From the NCBI RefSeq assembly GCF_000377905.1, contig NZ_KB898872.1, positions 1 through 64,000 on the forward strand: a stretch of 64,000 bases of DNA, given 5' to 3'. This document shows, piece after piece, positions 1 through 64,000 of this stretch. Under the pieces are notes generated by a model, which was not told the origin of the DNA, made no database searches, and worked only from the letters and a program-made list of their open reading frames with translations. The DNA comes from Thioalkalivibrio sp. ALMg11. GTDB taxonomy: Bacteria; Pseudomonadota; Gammaproteobacteria; Ectothiorhodospirales; Ectothiorhodospiraceae. The first letter of the stretch is position 1. Each line of letters starts with the position of its first letter. A program made the position numbers and the translations under genes.

Positions 1-252
1 TGGCAATCGATCCGGACGACCAACCCGATCGAATCGACGTTCGCCACCGTGCGCCTGCGCACTGCCAAGACCCGCGGTTGCGTGACCCGCAACACCATCC
101 TGAGCCTGACGTTCAAGCTCGGCCAGAGCGCCCAGAAGCGCTGGCGCCGACTCCGGGGTTACGAGTGGCTCGACAAGCTCGAGCGCGGGGTTCAGTTCAT
201 CGATGGCGTCGAGCAAACCGAGCCATCCAACACCGACCGGAGCGCCGCCTGA
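1..252 (+). CDS. IS256-family transposase, 3' end only
   Basis: The frame is open from the first base and runs 83 codons to a TGA. Its first residues include RTTNPIES, the C-terminal signature of mutator-type (IS256) transposases whose glutamate is the last acid of the DDE triad. It is followed by a basic helix with FATVRLRTAKTRG, also typical. The 5' part lies outside the window, so I cannot say whether the element is intact; the downstream DNA is another transposase relic, which suggests a nested, decaying insertion site. Confidence 0.85.
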   Translation, partial: WQSIRTTNPIESTFATVRLRTAKTRGCVTRNTILSLTFKLGQSAQKRWRRLRGYEWLDKLERGVQFIDGVEQTEPSNTDRSAA

Positions 253-294
253 CTCTCAGTGCTCATACACCAGAATTGACAATAACTCGTGTAG

Positions 295-588
295 TTGGTC
301 CGTCGATCGGACACAAGCTGCCGGCAGATTGCCCTGGAGCTGGGTATCAGGCCGAACCTGCTGACCCGCTGGGTTCGGGAGGCGGAGGCCGGGGCCAGCA
401 AGGCCTTTTCCGGTACTGGGGCGCCAAGGGATGAGGAGGTCGCGCGTCTGAGGCGCGACCTGGCCCGGGTGACCAAGGAACCGGATTTTTTAAGAGACGC
501 GGCCGCGTACTTTGCCAAGGGATTATCTCTCAGCAGTTTCTGCAATGGTCGTGTGGGGATGGAGAGATATCGATCTCAGCCCAGATAA
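295..588 (+). pseudogene. IS3-family OrfA (HTH protein) remnant
   Basis: Ninety-seven codons with a helix-turn-helix (CRQIALELGIRPNLLTRWVRE) followed by a leucine-rich coiled segment ending FLRDAAAYFAKG, the usual layout of IS3-group OrfA. The normal N-terminus is missing, because a stop lies just upstream of the TTG, and the last 20 or so residues do not resemble OrfA. No OrfB follows. This is a truncated, probably inactive copy. Confidence 0.7.
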
Positions 589-676
589 GTAGCACAGTTG
601 GCGGGTCGGTCGTCGGGGTCGCTATAGAACCGGGGTACTGCTGCCGGGTTGCCTGATCATCCGGTGCGGCCCTAGG

Positions 677-2005
677 CTATGCGTTTGACTTTAACGCCAT
701 TTGAGCCGCCTGATAGCTGCCCTCGATGTCGGCCATGTCGGAGGCTTCCGACGCCCCGCGGCGGCCGGCTTCGGCGATGATGGCGGCGTGATCGTACAAA
801 GCGTCGCGTTGGCTGGACAGGCGGACGTTGACCGCAAGCCGCGCAATGGTGTTGAGCATATGGATGATGACCGCGGGGTCGGTAGCTCCGGCTCGGCGGA
901 TCTGGTGGAAAGCGACGTCCATGAAATCACGGAAGCTCGGCGCTCGGCCAACCACGCGCACCACGCCGGCCTCATCGCAAAACACCTCGGGCTGGAGTTC
1001 CCGCCGCATCAGTTCGCCGAGCGCAGCGCCCAAGCGATCGATAACGGCAGTGGCGGTGAAGGGATCGTTGATGCCCGACGAAAGCGCGCGCACGGCGATT
1101 TCGACCAGGTGGCGGATCGAGAACTCCAGATCCTGAACCTCCGTGCGATCTTCGCCGATCAGGATCGCGCCTGCGATTTCGGTCACCAGACCCGGCTCGG
1201 GCAGGCGCCCGGGATAGATACTGGCCTTGTGCGATCCTCGCATGACGAAATCACCGGCACGGAAGTCCAGGCGGACCACCGCCTTGTGCCGGCAGGCGAT
1301 TTCCACGAGGTGCGCATACTTGATCGCCTGCACATAGCCTTCTTCGGATAGCCACAAAGAAGCCGCACGTTCATCGAAGTCGGCCGGCAGCACGTCATCC
1401 GCCTTCGCCCGCTCAACGGGCGGTTGACCTTCGTCCTTCGCCGGCAGAAGGCGTGAAATCGAATCGCGGAGATCTCTGTTGACACGTCGGATCGCTGTAT
1501 CGGAAATGATCGACCGAGCTAAAATGTGGATAAAAAACAGCAGCGCGAACAGGTTGATGAGGGCGAGCGCAGTGCCGATCGTGATCGCAATGTGCGGCAC
1601 CGCGGAAATGTCGAATTCGCTGTCGAGGGTGCGAAGCACTAGCAGGCAATAAATGATGGTCATGAGGAAGGTGCCGAACACGATCTGTGTGCGGAGATCG
1701 CCCATGAAGTTGCCTACCAGTCGTGGTCCAAGTTGACTGGCGGCTAGCGTCAACACCACCATGGTGATCGATATTACGAGTGTCGCCATCGTGACCATTG
1801 AGGAAAAGACGGTCGACAGCAAATTGCGGGCGTCCTCCGGCCCGCCGCTGTGGAGCCAAAACTTTCGGGCCTCCTCCTCCGGCAGGCCGGCATCGAGGTT
1901 AAGGGCTATGACAGCCAGCCCGACCGCGCCGACAGCCATGAGCGTGGGCACAAACCAAAAGCCGGTCCGCAGGGTTGCCCAGAGATTGTAGAGACGGCTC
2001 AGCAT
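677..2005 (-). CDS. DUF2254 integral membrane protein
   Basis: A 442-residue protein resembling the DUF2254 family of predicted inner-membrane proteins of unknown function. Hydrophobic segments lie at about residues 10-35, 75-100 (after the SSMVTMATLVISI stretch), 115-140 and 145-175, followed by a soluble region of about 260 residues. I chose the ATG at 2005 because it begins the conserved MLSRLYNLW and has a GAGG 6 nt upstream; an upstream in-frame start at 2050 would add 15 unlikely residues. An IS1595 relic ends only 38 bp upstream, so the native promoter may have been displaced. Confidence 0.8.
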   Translation of the reverse strand: MLSRLYNLWATLRTGFWFVPTLMAVGAVGLAVIALNLDAGLPEEEARKFWLHSGGPEDARNLLSTVFSSMVTMATLVISITMVVLTLAASQLGPRLVGNFMGDLRTQIVFGTFLMTIIYCLLVLRTLDSEFDISAVPHIAITIGTALALINLFALLFFIHILARSIISDTAIRRVNRDLRDSISRLLPAKDEGQPPVERAKADDVLPADFDERAASLWLSEEGYVQAIKYAHLVEIACRHKAVVRLDFRAGDFVMRGSHKASIYPGRLPEPGLVTEIAGAILIGEDRTEVQDLEFSIRHLVEIAVRALSSGINDPFTATAVIDRLGAALGELMRRELQPEVFCDEAGVVRVVGRAPSFRDFMDVAFHQIRRAGATDPAVIIHMLNTIARLAVNVRLSSQRDALYDHAAIIAEAGRRGASEASDMADIEGSYQAAQMALKSNA

Positions 2006-2043
2006 GGTCGACCTCGCAGGATGGAATACAATCCAACACCTCA

Positions 2044-2669
2044 TTAGCACGAATGCTCCCCAAACCGTAATTCGCGTTCCGGCCGCCGACCGCAGTGCAC
2101 CACAGCAATCAGCAAGCGCTGCGGCAACGTGGCCGGGTCGAAGCGTCGGTTGAACCGGTATGCGAACGCAGCCAGGTAGCGGGCCGCATTATTGGAGGAG
2201 GCAAAGGCGTGGTAGGTCCCGCTCAGACTGGTCTTCAGATTGCCGAGCACGGTGTTGATCCACTGAAACTCCGGCAGGTCCTTCGGCTTGCGGCCGCCGA
2301 CCACGGTGGGCTGGTGCGCGCAGTCGGCCATGGTGACCGCGTTGAAGCGGGCCAGACCGTCGGAGTATACGGTGCAACCCGGCGCCAAGCTCTGGCGCGA
2401 CCAGTCCCACAAGGCTCGGAAGGTGAAACCCGCAACCGGGGACAGCTTCACGCGCAGCGGGTGTTCGTCCTCGGTCAGCAACACCGCGGCCACGAACGGG
2501 ACCTTGTTCTCCGACCCGCGGACAGCCTTAATCACGCCGTGCGCCGTGCGCCGTGCGCCGCGCTACCGCAGCGCGGGCAGCGAAAGCCATCGGGCCAGCG
2601 GGTCTGCTCCAGCGCCGCTGCGCATTGTGCCTCGGTGCCGTACTGGGCGATGAACTCGGGCATCGACAT
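2044..2669 (-). pseudogene. IS1595-family (ISXO2-like) transposase with internal deletion
   Basis: The minus strand first encodes an N-terminal zinc-ribbon piece (MSMPEFIAQYGTEAQ, then CPRCGSAAHG) that stops at about 2536. The C-terminal two-thirds of an ISXO2-type DDE domain then resumes in another frame (RGSENKVPFVAAV through GGRKPKDLPEFQWINT to the normal end ELRFGEHSC). About 100 residues are missing, including the stretch with the first catalytic Asp. The break falls exactly on a tandem heptamer, so the transposase is dead. Confidence 0.8.
2534..2562. repeat. Short tandem heptamer at transposase deletion junction
   Basis: The heptamer gccgtgc is repeated about four times head to tail. 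It sits at the point where the IS1595 transposase loses its middle, which fits replication slippage or deletion between short repeats. Confidence 0.6.
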
Positions 2670-2999
2670 TCCTGCCTGAAACTGATTCCGATTCTGGTCC
2701 ATGCTGCTGCGCTCCGTTCTGGGCGGAGGTCCAGACTACGCCCGGTGGTGGCTCACAGAGTGAGCCTGCGGAGCATCCGTGCTAATCAGGTTTCGCTTTA
2801 GGCTCCAGAGCTTCCGTGGCCGCCTTGTGATCAAGCCTCGCGAATACCTCATCGAACGAGCCATCTGCGAGACAGGGGTGCAGCCCGAGCCACGCACGCA
2901 GGATTTGCCTGTATCGCGCTTGCACGCCTATCTTCCGCGCCTGACTGACAAGTCGAGCGCGGGCGACCTATTCGCTGCCGGAAAACTCGCTCTTCGCGC
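2670..2999. other. Intergenic, IS1595 flank, no gene seen
   Basis: The first about 100 bases look like the outer end of the IS1595 relic (GC-rich, just upstream of its start codon). The rest up to the desaturase stop has only scattered short frames with no recognisable protein, RNA gene or terminator. Confidence 0.5.
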
Positions 3000-4040
3000 T
3001 CACGCGCGCACCGTAGGCGCCTCCGCGTTCGCGTGCTCGAAGGGGACCAGACGCCGGCGCTCCTCGTCCCACAGGGCGAGTCGTGCGCAGTGGAGACTTT
3101 GCCGCAGCGTGAGACGACTAATCTCGCGAAGCTGCGGGAAATCCTTCAGCACCTCGGGCAACCGGTAGAACGGGATGCGGCTGGCGAGATGATGGACGTG
3201 GTGTACCCCGATATTCGCGGTCATCCAGCGCAACGGAGCCGGCAGATCATAGTAGGAGCTCCCATAGAGCGCGGCTTCGCGGAAGGACCACTCCTCGTCG
3301 TGCGCCCAGCGCGTATTCTCGAACTGGTGCTGCACATAGAACAGCCAGACGCCGATGGAAGAAGCCAGAATCGCGATCGGCAGGTGCACCAGAAGAAAGG
3401 TTCCCACCCCCACCAGCGACATCATCGCAATGACGACCAGCACGATGGCCGCATTCGTACCCATGGTGCTCAGCCACGGCATCCATCCCGCGCGCATGAA
3501 CCCGACGGGTACGCGGTTCTGCAACATGAACAGGTAGACCGGCCCCAGGCCGAACAGGATCAGCGGGTGGCGGTACAGCCGGTACCGCAGACGCTGCATC
3601 CGGGGCTGGGCCTGGTATTCGCGCACACTCAAGGTGTCGATGCCCCCCTCGTCAGCGCGATCCAGGTTGCCAGAGTGCGCGTGATGGAGGGCGTGGGTGT
3701 GGCGCCAGAGGTCGTAGGGCGTGAGCGTCAACACCCCCAGGGCCCGTCCCACCCAGTCGTTGGCGCGCCGGGACGGAAAGAAGGAGCCGTGGCCGCAGTC
3801 ATGCTGGATCATGAACACCCGCACGAGAAATCCAGCGGCGGGTATCACCAGCAGCAGACCGAGCCAGTAGCCAGCGCTCACGCTTGCCCAGGTCAAAAAC
3901 CAGAAAAGGCCGAACGGGATCACCGTAACAAGCAGTTCGAAGACGCTGCGGGCGAGGCGCGGCGCACGATAAGCGGACAGTGCCCGCTGTAACGCTCGGG
4001 GATCACCGGTTGTTTCTTGGTGCAGTACTTCTGGATCCAT
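3000..4040 (-). CDS. Membrane fatty-acid desaturase
   Basis: A 346-residue member of the membrane di-iron fatty acid desaturase family. The three histidine boxes are visible: HDCGH at residues 80-84, HTHALHH at 114-120 and HVHH near residue 287. Hydrophobic pairs lie at about 35-75 and 190-235, as in bacterial phospholipid or acyl-lipid desaturases. The ATG at 4040 has a GGAG 9 nt upstream, and upstream in-frame starts lack one. The gene lies downstream of an FAD oxidoreductase and a CFA-type methyltransferase in the same orientation but after a 370-bp gap, so it may have its own promoter. It could supply the double bond used by those enzymes; regiospecificity cannot be read from the sequence. 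Confidence 0.88.
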   Translation of the reverse strand: MDPEVLHQETTGDPRALQRALSAYRAPRLARSVFELLVTVIPFGLFWFLTWASVSAGYWLGLLLVIPAAGFLVRVFMIQHDCGHGSFFPSRRANDWVGRALGVLTLTPYDLWRHTHALHHAHSGNLDRADEGGIDTLSVREYQAQPRMQRLRYRLYRHPLILFGLGPVYLFMLQNRVPVGFMRAGWMPWLSTMGTNAAIVLVVIAMMSLVGVGTFLLVHLPIAILASSIGVWLFYVQHQFENTRWAHDEEWSFREAALYGSSYYDLPAPLRWMTANIGVHHVHHLASRIPFYRLPEVLKDFPQLREISRLTLRQSLHCARLALWDEERRRLVPFEHANAEAPTVRA

Positions 4041-4411
4041 GTATGGACTCCGTAATAGGCTCGACCTCCAACCTACGGGTTCGCAACCCATCGCCGGCGT
4101 GCCGGTTTCTGACACAGAGCCATCGCCCCGATACCGGTCACAATAGCCATAGCCTTTTAAGCCATATTGGACCCATGCGCGTTCACCGTCTGTTCGATAC
4201 CGCACACCGAACCCGCGATGCCGCTACCCGGCGCGGGCAGCCCCAGGGTGGGGCTCAAAAGCGCCAACTACGTTGATGCGGTCGGACCACGACAACCAGG
4301 ACGCGCGACGGGGCATTCACCGTCGATCGCGATCTTGCCGGTCTCCGCGATTTCCCGGCGCGCAATCAGCCGGGGTGGACAAGGATTTTCAGCCTGGAGG
4401 AAAAACCGGCC
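4041..4411. other. Intergenic region upstream of desaturase
   Basis: There is no convincing gene on either strand. It must hold the desaturase promoter if that gene is transcribed separately from the FAD/CFA pair; I could not pick out a clear -35/-10 pair. Confidence 0.4.
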
Positions 4412-5749
4412 TTAGCCCCGTTTCACCGCCTTTTCATAGAGCCCCGGAAAGCGCCCTTCGGGATCGCACTCGTGTTTGAGGGCCTCGTAGGCCGGGCGGT
4501 CGTAGTTCTGCCAGAAGGTCGCTTCGTCGTAGGTACTGCGCGAGTACAGGCTCTTCTTGCCGCCGTGCTTCGCGACCAGTGCCTCGACCCTCGCGTTGTA
4601 ATAGCCGTCGGGCTCGCTGGAGCGGACGATGTCCCAGAAGCCGAAGTTGATGTACGCCGTATCGGGACGCAGCTCGAACAACGAGAACCCGGCCTCTGGC
4701 ACGACAAACGGGCAGATCCACACCGGACGGATCCCGAGTTCGGCCTCGAAATCGGCCAGAAACGCCGCGGCGTTGACGATCGGGATGTCGACGTCCTGGA
4801 TCACCGCCTCGCTGCGCGGCCGTACGGCATGGAGCAGGCTCAGCGGCCAGCGGCGGCTGGCGCGCATGATCTTCTGGTAGGTCACGCTCGACAGGCGCTT
4901 GCGCCCGAGAAGGAGCCGCACCGGCTTGAGGTGGGCGCCGACATTCCTGCTGCACCAGAACCAGTCGGTGTCCCAGCGCCAGAGGTAGTCGTGGATGCTC
5001 AGATAATCCTCGCGCCGCTCGCGCAGGCTCTGCCAGTACTGGCGCATCCAGGTGTAGTCACCGGCCTCGGTGTCCGCCGGCGGCGATTCCACGCAATGCG
5101 CGCGGGTCAGCACGAAATCGCCGGGGGCGAAGTACACGCCATCGAGAAACGCGCAGGTCGGGTGCGCGCATTCCTCGGCGATCGCCGTGAACAGTTCCTC
5201 GGGGTCGCGGAAGCGGGTGTGCTCCAGCCGCACATAAGGCTCCACCCGAATCAGCCGCAGCCGGACCCGGGTGGCGTAACCGAGGCTGCCGTAGGAGTTC
5301 GGAAAGCCGTAGAACAGTTCCGGGCGCTGCTCGCGCGAGCAGGTCAACACGCGACCGTCGGCGACCATGACGTCGAGCTCGTCCACCGTGTCGTGCACCA
5401 GGCCGTAGCGGAACGCGCCCGACTCGATGCCGATCCCGGTGGTCGCGCCGCCGACCGTGATGCTCTTGAGCTCCGGCACGATGGCCGGGGCCAGGCCATA
5501 CGGCAGCGTTGCGTCGACCACGTCGGCATAGGTCGTCATGCCCTCGACCTCGGCAACGCCGGCCTCGGGATCGATCTCGATCACGTGGTTGAGCGAAGCC
5601 ACGTCGATCTCCGTCCGGCGGGCCTCCTCGCGCGGCCTGAACAGGTTGCTGGTGGACTTTCTGAGGCGCACCGGTCCGTCCGACCCGGCCAGCGCCGCGG
5701 CCATCGCCTCCACACGATTGCGGTGGGCGGCCCAGCCGGCGCTGCTCAT
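4412..5749 (-). CDS. FAD-binding oxidoreductase paired with CFA-type methyltransferase
   Basis: A 445-residue protein with a PCMH-type FAD-binding N-terminal half: an ITVGGATTGIGIESG loop at about 97-111 and the following HDTVDELDVMVADG strand. The C-terminal half contains FWCSRNVGAHL and a substrate-domain tail. The architecture matches single-domain flavoproteins that accompany SAM-dependent fatty-acyl methyltransferases, namely TmsA of 10-methylstearate synthesis and the UfaD-like enzymes. The start at 5749 overlaps the stop of the upstream CFA gene by 4 bp (ATGA), so the two are translationally coupled. Likely role: reduction or dehydrogenation of a methylated or unsaturated acyl chain on membrane phospholipid. 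The exact reaction is inference. Confidence 0.75.
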   Translation of the reverse strand: MSSAGWAAHRNRVEAMAAALAGSDGPVRLRKSTSNLFRPREEARRTEIDVASLNHVIEIDPEAGVAEVEGMTTYADVVDATLPYGLAPAIVPELKSITVGGATTGIGIESGAFRYGLVHDTVDELDVMVADGRVLTCSREQRPELFYGFPNSYGSLGYATRVRLRLIRVEPYVRLEHTRFRDPEELFTAIAEECAHPTCAFLDGVYFAPGDFVLTRAHCVESPPADTEAGDYTWMRQYWQSLRERREDYLSIHDYLWRWDTDWFWCSRNVGAHLKPVRLLLGRKRLSSVTYQKIMRASRRWPLSLLHAVRPRSEAVIQDVDIPIVNAAAFLADFEAELGIRPVWICPFVVPEAGFSLFELRPDTAYINFGFWDIVRSSEPDGYYNARVEALVAKHGGKKSLYSRSTYDEATFWQNYDRPAYEALKHECDPEGRFPGLYEKAVKRG

Positions 5750-6876
5750 CGGACCGGCTCGTAACGCGGCAGATCCCCGTGGCTGAGCACGAGCTGCCAG
5801 AGATTCAGCTGGCGCGCCCGGAAGGCGCCGGCACAGCTCAACAGGTAATAGCGCCACATCCGGTAGAAGCGTTCATCCAGGCCTTCGCTTTGTTTCAGAT
5901 CCGGCCAGGCGGCAGCGAAATTGCCGTCCCAGGCCATCAGGGTGCGGTCATAGTCCGGGCCGAAGTTGTGCCAGTCCTCGAGCACGAACAGCCCCTCCTT
6001 GGCCCGAGTGAGCTGCGCCTCGGATGGGATCACGCCACCGGGGAAGATGTATTTCGCGATCCAGGGGTCGGTGCCGCCACGGCTAATGTTGCCGCCGATG
6101 GTGTGGACCAGCGCCAGGCCGCCGGGCTTCAGGCGGGCCCGGGCCAGATCGAAGAAGGCGCGAAAGTTCTTCGGCCCGACGTGCTCCATCAGACCGACAC
6201 TCAGGACACGGTCGTATTGCCGGGATTCATTGGCCGCCTCGCGGTAGTCCTGCTGCCGAACGTCGACCGGCAGGCCCTCGCAAAGCCCTCTCGCGTACTC
6301 CACCTGCTGACTGCTGATGTTGTAGCTGTCCACCTCGCATCCGTGCTCCGCGGCCAGAAACCGGGCCAGCTCGCCGAACCCGCCGCCCAGTTCGAGCACG
6401 CGCATACCCGGCTCCAGGTGCAGCTTGCGCGCGATCAGGTCCAGCTTTGCGCGCTGGGCTTCGTCCAGGGTCGCCTCGGCCCCGTCGGGGCCGTAATAGG
6501 CGCAGGTGTATTGCATGGTCGGCCCGAGCATGGCCTCGTAGAGCCGGTTCGAAAGGTCGTAATGCTGCTCCGCGACCCGCCGCGAGCGCCGGCGACTCTG
6601 CTCGTTGCCGAGCCAGCTCAGCAACACCTGGCCAAGTACCGACGGCGTACGGACCTTGTCGTCCAGGCTGGCCTGGAGGATCCGGAAGAACAACTCGTCG
6701 AGCCGCTCGGTGTCCCACCAGCCGTCCATGTAGGCCTCGCCGGCACCGAGCGAGCCCTCGGCCAGAATGCGCTGATACAGGCGCTCGTCGTGGACCTGGA
6801 GATCCCAGGGCCGCTCGCCGCCGGCCTCGACGTCAGCGCTGCGCAGCAGTTCCGTGACTTGTTGTCTTGCTGACAT
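5746..6876 (-). CDS. Cyclopropane-fatty-acyl-phospholipid synthase family methyltransferase
   Basis: A 376-residue protein (E. coli Cfa has 382). The SAM-binding motif I is VLELGGGFGEL at 160-170. Residues matching the bicarbonate/active-site set of Cfa are present: C125 (in QYTCAYY), E231 (in MEHVGPKN) and H258 with I260 (in HTIGG). It ends with the usual CAGAFRARQLNLWQLV block. The ATG at 6876 follows AAGGAG at 9 nt, and an upstream extension of 28 codons has no RBS. It methylates unsaturated phospholipid acyl chains, giving either a cyclopropane or, with the coupled flavoprotein, a methyl-branched product. Sequence alone favours the Cfa subfamily; the neighbour argues for a branched product. 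Confidence 0.85.
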   Translation of the reverse strand: MSARQQVTELLRSADVEAGGERPWDLQVHDERLYQRILAEGSLGAGEAYMDGWWDTERLDELFFRILQASLDDKVRTPSVLGQVLLSWLGNEQSRRRSRRVAEQHYDLSNRLYEAMLGPTMQYTCAYYGPDGAEATLDEAQRAKLDLIARKLHLEPGMRVLELGGGFGELARFLAAEHGCEVDSYNISSQQVEYARGLCEGLPVDVRQQDYREAANESRQYDRVLSVGLMEHVGPKNFRAFFDLARARLKPGGLALVHTIGGNISRGGTDPWIAKYIFPGGVIPSEAQLTRAKEGLFVLEDWHNFGPDYDRTLMAWDGNFAAAWPDLKQSEGLDERFYRMWRYYLLSCAGAFRARQLNLWQLVLSHGDLPRYEPVR

Positions 6877-7039
6877 GCTCGCGCTCCTTGCAGGAATCGG
6901 ATGGCCGGGGTCCGGGCGCAATAACCGCGCCACATTAGCCTTAATCAGAGCTAGACCCAAGCTCGCAACGTTCCATTCTCCTCCGGATCCGGACGTCCCC
7001 GGAAGTGGTGCAGATCGAGGGTGGTGAAGCCACCGTGAG

Positions 7040-7081
7040 CCTTCGTTAGAGTTGCAGTCGCCGAACTCGCAACAACGAAGG
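7040..7081. repeat. Imperfect inverted repeat upstream of IS481 relic
   Basis: Two arms, CCTTCGTT..TTGC and GCAA..AACGAAGG, flank a loop of about 16 nt. It may be the terminal region of the transposase relic just downstream or a structured leader. Confidence 0.35.
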
Positions 7082-7169
7082 AGAACCCCACCGCTCTTAC
7101 TCCACTGGACGCGACTCGGGTTCTACCCCATTCCTGACAACCGAACGCAGGGATGGCATCAATGGCGAG

Positions 7170-7296
7170 TACGACTCATGCGAACGTGCTCCACGCCCCA
7201 GATCGGGCGAGAGCTTCAGGAGGCACCATCCAGCGGGAGTGATCCAGAACTGGCACGGCGCTATGGCATCGCCGGTATGACCGTGCGCATGAACCG
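7170..7296 (+). pseudogene. IS481-type transposase N-terminal fragment
   Basis: In frame 2 the DNA encodes TPQIGRELQEAPSSG, then DPELARRYGIAGMTVR. This is the characteristic N-terminal helix-turn-helix of IS481/IS3-like transposases, which usually continues as TVRKWR. The match ends abruptly where the duplicated 1.4-kb block begins, so only about 40 residues survive. Confidence 0.45.
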
Positions 7297-8674
7297 CCCC
7301 GGGTTTCCCGGAGTCCCGTTGGTTTGGGTCACGCTGCACGAACGGACCCCTGAAGTGGTTGATGGTACTGCGCTTCGATCGCCGCCGGCGGTCCGAACCC
7401 CCGCGTATTATCCCAGACGTGCACGATCGGCACCGCCCACGGCGGAGTAAATCGGTGTTTCCCTAACGGACGAGATCTGCTGTGCGGCGTGTGGTCGAGC
7501 CGAACCACAAGGGTTTGTCGACGACGAACTTCATCGACCGTTTCACCAGTCCTTGGCCGGGGAAGAAGCCAAGATCGAGCCAAAACCGGATCACCGCCGG
7601 AGCATCAAGATCGATGCTCTGCTCGATCGGCACCAGGAAGCCTTCGTAATCACCCGCCGGAGTCGCATACCGCTCTAGAGTGATGGGCATGACTCGGTGC
7701 TGGTACTCACCCGTGTGTTCAACCTCTTGCGTCTCTCTATTCACGACGGTGGCCCTGCCAGAGGCGCTCCATGTCCGATCGGGCACGATCCTGCTGGGTA
7801 GCAGCACCACGGGTGGCTCGTACAGCACGGTCTGGCCTTGCGTCAGCACGTCCAGACCGGTCAGCACCACGCTGCCATCCCAAAGCTCGGAAAGATGGAG
7901 AATGTTGTAGTCACCAAATCGAACTTCCCAGCGGCCTTCACCGTCTGCGGGAATCAGTTCCAGCACGACTTGCCGTCCTTCTCCGTCTCCGTCGACCACC
8001 CTGAACGTGCTTTTACCGGGAACCAGAGGGAAAAGCTCTCCAGCCTCAACCTCTTGAACCGACGATATCGGAGGCGCCGATGTCTCCGCGAGGGTGGCCC
8101 CGGAGGTGCAGAGGCCGACGCCGATCAGTATCGCTCGCGCGTAAGACTGGTACATCGCATCTCTCCTGGAGTCTGAGGGCAAGGTGCCGCGCAACACTCG
8201 TGGCAGTGAAGCGACGTCAACGGGAGAACCGGCCCCACTGGCGGGGGATTGTGAGATCTCTCCTAGATTGTAGAGGACGTCCGCGTCGTGGTCCTCGGCG
8301 GTCCCGAGGTATTAGTCGGTTTCGCCGGTGAGTACAGGCATGGACGGCCTCGTTGCCAAATGCATGGTTGCCTGAAGCGGTTAGATCGGCCCCTTCAGTC
8401 GGGTTATGCGCTCACACGGCTCGCTGCACAAGCACATCCGGGCCCTGGGGGCCGCGGGATATGTGCAGGCCATCCGCGGGCGCCATCAAGGGGGCCGGCT
8501 AACTAACGGCTTGTTCCGTTCACCCTCGCGCGAAGACGAAGGTGCGGCAACCGGGTCATGGGGTACCCACACCCTGCCCCTGCTCAGACGCATCGCGGCC
8601 AACCCACCGATCGAGGCGCTGGCGAACCCCGAACCCGTGGAGGTACCACCGGCCCTGCGCGGGCGTGGCGAGTG
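7297..8674. repeat. Duplicated 1.38-kb block, copy A
   Basis: This stretch is repeated in direct orientation at 44605-45979. Both copies contain the same leader, the same secreted-protein gene on the minus strand and the front of a degraded lexA-like sequence. The copies differ by scattered substitutions and a few small indels; the encoded proteins match at about 218 of 230 residues by my count. Copy A continues lexA-like for about 55 bases beyond the point where copy B is cut by an ISL3 relic. Confidence 0.85.
7463..8155 (-). CDS. Secreted protein of unknown function, copy A
   Basis: A 230-residue protein starting at the ATG at 8155, which has AGGAGAG upstream. A Sec signal peptide is clear: a hydrophobic core ILIGVGLCTSG and a likely cut after ATLA (residue 23). 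The mature part is rich in beta-strand-like segments and has no recognised catalytic motif. A near-identical paralogue lies at 44768-45460, with 12 substitutions by my count, several of them conservative. Retention of an open frame in both copies argues that at least one is functional. I do not recognise the family. Confidence 0.75.
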   Translation of the reverse strand: MYQSYARAILIGVGLCTSGATLAETSAPPISSVQEVEAGELFPLVPGKSTFRVVDGDGEGRQVVLELIPADGEGRWEVRFGDYNILHLSELWDGSVVLTGLDVLTQGQTVLYEPPVVLLPSRIVPDRTWSASGRATVVNRETQEVEHTGEYQHRVMPITLERYATPAGDYEGFLVPIEQSIDLDAPAVIRFWLDLGFFPGQGLVKRSMKFVVDKPLWFGSTTRRTADLVR

Positions 8675-8733
8675 CTATGTGCTCGAGGTGGAGGGCGACT
8701 CCATGCAGGACGCCAGCATCCTGAACATAGCCG
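8400..8733 (+). pseudogene. lexA fragment, copy A
   Basis: The frame encodes HGSLHKHIRALGAAGYVQA, then PLLRRIAANPPIEALANPEP and CYVLEVEGDSMQDASIL. These match the intact LexA at 42162-42821 from about residue 37 to 140. The N-terminal helices and the part after the catalytic Ser are missing, and the cleavage site Ala-Gly has become Ala-Asn. It is a non-functional relic and part of the duplicated block. Confidence 0.8.
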
Positions 8734-8844
8734 GCCCCTCGACCCCCACCTGGCGCAGCTTCTCGCGCAGCCGCGCCTCCCGCACGTCGACCGCATTGGC
8801 CGTCGCGTCCTCCAGATTGACCCCCAGAAGAAAAAACCAGGGTC

Positions 8845-8870
8845 AGACCTTGCCTTTTGCCCCTCGCTGC
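8845..8870. repeat. RAYT-type palindrome half
   Basis: The sequence gtcagaccttgccttttgcc repeats one arm of the palindrome found next to the REP-associated transposase relic at 13385-13436. Confidence 0.45.
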
Positions 8871-8871
8871 C

Positions 8872-8995
8872 CTAGTGCTGCAGGTTCGCCGGGCCGCACT
8901 TGTACACGATCCGTGCGCCTCCGCCCAGCCGGGTCCGGTAGACCGTTGCCGGCGTCTCGTCGGCCAGGGCCTGGTGCGGACGCTCGTCGTATGTG
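8872..8995 (-). pseudogene. IS3-family OrfB C-terminal fragment
   Basis: The minus strand encodes NTYDERPHQALADETPATVY, then about 20 residues and a stop. RPHQAL..TPATVY is the conserved C-terminal end of IS3-group integrase-type transposases. Nothing upstream continues it. It marks another insertion or deletion endpoint in this degraded zone. Confidence 0.7.
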
Positions 8996-9211
8996 TTCCG
9001 CTTCCGCTTCTCACCCATCTCGTTGGTATCCCGATGCAGAGGCTTGGCCATAGGTTAAACCGCTGTCCAGATATCGGGATCCACTTTACACGTCAGGTCA
9101 GTTCTGGTGACCATTAACAGTTGGGCCAATCCTGCTCCCGCGCCGGAGCTGCACCGCAGGAGATCTGCACGAATCGTACGGACCTCGCGTAGACGGAGAA
9201 GGAGTCGGACG

Positions 9212-9628
9212 ATGTTGATGCTGGATGTAAGGGACCTGGGTTGGTGGTACTGGCTGGTGACCGTGGCGCTACTGACCTGGGGCGTACTGCTCGATCCGCT
9301 CGGGCTTTACCTCGCCGTCGGGCTGACCGTGGTCAACCTGGCGCATTTCTCGGCACGGGCGTCGGGACTGACCGCCTTCCCGGTACAGGTGCGGTTCTTC
9401 TATCTCCTGCTGTTACTGGTCGCGCTGCCCGAGCCCATGCGCTGGCTTTTCTGGGTCCCCCTGATCGGCACCTGGGCCCAAGTGCTGGTGGGCTATTGCG
9501 CCATGGCGCGTCTGGTCTCCCTGTTCCCGTGGAATCGCGAGGCAGGGCTGACCGGTAAGCTGGTCTGGCGGACGTTCTTTTCCCTGCCGGTCCGGGGCAG
9601 CGTGGCCTCGTCTTCCTCGAATGACTGA
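9212..9628 (+). CDS. Small integral membrane protein
   Basis: A 138-residue hydrophobic protein with four likely membrane spans (about residues 11-30, 28-50, 60-80 and 83-105) and a basic, serine-rich tail (SLPVRGSVASSSSND). The ATG at 9212 is preceded by a strong GGAGAAGGAG. I do not recognise a family. A hairpin begins at its stop codon. It is the only apparently intact gene between the IS3 relic and the DUF6998 gene. Confidence 0.6.
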   Translation: MLMLDVRDLGWWYWLVTVALLTWGVLLDPLGLYLAVGLTVVNLAHFSARASGLTAFPVQVRFFYLLLLLVALPEPMRWLFWVPLIGTWAQVLVGYCAMARLVSLFPWNREAGLTGKLVWRTFFSLPVRGSVASSSSND

Positions 9629-9654
9629 CGGCCTTCGACTGGCGGTGGCCGTCA
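9626..9654 (+). terminator. Hairpin at the end of the membrane-protein gene
   Basis: TGACGGCC and GGCCGTCA form a perfect 8-bp stem around a 13-nt loop, beginning at the stop codon. No T-run follows, so factor-independent termination would be weak. Confidence 0.4.
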
Positions 9655-9839
9655 AGGAAGTTGGCACCTCTGTAGACCGCCGGGCACTCCTCGACGAGCT
9701 TCCGCCAATCTCTTGTCAGCGCCTTCGCGTTGGAGGCGTTCGATGCTTGCTCTTGTCCAGGGGCCTTCCGAATACCCTGATGCGGCTACCGTCGACTGCG
9801 ACAGGCTGAAGGCACCCTTCTGGCCCGATAAAAGCCTGC

Positions 9840-10298
9840 TCATCCGTTCGCGATCTTCATTGGCACTCTCTCATCAGGAGAGACAGCCGCCATCAATTGG
9901 GTAAGCCGTTTTACCGAAATCTGATACTGGCCGTTACTCGGTCTCGGTTTTCCCTCGAATTCACGCCAGACGACTTTGCCCGGTCCGTTGTAGATCTCCT
10001 CGAAGCCACCTTCCCGATCCAGCTTCAGCACGAGCAGATGCTCCGGACCACTTCGCAGGCCAACTCTTGTTCCTTGGGTCGCCTTGATCTCGATCTCTCG
10101 CCCATCCTTAACGGCGTCCACGCCCGGTGAAGATGCCCGGAGGAGATCAAGCCTGTAATGATAGGCCGCGAGACACTCACCCAGACTGCCCACAAGGTGA
10201 CCATCGGGAGTGAAATGCCTACCCGGAAACATCGCTTCTAGCTCCCCGACAACACGATACAACTCGCCCACCAGTTTCGGCAGATGCTCCTTATCCAT
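9840..10298 (-). CDS. DUF6998-like protein, possible PD-(D/E)XK fold
   Basis: A 152-residue protein starting at the ATG at 10298 with GAGAGG upstream. The middle reads GSLGECLAAYHY.., SSPGVDAVKDGREIEIKATQG. The spacing of the D in GVDA and the ExK in EIEIKAT resembles the core of restriction-endonuclease-like folds, and the whole resembles DUF6998. It lies directly downstream of a decayed DUF6361/helicase relic on the same strand, a setting typical of defence islands. Function is not established; nuclease activity is inference from motif spacing. Confidence 0.6.
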   Translation of the reverse strand: MDKEHLPKLVGELYRVVGELEAMFPGRHFTPDGHLVGSLGECLAAYHYRLDLLRASSPGVDAVKDGREIEIKATQGTRVGLRSGPEHLLVLKLDREGGFEEIYNGPGKVVWREFEGKPRPSNGQYQISVKRLTQLMAAVSPDERVPMKIANG

Positions 10299-10339
10299 GC
10301 GCAATGCCTCTCAGCTCTGTCGAAATCAAATACCGGACG

Positions 10340-10959
10340 TTATGTCGCGGGAGGTAGCAGGGAAGTCTGCCAGTCCTCTGGCGCATCTTCCGGCAGGGCG
10401 TGATCTAGGTATGCGATCAGGTCTTCCTGGCGGTTGGCCGAACAACATGCGGTAGAGCGCCAACAGCCGTTTCATGTTTTTGAGGCGGCCGACATCCCGG
10501 CTCAGCGGCAGAAGCAGAACCAGTCGCTGAATGCGTGCATCACCCGCCTCATAGATCCACCAGGGTGCGAGATCGGATTCCTGCCCGAAATCGGTGACTT
10601 CCGCGCGCGCAAAGAGGTACGTCCACGGATCCCCCTCTACACCCAAGGCCGAAAGCGCGTGCACGCCAATATCCTGCGCCACATTTCGCCGCCAGTGCCG
10701 AGACCCGATCAGACCCCAATGCTCCGCGAGCCAACTCCGACTCAACCTCCTGGTACACCCAGGGCACGAAGAACATGTAGCGCAACCGTGTTTGAATCGT
10801 ACTCGTACCCGGAAACAGCAACTCCGCCAGATCTTCTCGAATGGAGCCCAGCCCCAGCTCGTCGCGCCTATCGCGCTCCCCTAACATTGCCAGAACACGC
10901 ATGTTCCGCTCGCGCGCCTCCGAATCGTGATCAAGCCAAGACATTCTGGAACCGAGCAT
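10340..10959 (-). pseudogene. DUF6361 N-terminus joined to helicase-like C-terminus, frameshifted
   Basis: The first part (SWLDHDSEAR, then RDELGLGSIREDLAELLFPG and TIQTRLRYMFFVPWVYQ) is the N-terminus of a DUF6361 protein. The frame is lost at about 10745 and another frame continues with VGRLKNMKRLLALYRMLFGQP. A further -1 shift at a C-run gives QEDLIAYLDHALPEDAP and a stop at 10340. The tail looks like the extreme C-terminus of a PLD/DEAD-type helicase. At least two frameshifts and a probable fusion-deletion make this a relic of a two-gene defence-type locus. Confidence 0.6.
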
Positions 10960-11254
10960 ACGATCTCCCTATACCGAGCGCCGTTACAAACCGCATGTCG
11001 GATACTCCGTCAGCGGAACGCCCACATTCCGGCTCAGGTATGGCCTCCTTAAGGTCGGTGACGCGTTTCCCAAACGGCTTACAGCCAATATTTCGGCGAC
11101 CTCTGGAAGTGCGACTCCGCCATGCCTTCCCGAAAATTCGGTCCATTGGAACCTAGAGGCCTCTGGGCAGACTAGCGCCAAAGGCGGCCGAGATGCCCAA
11201 GAGCCGGTTTACGCAAGGGCGACTGTCAAAAACCGTTTACTAACTCGTCCTCTT
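10960..11254. other. Intergenic, no gene recognised
   Basis: About 300 bases between the DUF6361 relic and the cassette-like region. Short minus-strand frames are present but none resembles a known protein. GC content falls towards 11.2 kb. Confidence 0.4.
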
Positions 11255-11280
11255 AAATCCAGATCAGCTGATCTGGATTT
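11255..11280. repeat. Perfect 26-bp palindrome over a stop codon
   Basis: The left arm AAATCCAGATCAG is followed without a spacer by its exact complement. The stop codon of the minus-strand GIY-YIG gene lies inside it. It could form a cruciform, bind a dimeric protein or terminate transcription, although no T-run follows in either direction. Confidence 0.7.
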
Positions 11281-11752
11281 CTCCACCTCCAGAATTCAGC
11301 GGTGGTACCGTCCCATGCTTTTTATAGAATTCATCTATCGCAAGCGCTTCCTGCCAGTACAGGAACCCCGATTTCAAATGAGACTCTAGATTCTCTGTAA
11401 GGGGGAAAAACGCCACGTGCATTAACTCACTTCTCGCCTCCGGCCATCTCCAAGCGGCCGAATGCCCGGAGTATCTTCCATCGTAATGAAATCCTGCAGA
11501 TGATGCGAACTGCGACATCCGATTCTTAAAATTATCCGTCATCCCAACGTATTGGACATTACTGCCCGAAGGGCTTGGTATACCTGTTGCGCTCCCCCAC
11601 GAGATCACATACACCCCCGACATTAATCTTACAGGGGCCAGATCGGGATCAACCTTTTCTGATCGCCCGCCGGCGCCCGGCCAGAAGCAATCGTTAATCC
11701 TTTCCCACTGAAACCATTGGTTAAGGAACGGTTTCAAAACTAAGTTTTCCAC
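11264..11752 (-). CDS. GIY-YIG-like domain protein
   Basis: A 162-residue protein in AT-richer DNA. GVYVI at 46-50 and QYVG at 67-70 give the two short strands that name the GIY-YIG nuclease fold, followed by NFKNRM, whose arginine fits the family. Other catalytic residues are less clear. The first codon is GTG at 11752, with GGGGTGA upstream. It could be a solitary homing-type nuclease or a UvrC-N-like protein carried as cargo. Its minus orientation matches the cassette-like genes that follow. Confidence 0.6.
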   Translation of the reverse strand: MENLVLKPFLNQWFQWERINDCFWPGAGGRSEKVDPDLAPVRLMSGVYVISWGSATGIPSPSGSNVQYVGMTDNFKNRMSQFASSAGFHYDGRYSGHSAAWRWPEARSELMHVAFFPLTENLESHLKSGFLYWQEALAIDEFYKKHGTVPPLNSGGGEIQIS

Positions 11753-12253
11753 TGGATCACCCCAAAAGCATTAAATAATATTAAAGATAAAAAGCTACGT
11801 TAGTGCGATACGAATATCGCCTATCACTGGCAATGTTAGTAATTATATATTTTCGGATCGGAACGAGTTACTCTTTTTTTGGGTTTTCCCGACCCGGCCC
11901 TGTAGTACACATGCATAACCAGGCCGATTGTAAATCCATTTCGCCACTACATTCTACATCGACACCATGAGTCGGAGAAGCCGGTAAGTAGCCGCCGCCC
12001 GGACTGCCTCCGGTTTGCACCGCCACTAAGGTCCGACCTTGCTTTTTTCCGTAACATCCTCAACTTTACGCTATACACATACCAGATCTGAGGAATCCAT
12101 CTTCCTTGCACTCTCCGTTGAGCACCAACCCCGTCAACCCAGCACAGGAGACCGCCTTATTCTCTACTCCCGCATAGCCCCCATTTGCTCTCGCCGAGCC
12201 CCGCCGGATGAAAACAAGACAAGGCCCGACCCCAAAGCCCGCGTAACACACCG
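11753..12253. other. AT-rich stretch with no recognised gene
   Basis: About 500 bases of lower GC content. It contains two copies of a short palindromic core related to the RAYT-linked repeats (near 12029 and 12225, ggtccgacc/ggcccgacc) but no convincing coding region. Confidence 0.4.
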
Positions 12254-12400
12254 CTAAAGTGCGACGAAAACCAATATGGCCATCGCAATCAATCCATAAA
12301 TCACGCCTCCCTTACGTTGGTCTTCACGAACACCCGGGTAAAACGCTGAATAAGCAATATACCCAAGGGCCACCAACATCAATATCCCCAACGACCCCAT
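12254..12400 (-). CDS. 48-residue membrane peptide, cassette-borne
   Basis: A short gene with an ideal RBS (AAGGAGG, 5 nt from the ATG at 12400). The peptide begins MGSLGILMLVALGYIAY and ends GLIAMAILVFVAL, giving two hydrophobic helices around a charged turn (REDQRKGG). Strong RBS, hairpin-like topology and position next to an attC-like site all support a real gene. It could be a small membrane modulator or a type I-like toxin; I recognise no family. Confidence 0.6.
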   Translation of the reverse strand: MGSLGILMLVALGYIAYSAFYPGVREDQRKGGVIYGLIAMAILVFVAL

Positions 12401-12530
12401 TAACCCTCCTTTTCCGCCATTAAAAACGCCAGCAAGTACGAGCTTGTATTAAGAGCTGATCTAACGTCTCGCCTTGAAGCGAAAGGAACTGGCTGCTATC
12501 TGAGACGCAAGGTTTGACCACAAAGCCCCT

Positions 12531-12736
12531 CATAACAATTCGGCTAAGGCGCGTAGATGTAACATCGTTACTGTTTTCCACGCATACATTACTGCACCGT
12601 TTCCTGTTAGGGCCAACGCAGGGACAGACCCGGCCCTTTGGCCACAAAACAGCGCTAAAGATAAAATACGCAGGGCATGACATGGGGCTCCGCAGAAGCG
12701 GCGGCAAACCGTTTGCCTTGCCGCCATTTGTTAAGC
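12531..12736 (-). other. attC-like recombination site (long)
   Basis: Read on the minus strand, the site opens with GCTTAACAAATGGCGGCAAGGC and closes with GCCTTAGCCGAATTGTTATG. The outer boxes resemble R'' and R' of attC sites, and the inner L boxes are complementary apart from one or two bases. At about 206 bp it is longer than usual for attC, so it may have absorbed an insertion or represent two fused sites. It lies directly downstream of the lipoprotein gene at 12766. Confidence 0.5.
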
Positions 12737-12765
12737 GCTCTAACCAACGCTCGAAATATTAGCGA

Positions 12766-13023
12766 TCAAATCTTCGTTCTATAAGTTCCCCACTCATAGC
12801 CCTCTAAGGTCATACAACTTTCTTTCAGCCCGCCGATCTGCGTCTCTCTTTCTGCATTATCTTTGGCTTTTTCTCGACAATCAAATCGCTGTCTCTGTGC
12901 TTCTTCATAGCTTACGCCCTCCTTCACCCACCCCTTTTCGATTTTGTAGGATGGACCGGACGCGCAGCCAGACAAGGCCACAACTAAGCCAGCTGTGAAA
13001 AATGATAATGCAATTCCTTTCAT
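12766..13023 (-). CDS. Small lipoprotein, cassette-borne
   Basis: An 85-residue protein with a textbook lipobox: hydrophobic ALSFFTAGLVVALSGC, with the Cys at residue 20. The mature part is charged and has two further cysteines (FDCREKAK, ESCMTLEGY), as in short outer-membrane lipoproteins of phage or integron origin. AGGAGAA lies upstream of the ATG at 13023. It sits between two attC-like sites in AT-richer DNA, so it is probably cassette cargo. Confidence 0.75.
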   Translation of the reverse strand: MKGIALSFFTAGLVVALSGCASGPSYKIEKGWVKEGVSYEEAQRQRFDCREKAKDNAERETQIGGLKESCMTLEGYEWGTYRTKI

Positions 13024-13076
13024 ACGGTTCTCCTTCTCTAAATTATTTCCAGGCCGGGCCCCGACCTTTCTTTTTA

Positions 13077-13169
13077 CCCCAACGTTAGAGCACGCTCAGG
13101 CTCGCGTTTTGTCAGTCAAAACGAGCCAAAGGAAAAGAGCCAGTTGAGCGCCCGAGCGCATGTTGTACC
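13077..13169 (-). other. attC-like recombination site
   Basis: On the minus strand the outer boxes read TACAAC and GTTGGGG. The inner arms (GCGCTCGGGCGCTC and GAGCCTGAGCGTGCTC) pair, and the centre holds a short hairpin GTTTTGTCAGTCAAAAC. Length about 93 bp and position upstream of the lipoprotein gene fit an attC site; the R'' box deviates from consensus. Confidence 0.5.
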
Positions 13170-13384
13170 GACAACAAACGCAAAAGGCAAGGGATGGATC
13201 CGAAGGGGTTCCGCCGCACACCCAGTCTTACTCAAGCCCCTCTTGTAATTGACATCCCCACTTTTTTTCGAATACGCATTGGCTCCATGCCCATTCCCTG
13301 GCCGCCCACTTCCGTCTCCTTATGGCCCACGCGCCTCCAATGTGAAGTGCCGGTCAGACGTTGCCTTCGGGTGGGGTCGCCCTC

Positions 13385-13436
13385 AGACCTTGCCTTTTGC
13401 CCCTGCCCTGACAGAAAGGGCAAAAAGGCAAGGTCT
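13385..13436. repeat. Large palindrome at the end of the RAYT relic
   Basis: Arms of 18-19 bases (AGACCTTGCCTTTTGCCC and its complement, one extra A) are separated by about 15 bases. The same arm occurs at 8845-8870. Such palindromes are typical substrates or remnants of REP-associated tyrosine transposases, one of which ends here. Confidence 0.65.
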
Positions 13437-13774
13437 TACTCCAACGGCCCCAGGATTGGCCATTTGAAGGCAGAAATTGCAGCTATAAGCCCGAGTTCAA
13501 GCCGTATTTCGGCGATTTTCATCGCCCTTTCAATTAGTTCACGTGGTCCGACCCCGACATCACCTTTGCCCTCATCGCGCACCAGCAGGTGGACATGGTT
13601 GGACGTCACTATGTAGTTCAGCGCACAGAGTCCGTAACGCTGGCGCGCCTGGTACAGCCAGCACCCCCAAAGCCTCCGGTCGCGGGCAAACTTGAGCAGG
13701 AACTCCTGCTTATGGCAGCGATGCGCGACATGCCAGACATGGCCCGGCAGATGATGGCGATTCGCGCGTGGCAT
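13436..13774 (-). pseudogene. REP-associated tyrosine transposase (RAYT, Y1 family), truncated
   Basis: 112 residues beginning MPRANRHHLPGHVWHVAHRC. The HUH motif is HVHLLV in the middle, as in TnpA(REP)/Y1 transposases. The frame ends at KWPILGPLE, shorter than full-length members, and the region after the HUH motif with the catalytic Tyr helix is incomplete. A partial repeat of its 3' end follows at 13796-13885. Probably inactive. Confidence 0.65.
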
Positions 13775-13795
13775 GGCTTCCCTCCCTAGAATGGC

Positions 13796-13885
13796 CATTT
13801 GAAAACGGAAATTGCCGCTTTAGTCCCGAATTTAGGGATCGATTCCGAATATTCATTCATCTTCTCAGTCGGTTACCGTGGTCCG
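13796..13885 (-). repeat. Partial duplicate of the RAYT 3' end
   Basis: About 90 bases match 13452-13550. Both encode a GVGPR core, lose similarity briefly, then read AAISVFKWPF here versus AAISAFKWPI in the RAYT frame. An internal stop follows GVGPR. This is a relic of a second RAYT copy in tandem, about 340 bp upstream of the first on the minus strand. Confidence 0.55.
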
Positions 13886-13919
13886 ACCCCGATTACAAGA
13901 CACAGACGGGGTCCAATAA

Positions 13920-14004
13920 GCCTAACGTCTAAGGTAAGCGGCGCGGCGTCAACCGCGTCCGGTGGAGCACGGAGCGCGGAACCAACTTGAGCGACTTGTT
14001 ATGT
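13920..14004 (-). other. attC-like recombination site
   Basis: Read on the minus strand the 85-bp site starts CATAACAAGTCGCTCAAGTT and ends CGCTTACCTTAGACGTTAGG(C). Both ends closely follow the layout of classical attC sites (R''-L'' ... L'-R', with GTTAGGC as R'). This is the best attC match in the window and fixes the orientation of the cluster as minus. Confidence 0.65.
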
Positions 14005-14009
14005 GGTCG

Positions 14010-14122
14010 GGACTTAACAAGCGCTACTGCATTTCACTTTACGCTGTGGCATGTAAGACATAAATATTGGTGGGAATTTTGGTATTCGCAAGTCTGCATA
14101 ATGCAGGGCGACTGCTAGGTTT
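14010..14122 (-). other. attC-like recombination site overlapping a stop codon
   Basis: On the minus strand it opens with ACCTAGCAGTCGCCCTGCA and closes with TGCAGTAGCGCTTGTTAAGT; the inner boxes are complementary with few mismatches. The TAG stop of the membrane-protein gene lies in the first box, as is common for cassettes. Only about 6 bp separate it from the next site, so the intervening cassette would carry no gene. Confidence 0.55.
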
Positions 14123-14468
14123 GCCTGAAAAAGGCAATAACCGCGAACGATGCCAGAAAGGCAACAGTGCTTTCTACCGAAAATAGTCCCTGGAGCGGGA
14201 TACTCAGCCCCAAAGCGATAACGACGTAGAACACCCAAGCCCAAACACCTCCTTTCCACTGACTTTCCGTTTGTCCCATTGGCAGGCCACGAGCGCGACG
14301 CTCTCCCCACTCTAATATTGAATATAGGAGAAATCCGTAAGCTACTAGAGCGAGGATAAGCCCCTCCCCTGACGCGGAAGAACCAGGGCCATGAATCTCA
14401 AACCTATCGGCGAGCGTAGCTGATGGAAGAGCGATGAGAAGAAGAATTACCCAAATTTTTTGAATCAT
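14115..14468 (-). CDS. Small membrane protein, cassette-borne
   Basis: 117 residues from the ATG at 14468. A signal-like N-terminus (IWVILLLIALPSATLA) is followed by three hydrophobic segments (about 40-57, 76-94 and 98-114). No family recognised. The stop codon lies inside an attC-like site and the flanking DNA is AT-richer than the chromosome, so it is most likely integron cargo. Confidence 0.6.
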   Translation of the reverse strand: MIQKIWVILLLIALPSATLADRFEIHGPGSSASGEGLILALVAYGFLLYSILEWGERRARGLPMGQTESQWKGGVWAWVFYVVIALGLSIPLQGLFSVESTVAFLASFAVIAFFRQT

Positions 14469-14552
14469 GTTGCGTACGCCTTTAGGGTTTTTGATTCTGC
14501 AATACTGGCAAGGTGCGCTTGAGTCAATTGCACTGCGCCACATAACAGTGCT

Positions 14553-14759
14553 TTAGATAGAATCTGAGATATTGGCGATATACAGATTCTGGATAACACC
14601 GACATAGCCGTGATATCCCGCGAGCGAGGCTCCATACCGTTCGGTTACCAAGGCGCAGTGGGAGACCGCTTGGCGAACCAATCGGCGGGATGGCGGCGTG
14701 GTGCGTTTCAGCCCCCGGATTGCCGAAGAGAGCGCCAATGCGCCGAGACGCGTGTTCAT
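14553..14759 (-). CDS. Hypothetical 68-residue protein after hsdR
   Basis: The ATG at 14759 overlaps the hsdR stop by 4 bp (ATGA), which would allow coupled translation. The product is basic, with no recognisable domain. The overlap is the main support; it may be chance. Confidence 0.3.
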   Translation of the reverse strand: MNTRLGALALSSAIRGLKRTTPPSRRLVRQAVSHCALVTERYGASLAGYHGYVGVIQNLYIANISDSI

Positions 14760-17700
14760 TGAGCGGGCCTCGTGGGGATGGTGCGTTGGTCGCCTGTCCC
14801 GGCGGTCAGGAGGCGCAGGATCAGCAAAGCGAAGTCGCGCTGCCGTTCGGGGTCGTCCAGGACCTGCATGGAGAGTTTTTCGTGGTCGGTCATGGCGTCG
14901 AGGACGGTGTCGGTGACGCGTTTGGGGAACAGGCCGTGCATCACTTGGTCGGGGCTGTGGTTCTCGACCTGGGCCATCACGGACTCATCGCGGCGGATGC
15001 GGTCGGCGATGCCGTTGGCGAACTGGAGCTTGTCTTGGTCGCTCACTTCGGCGCCGAAGAGGTCGTTGAGCTGGTCGATGATCTCTGAGAGGCGTTTCTT
15101 TTCCGGGTCGTGGGGCTTGCCGGAGCCGACGTCGGAGAGGGGCTTCAGACCGTCGTAGTCCTCACCCTCTTCGCCGAGGTTCAGTTGGTGTTCGGCGCGC
15201 TTGTTCAGGCGGTAGTGGGTCAGTTCCAGTTCGGAGACGTCGATTGCGTCTTCTTCCAGGTTTTGGGTGCCCAGCAGCGGGTGCAGGCCGCGGGCGTATA
15301 CGCATAGCTGTTCCAGCTCGCGGTCTTCGAAGTCGACAATCTGAGAGAGGAACTCGTAGCTGCGCACGAAGCTCTGGAGGTTCTTGCGGAACAGGTCCAG
15401 CTCGTCGCGCGTGGTGTGGGCGTCCTTCAGCTCCTGCTCGGCTCGGTGCAGGCCGGGCTTGTCGCCATTGCGTTCGGCTTGGGCGTAGGCGCCTTTCCAG
15501 GTCTGGATCTGCTCGAGGACGGCCTTGTAGCGGGTGGTGTAGCGTTCCCGGGCGGACTGGCAGTAGTAGCTGAGCTGGCTGGCGTTGGCCTTCGGGTTGA
15601 AGAATGCGCGGGCGAAGTTCTCGACCTCGTCCCAGTGGTAGATGCCTGAGGCGTCCAGGCTGTGCTGCAGGTCGTAGACCACGTTCGGGTCGGAGACGTC
15701 GGCCAGCTCGGCCTTGTTGTAATACGGGCGGAAGGCTTCGAGGATGTCTTCGGCATCGTTGAAGAAGTCGAGGACGAACGTGTCCTCCTTGCCCGGGAAG
15801 GTGCGGTTCAGGCGGGAGAGCGTCTGCACGCATTCCACGCCCTGCAGCTTCTTGTCCACGTACATGGCGCAGAGCTTGGGTTGGTCGAACCCGGTCTGGA
15901 ACTTGTTGGCCACGATCATCACGTTGTATTCGGCGGTCTTGAACGCGTCGGCCAGGTCGCGCCCCTTCAGGCTCGGGTTCAACAGCGAGCTGTGCTCGGT
16001 CACCTCCTCGGGGATTACGTCGTCCGGCAGCACGGAGCCGGAGAAGGCCACCAGTGCGTGCACGTCGCCATAGCCCTTGTCCTGGATGTACTCGCGCATC
16101 GCCAGCGCGTAGCGCACCGCCTCCTGCCGACTGCCGGTCACCACCATCGCCTTGGCCTGGCCATCCAGCAGGTGGCGCACGTTGGCGCGGAAGTGCTCGA
16201 CGATCACCTCCACCTTCTGGCTGATGTTGTACGGGTGCAGCCGCACCCAACGGGCGATCTTGGTCGAGGCCTTGCGCGACTCCACTTCCTCGTCATCGCC
16301 ATGCGGGTGCGCCAGCTTCCAGGCGGTCGAGTAGGTGGTGTAGTTCTTCAGCACGTCGAGGATGAAGCCCTCCTCGATCGCCTGGCGCATGGAGTACAGG
16401 TGGAACGGCTCGGGTTTGTTGTCGGCCGAAGCCGGCAGGTCCGGATCCGGCGGGCGGCCGAACAGCTCCAGGGTCTTCGCCTTGGGCGTGGCGGTGAAGG
16501 CGTAGTAGCTGATGCGCTCGGTCGGCTTGCGCGAGGCGACGGCCGCATCCATCAGCTCTTCGGCGCTGATCTCTTCATCCTCCGGCTTGTCGGTGCCCAG
16601 GATGGCCTTGAGCTTGGTGGCGGAGGAGCCGGTCTGCGAGGAGTGCGCCTCGTCGGCGATCACTGCGTAGCGCCCGGCGGCCAGCTCCGGGCGTTTGTCC
16701 AGCGCGTCGAACAGCGCCGGGAAGGTCTGGATGGTCACGATGATGATGCGCGTCTGCTCGGCCAGCGCCTCAGCCAGTTGCTCCGACTTGCTCTGGCTGC
16801 CGACATCGCGGGTGATGGGCCGCACCACCCCATGCGCGTGTTCGAACTGGTAGATGGTGTCCTGGAGCTGGCTGTCCAGCACGGTGCGGTCGGTCACCAC
16901 TACCACGGAGTTGAACAGCTTCTGGCCGCTCTCGTCGTACAGCGAGGCGAGCTGGTGTGCGATCCAGGCGATGGAGTTGGACTTGCCGGAGCCCGCGCTG
17001 TGCTGGATCAGGTAGCGTTGGCCGGCACCTTCCTCCCGCGTGGCCCCGATCAACTGGTTCACCACATCCCACTGGTGGAAGCGCGGGAAGATCAGGGTCT
17101 CCTTCTTGCTGCGCTTGCCGTGGAAATCCTCGACCGTCTTCTGCTCCAGATGTAGGAAGCGGCCAAGCACCTTGAGCCAGGCATCGGGCTGGAAGACCTG
17201 CTGCCACAGGTAGCCGGTGGCGTAGCTGTCCGGGTCCGGCGGTGCGGGGTTGCCGGCGCCGCCGTCCTCGGTGCCCTGGTTGAAGGGCAGAAAGAAGGTG
17301 TCCTTGCCCGCCAGGCGGGTCGCCATCGCCACCGCGTGCTGGCTGACCGCGAAATGCACTAGTGCCCCGCGCTTGGGGGTGAGCAGCGGCTCGGGCTTGC
17401 GGGTGACCGGGTCTTTCACCGGCCGGTCGCGCCGGTACTGGCGCTTGGCGTTCTCGACCGACTGCTTGAACTCGCTCTTCAGCTCCAGCGTGGCGGTGGG
17501 GATGCCATTGACGAACAGCACCAGATCCAGCCGCGGATTGTACTCCCCGCTGCGCGCATGCGGCGAGTACGAGACCTCCGGTACCACGCGCAGGCGGTTG
17601 GCGCGATAGCGGGCCAGGGACTCGGGATTCATGCCGTGGTCGGGCTTGAAGCTGCACAGATCCAGCTTCACGCCGGGCGTCTTCACCCCGTGGCGTAGTA

Positions 17701-17950
17701 CATCCAGCGTGCCGCCGCGCTCCAGCTCGCGGGTAACCGCGCGCACCAGGGCCCGTTGCGGGTCCTGCGGGTTCTTCGCGGCGAACTTCTCCCAGCGCTC
17801 CGGCCAGGCCTCCTGCAGATAGCCGACCAGGTCCTCGGTGTACAGCGCGTTCGCGGCGTCATAGCCGCCGGCCGGACCGGTCAGCCAGCCATCGGCGGTC
17901 ATCGCGTCGATGATGTCCTGCTGAAACTTCGCTTCCCTGCTGTCCGCCAT
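14756..17950 (-). CDS. hsdR: Type I restriction enzyme, R (motor/nuclease) subunit
   Basis: A 1064-residue HsdR. The N-terminal nuclease core has D142 and E156-L-K158 (LDLVLFVNG..LELKSE). The SF2 translocase has Walker A HSAGSGKS at about 316-323, DEAHSSQ (motif II) and TATPKAKT (motif III) in the middle, and a helical C-terminal third. It cleaves DNA away from the recognition site after ATP-driven translocation, in complex with HsdM and HsdS. The ATG at 17950 has GGGAG upstream. It is the last large gene of the operon, 173 bp after the GIY-YIG gene. It appears intact. Confidence 0.95.
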   Translation of the reverse strand: MADSREAKFQQDIIDAMTADGWLTGPAGGYDAANALYTEDLVGYLQEAWPERWEKFAAKNPQDPQRALVRAVTRELERGGTLDVLRHGVKTPGVKLDLCSFKPDHGMNPESLARYRANRLRVVPEVSYSPHARSGEYNPRLDLVLFVNGIPTATLELKSEFKQSVENAKRQYRRDRPVKDPVTRKPEPLLTPKRGALVHFAVSQHAVAMATRLAGKDTFFLPFNQGTEDGGAGNPAPPDPDSYATGYLWQQVFQPDAWLKVLGRFLHLEQKTVEDFHGKRSKKETLIFPRFHQWDVVNQLIGATREEGAGQRYLIQHSAGSGKSNSIAWIAHQLASLYDESGQKLFNSVVVVTDRTVLDSQLQDTIYQFEHAHGVVRPITRDVGSQSKSEQLAEALAEQTRIIIVTIQTFPALFDALDKRPELAAGRYAVIADEAHSSQTGSSATKLKAILGTDKPEDEEISAEELMDAAVASRKPTERISYYAFTATPKAKTLELFGRPPDPDLPASADNKPEPFHLYSMRQAIEEGFILDVLKNYTTYSTAWKLAHPHGDDEEVESRKASTKIARWVRLHPYNISQKVEVIVEHFRANVRHLLDGQAKAMVVTGSRQEAVRYALAMREYIQDKGYGDVHALVAFSGSVLPDDVIPEEVTEHSSLLNPSLKGRDLADAFKTAEYNVMIVANKFQTGFDQPKLCAMYVDKKLQGVECVQTLSRLNRTFPGKEDTFVLDFFNDAEDILEAFRPYYNKAELADVSDPNVVYDLQHSLDASGIYHWDEVENFARAFFNPKANASQLSYYCQSARERYTTRYKAVLEQIQTWKGAYAQAERNGDKPGLHRAEQELKDAHTTRDELDLFRKNLQSFVRSYEFLSQIVDFEDRELEQLCVYARGLHPLLGTQNLEEDAIDVSELELTHYRLNKRAEHQLNLGEEGEDYDGLKPLSDVGSGKPHDPEKKRLSEIIDQLNDLFGAEVSDQDKLQFANGIADRIRRDESVMAQVENHSPDQVMHGLFPKRVTDTVLDAMTDHEKLSMQVLDDPERQRDFALLILRLLTAGTGDQRTIPTRPAQ

Positions 17951-18123
17951 GATGCTCCCTGTGTTTCGTGCGTCCCGTTACTAGCTGCGGAGTGTCGGGT
18001 TATCCGTTTGGCACCAGCCAGTACACAATGGCCCGGGATCTCTACTCCGCATCGTGCTACGGGCAGCCCATCGACCCCGCTAAGCCCTACCCTATGCGAC
18101 TCGCGGCTTTCCGGATACCCGCA

Positions 18124-19047
18124 TCAATCCTCTCCCGCCGCTGCCGAAACCTGTTGGTCCTGCCAGGCGGCGTAGGTCTGTCCAGAGCCCTCGACACACC
18201 AACTTGTCCGGCCATTGGCCGGCCGCCCGGATACGATTGCCGCCGCCGCGCTCGGGCTTGAAAACGCCTGTTCCGCCGAAAAACGCGTCTTGCCCGACTC
18301 ATCAACCTTCAGCACTCCGTCTTCCTTGAGCTGCTCGTACAGGGCTCGGTAACTGGTGTGCTCGCTAACCCACTTCTCCCGCGCAATGCTTCCGGAAAGC
18401 ACAAAGAACTGCCCATCGACTTCCTGTGCTCGCGCCTTGACCCCGTGGGAGGCGATTTCCATCACGAAGACCGGCGAGGATTCAGGCCCGCCTTCCCCTG
18501 GTCCTTCATTCGAGGGCGTCTTGCGTTGTTCGCTCAGGAAGTCGAAACCCAGTACCGGCAGTATCGTGCGGATCTGTTCAAGGAAAAATGCCATATCGGC
18601 ACGATCCGACTCTGGAAGATTGATGTACTCATGTGCTGTCCCGTTGACCAGCTTGCACCGGCCCACCTCGCCCGCGCTCTGTATCAACAGGCTCTCCAAA
18701 TACTTCACATGCGCCTTGGTCAGATTAGGATCCTTGCTGGTGACCAGGCAGGCCTTTTCCCAGAAATCCTTACCACCTTTTTCCTCCGGACGATTGTGCT
18801 GCTTCAAACGCATACCCACATCGTCAGATTCACCGATATAAACCAGCGGGCGCAAACTATTATCCGGGTCCGGGCCCACCAGGAAGTACACTCCGGTGCG
18901 GCCGCACTCTGGGCGTTTCACTAGCTCCGAGAGTTTCGTCCGCTGTCCCGATAGCACATGGCCGGTCCAGTTCATGATCTCCGCGGTCAGCAGCCCGTGC
19001 GGCGTGCCGTCGACCAGGAACAGGCGGATGCTGCGGCCCTGGGTCAT
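18124..19047 (-). CDS. GIY-YIG nuclease with DUF4357, inside the RM operon
   Basis: 307 residues. The N-terminal third has a GIY-YIG core (GVYFLVG.., LVYIGESDDVGMRLKQHN, about 52-80). The C-terminal part, from about 215, carries a DUF4357-like segment (AREKWVSEHTSYRALYEQLKEDGVL). Its ATG overlaps the hsdS stop by 4 bp, so it is part of the operon between specificity and restriction genes. Proteins of this type commonly ride with type I systems, perhaps as an accessory nuclease; the role is not established. Confidence 0.8.
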   Translation of the reverse strand: MTQGRSIRLFLVDGTPHGLLTAEIMNWTGHVLSGQRTKLSELVKRPECGRTGVYFLVGPDPDNSLRPLVYIGESDDVGMRLKQHNRPEEKGGKDFWEKACLVTSKDPNLTKAHVKYLESLLIQSAGEVGRCKLVNGTAHEYINLPESDRADMAFFLEQIRTILPVLGFDFLSEQRKTPSNEGPGEGGPESSPVFVMEIASHGVKARAQEVDGQFFVLSGSIAREKWVSEHTSYRALYEQLKEDGVLKVDESGKTRFSAEQAFSSPSAAAAIVSGRPANGRTSWCVEGSGQTYAAWQDQQVSAAAGED

Positions 19048-20456
19048 GCCGCGCCGCCTTGCGCTGAATACCCGGCGCGGTGCTCGGCGACCATGGCCAG
19101 CTCCGGCTCTTCCGACTCGACACCGGTCGACCAGCCGCGAACGTCAATCTTGCCGGTGACGGCCGCCGAAATCAGTGCCGAGCGTCGCTCCTGCAATACC
19201 GCAACAGCCTGATGAGACGCATCCAAAAGCCGTTCCAGATCACCAGTCATGTGTTCGATATGGTCCACTATCTCGTTTTGCTCTGGAAGAGGCGGGACCG
19301 GAATCATCAGCGCCTTGATCGTGGCCTGGGATAAATTATTCGCTAAGCCTTCCGCTCCATTGATTGACTGCTCTATCTGTCGCCGCAGAGACACACTACC
19401 CAGCGTTCTGGAGATAAACTTTGGCGAGACATTACGTGTAAATATCAACCTGAATAGCTTATCTGAGAGCATCAACTGTCCACGTGATTGATCTACATGC
19501 GCGACCGAACCGATTAGATCGGTCGAGCCACTCGCACGGCACAGCAGAACATCTCCGCTACGAACTTCTAGTTCTGGTCGTGGATGAAGCTCGTCGGGAA
19601 GGGATTTATTTTCGTTCTCCCGGAAAATCCCGTTATTCACGGCGCCTGCTTTCAGAACGCCCCACCCGCCATCCTCAGCAGGCGTGTTATTGCATTCTGG
19701 GCTCCACCCTTGTTCGATTGCATCAAGGACCCGGCGCAAGCTCACGGCATCCCAATGCGCCGGGACCTCGCCCAGCCATTCGACGCCGGGGTCCTTCATG
19801 GGCACGTTGGGGTCGAGGCCCTTGGTGACGGCGTGAGAGATCACGGCCTGCCGCTTCTCCTTCAGCAGCTCGATCAGCCGCCGCTGCTCCTCGATCAGCG
19901 CATCGATCTGCCCGGTTTCGTGGTTGAGAAAGACGGCAATCTTTTCCTGTTCCTCACGGGGCGCGAGTGGGAGGGCTATACTTCCGAAATCCGAGAATCT
20001 TATGCTTTTACCATCGCGCAAGCTGTCCGTTGTTGCCTGCAGGGCTGAGATATATGCAACGTCCTTCAGAAGGTAGCGAAAATATTTCGGTTCAATAGGT
20101 GAAGATGCAGCCTGAAGGACAGTATATGCTGAGCTAACTATGCCTTTGTAATATGACCGCTCAATACCACCTTCGAAAGAACGAAGGCTTATAACAAAGT
20201 CATCTCTTTCTACATGACGGAAGGCATTGCTCTCCCGTATGGCAATGGCCACGCGCCTTTCCGTATCCTCCATAAATTGACGCTGGGGCACTACGCCATA
20301 AGCTTGGCTAGCGGTAAGTTGCTCATCGCCGGGATGCGGACGCTCTTTCCTCTGCTTGAATAACCGCCTTCCGGCGAGCACCCGCCAATGCGCCGGCACC
20401 TCGCCCAGCCACTCGACGCCGGAGTCCTTGTACTCCGGGTACCTCGGAAAGGTCAT
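19044..20456 (-). CDS. hsdS: Type I restriction enzyme, S (specificity) subunit
   Basis: 470 residues in two halves. Each half begins with the same conserved block ([12 protein letters not shown] at 13-24 and again near 223), followed by a target recognition domain and a long helical spacer ([34 protein letters not shown]). It directs methylation and cleavage to a bipartite sequence. The TRDs have visibly lower GC than the conserved helices, as expected for swapped domains. Its start overlaps the abi stop by 4 bp. Confidence 0.93.
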
Positions 20457-21373
20457 TGCGAAGCCTCCTGGCTGCTAGTTCCGACAACTACTGACCAGAA
20501 ATCGCGTTCCTTCCAGTCCGCGGGGAAGCCCATCAGGGTGGCGTCGATAGCATGAGTCCGAATCAAATCGCCCAATCGCTGTTTCCAGTGGTGGTTCGGG
20601 CTGATGATGTCGAGCAGGTATCCGAGCATGACCAGCGTGTTGTAGAGGCGACGGGGCTCATTGGCGTTGATGACCTCGGCGAGGGCCCTTGGTTTGCGCG
20701 GCAGTTTCATGGTGATCGTGAGACGCCGGTTCCACACCCGGCTGTGGTGAGCACAAAGGTTGCGGACATAGGTGAGGTGGCGGACGAACGCCTGGAGCAC
20801 CTTCTGGTTCAGGCCATAGGGCTTCGCGATCGCCTCGCGGTCGTGGGGGCGCAGGTGGGTGATCCAGCGTGACAGCAGCCCGAGGGACATGACTTCGCAA
20901 ACCGCCCAGACCGGGGGCGTCGCCGGCCGGCGATAGGTGTTGCGATAGTGCGCCACGAAGGTCTCGTCTGAGCGCGAGACTTCCGCTTCGAGCTTCGCGA
21001 GGTGGCTGGCGTGCCAGTCGCCACGCACGGACAGCGAGGCATCCAGATAGGAGTGGGGGCCGTGCTGATGCGCCATGTGATAGGCCCATCCCGCACGCAG
21101 GGAGACTTCTACACGCTCGATCGCATCCAGCAGCAACAGGCGGAATTCACGGTCGAATACGTACAGGTTCAGAAGCGCATCGAACGACGCCCCCTGCTGG
21201 AAGCGGTGCGTGTCGTGATCCGCTTCGAACGGCAGCCAGTACGCGGTGAGGCGGTAGTAGTTCAGGTGCCGCAGATAGTGCAGCGCCCGGTCACGGTCTT
21301 CGATGTGCAGGCCGCGGGCCTCGAGCAGGCCAAGCTGCTCCTGGTGCGTCCTGGCGGGCTTGGTGAAATCCAT
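20453..21373 (-). CDS. Abi-family (AbiD/AbiF, Abi_2) protein inside the RM operon
   Basis: 306 residues. The N-terminal [14 protein letters not shown] and [21 protein letters not shown] blocks and the later [17 protein letters not shown] are hallmarks of the Abi_2 family. The last contains an Rx4-6H motif of HEPN ribonucleases, near residues 205-213. It overlaps hsdS by 4 bp and follows hsdM by 200 bp. It could be an abortive-infection back-up that acts if restriction fails, or an antitoxin-less toxin controlled by the methylase; these are inferences. Confidence 0.85.
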
Positions 21374-21573
21374 TCACGCCTTCCCAGAAACAAGTAACCC
21401 GCCGGTTTGAGGGTACTCCGGGGAGCATAGCCTTGGCGGGTATTGTTGCCGGGCATTATAGTTTGTGATGCCCCACTGGGCAACGCCTCGCCCCTTGAAC
21501 AACACAGTCGCACCCCGCCCGCCCCGGGGCCACGCCATCACCGAGCTGACCGTAATGCTGCGGCTTTCGCGCA
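21374..21573. other. hsdM-abi spacer
   Basis: A 200-bp gap. A 67-codon frame begins next to the hsdM stop (GTG-ATG at 21577) but resembles nothing known and I do not call it. The spacer may hold a promoter that uncouples abi-hsdS from hsdM. Confidence 0.35.
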
Positions 21574-23553
<1,980 letters not shown>

Positions 23554-23793
23554 GCCCTGCTCCCCTGTTCTTTCTTCACTCTGCCCAATGCCGGGCACCC
23601 GATGGTGCCGGCATTGTTGCAGCAAACCTTCACGCCGCGCGAACACCCCAATGGCGTTATTGCTCGCGCCCAACCCCCCAGCCTGCCAGCTTCAGGCGAC
23701 AATTCCCGACGCCTGAGCCCGCAATGCCAGACCTTCCCTAATTGCCTTTTTCCGAGACAGGGGAACAGGAAGGGGTCCTGTGCGACCGCCGCA

Positions 23794-24495
23794 TCAGTCC
23801 ACCAACTGCAGTACGCGCTCACGATATTCGTCTTCGGACAACACACCCCGATCCCGAAGGTGGCGCAGTGCTTCGAGATCCGCCTCCAACTCGCTGGAGG
23901 ATTGGGTTTCCGAGGGCCCTTCGGCGATGGCGCGGTGCAGGCGCTCGTCGTCCAAGGCTTCGTCGATCGTCTCCCACAGGGTCCGCGTCAGGAGCTCTTC
24001 CAGTTTCTCGATCGACGCGAAGATGCCGCCGCCTGCGCCGCCCTCCACATTGCTTGACCGAACGGAATTCTCATACGCGATGTGACGAGAGCCACGTTCG
24101 ACCAGGGTGACATCCAGTCTCGAATGCGCCTCTCGGCGCATCATCTGATTCGAATCCAGTTGCTCGATGTCGACTTCCAGGACGAAATCGCCCTCACCCT
24201 CTTCGGCGAGCATTCCGCGCTGCTCTAGCCCGGTGGCGAGCTGGCCGCGGACCACCTCGGACACCGGCTCTTCGGTTTCAAGCGTCTGCAGGGGATTGCC
24301 GAAACCACCCCGAATGGCCCCCAGCCAGTTCGAGCCGTGTTGCCGGCTGTCCGTAACGGAACCCATCTCGACATTCGCCGAACCGACGGCAACCGTGTCA
24401 CTGCTCTGCGCAGGATCCAGGCTGACAGGCGTCGTGGTGCACCCGACCAGGAACATCCCGCCCAACATCAGCCCTGCCAGTTTTCCGCTGATCAC
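23794..24495 (-). CDS. Lipoprotein with C-terminal SHOCT domain
   Basis: 233 residues. The lipobox FLVGC has its Cys at 19. The middle (GDFVLEVDIEQLDSN.., LDVTLVERGSRHIAYE) looks like a DUF-type outer-membrane lipoprotein domain. The last 30 residues (LRHLRDRGVLSEDEYRERVLQL) form a SHOCT motif, a short oligomerisation helix pair. It is the last gene before the RM operon, facing the same way as the preceding genes. Confidence 0.75.
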   Translation of the reverse strand: MISGKLAGLMLGGMFLVGCTTTPVSLDPAQSSDTVAVGSANVEMGSVTDSRQHGSNWLGAIRGGFGNPLQTLETEEPVSEVVRGQLATGLEQRGMLAEEGEGDFVLEVDIEQLDSNQMMRREAHSRLDVTLVERGSRHIAYENSVRSSNVEGGAGGGIFASIEKLEELLTRTLWETIDEALDDERLHRAIAEGPSETQSSSELEADLEALRHLRDRGVLSEDEYRERVLQLVD

Positions 24496-24515
24496 TTTCT
24501 CTGCCCCTGTTTGGT

Positions 24516-25124
24516 TCAGGCCCTAGCCTGTTGCCTGCGACTTGATGGAGAGGCCGAGTCACGACTCGCCCGTCCCCCGAAATAAAACTCGGTCGCGTGC
24601 GCCTCGCTGAACAGGTCATGCCCTCGCACACATCGGGTCTGCGTCGTCCAGACGGTGAAGGCCCCGTCCTGGGCTTTGTCGCCGCACACCTCTTCCAGGC
24701 CCGTCACGAGGTCATCGCATCGCACACAGCGAAGTTCTCCCGCGATCGCCGAAACCATTTGCGTGAACCGGCCGCGCAGTTCGGACCGAAACGCGTCCGG
24801 GAGATCGATGATGGCGTCGACACGATCGTCCGCGGCCTGCAGCCACAATCGAAAGGCCCGACGAGTCCCGTCCGGTCTTGCCGCGACCACAGGCTGGTCA
24901 CATTCTTCCAGCCAGTGCTCCAGGTCGCGGGCGGAAACAATCCATTCACAGCCGCCGCCTGACTGCCCCTGCTGGGGTGACAGAAGCCGAACACGGCGGG
25001 TGCACCGCGGAAGCTCCAGCAACAGATTGCCCACGGTCCATGCCCGAATGTCCTCGCGCGTTGCCAGGCGCCTGCGACCGGACAAGCACGCCCAGATGTT
25101 GCGCAAGGCACGGAAGGCCCTCAT
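24516..25124 (-). CDS. Unknown protein coupled to WYL regulator
   Basis: 202 residues from the ATG at 25124 (GAAGGA upstream), overlapping the stop of the WYL gene by 4 bp. The C-terminal half has CVRC and CVRGHDLF, a possible zinc-binding pair. The rest is alpha/beta with no recognised family. Translational coupling suggests it works with or is controlled by the WYL protein. Confidence 0.65.
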   Translation of the reverse strand: MRAFRALRNIWACLSGRRRLATREDIRAWTVGNLLLELPRCTRRVRLLSPQQGQSGGGCEWIVSARDLEHWLEECDQPVVAARPDGTRRAFRLWLQAADDRVDAIIDLPDAFRSELRGRFTQMVSAIAGELRCVRCDDLVTGLEEVCGDKAQDGAFTVWTTQTRCVRGHDLFSEAHATEFYFGGRASRDSASPSSRRQQARA

Positions 25125-26152
25125 GCGGGATCCTTCGTGCGGTAGGCCAGACGGGCGGATTCCAATTCTTGGGCAATGGCGTCGCGCAGTGACGGGGGTC
25201 CAACGACCTCGACGCCTGCACCCAGCCCCAGCAGCCACCACTTGAGCCGGGCGGTGTCGCGAACGGTGGCCGTCACACGCGAGGTGCCGTCGGGACCCCG
25301 CTCAATGAGCTGGTCTTCCGCCAGGCGCGCCTCGTGGAGGTGGTAGGCAAGGTCCGCATTTACCCGGAGTTCGAGGGTGATGAGCTCGCCCTCGGGGTAG
25401 TCGAAAGCGCCATCCCGGATGATCTGGTTAAGGTCGAACCCACCCTCCGGGTCTCGAGCCGGAACATCCGTCAGTGTTGAAGCCTCGATGCGGTGGGCCG
25501 CCAGATGCAGGACATCCTGATGCGGTTCCATCGTGGCCAGCAAGTAGGTAACCGGTTCGCGAAACACGAGTGCCAGCGGATGGATCCGGTGGTCCTTGAC
25601 CTGCCCCTTCGAACGGGAGCGGTAGGTAATATCGAGGCAGCGGCGCTCCAACAGGCCCTGCTGCAGGATCGGGAACACCCCGTCCGGCATTTCAGGCGGG
25701 TTCAGTGGCGGGCCGTTGGAAAGGATGCGAACCCGCTCGGGCCACAGACTCAGACCGGAGGCATCGCCGGCGGAATCCAGTACTTCCCGGGCGCGGGCCA
25801 CCTGCGGCTTGAGTCGCGCCCGGGCCGAAGGCGGCAGCAGTTGCGCGGAGTGTGCATGCAGGATCTGCAGCGTCAGGGCCGTTTCCGGATCCATTGCAGG
25901 GACATCTTGCAGCGGCGCCTCGTCGGACCAGAACCAGCCGTAGGGGCGTTCGCGGTCGTCGCAGACCAGCGGTAGGAAGGAGGAGAGATTCTCGACGTCC
26001 CGTTCGACCGTGCGCAGCGACACGTCGATCCCGCGATAGGCGAGCCGCTCCTTGAGATCCGGGGCGCTAAGCCGCCTCGGGCGCCGCGGGATCATCCCCA
26101 GCAACAACATCCGGCGCTGCAACGTGGCGCGCATTCCCTGCCCTTCCGGCAT
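25121..26152 (-). CDS. WYL-domain transcriptional regulator
   Basis: 343 residues. An N-terminal winged helix (SAPDLKERLAYRGIDVSLRTVERDVENL) is followed by a WYL domain around 155-215 (ITYRSRSKGQVKDHRIHPLALVFR) and a C-terminal WCX region. WYL regulators sense ligands, often nucleic acids, and control defence or DNA-damage genes. I start it at the ATG at 26152; the ATG six codons later is equally possible. It is divergent from a small lipoprotein and the large AAA+ gene, so it may regulate them. Confidence 0.85.
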   Translation of the reverse strand: MPEGQGMRATLQRRMLLLGMIPRRPRRLSAPDLKERLAYRGIDVSLRTVERDVENLSSFLPLVCDDRERPYGWFWSDEAPLQDVPAMDPETALTLQILHAHSAQLLPPSARARLKPQVARAREVLDSAGDASGLSLWPERVRILSNGPPLNPPEMPDGVFPILQQGLLERRCLDITYRSRSKGQVKDHRIHPLALVFREPVTYLLATMEPHQDVLHLAAHRIEASTLTDVPARDPEGGFDLNQIIRDGAFDYPEGELITLELRVNADLAYHLHEARLAEDQLIERGPDGTSRVTATVRDTARLKWWLLGLGAGVEVVGPPSLRDAIAQELESARLAYRTKDPA

Positions 26153-26337
26153 CCCTTTCCCTTTCTCGTCCGGTCCGTTAAATGCCGGTGCATTTGCCGC
26201 CACCTTATCCCACATCGCCCTCATGGCAAACCGGACCCCTGCCCTGTCATTCCCTCGAGTACATCGCATCGGGGCGTCAGGCCATGTCGCACAAGAGCGC
26301 CAAACTGTCCGAAACATCACCGGATCAGGAGATCGCC

Positions 26338-26526
26338 ATGAGATGGATCGTGATCGGACTCGCTTGCCTGTTGGCAGGGTGCGCCGCGACCGCCCCAGCC
26401 GGATTCGGCAAACCCTCCATCTATGACCCCGACGGGAACCGCAAGGGCTACATCACCGAAGGCGCCCTGGGCCAACAGCAGGTCCGCGACACTCGAGGCG
26501 TGCTGCTCTACGAGATCCGTGACTGA
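26338..26526 (+). CDS. Small lipoprotein
   Basis: 62 residues. The lipobox LLAGC has its Cys at 15, and a short mature part (KPSIYDPDGNRKGYITEG) resembles the YD-type tail of short periplasmic proteins. AGGAG lies 7 nt before the ATG at 26338. Divergent from the WYL regulator. Confidence 0.7.
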   Translation: MRWIVIGLACLLAGCAATAPAGFGKPSIYDPDGNRKGYITEGALGQQQVRDTRGVLLYEIRD

Positions 26527-26662
26527 TGCGGTAACGCGCGTTCCGCATGCAGTACGAGGCCCCCTTTCGAGGGAGGAGTACGGACTTTCTAAATTTGCTA
26601 TGCGTCAAAAGCTGTCGCCCTCCTGTGTGAAGCTGGAATTCGACTTACACCAGGAGCGCCAC

Positions 26663-28810
26663 ATGCCCAGAAGCCACCGTCGTCGACTTCGCAAACACCG
26701 CATGCGCTCTAGCCGCCTATCCCGCGCGGGGGCACTGAGCGGCATCCGCATGCTGTGGAGTCTGCGGGTCCTCGCAGCGGCCTTGCCGCAGGACGCGAGC
26801 GGCAAACTGGACCGAATGTTGGACCAGGACTCGCTGGAGGGACTAGGCATACTCCTCGACGACGAAGAACGGGAACACGACGAGCTCGCTCTGGAGCGGG
26901 CGGTGCAGGAACGGCTTCAGGCATTCGAGTCCGACGCCCCGCGACTGCGAGACCACCCGATCGCGCAGAACGTCCGGATCCTTGGCGAACCGCTGGGCCT
27001 GAACGGCACGGAAAGCGAGATCCTGGAAATCCTCACGCTCATGACCTCGAACAACGCTCTTTCCGAGTTGCTGTCCGACGTTCGCGAGGCCTGTGACGTG
27101 TCCCCGGAAGGAATCTTGGCGATTGCCTTGAACCGGACCGAACGCGAAATCCGCAAAGCCCTCGCGCCCCGCGAGACCCTGGTCCGTTCAGGCCTCGTCG
27201 AGGGGCAGACGCTGGCCACGATGGTATCCAACGAACTCGGGTTTAACCTGCTGCGCGGCTTGGCCTCCGAGCTTTCCGGCACGATGGACTCCCCGGATCG
27301 CATCTTCACGGGGTTCTTCCGCGACATGCCGGCTCCCGAGGAGGATCAACTTCCCCTGCCGCACCTCGAATCGGACATCGAACGGCTCAAGGCGCTTCTT
27401 CTCCAGGCCATTGCGGATGGCGTTCAGGGCGTCAACATCCTGCTATACGGACCCCCGGGCACCGGGAAGACGCAGATCGCGCGGCGCATCGCGCAGGAGA
27501 CCGAGCTGCGCGCACGGGAGGTGAACCATGAAGACGCCGAGGGTGTCCCCATGGAACCCCATCATCGGCAACGCGCCTACCAACTCTGTCAGTACCTGCT
27601 GCGCCGCGCCGACGATGCCCTCATCGTCTTCGATGAAATCGAGGATGTGTTCGGGCGCGATCCATTCGCGGCGCTGTTCGGAGGCAGCCGTCGCCCGAAA
27701 AGCGGCGGAAAGGCCTGGACCAACCAGATGCTGGAGGAGAACGCGGTACCGGCGATCTGGATCACCAACCATCCGGACCAGCTGGATCCGGCTTATCTGC
27801 GTCGCTTCGATTACGCGCTTGAGGTGGGCCACCCGCCCCGCTCGGTCCGCCGCGCACTCCTGACGCGCGCCTGCGAAGGCCTCGACGTGACCGAAGCCTG
27901 GCTGGATCACACGGCCGGGACCGACGCCCTCACCCCCGCCGAGATCCGCCGCGCTGCACGTGTGGCGCGACTCCTTCGCAATGGCCGGGATGCGCCGGAG
28001 TCGATCATGGCGGATCACCTGAACCAGCAGGCCGAACTTCAGGGGCGCCCGCCACTAACCACGCCCCGCGGGCTGGATGCACTGGACTACGGCCTCGAAT
28101 ACCTCAATACCGACACCCCGGTAGAGGCGGTCATCGAGGACCTGATCGCGGGTGGGCAAGGCACCCTGCTGGCGTATGGCCCGCCGGGCACCGGCAAGAC
28201 GGCGCTGGCTCATCATCTGGCCGAACAAGCCGACCGCCCGCTGCGCAAGCGCACCGCCTCGGAACTGATCTCGCCGTACGTGGGGATGACCGAGAAGAAC
28301 CTGGCCCGGGCCTTTCGGGAGGCACGCAAGGAAGGTGCGGTGTTGTTGCTGGACGAGGCCGACAGCTTCCTGACGGATCGATCGCAGGCCCGCCAATCCT
28401 GGGAGACCACTCGAACCAACGAACTGCTGGTCCAGATCGAGGCGTTCGACGGCATCCTCGTGTGCGCCACCAACTTCCTGGAGGCCCTGGACCCGGCCGC
28501 CCTGCGTCGCTTCGACCACAAGCTGGAACTGCGCCCACTGGATCACCAGCAACGCGCACAGCTCTTCGAACAGCTTGTCTCGCGACTGCAGCCAAGCGAT
28601 GCAGACGATCGCGCCGCACTCGATACCGCTCACGCGGTCGTGCGCCGACTCGACGGCCTCACTCCCGGCGACTTCGCGACAGTGGTGCGAGGCCACTCGC
28701 GCCGGGGCACGCCTCGCGCAGGCCTCACCTTGCAGGCACTGGCCAACGCCCTGGTCGGCGAGCATCGCATCAAGCCTGGTACAGGCACACGACGCGCAGG
28801 CTTCGCCTGA
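26663..28810 (+). CDS. Double AAA+ ATPase
   Basis: 715 residues starting at the ATG at 26663 (AGGAG 7 nt upstream). A basic N-terminus and a helical, winged-helix-like region precede two AAA+ modules. The first has Walker A GPPGTGKT at 263-270, Walker B FDEIED and Arg-finger region YLRRFD. The second has Walker A at 506-513, Walker B LDEADS and LRRFD. It resembles ring-forming remodelling ATPases rather than helicases; no protease or nuclease domain is attached. It is followed after 53 bp by a GGDEF protein. Substrate unknown. Confidence 0.85.
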   Translation: MPRSHRRRLRKHRMRSSRLSRAGALSGIRMLWSLRVLAAALPQDASGKLDRMLDQDSLEGLGILLDDEEREHDELALERAVQERLQAFESDAPRLRDHPIAQNVRILGEPLGLNGTESEILEILTLMTSNNALSELLSDVREACDVSPEGILAIALNRTEREIRKALAPRETLVRSGLVEGQTLATMVSNELGFNLLRGLASELSGTMDSPDRIFTGFFRDMPAPEEDQLPLPHLESDIERLKALLLQAIADGVQGVNILLYGPPGTGKTQIARRIAQETELRAREVNHEDAEGVPMEPHHRQRAYQLCQYLLRRADDALIVFDEIEDVFGRDPFAALFGGSRRPKSGGKAWTNQMLEENAVPAIWITNHPDQLDPAYLRRFDYALEVGHPPRSVRRALLTRACEGLDVTEAWLDHTAGTDALTPAEIRRAARVARLLRNGRDAPESIMADHLNQQAELQGRPPLTTPRGLDALDYGLEYLNTDTPVEAVIEDLIAGGQGTLLAYGPPGTGKTALAHHLAEQADRPLRKRTASELISPYVGMTEKNLARAFREARKEGAVLLLDEADSFLTDRSQARQSWETTRTNELLVQIEAFDGILVCATNFLEALDPAALRRFDHKLELRPLDHQQRAQLFEQLVSRLQPSDADDRAALDTAHAVVRRLDGLTPGDFATVVRGHSRRGTPRAGLTLQALANALVGEHRIKPGTGTRRAGFA

Positions 28811-28863
28811 CCCAAGACCGCCAACACGTAGTAGCACGGATTGCAGAGGCCAAGGAGCGCCAC

Positions 28864-29829
28864 ATGGATGACATTCAAGATTCAACGCAAACTTCCACAC
28901 TTGCCGCGCTGGAGGCGGAAAAGGATCAGCTCCTCACGCTCCTGAAGGCCCTTCCCGACATCTCCTTCGTTTTCGACGAGGAAGGCCTGTACGTAAAGGT
29001 GATCGGCGGCGCCAATGAGACCATGTATGTCAGCGGACAAAGCCTGGTCGGACACTACCTGCATGATGCCCTGCCGGCTCCACTCGCGGACCATTGCCTG
29101 GAGCTGGTGCGTACTGCGATCGAGTCCGGCGAACTGCAGACCGTTGAATATTGCCTGCGAACCGCCGATGTGGCGTTACTGCCTGATGACGCCCGCACGG
29201 GCGCGCGAGGCACGACAGAGCAATGGTTCGAGGGCCGCGTGCTCCCCTTGCCCACGTATGATCACTCGAATCGCGTCGCCCTTTGGGTCGCGGTGAACAT
29301 CACGCCCCGCAAACAGCTTGAACACTACTGGCGAGAGGTTGCCCACACGGATCCCCTGACCGGGCAGGCCAACCGTCAGCGACTGTTCGCGCGGGCCCAC
29401 CAGGAGGTGGAACGCGCGCATCGCCACCAGCACCCGCTCTCCCTGCTGGAAATCGATTTCGATTACTTCAAGCGGCTGAACGATCAGTACGGCCATGCGG
29501 CGGGCGATGAAGCTCTTCGACGCATCACGCAGGCCTGTGAAGGGATCCTGCGCGAGTCGGATTTGATGGCACGTACCGGAGGGGAAGAGTTCGCGATCCT
29601 GTTGCCGGAAACAGACCACGATGGGGCGCTCGACCTTTCCAGACGGCTTCTCGATATCGTACGGGAGGTCCGTCTGCCCGATTTCGCCCCGGAGATCCGG
29701 CTGACCATCTCCATCGGCAGTGCGACCTTGCTAACCGGCGAATCCTTCGATGGACTCATGCGCCGAGCGGACGAAGCCCTCTACGAGGCCAAGGCGAATG
29801 GCCGCGACCGGGTGCACTCGGACCGATGA
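28864..29829 (+). CDS. PAS-GGDEF diguanylate cyclase
   Basis: 321 residues from the ATG at 28864, which has AAGGAG 7 nt upstream; the longer open frame upstream is a shadow of the AAA+ gene. A short coiled segment leads into a PAS domain (LPDISFVFDEEGLYVKVIGG, about 30-145), then a GGDEF domain with GGEEF at 239-243 and an I-site RESD at 230-233. It should make cyclic di-GMP with product inhibition. No membrane segment, so cytoplasmic signal input. Confidence 0.9.
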   Translation: MDDIQDSTQTSTLAALEAEKDQLLTLLKALPDISFVFDEEGLYVKVIGGANETMYVSGQSLVGHYLHDALPAPLADHCLELVRTAIESGELQTVEYCLRTADVALLPDDARTGARGTTEQWFEGRVLPLPTYDHSNRVALWVAVNITPRKQLEHYWREVAHTDPLTGQANRQRLFARAHQEVERAHRHQHPLSLLEIDFDYFKRLNDQYGHAAGDEALRRITQACEGILRESDLMARTGGEEFAILLPETDHDGALDLSRRLLDIVREVRLPDFAPEIRLTISIGSATLLTGESFDGLMRRADEALYEAKANGRDRVHSDR

Positions 29830-29950
29830 TATCGGTAGGCAAAGGGTCAATCGCCTGAAAAGCTCTCCTCGCACCGCGAGACCTGCTGCAATGGGTGTCT
29901 GGGTATATCGGACTGGCTTTGATGTTTGACTCAGCCCCGGAGGGACCGAC

Positions 29951-30187
29951 ATGACTGCAGAGCGCTACCCCGTCCGCATCGAGCGCGACGCCGCCGAGCG
30001 CTACCTCGCCACCTGCCGTGATGTGCCGGAGGCGCTCACTGACGGGGCTGAACGCGACGAAGCCAAGGCCGAGATGGCGGACGCGCTCATGGTGGCACTG
30101 GAGGGCTACCGGCTCGATGGGCGTCCACTTCCCTCGCCATCACGCCCCGAACCGGGCGAGATCCTGGTCCGCGTGAAGGCGGGCTGA
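29951..30187 (+). CDS. HicB-like orphan antitoxin
   Basis: 78 residues with the partial RNase-H-like HicB fold (YPVRIERDAAERYLATCRDV, then ALMVALEGYRLDGRPLP). No HicA toxin gene lies on either side and the C-terminal DNA-binding domain is absent. Either a solitary regulator or what is left of a TA pair. Confidence 0.75.
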   Translation: MTAERYPVRIERDAAERYLATCRDVPEALTDGAERDEAKAEMADALMVALEGYRLDGRPLPSPSRPEPGEILVRVKAG

Positions 30188-30204
30188 TTGCCCGGAAGCA
30201 GAGC

Positions 30205-30609
30205 TTAGTCCCTGATGGCCGTGATTGCGCCTTTCTCGACAAACACGAACAGAGAGCCCTGCCCCTGTCGATACTCCCAACGCTCCTCCACGCCATCGGG
30301 TGTCGTCAGCCGACGCACCCTGCGCGGCTGGCCACAAAGCTCGGCGAGGTCCGAAACGGCATCCCCGGGCGAGAAGACACGGGAGGGTCGGAAACAGACC
30401 GCGAAGCGCCTCTGCTCCGCACGCCGTTGCTCGCGCTCGTACTGGTCCGGAAGATCGCGGCGGCTGGCACCATCCTCACAGGGGGCGTCGGCGTACTCGA
30501 TCCCATTGGCGGTTTCACATTTGAAGTAGCCCTCGGCAGCCGTTGGTGAGCTTGCGAACAGCAGCGCGCATCCGACCCAACCGGCCCACCTCAGAAACAC
30601 CCGCTTCAT
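30205..30609 (-). CDS. Secreted DUF4124-like protein
   Basis: 134 residues. The signal peptide (VFLRWAGWVGCALLFASSPTAA) is followed by a DUF4124-type head (GYFKCETANGIEYADAPC) and a C-terminal part that reads like a small beta domain (VEERWEYRQGQGSLFVFVEKG). Its ATG at 30609 shares one base with the stop of the phosphatase gene, so it is the third gene of that operon. Confidence 0.7.
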   Translation of the reverse strand: MKRVFLRWAGWVGCALLFASSPTAAEGYFKCETANGIEYADAPCEDGASRRDLPDQYEREQRRAEQRRFAVCFRPSRVFSPGDAVSDLAELCGQPRRVRRLTTPDGVEERWEYRQGQGSLFVFVEKGAITAIRD

Positions 30610-31199
30610 CAACGGCCCCGCTCTTGCTCGACCGTCAACTCATTCGCGTACTGTCCCACCGGCGCCTGCGCCAGGTGGCGTTCCTGTGCACCGGTTTCGA
30701 TCGCGCCCGGGCGCGCCTGACGCACGAGCGCCATCGCATCTACTGAAGGGATACCCCGGTCCACCAACAGACGGGCGGCGACGGTTCCGGCCCGGCCAAG
30801 ACCGCCTTTGCAGTGGACCACCCAACGGCCGCCCGCGTACAACGACCGATGGATTTCCGGCGCCACGGCCTGCCAGCGCTCATCCCACAGCCGGTCCGGA
30901 CTGGCCATATCCGGAATCGGCAGGTGATACCACGCCAACCCGGCGTCGCCGACTGCCTGGCCCAGACCTGGAACGCCCAACGCTGCGAGCTCCCCATTGG
31001 GGTTGAGGGTCACGACCGCCGTGGCGCCCCACGCCCGAATCTGTTCCAAATCCAACAGCAGGTCGCGGACCCAGGGGCCGGTCATCGCGTCGTGTTGCTG
31101 CTTGCCTGGGCAGAAGGTGATGCCGATGGTGCCGCCTTCCGGCAACGCAATCGCAGCGATCTCCAGTGGATGACTTGCACTGGTACGGACGGTGGTCAT
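30609..31199 (-). CDS. CDKN3-type dual-specificity phosphatase
   Basis: 196 residues. The phosphatase loop is HCKGGLGRAG, with C130 and R136, in a cyclin-dependent-kinase-inhibitor-3-like tyrosine phosphatase domain. The upstream acidic loop (PIPDMASPD) supplies the general acid. It begins directly after the stop of the ADP-ribosylglycohydrolase gene. The pairing suggests that both act on phosphorylated or ADP-ribosylated substrates in one turnover pathway; substrate unknown. Confidence 0.85.
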   Translation of the reverse strand: MTTVRTSASHPLEIAAIALPEGGTIGITFCPGKQQHDAMTGPWVRDLLLDLEQIRAWGATAVVTLNPNGELAALGVPGLGQAVGDAGLAWYHLPIPDMASPDRLWDERWQAVAPEIHRSLYAGGRWVVHCKGGLGRAGTVAARLLVDRGIPSVDAMALVRQARPGAIETGAQERHLAQAPVGQYANELTVEQERGR

Positions 31200-32171
31200 T
31201 CAGAGTGCCTCCGGTGATCCGGTTTCGCTCACACCTGTGGGTGCTGAATCCGAGAGCTGCAACAGCGCATCGCCGAGTGCTGCGAGCCGGTCGTGCTGGC
31301 TGAGCCGGGCGCGCCATTCCTCGGGGATGCCCGCATCCCCGTAAAAGACCCCGGCCAACTGGCCGAAGATCGCGGCGGTGGTGTCGGCGTCATCGCCCAG
31401 GTTGGCCGCCATCAGGGCCCCTTCCCGGAAATCGCGGCTTCGGTCAAAGGCCCACAGAGCGGCCTCAAGACTGTCGGCCACATAGCCCGTGCCGCGGATG
31501 CGGGGTGGATCGTTCTGCCGGAATGCCCCCTGCGCAATCGCCTCGATCCGAGGCGCCAGCGCATCCTGCGCCTCGAAGCCCGGCAGCTCGCACCAGGGAC
31601 GTTCCAGGATCTCTTTTCGGCTCACTCCATCGAGAGCGGCCAGCGTATAAGCCGTCCACAAACGACAGGCATCCAGGCACTCACGTGTACCATGCGTGGT
31701 TCTCGAGCTTGCCCGCGCAGCAACATGTGCCTGAACCGGTGTGCGCCGATAGGCCAGGGGGATCGGAACCAGCCGCATCAAGGATCCATTGCCGGCGGTT
31801 TGGGGATCCTCCGAGCCGCTCATGGGGTCGCCGGCGTCCTGGTAGCGACGAAGCGCAGAAAGCACGGTGTTGCCGATATCGAAACACCGTCCCGTACTGC
31901 TCGCATACCCCTCCCGCCACCACCGCACGCACCGATCCATCTGGTCGTGTGCATCGAACCCGTGGCAGTGGACCAGGCTCTCGGCCAGGCAGATCGCCAT
32001 GGACGTATCGTCCGTCCACTGTCCCGGCTGCAGATCAAAGGGTCCACCCCCGACCATATCGGTAATGGGCGTGAAACTGCCGGGACGCTGGAACTCCAGG
32101 GTGGTCCCCAATGCGTCACCGCATGCCAATCCCAGCATGGCGCCCCGGTAGCGGTCTTCGAGTGTTGGCAT
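31200..32171 (-). CDS. ADP-ribosylglycohydrolase family protein
   Basis: 323 residues. The magnesium-binding motifs of the DraG/ARH fold are intact: TDDT at 53-56 and LGDDADTTAA near 258-267, with GNGSLMR in between. It removes ADP-ribose from protein or nucleic acid targets. First gene of an operon with a CDKN3-type phosphatase and a secreted protein. It is not next to a draT or nitrogenase gene, so a dinitrogenase-reductase role is unlikely here. Confidence 0.9.
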   Translation of the reverse strand: MPTLEDRYRGAMLGLACGDALGTTLEFQRPGSFTPITDMVGGGPFDLQPGQWTDDTSMAICLAESLVHCHGFDAHDQMDRCVRWWREGYASSTGRCFDIGNTVLSALRRYQDAGDPMSGSEDPQTAGNGSLMRLVPIPLAYRRTPVQAHVAARASSRTTHGTRECLDACRLWTAYTLAALDGVSRKEILERPWCELPGFEAQDALAPRIEAIAQGAFRQNDPPRIRGTGYVADSLEAALWAFDRSRDFREGALMAANLGDDADTTAAIFGQLAGVFYGDAGIPEEWRARLSQHDRLAALGDALLQLSDSAPTGVSETGSPEAL

Positions 32172-32494
32172 GCCCCGCCTTCTTCTTGTTGGCCTGATGA
32201 AACCTGGACGATACGCTCACGTGATTGCGGCCGGTGAACGGCGCCTTCGCTTACTTGGTAACACACGCAGGCGTCACCCCCTGACGCATCACCATGCACT
32301 CGACCGTGTCAGTATCGTGGTCCGGCCACACCGGACATCACTGCAGCGCAGTCCGGCCTTCCATGACCCTCAATGTCAAAGGCGTCCCCCAATCGCAACA
32401 TCCAACGACCGGCGGGTAGCATTCATGCCATGGGGTGAAGAACGCCCCCCAAACCCGAAACACCACCGCCACGAATCAAAGCATGGAGCACCAC
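32172..32494. other. Divergent intergenic region
   Basis: 323 bases between divergent genes. It must contain two promoters. I see no RNA gene or clear operator; short frames here do not resemble proteins. Confidence 0.4.
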
Positions 32495-32659
32495 ATGGAC
32501 GACGAAGAGCAGGAACGGGACAAGGAGCTGGAAGAGAAGGAACGCCAGCAGCGCCTGGAGAATATGCAGCGGCGCAGCGACGGCCAGATGGGCGTCGGCG
32601 GTTTCGAGGTGCTGTATGAACCGAAACAAGACGAAGGCGAAAAGAAGGACGGCGAGTGA
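32495..32659 (+). CDS. Small highly charged protein
   Basis: 54 residues from the ATG at 32495. Almost half are Asp, Glu, Lys or Arg, in a likely single helix (EEQERDKELEEKERQQRLEN), followed by a glycine turn and a charged tail. The leader GGAGCACCAC before the ATG resembles those of the AAA+ and GGDEF genes. Function unknown; could be an adaptor or an antitoxin-like peptide. Confidence 0.5.
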   Translation: MDDEEQERDKELEEKERQQRLENMQRRSDGQMGVGGFEVLYEPKQDEGEKKDGE

Positions 32660-32736
32660 AATCCGGATGCAGGGCTGAGCGCTTGATGCATGCAAGCCTG
32701 GATGGTTGCCCGACCCCGAGCTGACGGGAACCGACC

Positions 32737-33732
32737 GTGACGATACTCAAGGTTGGCGAAAAGGACCGCGACGGGCGCCAGAAGCGCATCGAGCACACCG
32801 GGCGCTATCTGCGAGCCAGCCGAACCGGTGGGCTATCGCTCCGGGCGCAGACCCGAGCGGCCGGCGTGAACCTCACCGGCAACACCCGCCATGGCGTTCG
32901 CGTCTCGACCCGCCTGGCGAAGAACACCCAGGTCGCCTTCCAGAATGGGCGTTTCATCCTGCGCGGGCGCTACGGCTCGGATGCGGCGAAGTTCAACCTC
33001 TCCAAATCCGGCGTCACGGTCTCCACCAAGACGCCGATCGGCTCGTTCAACTGGATCCGGCCGGGGCGCTCCTCGGCGAAGATCGCGGGGGTTCAACTGC
33101 GCGGGCACAATGCCGCGGCCATCCAGGGGCTGTATGGGCTATTCGCGGCTGCCTCCTGGTTCGTGGGAGCCCTGCTGCGGATGGTTACCGGTCTGTTGGG
33201 CGGCCTTCACCGCCTGGGAACGGTCGCCGCCGCGCGGCGCCGCCTGGCCGAGGAGGAAGCCGCCCGGCCCGACGTGGCGCTGGCTGATGTAAAGCCGCTC
33301 GGGCAACGCGTCCTCGACGAACACGCCGTGTCGATCGCCGACTGGCCTTCGCGGGATCAGCTCGCCGCCCTCGCCTTCGCGTTGCTGGTACTGGGTCGCG
33401 GTTCCACCCGTCCGCCCCGACCTGCTAGCGATAACTCCATTGCATCGGCGGCCGAGGCCGCCCTTCTTGAGGACATCGCCGAGGCCGGGCGTCAGTGGGA
33501 CACCTGGCTGGGACCGTTGCCACCCGACGACATCGAGCCGGTCTTCGGGGTTCTGGTGTCGATCGCGGAAGCCTATGCGCGGGACAACGACCCCAACCGG
33601 GTCACCGAGACCCTGCTCGCCCTGGATGACGCCTGTCTGCTGGATGGCCCGAAAACGCTGCTGCAGGAAACGATGATCGATCTCACGGCCGAAGCGATGG
33701 GCGTGGAGCTGGTGTTCGAGGGAGAGGCATGA
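32737..33732 (+). CDS. Unknown protein with DUF4236-like N-terminus
   Basis: 331 residues. The first about 110 form repeated beta-like segments (GVNLTGNTRHGVRVST; KFNLSKSGVTVSTKTPIGSF) reminiscent of DUF4236. A hydrophobic segment follows (GLYGLFAAASWFVGALLRMVTG, about 130-151) and a helical C-terminal domain of about 160 residues. It overlaps the next gene by 4 bp. I do not recognise a function. Confidence 0.65.
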   Translation: MTILKVGEKDRDGRQKRIEHTGRYLRASRTGGLSLRAQTRAAGVNLTGNTRHGVRVSTRLAKNTQVAFQNGRFILRGRYGSDAAKFNLSKSGVTVSTKTPIGSFNWIRPGRSSAKIAGVQLRGHNAAAIQGLYGLFAAASWFVGALLRMVTGLLGGLHRLGTVAAARRRLAEEEAARPDVALADVKPLGQRVLDEHAVSIADWPSRDQLAALAFALLVLGRGSTRPPRPASDNSIASAAEAALLEDIAEAGRQWDTWLGPLPPDDIEPVFGVLVSIAEAYARDNDPNRVTETLLALDDACLLDGPKTLLQETMIDLTAEAMGVELVFEGEA

Positions 33733-34457
33733 GCGACCCCCGCCCCGGCTCCCTCGATGCCCTGGTGCAGATCCATCAGACCCTGATCCGGAATCCCGGC
33801 CCGCGCGAGACATGCGCGGCCTGGCGCGCGTACTGCCGCGAACAGACCTGCGGTTTTGTGGTGACCTTCGATGACCCTGCTTATCCGGAAACGGAGTCCC
33901 GTTCTCTGGCCCTCGACGGACACGACCATTTCCACGACATCCCGGAATCCGATCTGGACGAAGCGATCATGCGGGTAGTCGATACCGAAGGCCCCGTCCA
34001 CCTTCGAGTGCTGACCCAGCGATTACTCGACGGTGCCGGGTTCAGCCGGGCCGGCTCCCGGATTCAAGCAAGCATCCACCAACGGCGCGCGGCATTGGGG
34101 GCAACCGGACAGATCCGGCTTGATGGAGACTTCAGCGGCCGCCCGGAGCAGTTTCTAGTTCCGTGTCTTCGGGACTGGAGCGGCTTGCCGGACAACCTCC
34201 GCCAGCTCGACCACGTCCACGATACCGAGCTGATGCTCTCACTCGTACGCACGGTGGTGGAGGCCGGCTCACTCGCGGTCGATACGGCTCTGAACGACGC
34301 CCTCTATCGCACGGGATTCATCCGCCTGACCGAGAACGCACGGGAGCGACTGCAGACACCACTGGACCGGGCACTTCAGGAAGGATTGCTAGTTCGGGAA
34401 AAACAAGGGCTGGAGCCCGACCGAAAAAGCTTCGCGCAGCCTCGGCCAAGCATCTGA
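33729..34457 (+). CDS. Protein with DUF3320-like winged-helix domain
   Basis: 242 residues. The centre (EAIMRVVDTEGPVHLRVLTQ, then AGFSRAGSRIQASI) matches the DUF3320-type helical domain otherwise found at the C-terminus of large AAA/DUF4011 helicases. Here it stands alone and is coupled to the preceding gene by an ATGA overlap. It may be a detached regulatory or DNA-binding part of such a system. Confidence 0.6.
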   Translation: MSDPRPGSLDALVQIHQTLIRNPGPRETCAAWRAYCREQTCGFVVTFDDPAYPETESRSLALDGHDHFHDIPESDLDEAIMRVVDTEGPVHLRVLTQRLLDGAGFSRAGSRIQASIHQRRAALGATGQIRLDGDFSGRPEQFLVPCLRDWSGLPDNLRQLDHVHDTELMLSLVRTVVEAGSLAVDTALNDALYRTGFIRLTENARERLQTPLDRALQEGLLVREKQGLEPDRKSFAQPRPSI

Positions 34458-34596
34458 ACAAGCCATCGAACACGACGCCACTCCATCAGAATCGATAGCC
34501 AAGGGAATCGAACAGAAGGGCTGTGGTCCGCCAACGAGGAGGCTGCCCCTGATGCTGTGGTGACGGGCCTCCACCAAGACGGTCGCTCCCTTCTAT

Positions 34597-34620
34597 GCCG
34601 ACCGAGACGTCGGCCTTTTT
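34597..34620 (+). terminator. Rho-independent terminator
   Basis: GCCGAC and GTCGGC form a 6-bp stem with a 6-nt loop, extended by CC and followed by five T. It lies 140 bp downstream of the DUF3320-like gene and would end transcription of that operon. Confidence 0.6.
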
Positions 34621-34803
34621 GCCAATAACGTTGACTTCGAACCCGATTTAGATGCTCGACGCCCTGGTGAAACGTCCACCGCCAAATCCAGACCGCACGA
34701 AGCGCCACCGATCTGGCCACCTATCGCTTTCCCGTAACCGCAGCGGCGCGTACCTACCGAAAACTGGTTATGGACCCCGCGTCGGAATGACGGTGGGTCA
34801 TCC

Positions 34804-35676
34804 TCAGCCGTCCACCAGAGCAGTCGATACCGAATGTTCCCGATAATGGAAAGCATTTTCCTGAGTGCTCCAGCCACACAAAAGATAGCGACAAGGGTGG
34901 GCATGCGGAAAGGCGCGGATAGACCGAACCAGACGATCAAAAACTTGTTTGATGTCTTCCGAAGTTTTCACCTGAAAGACCATCAGCTTGTGATCCGCCT
35001 GCGCTTGAAGAAGCTTGTTAAAGTCATACCGTATACCGCCAGTCCGACTGTCGGACACCTCTATCTCAACCGCCAAAGTAATACCGATAACATTGCGATT
35101 GCCATCCAAACGACGCCAGATTAGGTCATATAGCCATTCGCCACGCGACTTTGAAGGAAGCACCTGAAACCCAAGGCGCTCACCTTCTTCCAATAAGGCG
35201 GCCTTAATATCCCTATTTTTGTCAGGGCTCCGCCATATCTTCCGCTTCCAATGATCAGGGTCTTTGGCACGCTTTACTCTAATCGCCTCGGATTGAACTT
35301 TGTCGAGGGCCTGCACCAACCAAGGAACCAAATTAGCATCGCCGCGCCGAACGTCAGCCGCCGCTTGCGCAGCACCCTCAGGCAACCATTCTACGACGGC
35401 TTTTCCATCGCCCACACGAAGCAATCCATCGCGGTAAGGTACCTGTCCCTTTTGAGATCGCTGAGCCATAAAGTCATCCAGAAGACTAAGCAGCGGATCA
35501 CGCAGCCCGATTGTCTTGATAGATTCATATCCTTCACCTTGGAAAAAGGGTGAAGCCAGATCGAGGCGTGCTTCATCGTACAACGCACCAAAGGTCAATT
35601 CCCCCCGCAGGTCGTCTGGCAGTGCATATCCGGCCACCAAGTCATTTAGCTGGTTTTGTTCGTTATCCACATCCAT
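34804..35676 (-). CDS. Unknown protein, possible endonuclease-like C-terminus
   Basis: 290 residues in DNA of lower GC than its neighbours. The C-terminal half reads YDLIWRRLDG.., TLAVEIEVSDS.., YDFNKLLQAQADHKLMVFQV, with acidic residues on adjacent strands, which could be a degenerate PD-(D/E)XK core, but no clear catalytic Lys is placed. The N-terminus is unlike anything I know. Single gene, convergent with the DUF3320 operon; probably horizontally acquired. Confidence 0.55.
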   Translation of the reverse strand: MDVDNEQNQLNDLVAGYALPDDLRGELTFGALYDEARLDLASPFFQGEGYESIKTIGLRDPLLSLLDDFMAQRSQKGQVPYRDGLLRVGDGKAVVEWLPEGAAQAAADVRRGDANLVPWLVQALDKVQSEAIRVKRAKDPDHWKRKIWRSPDKNRDIKAALLEEGERLGFQVLPSKSRGEWLYDLIWRRLDGNRNVIGITLAVEIEVSDSRTGGIRYDFNKLLQAQADHKLMVFQVKTSEDIKQVFDRLVRSIRAFPHAHPCRYLLCGWSTQENAFHYREHSVSTALVDG

Positions 35677-35995
35677 CCTTCATCCCAATCTCACGCAGGA
35701 ACAACCCCTGCAATAATAAAGTTTCGGGAACAAGCCCGGTCTCCTCGCACACCCTTTCACTCAAAACACTCCCTGTGAAAGCCGAGATAGGCTACAACAT
35801 GCCGATGGCTTCCGAAACGGCTTACTCCTCAGCATGGCACGGATTATCGGGGGTTCGGTCACTTTGGTAACGTAGAAAGAGTGCCCAGAAGCCGAGGCCC
35901 CGAAGGTATAGGGAACATGCGACGGTAGGTGTCGCCCTGATATGGATCATCAGGTGCAGGTGAAGGCTGTCCAAGTGACCGAAGGAGAAAGGAAC
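35677..35995. other. Intergenic region upstream of orphan antitoxin
   Basis: 319 bases with no convincing gene. It holds divergent promoters for the flanking genes; nothing else stands out. Confidence 0.4.
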
Positions 35996-36385
35996 ATGCC
36001 TTCAATGATGCCCAGGCGATCTCCAAACGAGCGGCGCGCACTCGCCCGAATGGTGACCACGCTGTTCGATCGCTGGGCGCTGGATGAAGACGAATCGCTC
36101 GCCATGCTGGGGATGACGAAAGCCTCTCGCCACTGGCTGACGCGCTATCGCAAAGGCGAGCCGCTGTCCGCCAACCGGGACATGCTGGACCGGGCCGCGC
36201 ACCTGCTGGCCATACACAAGACCTTACGTCTGATGTTCCCGCACGAGCGCGATCTGGCGTACCGGTGGATCCGCACCCGAAACCGCGCTTTCGATCAGCT
36301 CACGCCGGCCGAGATGATCGTCGAGTACGGATTTCCGGGTCTGTTGATGGTACGGACGTATCTGGACCGGGCAACCACTCACTGA
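35996..36385 (+). CDS. MbcA/ParS/Xre-type orphan antitoxin
   Basis: 129 residues with an N-terminal Xre-like HTH (DEDESLAMLGMTKASRHWLTRY) and the C-terminal DUF2384 toxin-binding domain (FPHERDLAYRWIRTRNRAFDQLTPAEMIVEYGFPGL). GAAGGAGAAAGG precedes the ATG. A RES-domain toxin gene normally follows at once; here there is none, so it is solitary or the toxin has been lost. Confidence 0.8.
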   Translation: MPSMMPRRSPNERRALARMVTTLFDRWALDEDESLAMLGMTKASRHWLTRYRKGEPLSANRDMLDRAAHLLAIHKTLRLMFPHERDLAYRWIRTRNRAFDQLTPAEMIVEYGFPGLLMVRTYLDRATTH

Positions 36386-36532
36386 CACCATGTTCCAACG
36401 AGGACACCATCTGAGCCGATCACCAAGCTAACGAACTCCGAAAAGAACGGTGGCAATCACGACAAGCCTATCCCTCGATGTCGCACTCGATGAACCGATC
36501 CTCCGTGAACGCTGGACTCTTCCTTGCTCCCG

Positions 36533-37297
36533 TTAGCGAACGGGAATCTGGGCCCCGCTATACCAGTGGTGGCGGAGCCCATAAAATCCGGCCGCCAGCA
36601 GTACCAGTGCCAACAAGGCCCAACTCGCCGCAATCGGCCCAAACAGGTTCGGGGCCTGCATCAACATCGACATCAGCGATTCCTCGTACCAGAAGAACCA
36701 CGGGTTCTCAGGCGGGAACAGGACGTCGTGCAGGGCGTAGAACACCCGCACCGGGCCGATGAGCCAGACGCAGACCATCAACGCTCCCACGGCACTCACA
36801 ACGCCGATGCCGGTACGCTTCAACGACGGCGGCGGATCGCGCCCGGCCCGGGCCCACAGCATCAATGCCGCCAGGAGGGCGAGACTAATCCAGCCGGCGC
36901 GCTCGCCCCAGCCCACCAACCTCGACACATCCACCAGGTGACGGATTTCGGGATCGGTCAAAAAGATCTTTTCCGGGGTGCCCGCCCCCGGGGCCGAGTA
37001 GGTGAGGGCCGCCAGCTCGGATTCAGCGGTATCGGGGTCCTGGATCGCCTGGGCCATCGCTGCAAACAACCGCACCCGCTCGTCCTTCCCTGTTCGCTCG
37101 AAACCGGGGCGGATGTCGTTTTGCGGGCCATAGTTCGCAATGGTCTCGTCGATCCCCAGGACGTCGTACCACAGCGGGTAGGCAAACCCCACCGCCGCCA
37201 ACAGCTTCCAGGCGAGAAACAGCGCCGCGGCCGAACTGGTCAGGACAATCCCCGTCCAGCGTAGCCGTGCCCCGAGGCGCCCCGCGTTACCCCGCAC
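36533..37297 (-). CDS. DUF1461 integral membrane protein
   Basis: 254 residues with hydrophobic segments at about 14-38, 135-150, 163-182 and 220-240, and the extracytoplasmic loop typical of DUF1461 proteins (DPDTAESELAALTYSAPGAG..DPEIRHLVDV). Function unknown. Its start overlaps by 11 bp the end of a short gene interrupted by an amber codon. Confidence 0.8.
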   Translation of the reverse strand: MRGNAGRLGARLRWTGIVLTSSAAALFLAWKLLAAVGFAYPLWYDVLGIDETIANYGPQNDIRPGFERTGKDERVRLFAAMAQAIQDPDTAESELAALTYSAPGAGTPEKIFLTDPEIRHLVDVSRLVGWGERAGWISLALLAALMLWARAGRDPPPSLKRTGIGVVSAVGALMVCVWLIGPVRVFYALHDVLFPPENPWFFWYEESLMSMLMQAPNLFGPIAASWALLALVLLAAGFYGLRHHWYSGAQIPVR

Positions 37298-37655
37298 GGA
37301 GCAGCCGCTCGAGGTCGCCCAGCAACGGCCCGAAGCCCGCTACCCCATCGCCGGGATCATCCGCGGCCAGGGAATACCGAGCATGGGGCATCGGGTACTC
37401 CTGATAGGGGGCGGGGTTGCCCTTCCATGCGGCCGCCTGCAACAGCGTCACCTCCGGCTGATAGACCCGCGTGCGCTCCGGGTCCTGGCGAATGCGCAAC
37501 CCGGTATCCCGGACGCCCTCGAACACGCTGACGGTCTATTCGCCACAGAAGCGAAGCTGAATGTCTTTGCTGGTGTCCATCGGGAGCGCCCGCTTCAAGC
37601 CGACAATCAGTGCTGTTCCAACCGCAACGAGACCGATCAGGATATAGGTGCTCAT
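37287..37655 (-). pseudogene. Small membrane-anchored protein with in-frame amber stop
   Basis: An AGGAGG-led ATG at 37655 opens a 39-codon frame (MSTYILIGLVAVGTALIVGL, then QLRFCGE) that ends with TAG at 37538-37536. The same frame continues without another stop for 82 codons (TVSVFEGVRDTGLRIRQDPE to LLGDLERLLRAG) and ends inside the DUF1461 start. The whole 122-codon frame looks like one anchored protein split by a single nonsense codon. Alternatively the downstream part restarts at a GTG at 37526. I do not recognise the family. Confidence 0.5.
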
Positions 37656-37703
37656 GCTGCCTCCTGCGAGTGTGTAGGTAGGATCCCAGATTACGCCCGG
37701 GGA

Positions 37704-38372
37704 TTAGGCTGGATCTACAGGATCAAGCACGGACCGATCGTCATTCGCCGGGCGATTCACTCGGGTCGAAACCGGATACGCCCGCAAAGCGGAGGGCGGC
37801 ATACGGCGAGTGATATGGCGGACCTGCTCACGCTCAGTGATCTCAGGGTCTAGCCAATCCCATCGGCATTCAGCGTCGAGCGCGAGTGGCTGTCGGTCGT
37901 GGATATTTGCGAGATGGTCAGCCGCCGGCTCGGTGATGATCGCGCAGCAGGCCCCTCCGTCCGCGGTCGGCGCCCAGATGCCCGCCAGGAACAGCACGTC
38001 CTGCGTCGCGTCGTCGGTCAACGTGATGAAATGCGGCTGCTTGCCCTCTTCGGTCTTTTGCCACTCGTACCAGCCATCCGCCGGGACGATGCAGCGCCGA
38101 TGCGCGAAGGCACTGCGGAAATACGGACTGGTGGCGACCTTCTCGGCGCGGGCGTTGATGGGCTGCGGCCCATCCGTTACCCGTTTGGGCCGGAACCCCC
38201 AGTGCATCGGCTGAAACGCGGCCGGCGTTTCCTCCCCCGCCCGAAACACTTCGATATCGGCGCCCGGGGCAACGTTGTACCGAGGGGCATCGAATCCCTC
38301 GTCCACCGGCACCTGGAAGTACCGCATGGCCAGCTCACTGGTCACGCTGTAGCGCGCAAATCGTCCGCACAT
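37704..38372 (-). CDS. SOS-response-associated peptidase (SRAP, YedK/HMCES family)
   Basis: 222 residues. The catalytic Cys2 (MCGRF), N73 in PINARAE, E103 in WYEW and the NIHDRQP histidine near residue 160 match E. coli YedK (C2, N75, E105, H160). SRAP proteins crosslink covalently to abasic sites in single-stranded DNA and shield them. It starts 11 bp after the mrfB-like stop with AAGG as RBS, so it is the third gene of the helicase-exonuclease operon, which sits opposite lexA. Confidence 0.93.
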   Translation of the reverse strand: MCGRFARYSVTSELAMRYFQVPVDEGFDAPRYNVAPGADIEVFRAGEETPAAFQPMHWGFRPKRVTDGPQPINARAEKVATSPYFRSAFAHRRCIVPADGWYEWQKTEEGKQPHFITLTDDATQDVLFLAGIWAPTADGGACCAIITEPAADHLANIHDRQPLALDAECRWDWLDPEITEREQVRHITRRMPPSALRAYPVSTRVNRPANDDRSVLDPVDPA

Positions 38373-38383
38373 TCGGTATCGCC

Positions 38384-39634
38384 TTACCGGGTAGCCGCCT
38401 CATGTCGCATTCGAAGTCTTTCTAGACGCCCATCGGCGCGAGGTCCAGGTTCCAGTTGCTCAGCGTACCGGAGCGCCCGCTCCCAGTCCCGACGCTGGTG
38501 TTCGTGGTACTTGGCCAGCGCCTCCAGTGCCTCCTGAACGCCCCGCTCGGCCAGCGCTTCCCAAATGGGCACCGCCTGGTCGTATCGCCCCTCTCGCCGC
38601 CATTCGCGAGCGAGCCACAGCAGGCCCGGCACCGACAGGCTCTTTTGTTGGCCTTCCAGCAGCCGGCGAGCGGCCGCGGGTCCATCGAGGCGCTCCATCA
38701 GGCGTGCTGCGCCCTCGACCGACGCCCCATGGACGACGGGCTGCGCCAGGACGCTGGCCAGCGCCGGTCCCAGCAGCGTGAGGGAGAGGATGTCATCGGT
38801 GTTGTGCTGGACCACTCGCTCGAGATCCTCACTGCGCCCGAAGCTGAGATAGGCCTTCCAGGCCCACGGGGCCTCGGACCCCGGCAAGTCGTCCTGGCGG
38901 TCGAGGCCGAGCAACCGTTCCTCGACGGTGCGCAGGCGACAGTCCGGCCAAGCGTGCCCGTACAGGCTACGCACCGGGTGAAGGAAGTCGGTGTGCGCGG
39001 TCTCGGGGGCATCGGGTCGGCGCTGCATGCGGCGGCGATCCCGCAATAACGGCAGATCGAAGGTCTTGCCGTTGTAGCTGACCAGATGGTCACAATCGCA
39101 AAGGGCCGCGTCCACGGCGGCCAACAGCGCCCCCTCCCCCGCGAACGCGGTCATCAACCACTGGCGCAGGCGGACCTGGCGACCCTCGAGCGTCGCCAAT
39201 CCCACCATGAAGGCGACGGTGCCGGCACCGCCGGCGAGACCCGTGGTCTCGGTGTCGATGAAACCGACCCGCTGGTCGGGTGACCAGAAAGGGCTCGCCG
39301 GTTCGCGGGCGAGTTCGAGCGTGTGGCGCCCATGGGCGTGGCTCGCCGCGATGATGCGATCGACCCGGACCAGATGCTCGTCGATGAGCTCGCCGTCCAG
39401 GCGCTTCGCCAGTTCATCGGGTCGAACGGCGGCACTGGAGGGTGGCGGGGTTGCGCGGGTACGCCCCGTTCCCGCGACGCCCATCCGGTCCAGTCGCGCC
39501 CGGATCTCGTCCAGCACGTTGCCGGATGCTGGATCGGACGCCGGGGCGTGGGCCCCGGCTGAAGTTCGGCCGGGCGCCGGCGGCTCACTGCCCGCCTGGA
39601 GGCGCAGGGTGTTCAGTCGATCATGCAGGCTCAT
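38384..39634 (-). CDS. MrfB/YprB-like 3'-5' exonuclease
   Basis: 416 residues. An RNase-H-like DEDD exonuclease domain spans about 120-290: FIDTET supplies D127 and E129, SYNGKTFDLPLL the next acid and HNTDDILSL the last. The C-terminal region has TPR-like helices (QEALEALAKYHEHQRRDWERAL). This is the layout of B. subtilis YprB (MrfB), the partner of the helicase YprA (MrfA) in mitomycin adduct repair. Its ATG at 39634 overlaps the helicase gene by 14 bp. Confidence 0.88.
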   Translation of the reverse strand: MSLHDRLNTLRLQAGSEPPAPGRTSAGAHAPASDPASGNVLDEIRARLDRMGVAGTGRTRATPPPSSAAVRPDELAKRLDGELIDEHLVRVDRIIAASHAHGRHTLELAREPASPFWSPDQRVGFIDTETTGLAGGAGTVAFMVGLATLEGRQVRLRQWLMTAFAGEGALLAAVDAALCDCDHLVSYNGKTFDLPLLRDRRRMQRRPDAPETAHTDFLHPVRSLYGHAWPDCRLRTVEERLLGLDRQDDLPGSEAPWAWKAYLSFGRSEDLERVVQHNTDDILSLTLLGPALASVLAQPVVHGASVEGAARLMERLDGPAAARRLLEGQQKSLSVPGLLWLAREWRREGRYDQAVPIWEALAERGVQEALEALAKYHEHQRRDWERALRYAEQLEPGPRADGRLERLRMRHEAATR

Positions 39635-42056
39635 GCGACTCCAAGCCCTCAAGAACCGTGATCGCGGCCTGCTTCGGCGAGAAGCCGCGCACCTCGTCGC
39701 TCGCGAGGATCGGACCGATGCAGCCCGGACAGCCGTGGGCACAGTCGCACTGCCGGATCAGGCTCAGTGCATCGCGAATGACCCGGCCCCGGTTGTCGAA
39801 CAGCGGTGCCGACAGCCCGACGCCGCCGGGATAGTGGTCGTACAGGAACACGGCCGGGCGGAACCGGCCTTCCTGCTCCGGATCGCACTCGCCCCCATCG
39901 AGGGTGCGCAGCTGGCCGCGGCCGTTCGATCCCACGGTCGCAAACCAGCGCGCATCGCCATCGCCAACCGCCCGGCCCAGGTCCTGCGGCTCGGACATCA
40001 CCACCAGCGCCGCCACGTGGTGCATGGCGTAAGCCGCACCGAGAAACCCGTCCAGGGCCTCGTGGCGGGATGCGAAGCGCTGCTCCAAGGCCTCGGGGGC
40101 CATCTGCCACCAGACGGCGGTGGTGTGCATCTCCTGGTCCGGCAGGTGAATGTTGCCGTAACCGATGTTCTCGTGGGTGTAGTAGCGGATCTTCTTGTAG
40201 CCCGGGATGCGCCGGACGATGTGGACCTCGCCACGGGCCGCCTCGCCCTGGCCGGCGGGCGCGCGCTCGAAGTCGTCGAGGATCTTGAGACGCGTGTAGT
40301 CGATGGCGTCGGTGTAGTAGTCGGCGCGGGTGCGCGTGACGAACGCCTTGCGCCCGGTCCAGTCGAGGCGCTCGACCTGATAGGGCACGGCCTGCACCAG
40401 GTAGATCGCGCCCTCGTAGAGGGTCTCGGCCGCGCTGGAGAAGTCCACCTCGGCGATGATCTGCTGTTGGCCTTCGGTCGTATCCACCACCACGAAGTTG
40501 CCCTCGGCGACGGAACGCAGGCTGACGCTCTGGGCGGGATAGCTGTCCTCGGTCCAGTGCCAGGTGTCGGACTCGCGGTGCAGCACGCCCTGCTCTTCCA
40601 GGTAGGCCAGCAACGACTCCAGATCCTCGTCGCCGAAGGTCTCGCCCTTCCGGAATGGCAGTTCGAAGGCGGCGCAGCGCACGTGATCCAGCAGGATCAG
40701 GAGCTGGTCCGGCGCGATCCGCGCCTGCTCCGGCGACTGGCCAAGGAAGAACTCCGGGTTGCGGATGATGTACTGATCCAGCGGATCGGAACTGGCGACC
40801 AGCACCCCCAGCGACGGGCGGTTCCGCCGGCCGGCTCGGCCCAGGCGCTGCCAGGTGCTGGCGATGGTCCCGGGATACCCGGTCAGCAGGCAGACATCCA
40901 GGCTGCCGATATCCACCCCCAGCTCCAGCGCGGAGGTGGCGATGACGCAATCGACGTTGCCGCTGCGCAGCGCCTTCTCGGTCTGGCGCCGCTCGTTGGG
41001 CAGATAGCCGCCCCGGTAGGCAGCGACCCGCGAGGCCTTGCGCGGGTCGTTGTCGAACACGTCTTTCATGTAGCGGGTGATCACCTCGACCATCAGCCGC
41101 GTGCGCGCAAAGATGATGGTGGTGAGCTTGCCGCGCAGGGCCATACGCGCGATGCGCGTGACCTGGGATCGGGCCGAGGCGCGGATGCCGAGATCCGCGT
41201 TGACCACCGGCGGGTTCCACAGCAGAAGATGGCGCTCCCCCGCCGGTGCCCCGCTCTCGGTGATCGCTGTGACCGACTCGCCGATCAGCCCCGAGGCCAG
41301 TTCTTCCGGGTTGGCGATGGTCGCCGAGCTCATGATGAACACCGGGTCCGCGCCATAGAAGCGACAGATCCGGCGCAGCCGGCGCATGACGTTCGCCACG
41401 TGCGAACCGAACACGCCCCGATAGGTGTGCGTCTCGTCGATCACCACGTACTGGAGGCTCTCGAAGAACTGGGCCCACTTGGTGTGGTGCGGCAGGACGC
41501 CCTGGTGGAGCATGTCCGGGTTGGTCACGACGATGTCGCCACGCGTACGCACCGCCTTCCGGGCATCCCCCGGGGTGTCCCCGTCGAAGGTATAGGCGCG
41601 CACCCCGAGATCACCGGCCTCGTTGAGCTCCATAAGCTCTGCCACCTGGTCCTGCGACAGCGCCTTCGTCGGAAACAGGTACAACGCCTTGGCCTTGTTC
41701 TCGCGGGCCGCTTGAAGCACGGGAAGGTTGTAGCAAAGCGTCTTGCCGGACGCAGTCGGGGTCACGACCACCGTGTGTTGTCCGGCGCGGATCTGGTCCC
41801 AGGCGGCGCGCTGATGGCTGTAGAGCTGCTCCACGCCCCGGGATCGGAGCGCGCCGGCAATGGCCGGGTCAAGATCGGCGGGCAGATCGGCGTACTGGGC
41901 GGGGCGCGCCGGCAGGACCAGCTCACCGGTAATGCGTTTGGCGTAACGATCCTTGATGCGCTCAACCAGCCGCCACGCACCCGCTTCTCCGCCCGGGCCT
42001 TCCGCGCGCAGCTCGGGTTCGGGGACTTCAGGAAGGACGCGCGCCGGTTCGGTCAT
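39621..42056 (-). CDS. MrfA/YprA-like DEXH helicase with C-terminal DUF1998
   Basis: 811 residues. Walker A PTASGKT at 100-106, motif II DETH and motif VI QRLGRAGRRN form an SF2 motor. The C-terminal DUF1998 region carries four cysteines (C770, C772, C776, C779 in CDCAHGCPGC), the zinc site of MrfA-type repair helicases. With the coupled exonuclease it should process bulky or crosslinked DNA independently of UvrABC, as in B. subtilis. The start lies 55 bp from a palindrome shared with divergent lexA, suggesting SOS control. Confidence 0.9.
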   Translation of the reverse strand: MTEPARVLPEVPEPELRAEGPGGEAGAWRLVERIKDRYAKRITGELVLPARPAQYADLPADLDPAIAGALRSRGVEQLYSHQRAAWDQIRAGQHTVVVTPTASGKTLCYNLPVLQAARENKAKALYLFPTKALSQDQVAELMELNEAGDLGVRAYTFDGDTPGDARKAVRTRGDIVVTNPDMLHQGVLPHHTKWAQFFESLQYVVIDETHTYRGVFGSHVANVMRRLRRICRFYGADPVFIMSSATIANPEELASGLIGESVTAITESGAPAGERHLLLWNPPVVNADLGIRASARSQVTRIARMALRGKLTTIIFARTRLMVEVITRYMKDVFDNDPRKASRVAAYRGGYLPNERRQTEKALRSGNVDCVIATSALELGVDIGSLDVCLLTGYPGTIASTWQRLGRAGRRNRPSLGVLVASSDPLDQYIIRNPEFFLGQSPEQARIAPDQLLILLDHVRCAAFELPFRKGETFGDEDLESLLAYLEEQGVLHRESDTWHWTEDSYPAQSVSLRSVAEGNFVVVDTTEGQQQIIAEVDFSSAAETLYEGAIYLVQAVPYQVERLDWTGRKAFVTRTRADYYTDAIDYTRLKILDDFERAPAGQGEAARGEVHIVRRIPGYKKIRYYTHENIGYGNIHLPDQEMHTTAVWWQMAPEALEQRFASRHEALDGFLGAAYAMHHVAALVVMSEPQDLGRAVGDGDARWFATVGSNGRGQLRTLDGGECDPEQEGRFRPAVFLYDHYPGGVGLSAPLFDNRGRVIRDALSLIRQCDCAHGCPGCIGPILASDEVRGFSPKQAAITVLEGLESHEPA

Positions 42057-42110
42057 GGCAATCTTCTCGCGGGAGCCGTACAGTGGCGATCATAGCCCGG
42101 AGAACAAACG

Positions 42111-42125
42111 GAGAACAATGTTCTC
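42111..42125. promoter_or_regulatory. Probable LexA operator between lexA and mrfA-like gene
   Basis: GAGAACAATGTTCTC is a perfect 15-bp palindrome (the central A/T excepted), 37 bp before the lexA start and 55 bp from the helicase start. A further half-site (GGAGAACAAAC) lies 12 bp upstream. It is unlike the E. coli CTGT-N8-ACAG box and nearer the GAAC..GTTC type used by Gram-positive LexA. Its position suits autoregulation plus control of the divergent repair operon. Confidence 0.7.
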
Positions 42126-42161
42126 TTCCCTGCGCGATCACGATCCTGGAGAACGGATGCC

Positions 42162-42821
42162 ATGGAGGCACTGACCCCGCACCAGCGTCGGGTGCTCGAA
42201 TCCCTGCAGCGGTTCGCGGCCGAGGGGCACGCCCCGAGCCTGGATGAACTGGCACAGGCACTGGGCCTGCGCTCGCGCGGCTCGCTGCACAAGCACATCC
42301 GGGCACTGGAGGCCGCGGGGTATGTGCAGGCCACCCGCGGTCGCCATCGAGGGGTCCGGCTGGCCGATGACGTGCTGGATTCGTCTGTCGCCGAAGGCAC
42401 CACGGGACCCGGCTCATGGGGCTCCAGCACCCTGCCCCTGCTTGGCCGCATCGCGGCGGGCCAGCCCATCGAGGCCCTCGCGCATCCGGAGCCCGTGGAG
42501 GTACCCCCGGCCCTGCGCGGCCATGGCGAGTGCTATGTGCTCGAGGTGAAGGGCGACTCCATGCAGGACGCCGGCATCCTGGACGGCGACTGGGTGGTCA
42601 TCGAATCGCGCAACCATGCCCGCAACGGCGAGATTGTTGTGGCCCTGATCAATGGCGAAGACGTCACCCTCAAGCGCATCGAGCAAACGCCCTCTGGGGT
42701 TCGGCTTCATTCCGAAAACCCTGCCTATCCGTCGATCCACGTCGCAAAAACTCAGCTTCAGATCCAAGGCGTTCTTGTCGGCCAAATGCGCCGATACCAA
42801 TCTTTACTCTCGCCGAAGTAA
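42162..42821 (+). CDS. lexA: LexA repressor
   Basis: 219 residues. The winged helix (PHQRRVLESLQRFAAEGHAP..RGSLHKHIRALEAAGYV) is followed by the S24 peptidase domain with the autocleavage site Ala99-Gly100 (RIAAGQPIEA), Ser133 (GDSMQDAG) and Lys171 (VTLKRIE). All elements for RecA-stimulated self-cleavage are present. Divergent from an mrfA-mrfB-SRAP operon across a palindromic operator. Two degraded partial copies of this gene occur at about 8400 and 45711. Confidence 0.93.
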   Translation: MEALTPHQRRVLESLQRFAAEGHAPSLDELAQALGLRSRGSLHKHIRALEAAGYVQATRGRHRGVRLADDVLDSSVAEGTTGPGSWGSSTLPLLGRIAAGQPIEALAHPEPVEVPPALRGHGECYVLEVKGDSMQDAGILDGDWVVIESRNHARNGEIVVALINGEDVTLKRIEQTPSGVRLHSENPAYPSIHVAKTQLQIQGVLVGQMRRYQSLLSPK

Positions 42822-42905
42822 TCCAGGACGACAGGACCGCGACCTACGCTTTGCCTGCCACTTTCCATGAGACCCCTTGGATGCGCGCCCTACTCCGCAC
42901 AACCC

Positions 42906-43244
42906 TCACAACTGGCGCGGCCACTGCTCCGGCCGAGGTGTCACAAACGGCTTGCATTGGCCCATGTCCCGCGTAAACCTAGAACCATTCCAGAAATACA
43001 CTGCACGCGGCACCCGAACATTCTCCTTTACCGGGGCCACCCGATAAACCGCGCAATCCCTCTCATCGAAGCCTTGGAAGACGTAGGCTGCCTCACGCCC
43101 CCCGTATGGCCCGTAACTATATCCGTGCACCTCGAACGGCTCCTGCCGCACAAGGCACCCGGAAAGAAAAAGAGTCAATGCCACGAGGAGCGCTTTGCGT
43201 TTGACTGATGAAGACCTCGGCTCAAACTTTCCCACAGGGATCAC
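42906..43244 (-). CDS. Small lipoprotein
   Basis: About 112 residues from a GTG at 43244; a second GTG three codons later is possible. The lipobox LFLSGC has its Cys near 30. The mature part (GYSYGPYGGREAAYVFQGFDERDCAVYRVAP) is tyrosine-rich with no family I recognise. Lower GC than the flanking core genes. Confidence 0.6.
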   Translation of the reverse strand: MIPVGKFEPRSSSVKRKALLVALTLFLSGCLVRQEPFEVHGYSYGPYGGREAAYVFQGFDERDCAVYRVAPVKENVRVPRAVYFWNGSRFTRDMGQCKPFVTPRPEQWPRQL

Positions 43245-43288
43245 CCCTCGAGCATTGACTTAATCGAACTACAACACTAGACCATAGC

Positions 43289-44209
43289 CTAGTCGAACAC
43301 TACAGCCTCAAGACGTTCCGAAACCGCTTCCGCGAGGGGGCCGAAATCAATCACACCGCCTTCTTCGGGAGGAGCCGGCAAGATTGCAACTCCCTCTACT
43401 TTGGACCCTTCCCGATAGGGGAACGTCTCTAAATAAACCCGAACATCCATCCCCTCGACCGGCATCCGAAAACGATCCGCGTTAAAGCCCGCCACGTCAT
43501 CGTTGTGATGGTTCGGCCTAAACGAGTATGCACTGAGGAGGCGCCTGAAGTTTGCGTAAACGGTGTCCGGGTCATAGGGATTATCAATTTCGAAACGATA
43601 GAACACCAGCCCACTTGAGAGCATGGTTCGTAGCTCATTCTCATCGTATGGAGGGACTGAGAATCGACCGATAGCGCCCTGTCGATACGTCTCTGCACTA
43701 ACAGCCTGGAATGACACCTCTTGAAAGTCTTCCTTATCCTCGATCGAGTAATTGACAGTGTATTGAATACCCGACCCTGCACGGCCATTGTCATTGCGCC
43801 GATGAACCACAAAGGACGTGTCCTCAACGTTTTCCAGCCACAGACGCTGGCGGAATGAATCACGAGCGCGTACGTCGATATGTAAAAGAGAGACCTCCCC
43901 AAAGCTAACAGCGCGCGTCCTGATTTGCGCAGGAGCATCATGGAACATACCCAGAATTCCATCCGAACCATCAACGCCGAGATACCGATCCGGGTCTGCG
44001 TACCGTGCAAGGTTGAACGGGTCGCCTCCCTGAGGCATAACTACAACATTTTCTGGGATCTGGTATGTCACCATTTCCATTGCGACAGACTCGACCGAAT
44101 CCAATTCAGCGCCCTGGGATGTCGGTGTGGAGGCCATACAGCCTGTCAAAATTGGAAGAGAGATAGCCGCCGCCAGAGGCAGAAACGCTCCATATTGTCT
44201 CATATTCAT
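43289..44209 (-). CDS. Large lipoprotein of unknown function
   Basis: 306 residues. Lipobox LPILTGC, with the Cys at 24, so lipid-anchored. The mature protein is beta-rich with no motif I recognise. The gene is AT-richer than the chromosome and sits among island-like sequences between lexA and the duplicated block, on the same strand as the smaller lipoprotein. Confidence 0.65.
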   Translation of the reverse strand: MNMRQYGAFLPLAAAISLPILTGCMASTPTSQGAELDSVESVAMEMVTYQIPENVVVMPQGGDPFNLARYADPDRYLGVDGSDGILGMFHDAPAQIRTRAVSFGEVSLLHIDVRARDSFRQRLWLENVEDTSFVVHRRNDNGRAGSGIQYTVNYSIEDKEDFQEVSFQAVSAETYRQGAIGRFSVPPYDENELRTMLSSGLVFYRFEIDNPYDPDTVYANFRRLLSAYSFRPNHHNDDVAGFNADRFRMPVEGMDVRVYLETFPYREGSKVEGVAILPAPPEEGGVIDFGPLAEAVSERLEAVVFD

Positions 44210-44604
44210 TATAGCCCTTTGTTTTTATGACGCCATTCCCAATCAACAATCCATATGTAGAAACAAGAAAAGCGGAAGCAAGGGTAAAGGGCGAAAACAC
44301 GTCGGTCAATCTGGCGGGAACGGGCATAGTATGGTAAAGGGAAACCTAATACAGATTGCTGCAGTGGCACCAATGGGTACGTAGCCGCCGGTGTTTGATG
44401 GTCAGCTCGATAAGGGTTGTAAACCGGAGGGCAAAGAACCAAGACAGCAGATGCACATACAGCACATCGCGGACCTTCCCCGGATAACCATCCTTTCGAA
44501 ATCGACGCCCCCCGATCGTGACGAACGGTTCGTCCGTCGACAACACGCCATGGACGTGTTCGACGATCAGGCGCGTTGGGCCTCGGCGGCCCGTTCTGAC
44601 CCCC
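44210..44604. other. Non-coding or degraded stretch
   Basis: A minus-strand frame around 44346-44600 reads IVEHVHGVLSTDEPFVTIGG, then DGYPGKVRDVLYVHLLSWFF, which looks protein-like but lacks a start, and I cannot assign it. Possibly the relic of a gene truncated by the duplicated block. Confidence 0.35.
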
Positions 44605-44767
44605 CCCCGGGTTTGCCGGAGTCCCGTTGGTTTGGATCACACTGTAAGAACGAACCCCTGAAGTGGCTGAAGGTACTGCGCTTCGATCGCCGCCGGCGGT
44701 CCGAACCCCCGCGTATTATCCCAGACGTGCACGATCGTCGCCCACGGCGGAATAAATCAGTGTTTCC

Positions 44768-45460
44768 CTAACGGACGAGATCTGCTGTGCGCCGTGTGGT
44801 CGAGCCGAACCACAAGGGTTTGTCGACGACGAACTTCATCGACCGTTTCACCAGACCTTGGCCGGGGAAGAAGCCAAGATCGAGCCAAAACCGGATCACC
44901 GCCTGAGCCTCAAGATCGATGCTCTGCTCGATCGGCACCAGGAAACCTTCGTAATCGCCCGCAGGAGTCGCATACCGCTCAAGAGTAACGGGCATGACTC
45001 GGTGCTGGTACTCACCCGTATGTTCAACCTCTTGCGTCTCTCTATTAACGACCGTAGCCCTGCCAGAGGCGCTCCATGTCCGATCGGGCACGATCCTGCT
45101 GGGTAGCAGCACCACGGGTGGCTCGTACAGCACGGTCTGGCCTTGCGTCAGCACGTCCAGACCGGTAAGCAGTACGCTGCCATCCCGGAGCTCGGAAAGA
45201 TGGAGGATGTTGTAGTCGCCAAATCGAACTTCCCAGCGGCCTTCACCGTCTGCGGAACTCAGTTCCAGCACGACTTGCCGTCCCTCTCCGTCTCCGTCGA
45301 CCACCTTGAACGTGCTTTTACCGGGAACCAGAGGGAAAAGATCCCCAGCCTCAACCTCTTGAACCGTCGACATCGGAGGCGCCGATGTCTCCGCGAGGGT
45401 GGCCCCGGCGGTGCAGAGGCCGACGCCGATCAGTATCGCTCGCGCGTAAGACTGGTACAT
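44768..45460 (-). CDS. Secreted protein of unknown function, copy B
   Basis: 230 residues, the paralogue of the protein at 7463-8155. It has the same signal peptide (cut after ATLA) and the same AGGAGAG leader. Differences are few (for example ISS to MST, TFR to TFK, LIPAD to LSSAD, LWD to LRD). Family unknown. Both frames are open end to end. Confidence 0.75.
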   Translation of the reverse strand: MYQSYARAILIGVGLCTAGATLAETSAPPMSTVQEVEAGDLFPLVPGKSTFKVVDGDGEGRQVVLELSSADGEGRWEVRFGDYNILHLSELRDGSVLLTGLDVLTQGQTVLYEPPVVLLPSRIVPDRTWSASGRATVVNRETQEVEHTGEYQHRVMPVTLERYATPAGDYEGFLVPIEQSIDLEAQAVIRFWLDLGFFPGQGLVKRSMKFVVDKPLWFGSTTRRTADLVR

Positions 45461-45710
45461 CGCATCTCTCCTGGAGTCTGTGGGCAAGTTGCGGCGCAAC
45501 ACTCGTGGCAGTGAAGCGACGTCAACGGGAGAACCGGCGCCACTGGCGGGCGATTGTGGAGATCTCTCCTAAATTGTAGAGGACGTCCGCGTCATGGTCC
45601 TCGGCGATCCAGAGGTATTAGTCGGTTTCGCCGGTGAGTACATGCATGGACGGCGTCGTTGCCAAACGCATGGTTGCCTGAAGCGGTTTGATCTGCCCCT
45701 TCAGTCGGGT

Positions 45711-45979
45711 TATGCGCTTACACGGCTCGCTGCACAAGCACATCCGGGCCCTGGAGGCCGCGGATATGCGCAGGCCGTCCGCGGTCGCCATCGAGGGGGC
45801 CGGCTGGCGGACGGCTTGTTCGACTCACCCTCTCGCGAAGACGAAGGTGCGGCAACCGGGTCATGGGGTGCCCACACCCTGCCCCTGCTCGGACGGATCG
45901 CGGCCAACCAACCGATCGAGGCGCTGGCGCAGCCCGAACCCGTGGAGGTACCGCCGGCCCTGCGCGGGCGTGGCGAGTG
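45711..45979 (+). pseudogene. lexA fragment, copy B
   Basis: Encodes LHGSLHKHIRALEAA, then after a small deletion and frame change PLLGRIAANQPIEALAQPEP and PPALRGRGE. It matches residues about 38-122 of the intact LexA. Ends abruptly at the ISL3 relic. Confidence 0.75.
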
Positions 45980-46393
45980 ATCAAGTCCAGCCGCTGGTTG
46001 CTGTCGCGCAACCGGATGTCGTTGAACGCCGGCCAGGCGGTGCGCCTGGACGAGCTGCTGCAGGCCAACCAGGCGTTACTGACGGTCTACCTCTTACGCG
46101 ACGAACTCAAGAGACTGTGGTTCCAGCGCAGCCCCGAGCGGACCTACCAGGCGTGGCGGCAATGGGTGCAGCAACCGCACGAGAGCGGAATCCAGGCCCT
46201 GCAGCGCTTCGCACGCCTGCTGGAGCCCTAGCTGCCCGGCATCGTCTCGCGCTGCCGCCATCGGCTGAACACCAGCGTCGTCGAGGGCATCAATAACACC
46301 ATCAAGGTCATCAAGCGCCGCGCCTATGGCTACCGCGGTCAGGAACACTTCTTCCTCAAAATCCGCGCCGCCTTCCCCGGTAACGCTCGATGA
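45979..46393 (+). pseudogene. ISL3-family transposase, C-terminal fragment with stop
   Basis: The frame reads IKSSRWLLSRNRMSLN.., LLRDELKRLWFQ.., then a TAG at 46229. It resumes in the same frame with HRLNTSVVEGINNTIKVIKR and AYGYRGQEHFFLKIRAAF, the classic ISL3 C-terminus. The N-terminal two-thirds are missing. It is inserted into, or was deleted up to, the lexA-like tail of copy B. Confidence 0.8.
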
Positions 46394-46405
46394 ACCAAAA
46401 GAAAA

Positions 46406-46432
46406 GCCCCGCCAGTGAGGTACCGACGGGGC
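46406..46432. repeat. Hairpin downstream of ISL3 relic
   Basis: GCCCCG and CGGGGC pair around a 15-nt loop. Probably the end of the ISL3 element or a terminator of the tRNA transcript, which approaches on the minus strand. Confidence 0.4.
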
Positions 46433-46511
46433 CTACCGTTCCTAAGAATGGTACACAGGATGGTATATACGGCGTCTTTTGCCCTATAACTTCCTGATTT
46501 TCTGGGGTTTT

Positions 46512-46587
<76 letters not shown>

Positions 46588-46837
46588 AAACAGGACGCGC
46601 ATTCTAGCAACTCCACCGGGTGGCGGGAAGCCCTGCCCGCACGAGTTTTTTTGCGACCCCGTCCTGCCACAGAATCGCCTTTTCGCGCCGCGCATCACGG
46701 AAGTCGGGCCTGGACCCGGTCTAGCATTGGGACATGTCCGTCACCCACCTCCAGCGTCTCAGCACAACCGGCCCCGCCCTCCAGCCCTCGGGTCTTGCCG
46801 CAGGACGGCCCGGTGCTGGCTCGATATACTGCCCGGT

Positions 46838-47623
46838 ATGAGTCTGTCCGTCCGTATCCTGGGCGCCAGTGGCGGGATTGGCCCGGGCCGGCGCACCACA
46901 TCCATCCTCATCGATGACGACATCCTCATCGATGCCGGCAGTGGCGTAGGCGATCTGACGCTCGAGGAGCTGCGGCGCATCCGGCACGTCTTCCTGACCC
47001 ACTCGCACCTCGACCATATCGCCTTCCTCCCGATGCTGGCGGACATGGTCTACAGCCCGGATGCCGCGCCCATCCACGTACACGGCCTCCCGGCGACGCT
47101 CAAGGCCCTGTGCGATCACGTCTTCAACTGGGTGATCTGGCCGGACTTCACCCGTCTGCCACGGCCCGATCAGCCGCTGATCCGCCTGGGGTCCCTTCAG
47201 CCCGATCACACCATCACGGTGGATCACCGCGAGATCTGTGTCCTCCCGGCCTGTCACACCGTCCCGGCGGTCGGCTACAGCGTCACCAACAGTGACGGCG
47301 CGGCCTTCGCCTTCACCGGCGACACAACCTCCTCGCACCTGCTCTGGCCCGCGCTGAACGCCCTGCCCCACCTGGACCTGCTGATGATCGAGACCGGTCT
47401 GCCGGACGAAATGGAAAGCATGGCGGACCTGGCCAAGCACTACACCCCGCAACACCTGGGCGAGGATCTGGCACAGCTGCAGCATCGCCCGCGGATCGCC
47501 ATCACTCATCTAAAGCCCGGCCACGAGCAAACCATCCGCCAGCAGCTCGCCCGCTCACCGCACCACGAAGGCATGATCTTCCTGCACGGCAACGAACGCT
47601 TCGAACTCGGCGCCCACCCTTAG
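46838..47623 (+). CDS. MBL-fold phosphodiesterase (class-II cyclic nucleotide PDE-like)
   Basis: 261 residues. The metal-binding HSHLDH is at 55-60 (H55, H57, D59, H60), with further ligands in PACHTVP, FTGDT and THLKPGH. The order resembles class-II cAMP phosphodiesterases and related MBL-fold hydrolases. ATG at 46838. It probably hydrolyses a cyclic nucleotide or RNA 2',3'-type phosphate; the substrate cannot be fixed from sequence. Confidence 0.82.
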   Translation: MSLSVRILGASGGIGPGRRTTSILIDDDILIDAGSGVGDLTLEELRRIRHVFLTHSHLDHIAFLPMLADMVYSPDAAPIHVHGLPATLKALCDHVFNWVIWPDFTRLPRPDQPLIRLGSLQPDHTITVDHREICVLPACHTVPAVGYSVTNSDGAAFAFTGDTTSSHLLWPALNALPHLDLLMIETGLPDEMESMADLAKHYTPQHLGEDLAQLQHRPRIAITHLKPGHEQTIRQQLARSPHHEGMIFLHGNERFELGAHP

Positions 47624-47635
47624 CGGTCACTCATC

Positions 47636-47675
47636 GCTCGTCATCGCGAGGCCCGCAGGGCCGCGGCGATCGGTC
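47636..47675. repeat. Dispersed GTCATYGCGAGG repeat, partial
   Basis: cgtcatcgcgaggcccgcag followed by ggccgcggcgatcg is a short member of the repeat family seen at 49813-49950 and 55279-55430. Confidence 0.5.
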
Positions 47676-47733
47676 GGGAGCCCCCGAACGCGCCACGGGC
47701 CGGTTGCCGCGGCACCACCTCCCATTCACACGC

Positions 47734-47751
47734 CTGTAACATCCCTGTTAT
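47734..47751 (+). promoter_or_regulatory. Pho box upstream of phoB
   Basis: CTGTAACATCCCTGTTAT contains two CTGT half-repeats 11 bp apart, the layout of a PhoB dimer site, 34 bp before the phoB start. It supports autoregulation of phoBR. Confidence 0.7.
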
Positions 47752-47784
47752 CTAATGCCCATCAGGCAATCATGAGACGGGGCC

Positions 47785-48474
47785 ATGGCCACTCGAATTC
47801 TGCTGGTTGAGGATGATGCGGCGATCCGCGAGATGCTGCAGGTGCCGTTCCAGAAGGCCGGCTACGAAGTCCGCGAGGCCGGAGATGTCCGCTCGGCGAA
47901 ATCCCTCCTGCTGGAAGACCCGCCGGATCTGATCCTGCTGGACTGGATGCTGCCGGACATCAGCGGTATCGACTGGGCGCGCACGCTCAAGACCAGCCCG
48001 GTCACCAAGGACATCCCGCTGATCATGCTGACCGCCCGCGGCGAGGAAGAAGACCGCGTGCGCGGGCTGGATGTCGGCGCCGACGACTATGTAACCAAGC
48101 CGTTCTCCCCGCGCGAACTCGTGGCGCGCATGAAGGCCGTCCTGCGCCGCACCTCGCCAACCACCAGCGAGGAACCCATCGAGATCGAGGGGCTGCGCCT
48201 GGACCCGGTTTCCCACCGCATCACCGGAAACGGCGCGGCCATCAGCATGGGCCCCACCGAATACAACCTGCTGCACTTCTTCATGACCCATCAGGATCGG
48301 GTGTTCAGCCGCGAACAGCTGCTGGACAAGGTCTGGGGTACCAACGTCTATGTGGAGGAACGCACGGTGGATGTCCACATCCGCCGCCTGCGCAAGGCGC
48401 TGGCCGACACCGGCCATGACCACCTGGTGCAAACCGTGCGCGGTTCAGGGTACCGTTTCTCGCAACTTCCCTGA
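47785..48474 (+). CDS. phoB: Phosphate regulon response regulator PhoB
   Basis: 229 residues. The receiver domain has acidic pocket ED10-D11, phospho-acceptor D53 ([13 protein letters not shown]) and K near 105 ([10 protein letters not shown]). The OmpR-type winged helix is C-terminal ([30 protein letters not shown]). It activates Pho genes under phosphate limitation. It is preceded by a Pho box and followed after 15 bp by phoR. Confidence 0.95.
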
Positions 48475-48489
48475 CGTTCGGCGGTCCCC

Positions 48490-49812
48490 GTGCAGCCCCG
48501 CAAGACCTGGCCCGACATCCTCATTACCAGCCTGCTGATCGCGCTGCCGCTCCTCGCGCTTGGCTGGGCCACCGGCCAGTTCTGGCCCACCTTGGCGTTT
48601 CTGCTTGGGGCGGCGCTGGCCTGGAACATCGCCAACCTGCTGTGGCTGGAGACCTGGCTGCGCCGGGGTGGTCGTGCGGACCCACCGGACGTGCGCGGCC
48701 TGTGGGGCGTGATCTTTGACCACCTCTACCGCCGCCGCAGACGCCACGAGAACCGTGTGCATCGGTTGCGCCAGCTGCTGGAGCGCTACCGCGATTCGGC
48801 CAAGGCCATGCCCGACGCGGTCGTGGTCCTGAACGACGACCTGCGCATCGAGTGGCTGAACGACATGTCCTGCCAACTGCTCGGGCTCAACTGGCCGCGC
48901 GACGAGGGCCAGCGTATTACCCACCTGCTGCGCCACCCGGAATTCCTGACGTTCATGGAACGCGCCCGCGAGTCCCTCGCGCGGGTGACCGTCCCCTCCC
49001 CGCTGGATAGCGAACGCCAACTGGAGATGCGCATGCTCCCCTATGGCGACGCGCAGTACCTGCTGCTGGCCCGCGATACCACCCACCTGCACCGCCTGGA
49101 GGTGATGCGCCGCGACTTCATCGCCAATGTGTCGCACGAGCTTCGCACGCCGCTCACCGTACTCTACGGCGTCACCGAGAGCCTGGAAGACGAGCTGGAG
49201 GACCAGCCCCAGCTCGCGCGTTCGGTCCAGATGCTGCGCGAACAGTCGGAACGCATGAAGCTGCTGGTGGACGACCTGCTGCTCCTCTCGCGCCTGGAGA
49301 CCGGCGAAACCACCGGCCCGCAGGACTGGTTCAACCCGTTCCCGCTGCTCCAGAAGCTGACGGACGAGGCACGCATTCTTTCGGGCACGGAAGCGCACGA
49401 GATCGTGCTGGACGCCGACCCCAAACTGGAGTTCCAGGGCAACGCGGACGAACTGCGCTCCGCCTGCGCCAACCTGCTGTTCAATGCCGTGAAATACACC
49501 CCCGGCGGGACCACCATCACCCTGCGCTGGCGCGCCGACGACGACGGCGCACGCCTGATCGTCGAGGACACCGGGCCAGGCATCGCCAGCCATCACCTCG
49601 GGCGCCTGACCGAGCGCTTCTATCGTGTGGATGCGGGGCGCACCCAGTCACGTGGCGGGACAGGCCTGGGCCTGGCCATCGTCAAGCACGTTCTCGCCCG
49701 CCACGAAGGCCACCTCGCGATCGAAAGCCAGGTCGGCCGCGGCAGCCGCTTCAGCTGCCTGTTCCCGTTGAGCCGCATCCGCCGCGCCGAAACCTCCCGC
49801 CAGTCCAACTAG
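48490..49812 (+). CDS. phoR: Phosphate regulon sensor kinase PhoR
   Basis: 440 residues from a GTG at 48490. Two close membrane spans lie at 10-28 and 32-54. A PAS-like region (LPDAVVVLNDDLRIEWLN) is followed by the H-box FIANVSHELRTPLTVL with H216, an N-box (NLLFNAVKYTPGG) and G-boxes (DTGPGI, GGTGLGLAIV). It phosphorylates and dephosphorylates PhoB in response to the Pst/PhoU state. Confidence 0.95.
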   Translation: MQPRKTWPDILITSLLIALPLLALGWATGQFWPTLAFLLGAALAWNIANLLWLETWLRRGGRADPPDVRGLWGVIFDHLYRRRRRHENRVHRLRQLLERYRDSAKAMPDAVVVLNDDLRIEWLNDMSCQLLGLNWPRDEGQRITHLLRHPEFLTFMERARESLARVTVPSPLDSERQLEMRMLPYGDAQYLLLARDTTHLHRLEVMRRDFIANVSHELRTPLTVLYGVTESLEDELEDQPQLARSVQMLREQSERMKLLVDDLLLLSRLETGETTGPQDWFNPFPLLQKLTDEARILSGTEAHEIVLDADPKLEFQGNADELRSACANLLFNAVKYTPGGTTITLRWRADDDGARLIVEDTGPGIASHHLGRLTERFYRVDAGRTQSRGGTGLGLAIVKHVLARHEGHLAIESQVGRGSRFSCLFPLSRIRRAETSRQSN

Positions 49813-49950
49813 CGTCATTGCGAGGGCCCGTGGCAATCGTCCGCCAAGTCCCCGAGTCCAGGGGCCTTTCGGACCGATTGCCGCGTCGCTTCGCTCCTCG
49901 CAATGACCTATACCAATACCCGTCATTGCGAGCGCAGCGAAGCAATCGCC
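49813..49950. repeat. Dispersed inverted-repeat element between phoR and pstS
   Basis: The 95-bp unit begins cgtcattgcgagggcccgtg and ends cgctcctcgcaatgac, its near-complement. A second partial unit (cgtcattgcgagcgcagcga) follows at 49921. The same family occurs at 55279-55430 and 47636. Confidence 0.75.
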
Positions 49951-49983
49951 CTCCGCAACCCCGGCCCCGTCCACGCCGAACCA

Positions 49984-50014
49984 CATGTCACGCGCCTGTC
50001 ACATGCGCGTCACG
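49984..50014 (+). promoter_or_regulatory. Pho box cluster upstream of pstS
   Basis: Three TGTCAC/CGTCAC half-sites at 49986, 49997 and 50008, spaced exactly 11 bp, the pattern of adjacent PhoB monomers. They end about 90 bp before the pstS start. Confidence 0.8.
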
Positions 50015-50103
50015 TAACTGCAAGCACCCCTCCCGATAATTCGTCATCAAGGACCGAGCCAATCGGCCTTGAAAACCTCAAGCAAGCCCAAGGGAGTACA
50101 CCC

Positions 50104-51078
50104 ATGTTGTTGAAGCGAAGCATCCTCGCGCTGGCCACGGCCACGGCCCTCGCCATCGCCCCGCTGACCGCCTCGGCCGAAGTCGATGCCGACATCCCGA
50201 CCTACCAGACGGTCTCCGGCATCTCCGGCAACCTGTCGAGCATCGGTTCCGACACCCTGAACAACCTCATGACCCTGTGGGCGGAAGAATTCCAGGGCTT
50301 CTACCCGAACGTGAACGTCCAGATCCAGGGTGCCGGCACCTCCACCGCCCCGCCCGCCCTGACCGAAGGCACCGCCGACTTCGGCCCGATGTCGCGCATG
50401 CCGCGTGACAGCGAACACGCCGAATTCGAACAGCGTCACGGCTACGAGATGACCGCCGTGCCGGTCGCCATCGACACCATCGCCGTGTTCGTGAACCGCG
50501 ACAACCCGATCGAGGGCATGAGCATCGACCAGGTCGACGCGGTCTTCTCCTCCACCCGTCGCTGCGGCGGTGCCGAGGACATTACCCGCTGGGGCCAGCT
50601 CGGTATGGAAGGCTCCTGGGCCAACCGCGACATCACCCTCTACAGCCGCAACGCCGTCTCCGGCACCTACGGCTACTTCCGCCAGCACGCCCTGTGTGAC
50701 GGTGACTTCAAGAACTCCATCAACGAACAGCCGGGTTCCGCTTCCGTGGTCCAGGGTGTCTCCGAGTCGCTGAACGGCATCGGCTACTCCGGCATCGGCT
50801 ACTCCACCTCCGGGGTGCGCGCGATCCCGCTGGGCAAGGAACAAGGCGAGTACTTCGAGGCCACCGGCGAAAACGCCGCCTCCGGCGATTACCCGCTGGC
50901 CCGCTTCCTGTACGTGATGGTCAACAAGCACCCGGAAGACGGCCTGACTCCGCGCGCGGCCGAATTCCTGAAGATGGTGCTGTCGAAGGAAGGCCAGGAA
51001 GTGGTCGTGCGTGACGGCTTCATCCCGCTGCCGGCCACGGTTGCCGAACGCGAGCGCAAGACCCTCGGTCTGGAATAA
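50104..51078 (+). CDS. pstS: Phosphate ABC transporter substrate-binding protein
   Basis: 324 residues. The signal peptide ([18 protein letters not shown]) is cut near residue 23. The phosphate-binding loops GSDTLNNL and [14 protein letters not shown], then [11 protein letters not shown], are typical of the PstS-like family close to the OmpA-linked and Pseudomonas types. Two cysteines (RRCGG, ALCDGD) may form a disulfide. It lies downstream of the repeat element, preceded by Pho boxes and followed by a strong terminator. Confidence 0.93.
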
Positions 51079-51116
51079 GCCGGGCGCAGTACCCGCATCC
51101 AGGGAATGGGTGCACG

Positions 51117-51146
51117 GGCCGGAACCCTCGGGTTCCGGCCTTTTTT
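51117..51146 (+). terminator. Rho-independent terminator after pstS
   Basis: GGCCGGAACCC and its complement form an 11-bp stem with a tiny loop, followed by six T. It separates the highly expressed pstS from pstC, which has its own Pho boxes. Confidence 0.9.
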
Positions 51147-51187
51147 GTGTGTTGCGCGCAGGCTTCTGTCCCTACCGGTCAACCAGC

Positions 51188-51215
51188 CGTCACATGGATG
51201 TCACGCGGCTGTCAC
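51188..51215 (+). promoter_or_regulatory. Pho box cluster upstream of pstC
   Basis: Half-sites CGTCAC at 51188, TGTCAC at 51199 and TGTCAC at 51210, exactly 11 bp apart, about 75 bp before the pstC start. Almost the same arrangement as before pstS. Confidence 0.8.
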
Positions 51216-51288
51216 ATGCCACCCGTAGCATCTCGCCCGTCATCCAATGGTTTCGCAGACTCTTTGTGGCTGCTCTCAGGGGAACTTC

Positions 51289-53559
51289 ATGTCCACCGAC
51301 ACCATCGCCCCGCGCCTCGCCGGTTTCCAGCGCTGGCGCCGAACCAAGGACCGCTCCGCGCGTTACATGATCGGGTTCTTCGGGCTCGCCGTGGTCGGCG
51401 CTCTTACCCTCATGTTTGTCTACCTGCTGAGCGAAACCCTGCCGATGTTCCAGGGCGCCCAGCTCGACCCCCTGACCGAATACGAAGCCCCCGGTGGGGC
51501 CGACACCCGCACCGTACACCTGGCGGTGAACCGCCACCGCGAAATGGCCGTACGCATCACCGACGATCGGCGTGCGGTGTTCTTCCGCCCCGGTAGCGGC
51601 GAAATCGTGCGCGAGCAGGAGCTGCCAATCCCCGACGACGTCCGGGTCACAAGCTTCTCCGCGGCCGAGCCACGCACGCGTCTGGTAGCGCTGGGGCTCG
51701 ACAACGGGCAGGTGCTCGCCATCCAGTACGAATACAACGAGAGCTTCACCCCCGAAGGCCGCGAATACGACCCACAGGTGGTCTTCCCCGTGGGTGATGA
51801 AGACTCCGCCTTGCTGGATATCGACGGCGATGGGCACGCCATCAGCGTCGTGGGGATCCAGCGCGGTTCCAGCGGTATTCGCGTGGCGGCCGCGAACGAC
51901 CGCGGCGATCTGCGCCTGGCCACTTTCGAGGAGACCACCTCGATGATGACCGGCGAGACCCAAGTCCGCCGCAGTGCCTACGACATGCCGGCGCTTCCGG
52001 AAGGCAGCACGCCCACCCGCATCCTGCTCGACATCACCGGGCGCATCATGCTGGTCGGCGACGACCAGGGGCGCCTGCACTCCTACGACATCCGCCGGCC
52101 TGCCAGCGCGAAGCTGGAAGACAGCAAGCGAGTGATCCGCAGCGATGACGCCAAGGTGACCTCGCTGGAATACCTGCTCGGCACGGTGTCCATCATCGTC
52201 GGTGGCTCGGACGGGTCCGTAACCCAGTACATGCTGGTGCGCGACGACGGCAACGTGAACCGCATCACCCGCGTGCGCGAGTTTCCCGCTCACGCGGCGG
52301 CGGTCACCAACACCCAGCCCGAATACATCCGCAAGGGCTTCCTGACTGCCGACGAAACCGGCGAGATCAAGATCCACTACCCCACCTCGCAGCGCACCCT
52401 GGTGGAGCGCCAGATCACCGATCAAGCGCTCCATCGGGTGTACGTGGACCCGCGCAACCGCCTGCTGATCGCCATCGACGAAGCCGAGAACTGGCACCTG
52501 CAGCGTCTGGAAAACCGTCATCCCGAGGTCTCCTTCCACGTCCTGTGGCAGAAGGTCTGGTACGAAGGCCGCTCCTCCGGTGATTACGTCTGGCAGTCCT
52601 CCTCGGCCACCGACGAATTCGAGCCCAAGTTCTCCCTGATACCGCTGACCATCGGCACCATCAAGGCCGCGTTCTACGCCATGCTGTTCGCCACGCCGCT
52701 GGCGATCATGGGGGCGATCTACAGCGCCTACTTCATGTCGCCCCGCATGCGCACGCTCACCAAGCCGTCCATCGAGCTGATGGAGGCCCTGCCGACGGTC
52801 ATCCTCGGCTTTCTCGCCGGGCTGTGGTTGGCTCCGTTCATCGAGGCCAACCTGCCCGCCGTCGCAAGCATCCTGATCCTGCTGCCACTGTCCATGCTGC
52901 TGATGGCCTTTGTCTGGACCCGAGTGCTCCCCGAGCAGGTCCGCAACTTCATACCGGCGGGCTGGGAAGCCGCGATCCTGATCCCGGTGATCCTGCTGGT
53001 GGGCTGGTTCGCGGTCACGCTGAGCCCGCTGATCGAGATCTGGATGTTCGGCGGCGATGCGCGCCAGTGGCTGACCGACAACGGCATCACGTACGACCAG
53101 CGCAACGCCCTCGTGATCGGCATCGCCATGGGCTTCGCCGTCATCCCCACGATCTATTCGATCTCCGAGGATGCGGTGTTCAACGTGCCCAAGCACCTGA
53201 CGCAGGGCTCCCTGGCGCTGGGTGCCACCCCCTGGCAAACGGTGATACGCGTGGTCCTGCTGACCGCCAGCCCGGGCATCTTCTCCGCGGTCATGATCGG
53301 CTTTGGCCGCGCGGTGGGCGAGACCATGATCGTGCTGATGGCGACCGGCAACTCGCCAGTGGTCAACTTCAACATCTTCGAGGGCATGCGCACGCTTTCC
53401 GCGAACATCGCGGTCGAGATGCCCGAGGCCGCGGTGGGCGGGAGCCACTTCCGCATCCTGTTCCTCGCCGCCCTGGTGCTGTTCGCGCTCACGTTCTTCG
53501 TGAACACGGTCGCCGAGATCGTGCGCCAGCGCCTGCGCAACAAATACGCATCCCTTTAA
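51289..53559 (+). CDS. pstC: Phosphate ABC transporter permease PstC, long form
   Basis: 756 residues, more than twice E. coli PstC (319). The first span is near 27-50. A large extracytoplasmic region of about 380 residues follows, with WD40-like or propeller-like strands (HSYDIRRPASAKLEDSKRVI; VTSLEYLLGTVSIIVGGSDG). The permease core has five or six spans after residue 450 and the EAA-type loop (GSLALGATPWQTVIRVV). Long PstC forms are known in Pseudomonas and relatives. The extra domain may sense or scaffold periplasmic partners. Confidence 0.92.
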   Translation: MSTDTIAPRLAGFQRWRRTKDRSARYMIGFFGLAVVGALTLMFVYLLSETLPMFQGAQLDPLTEYEAPGGADTRTVHLAVNRHREMAVRITDDRRAVFFRPGSGEIVREQELPIPDDVRVTSFSAAEPRTRLVALGLDNGQVLAIQYEYNESFTPEGREYDPQVVFPVGDEDSALLDIDGDGHAISVVGIQRGSSGIRVAAANDRGDLRLATFEETTSMMTGETQVRRSAYDMPALPEGSTPTRILLDITGRIMLVGDDQGRLHSYDIRRPASAKLEDSKRVIRSDDAKVTSLEYLLGTVSIIVGGSDGSVTQYMLVRDDGNVNRITRVREFPAHAAAVTNTQPEYIRKGFLTADETGEIKIHYPTSQRTLVERQITDQALHRVYVDPRNRLLIAIDEAENWHLQRLENRHPEVSFHVLWQKVWYEGRSSGDYVWQSSSATDEFEPKFSLIPLTIGTIKAAFYAMLFATPLAIMGAIYSAYFMSPRMRTLTKPSIELMEALPTVILGFLAGLWLAPFIEANLPAVASILILLPLSMLLMAFVWTRVLPEQVRNFIPAGWEAAILIPVILLVGWFAVTLSPLIEIWMFGGDARQWLTDNGITYDQRNALVIGIAMGFAVIPTIYSISEDAVFNVPKHLTQGSLALGATPWQTVIRVVLLTASPGIFSAVMIGFGRAVGETMIVLMATGNSPVVNFNIFEGMRTLSANIAVEMPEAAVGGSHFRILFLAALVLFALTFFVNTVAEIVRQRLRNKYASL

Positions 53560-53586
53560 AACGCATTCCAGACAGGTCTCGATCCG

Positions 53587-55254
53587 ATGAATAAATGGTT
53601 CAAATCCGGCACCCCCTGGATCTGGCTGAATGCGGGCGCGGTGGCCACCTCACTGGTGATGGTCTTCGGGCTGATCCTGATGATCGCGGTCAACGGCCTG
53701 TCGTTCTTCTGGCCGTCCAACGTCGCCCAGTTCGACTATCAGACGGCGCAGCAGAGCGAGCCCACCCGGGTGATGGGGGAGTTCCAGCGCTCCGAGACGA
53801 TGACCGCCCAGGCCATGCGCGACGCCGGCTTCGACGTCCCCGAGGGCCAGGAAATCGTGGTGCGTCACTTGGTCAAGCGCGGTAACCGCGACCTCGACAG
53901 CCGCGACTTCCGCTGGTATCTGGAAGACTTCATGACCGACCGCGAACACCCTCGCGATGCGGTGGTGCTGGAACGCCTGCAATGGGGCAACTTCTACGGC
54001 TTCGTCCGCGAATTCCGCGTCGATGGCGAGGCCGTGGCCACCGGCGACGAGGCGCGCGCCCGCTTCGAGGCGATCATCCCCGAGACCCGCGCCCTGGTCC
54101 GCCAGATCGAACACATCGAACGCGTGGAGATCGGACGGATCAACTTCCGGATCGAACAGATCCGCATCGCCCTGCGCGGTATCGAGCGCGCCACCGACCT
54201 GTCGATCGAGGAACGTGCCGGGCGCGAAGAGGAGCTGTCGGCCGAACGGGGCGAACTCGAGGAGCAGTACGCGGAGCTCGAGACCCAGCGCAATGAACTG
54301 CGCAACGAACTGCGCCGTTACACCATCCTGATGGAGACCGCCGACGGCGCTGAATCCGCGATCGCACTGGCCGACGTGGTTAACGCCTGGTGGCCGAACG
54401 ACATGAGCATCCCGCAGAAGCTGGGGCACTACGTGCACACCTTCTGGGAGTTCATGACCGGCTATCCGCGCGAGGCGAACACCGAGGGCGGCATCCTGCC
54501 GGCGATCTTCGGCACCGTGCTGATGGTCCTGATCATGTCGATCGTGGTCACCCCGTTCGGCGTCATGGCCGCGATCTACCTCCGTGAATACGCCAAACAG
54601 GGCCCGCTGGTGCGCATCATCCGCATCTCGGTGAACAACCTCGCGGGGGTCCCCTCCATCGTATTCGGGGTGTTCGGCCTGGGCTTCTTCGTTTACCTGG
54701 TCGGCGGCAACATCGACCAAATGTTCTTCCGCGACGCCCTACCCTCGCCCACCTTCGGCTCGCCAGCCATCATCTGGGCCTCGCTGACGCTGGCGCTGCT
54801 AACCCTTCCGGTGGTGATCGTCTCCACCGAGGAAGGCCTGACCCGCATCGGCGCCAGCATCCGCCACGGCTCGCTGGCCCTGGGCGCGACCAAGGCCGAG
54901 ACCCTGTGGCGCCTGATCGTGCCGTTGTCCGCGCCGGCGATGATGACCGGGCTGATCCTGGCCGTCGCGCGCGCCGCCGGCGAAGTGGCCCCGCTGATGC
55001 TGGTCGGTGTGGTCAAGCTGGCGCCCAGCCTGCCACTGGACGGCAACTTCCCGTACCTGCATCTGGACCGCGCCTTCATGCACCTGGGCTTCCACATCTA
55101 CGACGTCGGCTTCCAGAGCCCGAACGTCGAGGCCGGCCGCCCGCTGGTCTACGCGACGGCCCTGGTCCTGGTGGTGCTGATCATCGTGCTCAACCTGACC
55201 GCGATCTCGATCCGCAACCACCTGCGCGAAAAATATCGCGCCGACAGCGACTGA
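53587..55254 (+). CDS. pstA: Phosphate ABC transporter permease PstA, long form
   Basis: 555 residues versus about 296 in E. coli. After the first span (about 15-40) an insertion of about 240 residues includes a strongly charged coiled coil (RAGREEELSAERGELEEQYA, about 211-245). The permease core follows from about 300, with the EAA loop SLALGATKAETLWRLIVPL. Both permease subunits are enlarged at the same topological place, so the insertions probably meet outside the membrane. Confidence 0.92.
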   Translation: MNKWFKSGTPWIWLNAGAVATSLVMVFGLILMIAVNGLSFFWPSNVAQFDYQTAQQSEPTRVMGEFQRSETMTAQAMRDAGFDVPEGQEIVVRHLVKRGNRDLDSRDFRWYLEDFMTDREHPRDAVVLERLQWGNFYGFVREFRVDGEAVATGDEARARFEAIIPETRALVRQIEHIERVEIGRINFRIEQIRIALRGIERATDLSIEERAGREEELSAERGELEEQYAELETQRNELRNELRRYTILMETADGAESAIALADVVNAWWPNDMSIPQKLGHYVHTFWEFMTGYPREANTEGGILPAIFGTVLMVLIMSIVVTPFGVMAAIYLREYAKQGPLVRIIRISVNNLAGVPSIVFGVFGLGFFVYLVGGNIDQMFFRDALPSPTFGSPAIIWASLTLALLTLPVVIVSTEEGLTRIGASIRHGSLALGATKAETLWRLIVPLSAPAMMTGLILAVARAAGEVAPLMLVGVVKLAPSLPLDGNFPYLHLDRAFMHLGFHIYDVGFQSPNVEAGRPLVYATALVLVVLIIVLNLTAISIRNHLREKYRADSD

Positions 55255-55278
55255 GGCCCGACCATGTTGCTCATTACC

Positions 55279-55430
55279 CGTCATTGCGAGGGCCCAAAGG
55301 GCCCGCGGCAATCGTTCGCCAAGCCCTCCAGTACATGGGCATCTCGGACCGATTGCTTCGTCGCTTCGCTCCTCGCAATGACGCAGATCGTTCCCCGTCA
55401 TTGCGAGGCCCCGAAGGGGCCGTGGCAATC
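55279..55430. repeat. Dispersed inverted-repeat element between pstA and pstB
   Basis: A 104-bp unit with cgtcattgcgagggccc and cgctcctcgcaatgacg as ends, plus a partial unit at 55396 (cgtcattgcgaggccccgaa). It is strikingly similar to the element at 49813, sharing blocks such as cggaccgattgc and gtcgcttcgctcctcgcaat. Confidence 0.8.
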
Positions 55431-55562
55431 GCTTCCGGAACCCCACGAAGCGGCCAGGGCCCGCAGCGTCGACAGATCGCCGCGGCGCTTCACCCTCCGC
55501 GATGACGATCGGGCATATGAGCCCCGCGTCCCCCATCAGAATACCTTTTGGAGTATTACGAG

Positions 55563-56393
55563 ATGAGCGATAACGCCACCCAGGCCGTCAACGTGGCCCA
55601 GAGCAACCAGGCCCCGCGCGGCCTGAGCCTCGACCGTGAGGACATCTGTCTGACCACGGAGGACCTCAAGCTCTACTACGGCGAGGACCAGGCGCTCAAG
55701 GGCATCGACATCCGCATCCCGAAGAACCGCATCACCGCGTTCATCGGGCCCTCCGGTTGCGGCAAGTCCACGTTCCTGCGCTGTTTCAACCGCATGAACG
55801 ACCTGATCGATTCGGTGCGCATCGAGGGCACCATCCGCCTGGACGGCGCCGACATCAACGCCAAGTCGGTGGATATCCCCGAGTTGCGCCGCCGTGTGGG
55901 CATGGTGTTCCAGAAGCCCAACCCGTTCCCCAAGTCGATCTACGAGAACGTGGCCTATGGATTGCGCCTGCAGGGGGTCAAGAACCGCCGCAAGCTGGAC
56001 GAGGTGGTCGAGAAGTCCCTCAAGCGCGCCGCGCTGTGGGACGAAGTGAAAGACCGCCTGCACGAGAATGCCTTTGGTCTGTCCGGCGGCCAGCAGCAGC
56101 GCCTGGTCATCGCCCGCGCCATCGCGATCGACCCCGAGGTCCTGCTGCTGGACGAGCCCTGCTCCGCGCTGGACCCGCTCGCCACGCTGAAGATCGAGGA
56201 GCTGATGATCGAGCTGAAGAAGGATTACACGCTGGTCATCGTCACCCACAACATGCAGCAGGCCGCGCGCGTCTCCGACTACACCGCCTTCATGTACATG
56301 GGCGAGCTGATCGAATACGCGGATACCGACACCCTGTTCACCTCGCCTGCCAAGAAGCAGACCGAGGACTACATCACCGGCCGCTTCGGCTGA
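55563..56393 (+). CDS. pstB: Phosphate ABC transporter ATPase PstB
   Basis: 276 residues. Walker [10 protein letters not shown]-loop FQKPNPFP, signature LSGGQQQR, Walker [14 protein letters not shown] and H-loop VTHNM are all intact. GGAG lies about 12 nt before the ATG at 55563. It is separated from pstA by the 300-bp repeat-bearing gap, so its expression may depend on read-through. Confidence 0.96.
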
Positions 56394-56404
56394 GGAAGGA
56401 CGAC

Positions 56405-57127
56405 ATGGACAAGAGCTTTTTCAAGCAGCACATCTCGCAGCAGTTCAACGCCGAACTGGAAGACATCATCAAGCAGGTGATGGCCATGGGCGGCCTGGTC
56501 GAGCAACAACTCGCCGATGCCATCCACGCGATGGTCGAGGGCGACGTCGAACTGGCCGAAAAGGTCATGACCTCCGACTACGAGGTCAACGCCAAGGAGG
56601 TCGAGATCGACGAGGAGTGCACCCACATCCTCGCCCGGCGCCAGCCGACCGCCTCCGACCTGCGTCTGGTGATCGCGGTCATCAAGACCATCACCGACCT
56701 CGAACGCATGGGCGACGAGGCCGAGCGGGTCGGCCGCATGGGGCTGCACCTGCTGGACGAGGACCGCAACAGCGCCCCGATGTCGGATATCGCGAGCATG
56801 GGCGAACACGTCCGCGAGATGACCCGCGGGGCCCTGGATGCCTTCGCCCGCATGGACGTGGAACAGGCCGTACGCGTCGCCCAGCTGGATATCCAGATCG
56901 ACAGCCTGTACGAGACCATCACCCACAAGCTGATGAAGCAGATGACCGCCGCGCCGGACTCCGTACCGCGCCTGATGGACATCGTCTGGGCCACCCGCTC
57001 CCTGGAACGCATTGGCGACCGCGCGCGCAATATCTGCGAATACGTCGTCTACTTCGTCAAGGGCAAGGACGTGCGCCACACCAGCTACGAGCAAATGGCC
57101 GAGCAGGCCACCGGCGACCGCCACTGA
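56405..57127 (+). CDS. phoU: Phosphate signalling protein PhoU
   Basis: 240 residues in two repeated three-helix bundles with the metal-binding pattern (ITDLERMGDEAERVG and TRSLERIGDRARNICEYV). It couples Pst transport to PhoR and represses the regulon in high phosphate. Starts 11 bp after pstB; AAGGACGAC upstream of the ATG. Confidence 0.95.
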   Translation: MDKSFFKQHISQQFNAELEDIIKQVMAMGGLVEQQLADAIHAMVEGDVELAEKVMTSDYEVNAKEVEIDEECTHILARRQPTASDLRLVIAVIKTITDLERMGDEAERVGRMGLHLLDEDRNSAPMSDIASMGEHVREMTRGALDAFARMDVEQAVRVAQLDIQIDSLYETITHKLMKQMTAAPDSVPRLMDIVWATRSLERIGDRARNICEYVVYFVKGKDVRHTSYEQMAEQATGDRH

Positions 57128-57145
57128 CCCCGGCGGCCCTACCCT

Positions 57146-57163
57146 GCCCGTACGCGGGCGTTT
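57146..57163 (+). terminator. Weak hairpin after phoU
   Basis: GCCCG and CGGGC pair around a 4-nt loop, followed by GTTTG. A possible end of the pst-phoU transcript. Confidence 0.35.
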
Positions 57164-57196
57164 GCTTCGTTCGGCTAGCTCGGCTTGAATGGGGCC

Positions 57197-57793
57197 ATGT
57201 GGATTACCAGCACGCCGCCTCTGCCATTCCCGCTCCCCGCCTGGCTGGTCGTGGGCGGCCTCATTGCAATGCTGGCCATGCCCGGCCTGCATGCGGGCCC
57301 CTCTGACCAGGCACCCTCGGGCGAACCATCCGCGGCCGTCCTCGAACTCCTGGAACGCGACAAGCTCCCGGAAGGCGTGGTCTTCGAGATTATCGAGAAC
57401 GACCGCGCGGCGCTGTCCGCGCTCCTTCCCGAGATCCGCGCCAATATCGCCCGCCTGCGCGAGCGCGACCCGGACTACCCAGTGGCCGTCGTCGCCCACG
57501 GCGCGGAACAGTTCACCCTCACGCGCCGCGAAGCGGCGCAGCACCCTGGCCTGCACGACGAGGTGGAGGCGCTGATCCGCGACGAAGGCGTAAACGTTGC
57601 AGTCTGCGGCACCTTTGCCGGCTGGCGCGGCCTGGACGCGGACGCCTTTGCCGACTTCGTCGAGGTCGCCGATCGGGCCCCGGACCGCCTCGATGAGTAT
57701 CGCGAACTGGGCTTCGAAGTGATTCGCCTGCGCCCGTCGCTACTCGACGCGCCCCCGGAAGACCCCTGGGAGTTCGACTTCGGCACCCCCTGA
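57197..57793 (+). CDS. Periplasmic DsrE-like protein
   Basis: 198 residues from the ATG at 57197. A signal-like hydrophobic segment (LVVGGLIAMLAMPGLHA) precedes a DsrE/DsrF-like alpha/beta fold. This includes VAVVAHGAEQFTL, then GVNVAVCGTFAGWRGLD with a single Cys at the place where DsrE-type proteins carry their reactive cysteine. Could function in periplasmic sulfur handling; inferred from fold only. Confidence 0.65.
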   Translation: MWITSTPPLPFPLPAWLVVGGLIAMLAMPGLHAGPSDQAPSGEPSAAVLELLERDKLPEGVVFEIIENDRAALSALLPEIRANIARLRERDPDYPVAVVAHGAEQFTLTRREAAQHPGLHDEVEALIRDEGVNVAVCGTFAGWRGLDADAFADFVEVADRAPDRLDEYRELGFEVIRLRPSLLDAPPEDPWEFDFGTP

Positions 57794-57816
57794 GCGTTTT
57801 GATTCAGGGAGATATT

Positions 57817-58036
57817 CACCGCGAAGCGCACGAAGACACGAAGAAGGACAAGGGCGGTTTCACCACAGAGGACCCGGAGCAGGTCAGGGATGTTAAAGAA
57901 GGCTATCGGGCTACCGCTTCAGGTCGCTCAAACCACCATCCCGTCAACGGTTTTGCCGTTCTCCGTGTCCTCTGTGAACTGTGTGGTTACAGGGTCTGGA
58001 CCTTCTTCGGACCTTCGTGCGCTTCGTGTAAAACCG
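57817..58036. repeat. Inverted-repeat element with CGAAGCGCACGAAG ends
   Basis: The left end (accgcgaagcgcacgaagac) is mirrored by the right end (ccttcgtgcgcttcgtgtaa), enclosing about 180 bases in which ttcaccacagagga is likewise mirrored by tcctctgtgaa. Related ends occur alone at 59421 and 60801. No gene is inside. Probably a non-autonomous mobile repeat. Confidence 0.65.
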
Positions 58037-58118
58037 CTCTTGGGTTTGAGGGTGAAACTAACGCTCCCGTCGCTCGGGATGCTGTAACGGTGTCGCGTTC
58101 CTGTGGCATCCTCTCGCC

Positions 58119-58553
58119 ATGAGATTCCTGATTCGCACCTTCTTCCGTGGCGTACGCCTGATTCTGACCCCGTTCATGCTGATCGGGGAGCGCGTGTCGC
58201 GCCCGCGCGGCGTCGAACGCGACCCGGCCGACCAGGCCCAAATTGACGAGCAAACGCGCCACCTCGCGCTTTATCACTTCCCCGCCTGTCCGTTCTGCAT
58301 CAAGGCCCGCCGCGCGATGCAACGCCTCTCGCTGGATATCGAACTGCGCAACGCTCAGGCCACCGGGCCCTGGCGCGAGGAACTGCAGAACGAGGGCGGC
58401 CGCCTGCAGGTGCCCTGCCTGCGGATCGAGGAAGACGACGGTTCGGTGCGCTGGCTCTACGAATCCGATGCCATCATCCGCTACCTGCGCGAGCGCTTCG
58501 ACCCGGCACAGACCGAGGCGCCGCAGGCGGCCGACAGCCAGACGCGTTCCTGA
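58119..58553 (+). CDS. Glutaredoxin/GST-N-like thiol protein
   Basis: 144 residues. A hydrophobic N-terminal helix (FLIRTFFRGVRLILTPFMLI) is followed by a thioredoxin fold with CPFC at 57-60, VPCLRI (cis-Pro) and SDAIIRYLRERF. It resembles membrane-tethered glutaredoxins of Proteobacteria. Probably a thiol-disulfide or glutathione-linked oxidoreductase. Confidence 0.82.
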   Translation: MRFLIRTFFRGVRLILTPFMLIGERVSRPRGVERDPADQAQIDEQTRHLALYHFPACPFCIKARRAMQRLSLDIELRNAQATGPWREELQNEGGRLQVPCLRIEEDDGSVRWLYESDAIIRYLRERFDPAQTEAPQAADSQTRS

Positions 58554-58582
58554 TACCCACCCGGCTTCCGGAGGGCCTGACC

Positions 58583-59416
58583 ATGCGCCATCGCTTTCGC
58601 CGTTCCCTGATCGGGATCACGCTACTGCTGGCACTGCCCTTCACGGTCGCCAGCGCCCAGCCGCCGATCTTCGATGCCCACCTGCACTACCGCCCGGCGG
58701 TAGCAGAGACCTTCGGCATCAGCGACGTGGCCCGCACCCTGGCCTCCAATGACGTGCGCAGCGCCATCGTGATGTCGACCGAAGGCGGCTTGATCCGACG
58801 CCTGAAGGCGGGCTCCGATTCCCGCATCGTGCCGTTCCTGGAGGTCTCCCAGCGTCTGGGCAAGAAGATGGACTGGATGCATGTCGAGGACCTGGGCGAG
58901 CGCATTGCCGACATGCTGGATGAATCCGACGTGGCCTGGCGCGGACTGGGCGAGTTCCACATCCTCGCGGGCGACCGCTTCGCCCCCGGGTTCGAACAGC
59001 TTTTGGATCTGGCCACCGCCCGCGACCTGACCATCATGATCCACGGCGACCCGGCGGTGATCGACCACGCCTATGCCACCCACCCCGAGGTCCGCATCCT
59101 CTGGGCCCACGCCGGCAGCTATGCCTACCCGCCCCTGGTGCAGGACTATCTCGAGCGCCACCCGCGCATGAACATGGACCTGTCCATGCGCAACCCGCGC
59201 ATCAATCCCGGCGGGCAGATCGACGACGACTGGTTCGAGCTGTTTCTCACTCACCCCGACCGCTTCATGATCGGCGTGGACACCTTCACCACCACGCGCT
59301 GGGAGCAATACACCCACCTGAAAGACGAGACCCGCGCCTGGCTCGACCAGCTCCCCGACAACGTCGCCCGCGCCATCGCCTTCGAAAACGGCGAACGCCT
59401 CTTCCCCGCGCGTTAA
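58583..59416 (+). CDS. Exported amidohydrolase-family protein
   Basis: 277 residues. The signal peptide (IGITLLLALPFTVASA) is followed by a TIM-barrel hydrolase with FDAHLHY (metal His pair), GEFH, IHGDP, WAHAGS and GVDTFTT, the order of metal ligands in amidohydrolase-2 enzymes. Substrate unknown. It follows the glutaredoxin-like gene by 29 bp with GGAGG upstream and may be co-transcribed. Confidence 0.82.
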   Translation: MRHRFRRSLIGITLLLALPFTVASAQPPIFDAHLHYRPAVAETFGISDVARTLASNDVRSAIVMSTEGGLIRRLKAGSDSRIVPFLEVSQRLGKKMDWMHVEDLGERIADMLDESDVAWRGLGEFHILAGDRFAPGFEQLLDLATARDLTIMIHGDPAVIDHAYATHPEVRILWAHAGSYAYPPLVQDYLERHPRMNMDLSMRNPRINPGGQIDDDWFELFLTHPDRFMIGVDTFTTTRWEQYTHLKDETRAWLDQLPDNVARAIAFENGERLFPAR

Positions 59417-59420
59417 GGCG

Positions 59421-59453
59421 ACACCACGAAGCGCACAAAGACGCGAAGAAGAG
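59421..59453. repeat. Solo CACGAAGCGCACAAAG repeat end
   Basis: Resembles the left end of the element at 57817. Confidence 0.5.
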
Positions 59454-59646
59454 GCAGGTCGAGGGCGATTAACAGGAATACTGGAAGATCGGAAGGATTG
59501 ACGGGGTTAACCGATCGGGATTGGTCTCAGGCCTCCGTTCAGGCCCGCGCCCACAACTCTCATCCCAGGATGTGCACTGCTATGACGCCGGGGGCGCGGA
59601 TCGGTGCTACATTCAGGGGAAGCACCCAACAACAAGGGGATACGAC

Positions 59647-59856
59647 ATGCACTGGACGCGACTTCTCGGGATTGCCCTGCTGGTGGGCGGCGTCATCCTG
59701 CTGGTAATGGGCTACACCGCCACCGATAGCCTGGGCGAGGAATTGCATCAGGAGTTCATGGGGCGCTATACGGACGACACGCGCATGTATCTGATCGTTG
59801 GCGGTGTAATGGCCGCGGTCGGCCTCGTGCTCACGATCTTCGGGGTACGCCGCTGA
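59647..59856 (+). CDS. DUF3185 small membrane protein
   Basis: 69 residues with two membrane spans (LLGIALLVGGVILLVMGY; MYLIVGGVMAAVGLVLTIF) joined by a polar hairpin with SLGEELHQEFMGRYTDD, as in DUF3185 proteins. AAGGGG precedes the ATG at 59647. Function unknown. Confidence 0.8.
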   Translation: MHWTRLLGIALLVGGVILLVMGYTATDSLGEELHQEFMGRYTDDTRMYLIVGGVMAAVGLVLTIFGVRR

Positions 59857-59864
59857 GGGCACGC

Positions 59865-60593
59865 GTGACGCCCGCGCATGCGGTGCTGACACCGCTGTTC
59901 GCGTTCCTGGCACCGTTTCGCGGGCTCGCGCGCGTATTCGAGCCGGGCCTGCGCGGCCTGGTGATCGGCCCGCTGATCATCAACATCGTGGTCGTGATCG
60001 GCCTCGCGACGGCCGCCGGGCTCGGCTTCGAGGCCCTGCTGGCCGCCTGGCTGCCCAGCGGCTGGGACTGGCTCGCCTGGCTGCTCTGGCCCCTGTTCGC
60101 ACTGGCACTGCTGGTGGCCTTCGCGGTCTCCGCCGTTGTACTGGCGGCGATCATCGCCAGCCCATTCTCCGGGCCGCTGGCCTACCGCACCGCGCGCGGA
60201 CTGGGCCACGAACCGCGCCAGCCGGCACGCTCGTTCCTTGGCGAGATGGGCCACGCAACCGTGACCGCGCTGCGCAAGACCGGCTACTACGCCCTGCTGT
60301 TCATCCCCGTGCTGCTGATCACGGTGATCCCCGGACTGAACCTGCTGGCCCCCATCGCCTGGTTCACTTTCGGGAGCTGGGTGCTGGCCGTGGAATTCCT
60401 GGAGGCGCCGCTGGCCAACGACGGCCTGGCATTCGCCGAGGTGCGCAAGACGGTGCGCGCCCATCGACTGGAGACCCTGAGCTTCGGGGCCGGGACCACG
60501 CTGCTGGCGATGGTGCCGTTGCTGAACCTGCTACTGGTGCCGGCTGCGGTCATCGGCGCAACCCACCTGCGCGTGCGCCTGCCCCGGGCCTAA
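59865..60593 (+). CDS. CysZ/EI24-like membrane protein
   Basis: 242 residues from a GTG at 59865, eight bases after the DUF3185 stop. Four or five hydrophobic segments and the typical FSGPLAYRTARGLG and LEAPLANDGLAFAEVRKTVRAHR blocks place it in the CysZ/EI24 family, some of whose members are sulfate permeases. Whether this one moves sulfate is not shown. Confidence 0.75.
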   Translation: MTPAHAVLTPLFAFLAPFRGLARVFEPGLRGLVIGPLIINIVVVIGLATAAGLGFEALLAAWLPSGWDWLAWLLWPLFALALLVAFAVSAVVLAAIIASPFSGPLAYRTARGLGHEPRQPARSFLGEMGHATVTALRKTGYYALLFIPVLLITVIPGLNLLAPIAWFTFGSWVLAVEFLEAPLANDGLAFAEVRKTVRAHRLETLSFGAGTTLLAMVPLLNLLLVPAAVIGATHLRVRLPRA

Positions 60594-60864
60594 CGTCGGG
60601 ACACTCCAGATGGACGCGAAAGTCTCCGCATGGTGCGTTTCGCAGGGCTCAACACGCCCTACCTCCACCATAATCCGGGGTAGCTCAAGCCCGATACCAG
60701 ACGCGTCGTCGTGAAAAGCCCGTACGGCACTCGGTACCAAAGCTCTCACCCCGATTCCCTCGCCTTCTCCGGGCCCTCTCTGGTGCCCCACCCTTGATCC
60801 CTCTTCGTGCCTTCGTGCGCTTCGTGGTGCCAGATGCCTGTGACCTTTGGCGCAAAGGCGCAGG
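60594..60864. other. Convergent intergenic region
   Basis: 271 bases between convergent genes. It contains an inverted copy of the CGAAGCGCACGAAG repeat end at 60801-60830. No terminator with a T-run was found. Confidence 0.5.
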
Positions 60865-62928
60865 TCAGGCGAGCAGGGCATCCAGCGGGTTGTCGTCGGG
60901 GAGCGGGCGCATGCGGCCCTCGCGCAGTTCCTGGGCCACACCCTGCAGGGAGTGGCGCCGGCTGGCGCCCAGATCCAGCGACAGGAACAGGTAGCCGCGG
61001 GTCGCCTCACCGCGCCAGACCAGGCCCATGCGGTGCAACTGCCCGGTCGCCTTGTCGACCATCTCGAACCACTCGCCGGTGCGGATCCTGCTGGCATCGA
61101 AGACCCAGGGATCGTCGAGATCGGTCAACAGGTCGGGGTCGTCATCCTCGAGGCGCACGGCACGCCGCGCCTGAATCCGCGCCTGGGGATCGAAGCGCGG
61201 CTCGTCGGCGGAGGCCCGGATGCGCTGCAGATGAGCCTGGCCCAGGTGCTGCACAACCGCCTTGACGCGTGCCTCGTCAGCGCCAAACTCGCGCGCGGTC
61301 GCCACGATCCGCTGCACCAGCGGGTTCGCTTCCTGCGGCGTGGCCCGGTTGCAGATGGCCCGCACGACCTCCTGCACCTCGGCGTCCAGCACCTGCACGG
61401 CCGCCTCGTCCACCGCCAGCAGGTCTTCCCAGGCCTCGGCGATCTGCTCGGCGGAGCGCTCCGGAAGCTCGGCCCCGGTCTCCAGCACGCAGACCGTCAG
61501 GGTGCGCCGGGCGCGGGCCGCCCGTTCCTTCTGACACATCGGCGCCGCGAGCGCGGCGGCCTGTGCCTGCCAGTATTCGTGCTCCGCGGCCACGGCCGCG
61601 GCCCAGTCCTCCCTCAGCGTCTGCGCCCCCGCGCGATCCAGATCATCGATCGCGTTCCCCAGGCGTTCGACACTCCGGCGCATCGCGTCGAGGTAGCGGC
61701 TGACCACCTCCGAGTCTTCCGCGCTGACCTCGGGGCTGATTCGCACGCCCGTATTGATCAGGCTGCCGACCCATTCGCGCAACGGGTGCCCCGGGTCGCG
61801 GAAGAACTCGAGATCGCGGCTGACCGCGCGCGTCAGTAGCGGTTGCAGATCCAGCATCAACGCGCGGAACGCCGCATGGCAATCGAGGTGTCGCGACACC
61901 TCGCCGAACACGCCCGCCAGGACGCCCTCGATGACGCTCTCGATCGGCGGTTCCGCCATCGCTTCGGCCGCCACGGCGGCGCCGGTCGCCGGGCCGCCGC
62001 CCCCGCCCACCACAGCTCCATGGCCAGACGGCAGCCAGCCGGCCCCCGCGGCCCACTGCAGCCAGTCGGCCGCGCCGGCATCCGGGGGAGGCATCGCAGC
62101 ACGTGCAACCGCAACGCCCCCCGCTCCGCCGACCGCAGGTGCAGCGCCCTCCGCCGCGGCCGGTTCCGAAGCGGTGGCGGCGCCCCCTTCCCGGGTGGCC
62201 TGTGCCCAGCTCGCGCGCGGCGACGTCCCGGTCAGGTCACCCTCCCGGGACTCGGACACCGGCTCTCTAACCAGTCCGCATGCCTCGACCGTTTCGACCA
62301 CGAAGGCCAGGGTCGGCGCGGCCGTCTGGCCCAGGCAGCGCACGTAGGCTCGCATCAGGTCCAGCGTCATGTCCGTCCGGCCGAACTGTTCCTCGGCCGT
62401 TTCGATCAAGCGCTCGTACCAGTTCAGCGGCGACCAGGGCGCCCAGCCGGGGTGCTCAAAGCGATGGGCCTCACGCGCGGCCTGGAGGAACACGAACCAG
62501 GAGTAGCGATTATGCTCGCGGACCAGCCCTTCGAGCTTGTGGCGCAGGGAGCGTCGGGTGGACTGGTAATCGTCCAGGATCTGCAGGCCGGAATTGTCGT
62601 CGGCGTAGCTGGAACCGGAGAATTCGTACTCGGGCGGGTAGGTTGTGGCGACAAAGTCGCGCTCCAGGGCTTCCTCGAACTGGCGACGCAGCACGTACTG
62701 ATAGCCCTGGAGCTGATTCGCCCACTCGGTACCGTCGGCTTCCTTGCCGCCAGCAGACCATTCCCGGGCTATGGATTCCAGGCAGCGATCCAGGTGGTCG
62801 GTCACCCGCGGGACGATACCGTGCGCCAGTTGCTGACGCTGGGCATCCGACAATCCGGTCAGACCCGACCAGACCGCGGCCGGGGCCTCGCCCCGACCTT
62901 CCCAGTCCGTATGTTCCCTGCCTGCCAT
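60865..62928 (-). CDS. DUF1631 family protein
   Basis: 687 residues of DUF1631, a large, mostly helical cytoplasmic family of Gammaproteobacteria. Blocks include LSDAQRQQLAHGIVPRVTDH at the N-terminus, LMLDLQPLLTRAV in the middle and ATRGYLFLSLDLGASRRHSL near the end, which looks like a PilZ-like tail. An alanine/glycine-rich low-complexity linker lies at about 240-300. Function unknown, perhaps linked to c-di-GMP. Confidence 0.85.
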   Translation of the reverse strand: MAGREHTDWEGRGEAPAAVWSGLTGLSDAQRQQLAHGIVPRVTDHLDRCLESIAREWSAGGKEADGTEWANQLQGYQYVLRRQFEEALERDFVATTYPPEYEFSGSSYADDNSGLQILDDYQSTRRSLRHKLEGLVREHNRYSWFVFLQAAREAHRFEHPGWAPWSPLNWYERLIETAEEQFGRTDMTLDLMRAYVRCLGQTAAPTLAFVVETVEACGLVREPVSESREGDLTGTSPRASWAQATREGGAATASEPAAAEGAAPAVGGAGGVAVARAAMPPPDAGAADWLQWAAGAGWLPSGHGAVVGGGGGPATGAAVAAEAMAEPPIESVIEGVLAGVFGEVSRHLDCHAAFRALMLDLQPLLTRAVSRDLEFFRDPGHPLREWVGSLINTGVRISPEVSAEDSEVVSRYLDAMRRSVERLGNAIDDLDRAGAQTLREDWAAAVAAEHEYWQAQAAALAAPMCQKERAARARRTLTVCVLETGAELPERSAEQIAEAWEDLLAVDEAAVQVLDAEVQEVVRAICNRATPQEANPLVQRIVATAREFGADEARVKAVVQHLGQAHLQRIRASADEPRFDPQARIQARRAVRLEDDDPDLLTDLDDPWVFDASRIRTGEWFEMVDKATGQLHRMGLVWRGEATRGYLFLSLDLGASRRHSLQGVAQELREGRMRPLPDDNPLDALLA

Positions 62929-63052
62929 CGCTGAGGTGTCCCCGTATTTCCGCGTGGTTGCTCACGTGAGTTCAACGTGAGTCGGGCCATAGTGTACAGG
63001 CGCGACAAAAACGGGGCATCCGTCACAGTTTCCGCGGCAGACAGGGAGACAT

Positions 63053-63379
63053 TCAGTCGTCGAGCGGTTGCGTTCCCACCTGAACCATTTCGCCCTCGAT
63101 CCGCGCCGGGAACCGGGTCAGGGGTTCCTCGGCCGGCGGCGCCATCACCGCGCCGGTGCGCAGGCAGAACTGCGCCTCGTGCATCGGACAGGTGATGCAG
63201 TCGTCGGCACCGATCTCGCCATCCGCGATGGGCACGTCCTCGTGAGTACAGAGGTTCTCCACCGCGAAGTATTCGCCGCCCAGGTTAAAGATCGCCACCT
63301 CGGTATCCGCGGTCTCCACCAGGCGATGATCGCCATCCTCGATGGTCCCCACCGGGGCTACGTCAATCCATTCCGTCAT
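63053..63379 (-). CDS. Rieske [2Fe-2S] ferredoxin-type protein
   Basis: 108 residues from the ATG at 63379 (AAGGAG upstream). The two cluster motifs C44-T-H46 and C64-P-M-H67 are intact. It resembles the ferredoxin components of dioxygenases or the small NirD-type proteins. No oxygenase or reductase gene is adjacent, so its partner is unknown. Confidence 0.88.
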   Translation of the reverse strand: MTEWIDVAPVGTIEDGDHRLVETADTEVAIFNLGGEYFAVENLCTHEDVPIADGEIGADDCITCPMHEAQFCLRTGAVMAPPAEEPLTRFPARIEGEMVQVGTQPLDD

Positions 63380-63427
63380 CACGACTCCTTGCTTCTGAAA
63401 CTTCCGGGTGTCGGTCTGCCGCACTCC

Positions 63428-63781
63428 TTATGGAGACGCCTGCAGGGCCGCAGTCGCCGCCGCATCGATCTCGATCTGCCTGCCCTCTTCCGGGTGGTAG
63501 GTGAAGCGCCCCACCACACGCAGGTTTTCGCCCAGGTGATCGCGCACGGCCGAGCCGGGCGTGACCGACACGCGGTTGATGTCGTCGTCCTCCAGCCAGT
63601 AGTGCTCCGGATCATCAAAGCGATTCACGACACCCTCGGTCTCCACCATTTCGCCATCGAACGCCGGCGCCGACGCGGCCAGCTGTTCCAGCGTCACCGG
63701 CGATACGCGCTCGCCCCCGCAGGCGACCAGCAGGGCGGTCATGGCCAACCCCAGCCACACGGCATTGATCCCTTTCTGCAC
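63428..63781 (-). CDS. Lipoprotein with OB-like domain
   Basis: 117 residues from a GTG at 63781, chosen because GGGAGAAG lies just upstream and it gives a normal lipoprotein signal (MTALLVACGG, lipobox LVAC). The mature part (VETEGVVNRFDDPEHYWLED, then LRVVGRFTYHPEEGRQIEID) reads as a small beta-barrel. It sits 48 bp upstream of the Rieske gene, same strand. Confidence 0.65.
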   Translation of the reverse strand: MQKGINAVWLGLAMTALLVACGGERVSPVTLEQLAASAPAFDGEMVETEGVVNRFDDPEHYWLEDDDINRVSVTPGSAVRDHLGENLRVVGRFTYHPEEGRQIEIDAAATAALQASP

Positions 63782-64000
63782 GATCTTCTCTCCCAGTTGC
63801 ACTCGCGGCGACTGCCGCCGCTTATCCGACTCCAGCCTACCGAAGCTGCGCCATGTCATGCCCATTCACCCCTGAATGACGGGCCTAAGGAAACCCGGAT
63901 CCATTCGCGCGAAGTCGGCCCCGTCGAACTTCACGAGCGCTTTCGTTCGGAGGTACACGCTCAAGCTGATGGCATGGCCGCCGTTACCCTTGCCAGGTGA
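63782..64000. other. Window end, nothing called
   Basis: No start codon with an RBS or recognisable protein is visible on either strand in the last 219 bases. Confidence 0.4.

Follow-up and report, generated by a model that had tools for sequence, protein, structure and literature searches.

Two overlapping genes on the minus strand of the window, by which we mean the whole 64,000-nucleotide stretch of DNA analysed from the soda-lake sulfur bacterium Thioalkalivibrio sp. ALMg11, most likely make mid-chain methyl-branched membrane fatty acids. We put at roughly 70% the probability that they form an operon for two-step methyl branching, a variant of bfaAB (first named tmsAB), the pathway to 10-methylstearate in actinobacteria. 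The first gene (6876 to 5746, with ATG at 6876 and TGA at 5746) encodes a SAM-dependent methyltransferase of 376 amino acids from the E. coli-type Cfa clade, proposed to form a methylene or methyl group. The second (5749 to 4412, with ATG at 5749 and TAA at 4412) encodes an FAD_binding_4 flavoprotein of 445 amino acids, the putative reductase of the methylated alkene. An earlier note had grouped these genes with that of a fatty acid desaturase. All three genes are indeed present on the minus strand, and the ATGA overlap that the note claimed between stop and start codons lies exactly at 5749 to 5746; a four-base overlap is found likewise in bfaAB of M. chlorophenolicum, according to the accessible part of its description. 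The in-frame ATGA recurs in 11 of 26 pairs that have an E. coli-Cfa-like methyltransferase, and a scan for a promoter or terminator between the two genes gave nothing above shuffled sequences.

In E. coli, BfaB alone yields 10-methylene-18:0, and BfaA with BfaB yields 10-methyl-18:0 (Machida 2017, in the portion of that paper available). Methylene acids of this kind are broken down by acid. In the window's pair, the flavoprotein would act second, using reduced FAD to convert the methylated alkene to 10-methyl-16:0, a saturated acid, and to small amounts of 12-methyl-18:0. NADPH may be the donor, by analogy with BfaA of T. curvata, which requires it.

By sequence, the flavoprotein is of BfaA type. 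FAD_binding_4 (PF01565, 64 bits) is the sole Pfam family found in it, and it is 42–52% identical, over nearly its full length, to relatives from other lineages, including actinobacterial genes in the bfaAB arrangement. In a tree it groups with 15 actinobacterial rows that adjoin BfaB-type genes, the BfaA class being set, there and in the alignments, by gene neighbourhood and not by biochemically tested BfaA or BfaB sequences. A structure model (pLDDT 88.6) predicts a fold like those of DprE1 and cytokinin dehydrogenases. The sterol C24 reductase, DHCR24, is a mechanistic analogue; it is not among the structural neighbours listed for the model, which excludes nothing.

Among the 80 flavoprotein loci examined, 65 have a CMAS-type methyltransferase gene (some of them fragments) adjacent on the same strand. 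This adjacency is more than chance, and the pairing is kept across several phyla. At 14 of the 80 there is no CMAS gene nearby, a count that speaks against the operon reading. Full-length flavoproteins occur in 6 of 59 sampled genomes of Nitrospira, among which the species with known lipids were not singled out. N. moscoviensis has 11-methyl-16:0 (PMC5516240, in its accessible text), and a methyl group at C11 does not fit the rule that C10 is methylated from a Delta9 bond.

The methyltransferase matches the CMAS family (PF02353) at 247 bits and scores 502.4 bits against the Cfa equivalog PRK11705, above the cut-off of 400, which also speaks against the operon reading. E. coli Cfa is 47% identical to it and, as 6bqc, provides the nearest solved fold among the matches listed. 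In the tree, the enzyme is one of 25 rows that form a clade (support 100) nested within E. coli-type Cfa. It lies away from the 15 actinobacterial partners and on the other side from the TmpB-like rows (recognised by a TIGR02032 neighbour and not via a tested sequence), so it belongs to neither the BfaB nor the TmpB lineage. The methyltransferase set comprised 104 rows, with fragments (L023, L058, L069, and L075) and duplicate loci left out; 8 rows were omitted from the tree and one more from the residue alignment, and a later residue tally took these in.

The earlier note had observed that the methyltransferase retains the classical Cfa active-site residues and had left the product in doubt on that account. 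The observation is correct: C139, E239, H266, I268, and Y317 of the bicarbonate site (in what we take to be E. coli Cfa numbering) are all kept. However, they are kept as well in 68 of 68 BfaA-paired methyltransferases, from every lineage sampled, and because every paired row has them, they do not discriminate. The doubt falls away with that count, and their retention, tried as an argument for a cyclopropane product, proves uninformative.

The residue directly before the catalytic glutamate does vary. In the window it is Met230 (codon at 6189 to 6187, followed by that of Glu231 at 6186 to 6184), where phenylalanine stands in most of the Cfa rows that lack a redox neighbour. Of the 32 methyltransferases that have no redox neighbour, 26 carry that phenylalanine, whereas none of the 72 that are redox-paired does (0 of 68 with BfaA, among them the 26 paired rows of the E. 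coli type, and 0 of 4 with TmpA). Its absence from 6 of the 32 is a further observation against the operon reading. Taken as independent pairs, on a tree inferred after those columns had been removed, the pattern comes down to about two independent contrasts, too few for significance. It is possible, if doubtful, that Cfa-type enzymes have repeatedly gone from ring closing to methyl branching with the bicarbonate site whole and the phenylalanine replaced, and that the E. coli-type Cfa clade made this change independently, joined to the same BfaA-type reductase as other methyltransferase lineages. By this same tentative proposal, the change from Phe to Leu, Met, Cys, or Thr would be a main switch between cyclopropane and methylene, and many Cfa synthases named by the equivalog would make methyl-branched lipids.

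Within the genus, 10-methyl fatty acids have been measured, and the accessible text of that work assigns no gene to them. It gives T. versutus AL2 19% 10-methyl-16:0 plus Delta5 monoenes, and lists 10-Me-16:0, 10-Me-16:1, and 12-Me-18:0 among its products, whereas T. nitratis ALJ2 forms none of these three and has no Delta5 monoenes. By hand count, the paired kind of CMAS is complete in 7 and partial in 1 of 23 good genus genomes, and the other three kinds are present in 23, 23, and 21 of them. The patchiness of the paired gene thus matches that of the trait, which counts for the methyl-branching operon. The suggestion of the earlier note that these genes might belong to a methyl-branched lipid pathway of the TmsA (or BfaA) type is supported by homology, by conserved pairing, and by what the available part of the literature gives for the lipids of a congener. 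The gene aprA was considered as a marker dividing T. versutus-like from T. nitratis-like genomes and was set aside as weak, with poor separation; the complete pair is carried by 3 of the 6 good genomes that lack aprA and by 4 of the 17 that have it. Among the matches listed from the open-licence literature, none described a bfa-type system from Thioalkalivibrio or from another gammaproteobacterium.

The desaturase could, as the earlier note suggested, supply the methyltransferase with its monoene, which would make the three genes one pathway. The desaturase frame (4205 to 3000, 401 amino acids, with the true start perhaps between 4040 and 4115) encodes a predicted membrane protein that matches FA_desaturase (PF00487) at 108 bits, and it adjoins the pair in G000 and G015. 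Moreover, desaturases of at least 55% identity occur in 6 of the 23 good genus genomes, all within the 8 whose paired methyltransferase is present, completely or in part (hypergeometric 2.8e-4, taking no account of phylogeny). This count excludes a G027 fragment and a match of 25% identity in G025. But those two genomes are the only cases of adjacency among 30 in the genus, and the gap between desaturase and pair is 206 bases or more. The block from 4271 to 6992, shared at 92.7% DNA identity with a second copy on contig C4 and suggestive of a mobile or duplicated unit, leaves the desaturase outside, and homology with seven other Thioalkalivibrio copies of the pair also ends before it. The desaturase lies on other contigs than the pair in G001, G004, and G029 (where it carries two stops) and is missing from G006 and G024, which carry the pair. 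The named family closest to it is the Delta5 desaturase (DesA) model, at 357.7 bits, below the cut-off of 500; in the available account of AL2, the Delta5 monoenes are separate acids, and the measuring authors ascribe 16:1 Delta9 to the Fab route. A single three-gene pathway is quite improbable, then, and the extent of the homologous block together with the linkage leads us to reject the trio as a unit. Judged from the gene sequences and their arrangement, the operative unit is the pair of methyltransferase and flavoprotein, with the desaturase a neighbour.

There is some chance, though a small one, that the methyltransferase is a cyclopropane synthase of the ordinary kind and that the flavoprotein acts elsewhere or modifies the cyclopropane chain, through ring opening or desaturation. 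The equivalog score, the whole bicarbonate site, and the 6bqc fold would all suit such an enzyme, as would the abundance of C19 cyclopropane, a major acid in the genus according to the accessible text. That acid, however, makes up about 40% at 30 °C in both AL2 and ALJ2, the latter devoid of methyl acids, and three further kinds of CMAS occur almost throughout the genus. Furthermore, the paired rows make up a single clade, separate from the E. coli-type rows that have no partner, none of the former having the phenylalanine, and those members of the BfaA-type family that have been tested act on methylene chains. We give very little weight to the idea that the flavoprotein oxidises and does not reduce, so that the pair would produce a methylated diene, whether as an allylic product or as a precursor of furan type. 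The neighbours of its predicted fold are oxidases and dehydrogenases, and in Rhodobacter UfaM acts first and UfaD after it (PMC7380195, in its available portion). Nonetheless, the actinobacterial relatives of the flavoprotein reduce, and furan acids are absent from those listed for AL2 in the accessible text, among which is saturated 10-Me-16:0. UfaD is described there as phytoene-desaturase-like, a different kind of flavoenzyme (the comparison being by description), which would set it apart from the predicted DprE1- and cytokinin dehydrogenase-like fold and make the furan-type product entertained in the earlier note unlikely.

The pair is a concrete gene candidate for the 10-methyl acids of Thioalkalivibrio, with AL2 and ALJ2 as a natural contrast. 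It indicates that the BfaA-type reductase occurs outside the actinobacteria too, beside several methyltransferase lineages, and tmpBA, the published proteobacterial route, may not be the sole one. Routine annotation would probably misname the methylase of the pair, and annotation by the cyclopropane-synthase equivalog can mislead. Since TmpA showed no activity in E. coli or in yeast, relatives of BfaA are also of interest in practice, for branched lipids used as lubricants.

The pair shares with the Rhodobacter UfaM-UfaD-UfaO furan pathway the plan of a flavoenzyme that acts after a phospholipid monoene has been methylated from SAM, but UfaD, as described in the available text, adds a double bond. 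The methyltransferase shares with E. coli Cfa its fold, its bicarbonate-site residues, and nearly half its sequence, and differs in having Met for Phe238 before the catalytic Glu, Asn for Thr at E. coli position 197, and an operon partner of BfaA type. With tmpBA, the 10-methylpalmitate operon of Desulfobacter, Marinobacter, and Thiohalospira, for which 16:1 Delta9 is a favoured substrate, the pair has in common the gene order, methyltransferase first and flavoenzyme second; in the TmpB-like rows, Leu precedes the catalytic Glu and there is a motif Tyr/Phe-Asn-Ile/Val-Ser. TmpA, however, is geranylgeranyl-reductase-like and unrelated to BfaA, and no TmpA-like gene adjoins a CMAS gene in this genome, where one TIGR02032 gene exceeds the cut-off, on contig C5. 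Finally, as in bfaAB, a BfaA-type FAD_binding_4 flavoprotein adjoins a CMAS-family methyltransferase, but that methyltransferase sits in the E. coli-type Cfa clade and not with the actinobacterial partners, and the order is reversed: the methyltransferase comes first in 26 of 26 pairs of the E. coli type, and the flavoprotein comes first at 15 of 15 actinobacterial loci.

The methyltransferase and flavoprotein genes of the window most likely form an operon for methyl branching: a bfa variant with an E. coli-type Cfa enzyme in the place of BfaB. The CMAS-family methyltransferase gene (6876-5746) and the FAD_binding_4 flavoprotein gene (5749-4412), both identified by family matches, lie on the minus strand, and the claimed ATGA overlap between them is present. 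Further along the same strand, at least 206 bases beyond the flavoprotein gene, is a frame (4205-3000) for a membrane fatty acid desaturase, whose start is uncertain. The earlier note had joined all three, but by sequence comparison the unit is the pair. A second copy of the pair lies on contig C4 of the same genome (3.04 Mb, 18 contigs), its methyltransferase 96% and its flavoprotein 91% identical to those of the window, and DNA homology between the copies spans 4271-6992, with none beyond. In window coordinates, homology with the Thioalkalivibrio copies L135, L137, L138, L139 and L140 ends between 4271 and 4387, and with L141 at 4410, all before the desaturase. Among the copies compared (which exclude that of G018), only the second copy of Thioalkalivibrio sp. 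AKL19, a strain with a flavoprotein 97% identical to that of the window, is syntenic further (289-8674).

Full-length flavoprotein genes occur in 8 of 30 genomes of the genus, each preceded by a methyltransferase gene, which in G018 is truncated where the contig ends, and G022 and G026 have only pieces of the methyltransferase, at contig ends. The desaturase adjoins the pair only in the window's genome and in G015. It is on contigs other than the pair's in G001, G004 and G029 (the last copy with two stops) and was not found in the pair carriers G006 and G024. Downstream of it in the window lie a partial IS1595-type transposase (2044-2535, 163 amino acids), which adjoins it and is a sign of past mobility at the locus, and a DUF2254 membrane protein (677-2050). 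A DUF2254 protein 35% identical to this one directly precedes the flavoprotein in a Salinisphaera locus (L064:6225-7604). Farther off, the open reading frames of 14756-23673 have the look of a type I restriction-modification cluster that encloses an Abi-like gene.

A CMAS methyltransferase gene is adjacent on the same strand at 65 of 80 related flavoprotein loci, convergent at one (L064) and not found nearby at 14. The 65 partners comprise 20 E. coli-Cfa-like and 45 divergent enzymes, and four of the 65 are fragments or split frames. In a tree of 86 flavoproteins, the window's protein falls within a set (support 97) of 25 rows with E. coli-Cfa-like partners and 15 actinobacterial rows; across the branch are 46 mostly proteobacterial rows, including one with an E. 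coli-like partner (L055). The nearest folds to the structure model of the flavoprotein (mean pLDDT 88.6) are DprE1 (Z 28.5, rmsd 3.3, 363 aligned) and, level with it, L-galactonolactone dehydrogenase, followed closely by cytokinin dehydrogenases. Flavoprotein genes also stand alone, without a CMAS neighbour (L041:7374-9314, L057:7380-9326, L078:1854-3800); about 12-15 bases upstream of each, the translation reads as a putative NADPH-dependent FMN reductase.

The methyltransferase exceeds the NCBIfam Cfa threshold (502 bits, cut-off 400), and its top solved fold is E. coli Cfa (6bqc). A 96-row CMAS tree, made by a quick method without bootstraps and rooted at the midpoint, puts 25 flavoprotein-paired E. 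coli-like enzymes on one side of a branch with support 100, their neighbours being 18 unpaired E. coli-type rows. The paired clade carries labels from Pseudomonadota, Acidobacteriota, Nitrospirota, Myxococcota, Thermodesulfobacteriota and two candidate groups known from MAGs; actinobacterial and betaproteobacterial partners form separate clades. Five rows are called TmpB-like because four have a geranylgeranyl-reductase-type gene alongside (two over the TIGR02032 cut-off on scanning, all four by tblastn). A TmpB-like enzyme is paired with a BfaA-type flavoprotein at L056; this Chromatiaceae MAG locus (L056:6666-9341) joins components of both published pathways in a natural hybrid.

The earlier note had doubted the product since the enzyme retains the Cfa active site. 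The five bicarbonate-site residues are kept in 68 of 68 paired methyltransferases, however, and therefore do not discriminate. The position directly before the catalytic Glu shows a pattern. Of the 32 rows that have no redox neighbour, 26 carry Phe there; none of the 68 BfaA-paired and four TmpA-paired rows does, these having Met, Leu, Cys or Thr instead. The six exceptions among the 32 are L161, L066_1844, L064 (convergent with a flavoprotein gene), L169, L170 (TmpB-like) and L171. The rows are related to one another, which voids Fisher's p of 3e-17 on 95 rows as a test. There are five independent pairs when starred branches are used; about two of them differ, both in the expected direction, and this is not significant. 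L161 (346-2674), the sole E. coli-type exception, is an unpaired Cfa that has Leu at this position; the gene in divergent orientation to it carries desaturase-like histidine boxes. At E. coli position 197, the E. coli-type, betaproteobacterial and TmpB-like rows have Asn instead of Thr, a change that the actinobacterial rows lack.

Three further CMAS genes of the window's genome cover most of the model, and there are weaker methyltransferase matches. A gene of a third CMAS kind, at about 4329-6242 of L104 (G000:C8:34000-44000), has Ala instead of His as the residue that follows the catalytic Glu, and Gln in the position of E. coli His266. Within about 11 kb are what reads as a DUF3429-like gene and two distant reductase matches (C8:27599-29781); perhaps this is a UfaM-type cluster.

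Published lipids of congeners bear on the product. According to the excerpts consulted of Ahn 2021 (PMC8092127), T. versutus AL2 at 30 C contains 10-Me-16:0 (19.3%), 10-Me-16:1 Delta9 (1.7%), 12-Me-18:0 (0.8%), 16:1 Delta5 (1.9%) and C19 cyclopropyl acid (38.2%), and those excerpts give T. nitratis ALJ2 C19 cyclopropyl acid (40.5%) with neither methyl acids nor Delta5 16:1, 17:1 or 18:1; 12:1 Delta5 is in both. One regiochemistry fits both a C10 methyl derived from Delta9 and a C12 methyl derived from Delta11. At 10 C, AL2 has 3.9% 10-Me-16:1 and 10-Me-16:0 falls to 3.4% (same excerpts), a behaviour that an unreduced intermediate might show. By hand counts on identity in 23 good genomes of the genus, the L103, C8 and C6 kinds of CMAS occur in 23, 23 and 21, and the paired kind in seven, plus one partial. 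The patchy gene is therefore the one expected to explain the varying trait, with the gene counts taken from those 23 genomes and the trait contrast from the published lipids of AL2 and ALJ2. The same excerpts report aprA in ALJ2 and not in AL2, and it is absent from the window's genome; aprA separates pair carriers poorly, since a complete pair occurs in 3 of the 6 good genomes that lack it and in 4 of the 17 that have it.

The desaturase had been proposed as the source of unsaturated substrate. At 55% identity or more it occurs in 6 of the 23 good genomes, all of them belonging to the eight whose paired methyltransferase is complete or partial (p 2.8e-4, with phylogeny left out of account). 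Since this co-occurrence resembles the lipids of AL2, a strain that has both C16-C18 Delta5 monoenes and methyl acids, we read the desaturase instead as a separate, perhaps Delta5, enzyme.

The likeness to TmsB/TmsA (now BfaB/BfaA) drawn in the earlier note thus holds for probable methyl branching and not for identity. The pair is not assignable to bfaAB because its methyltransferase is not of the BfaB lineage and its gene order differs: in actinobacterial loci (Amycolatopsis, Prauserella, Nonomuraea, Planotetraspora and others) the flavoprotein gene comes first and the methyltransferase second, as the consulted part of Machida 2017 (PMC5660069) reports for bfaAB. The tmpBA operon was likewise rejected as the identity of the pair. 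In the same part of Machida 2017, BfaB alone makes 10-methylene-18:0 and BfaA with BfaB 10-methyl-18:0, and the part consulted of Blitzblau 2021 (PMC7791843) describes the reduction by T. curvata BfaA as dependent on NADPH. We infer that the window's pair works like bfaAB and tmpBA.
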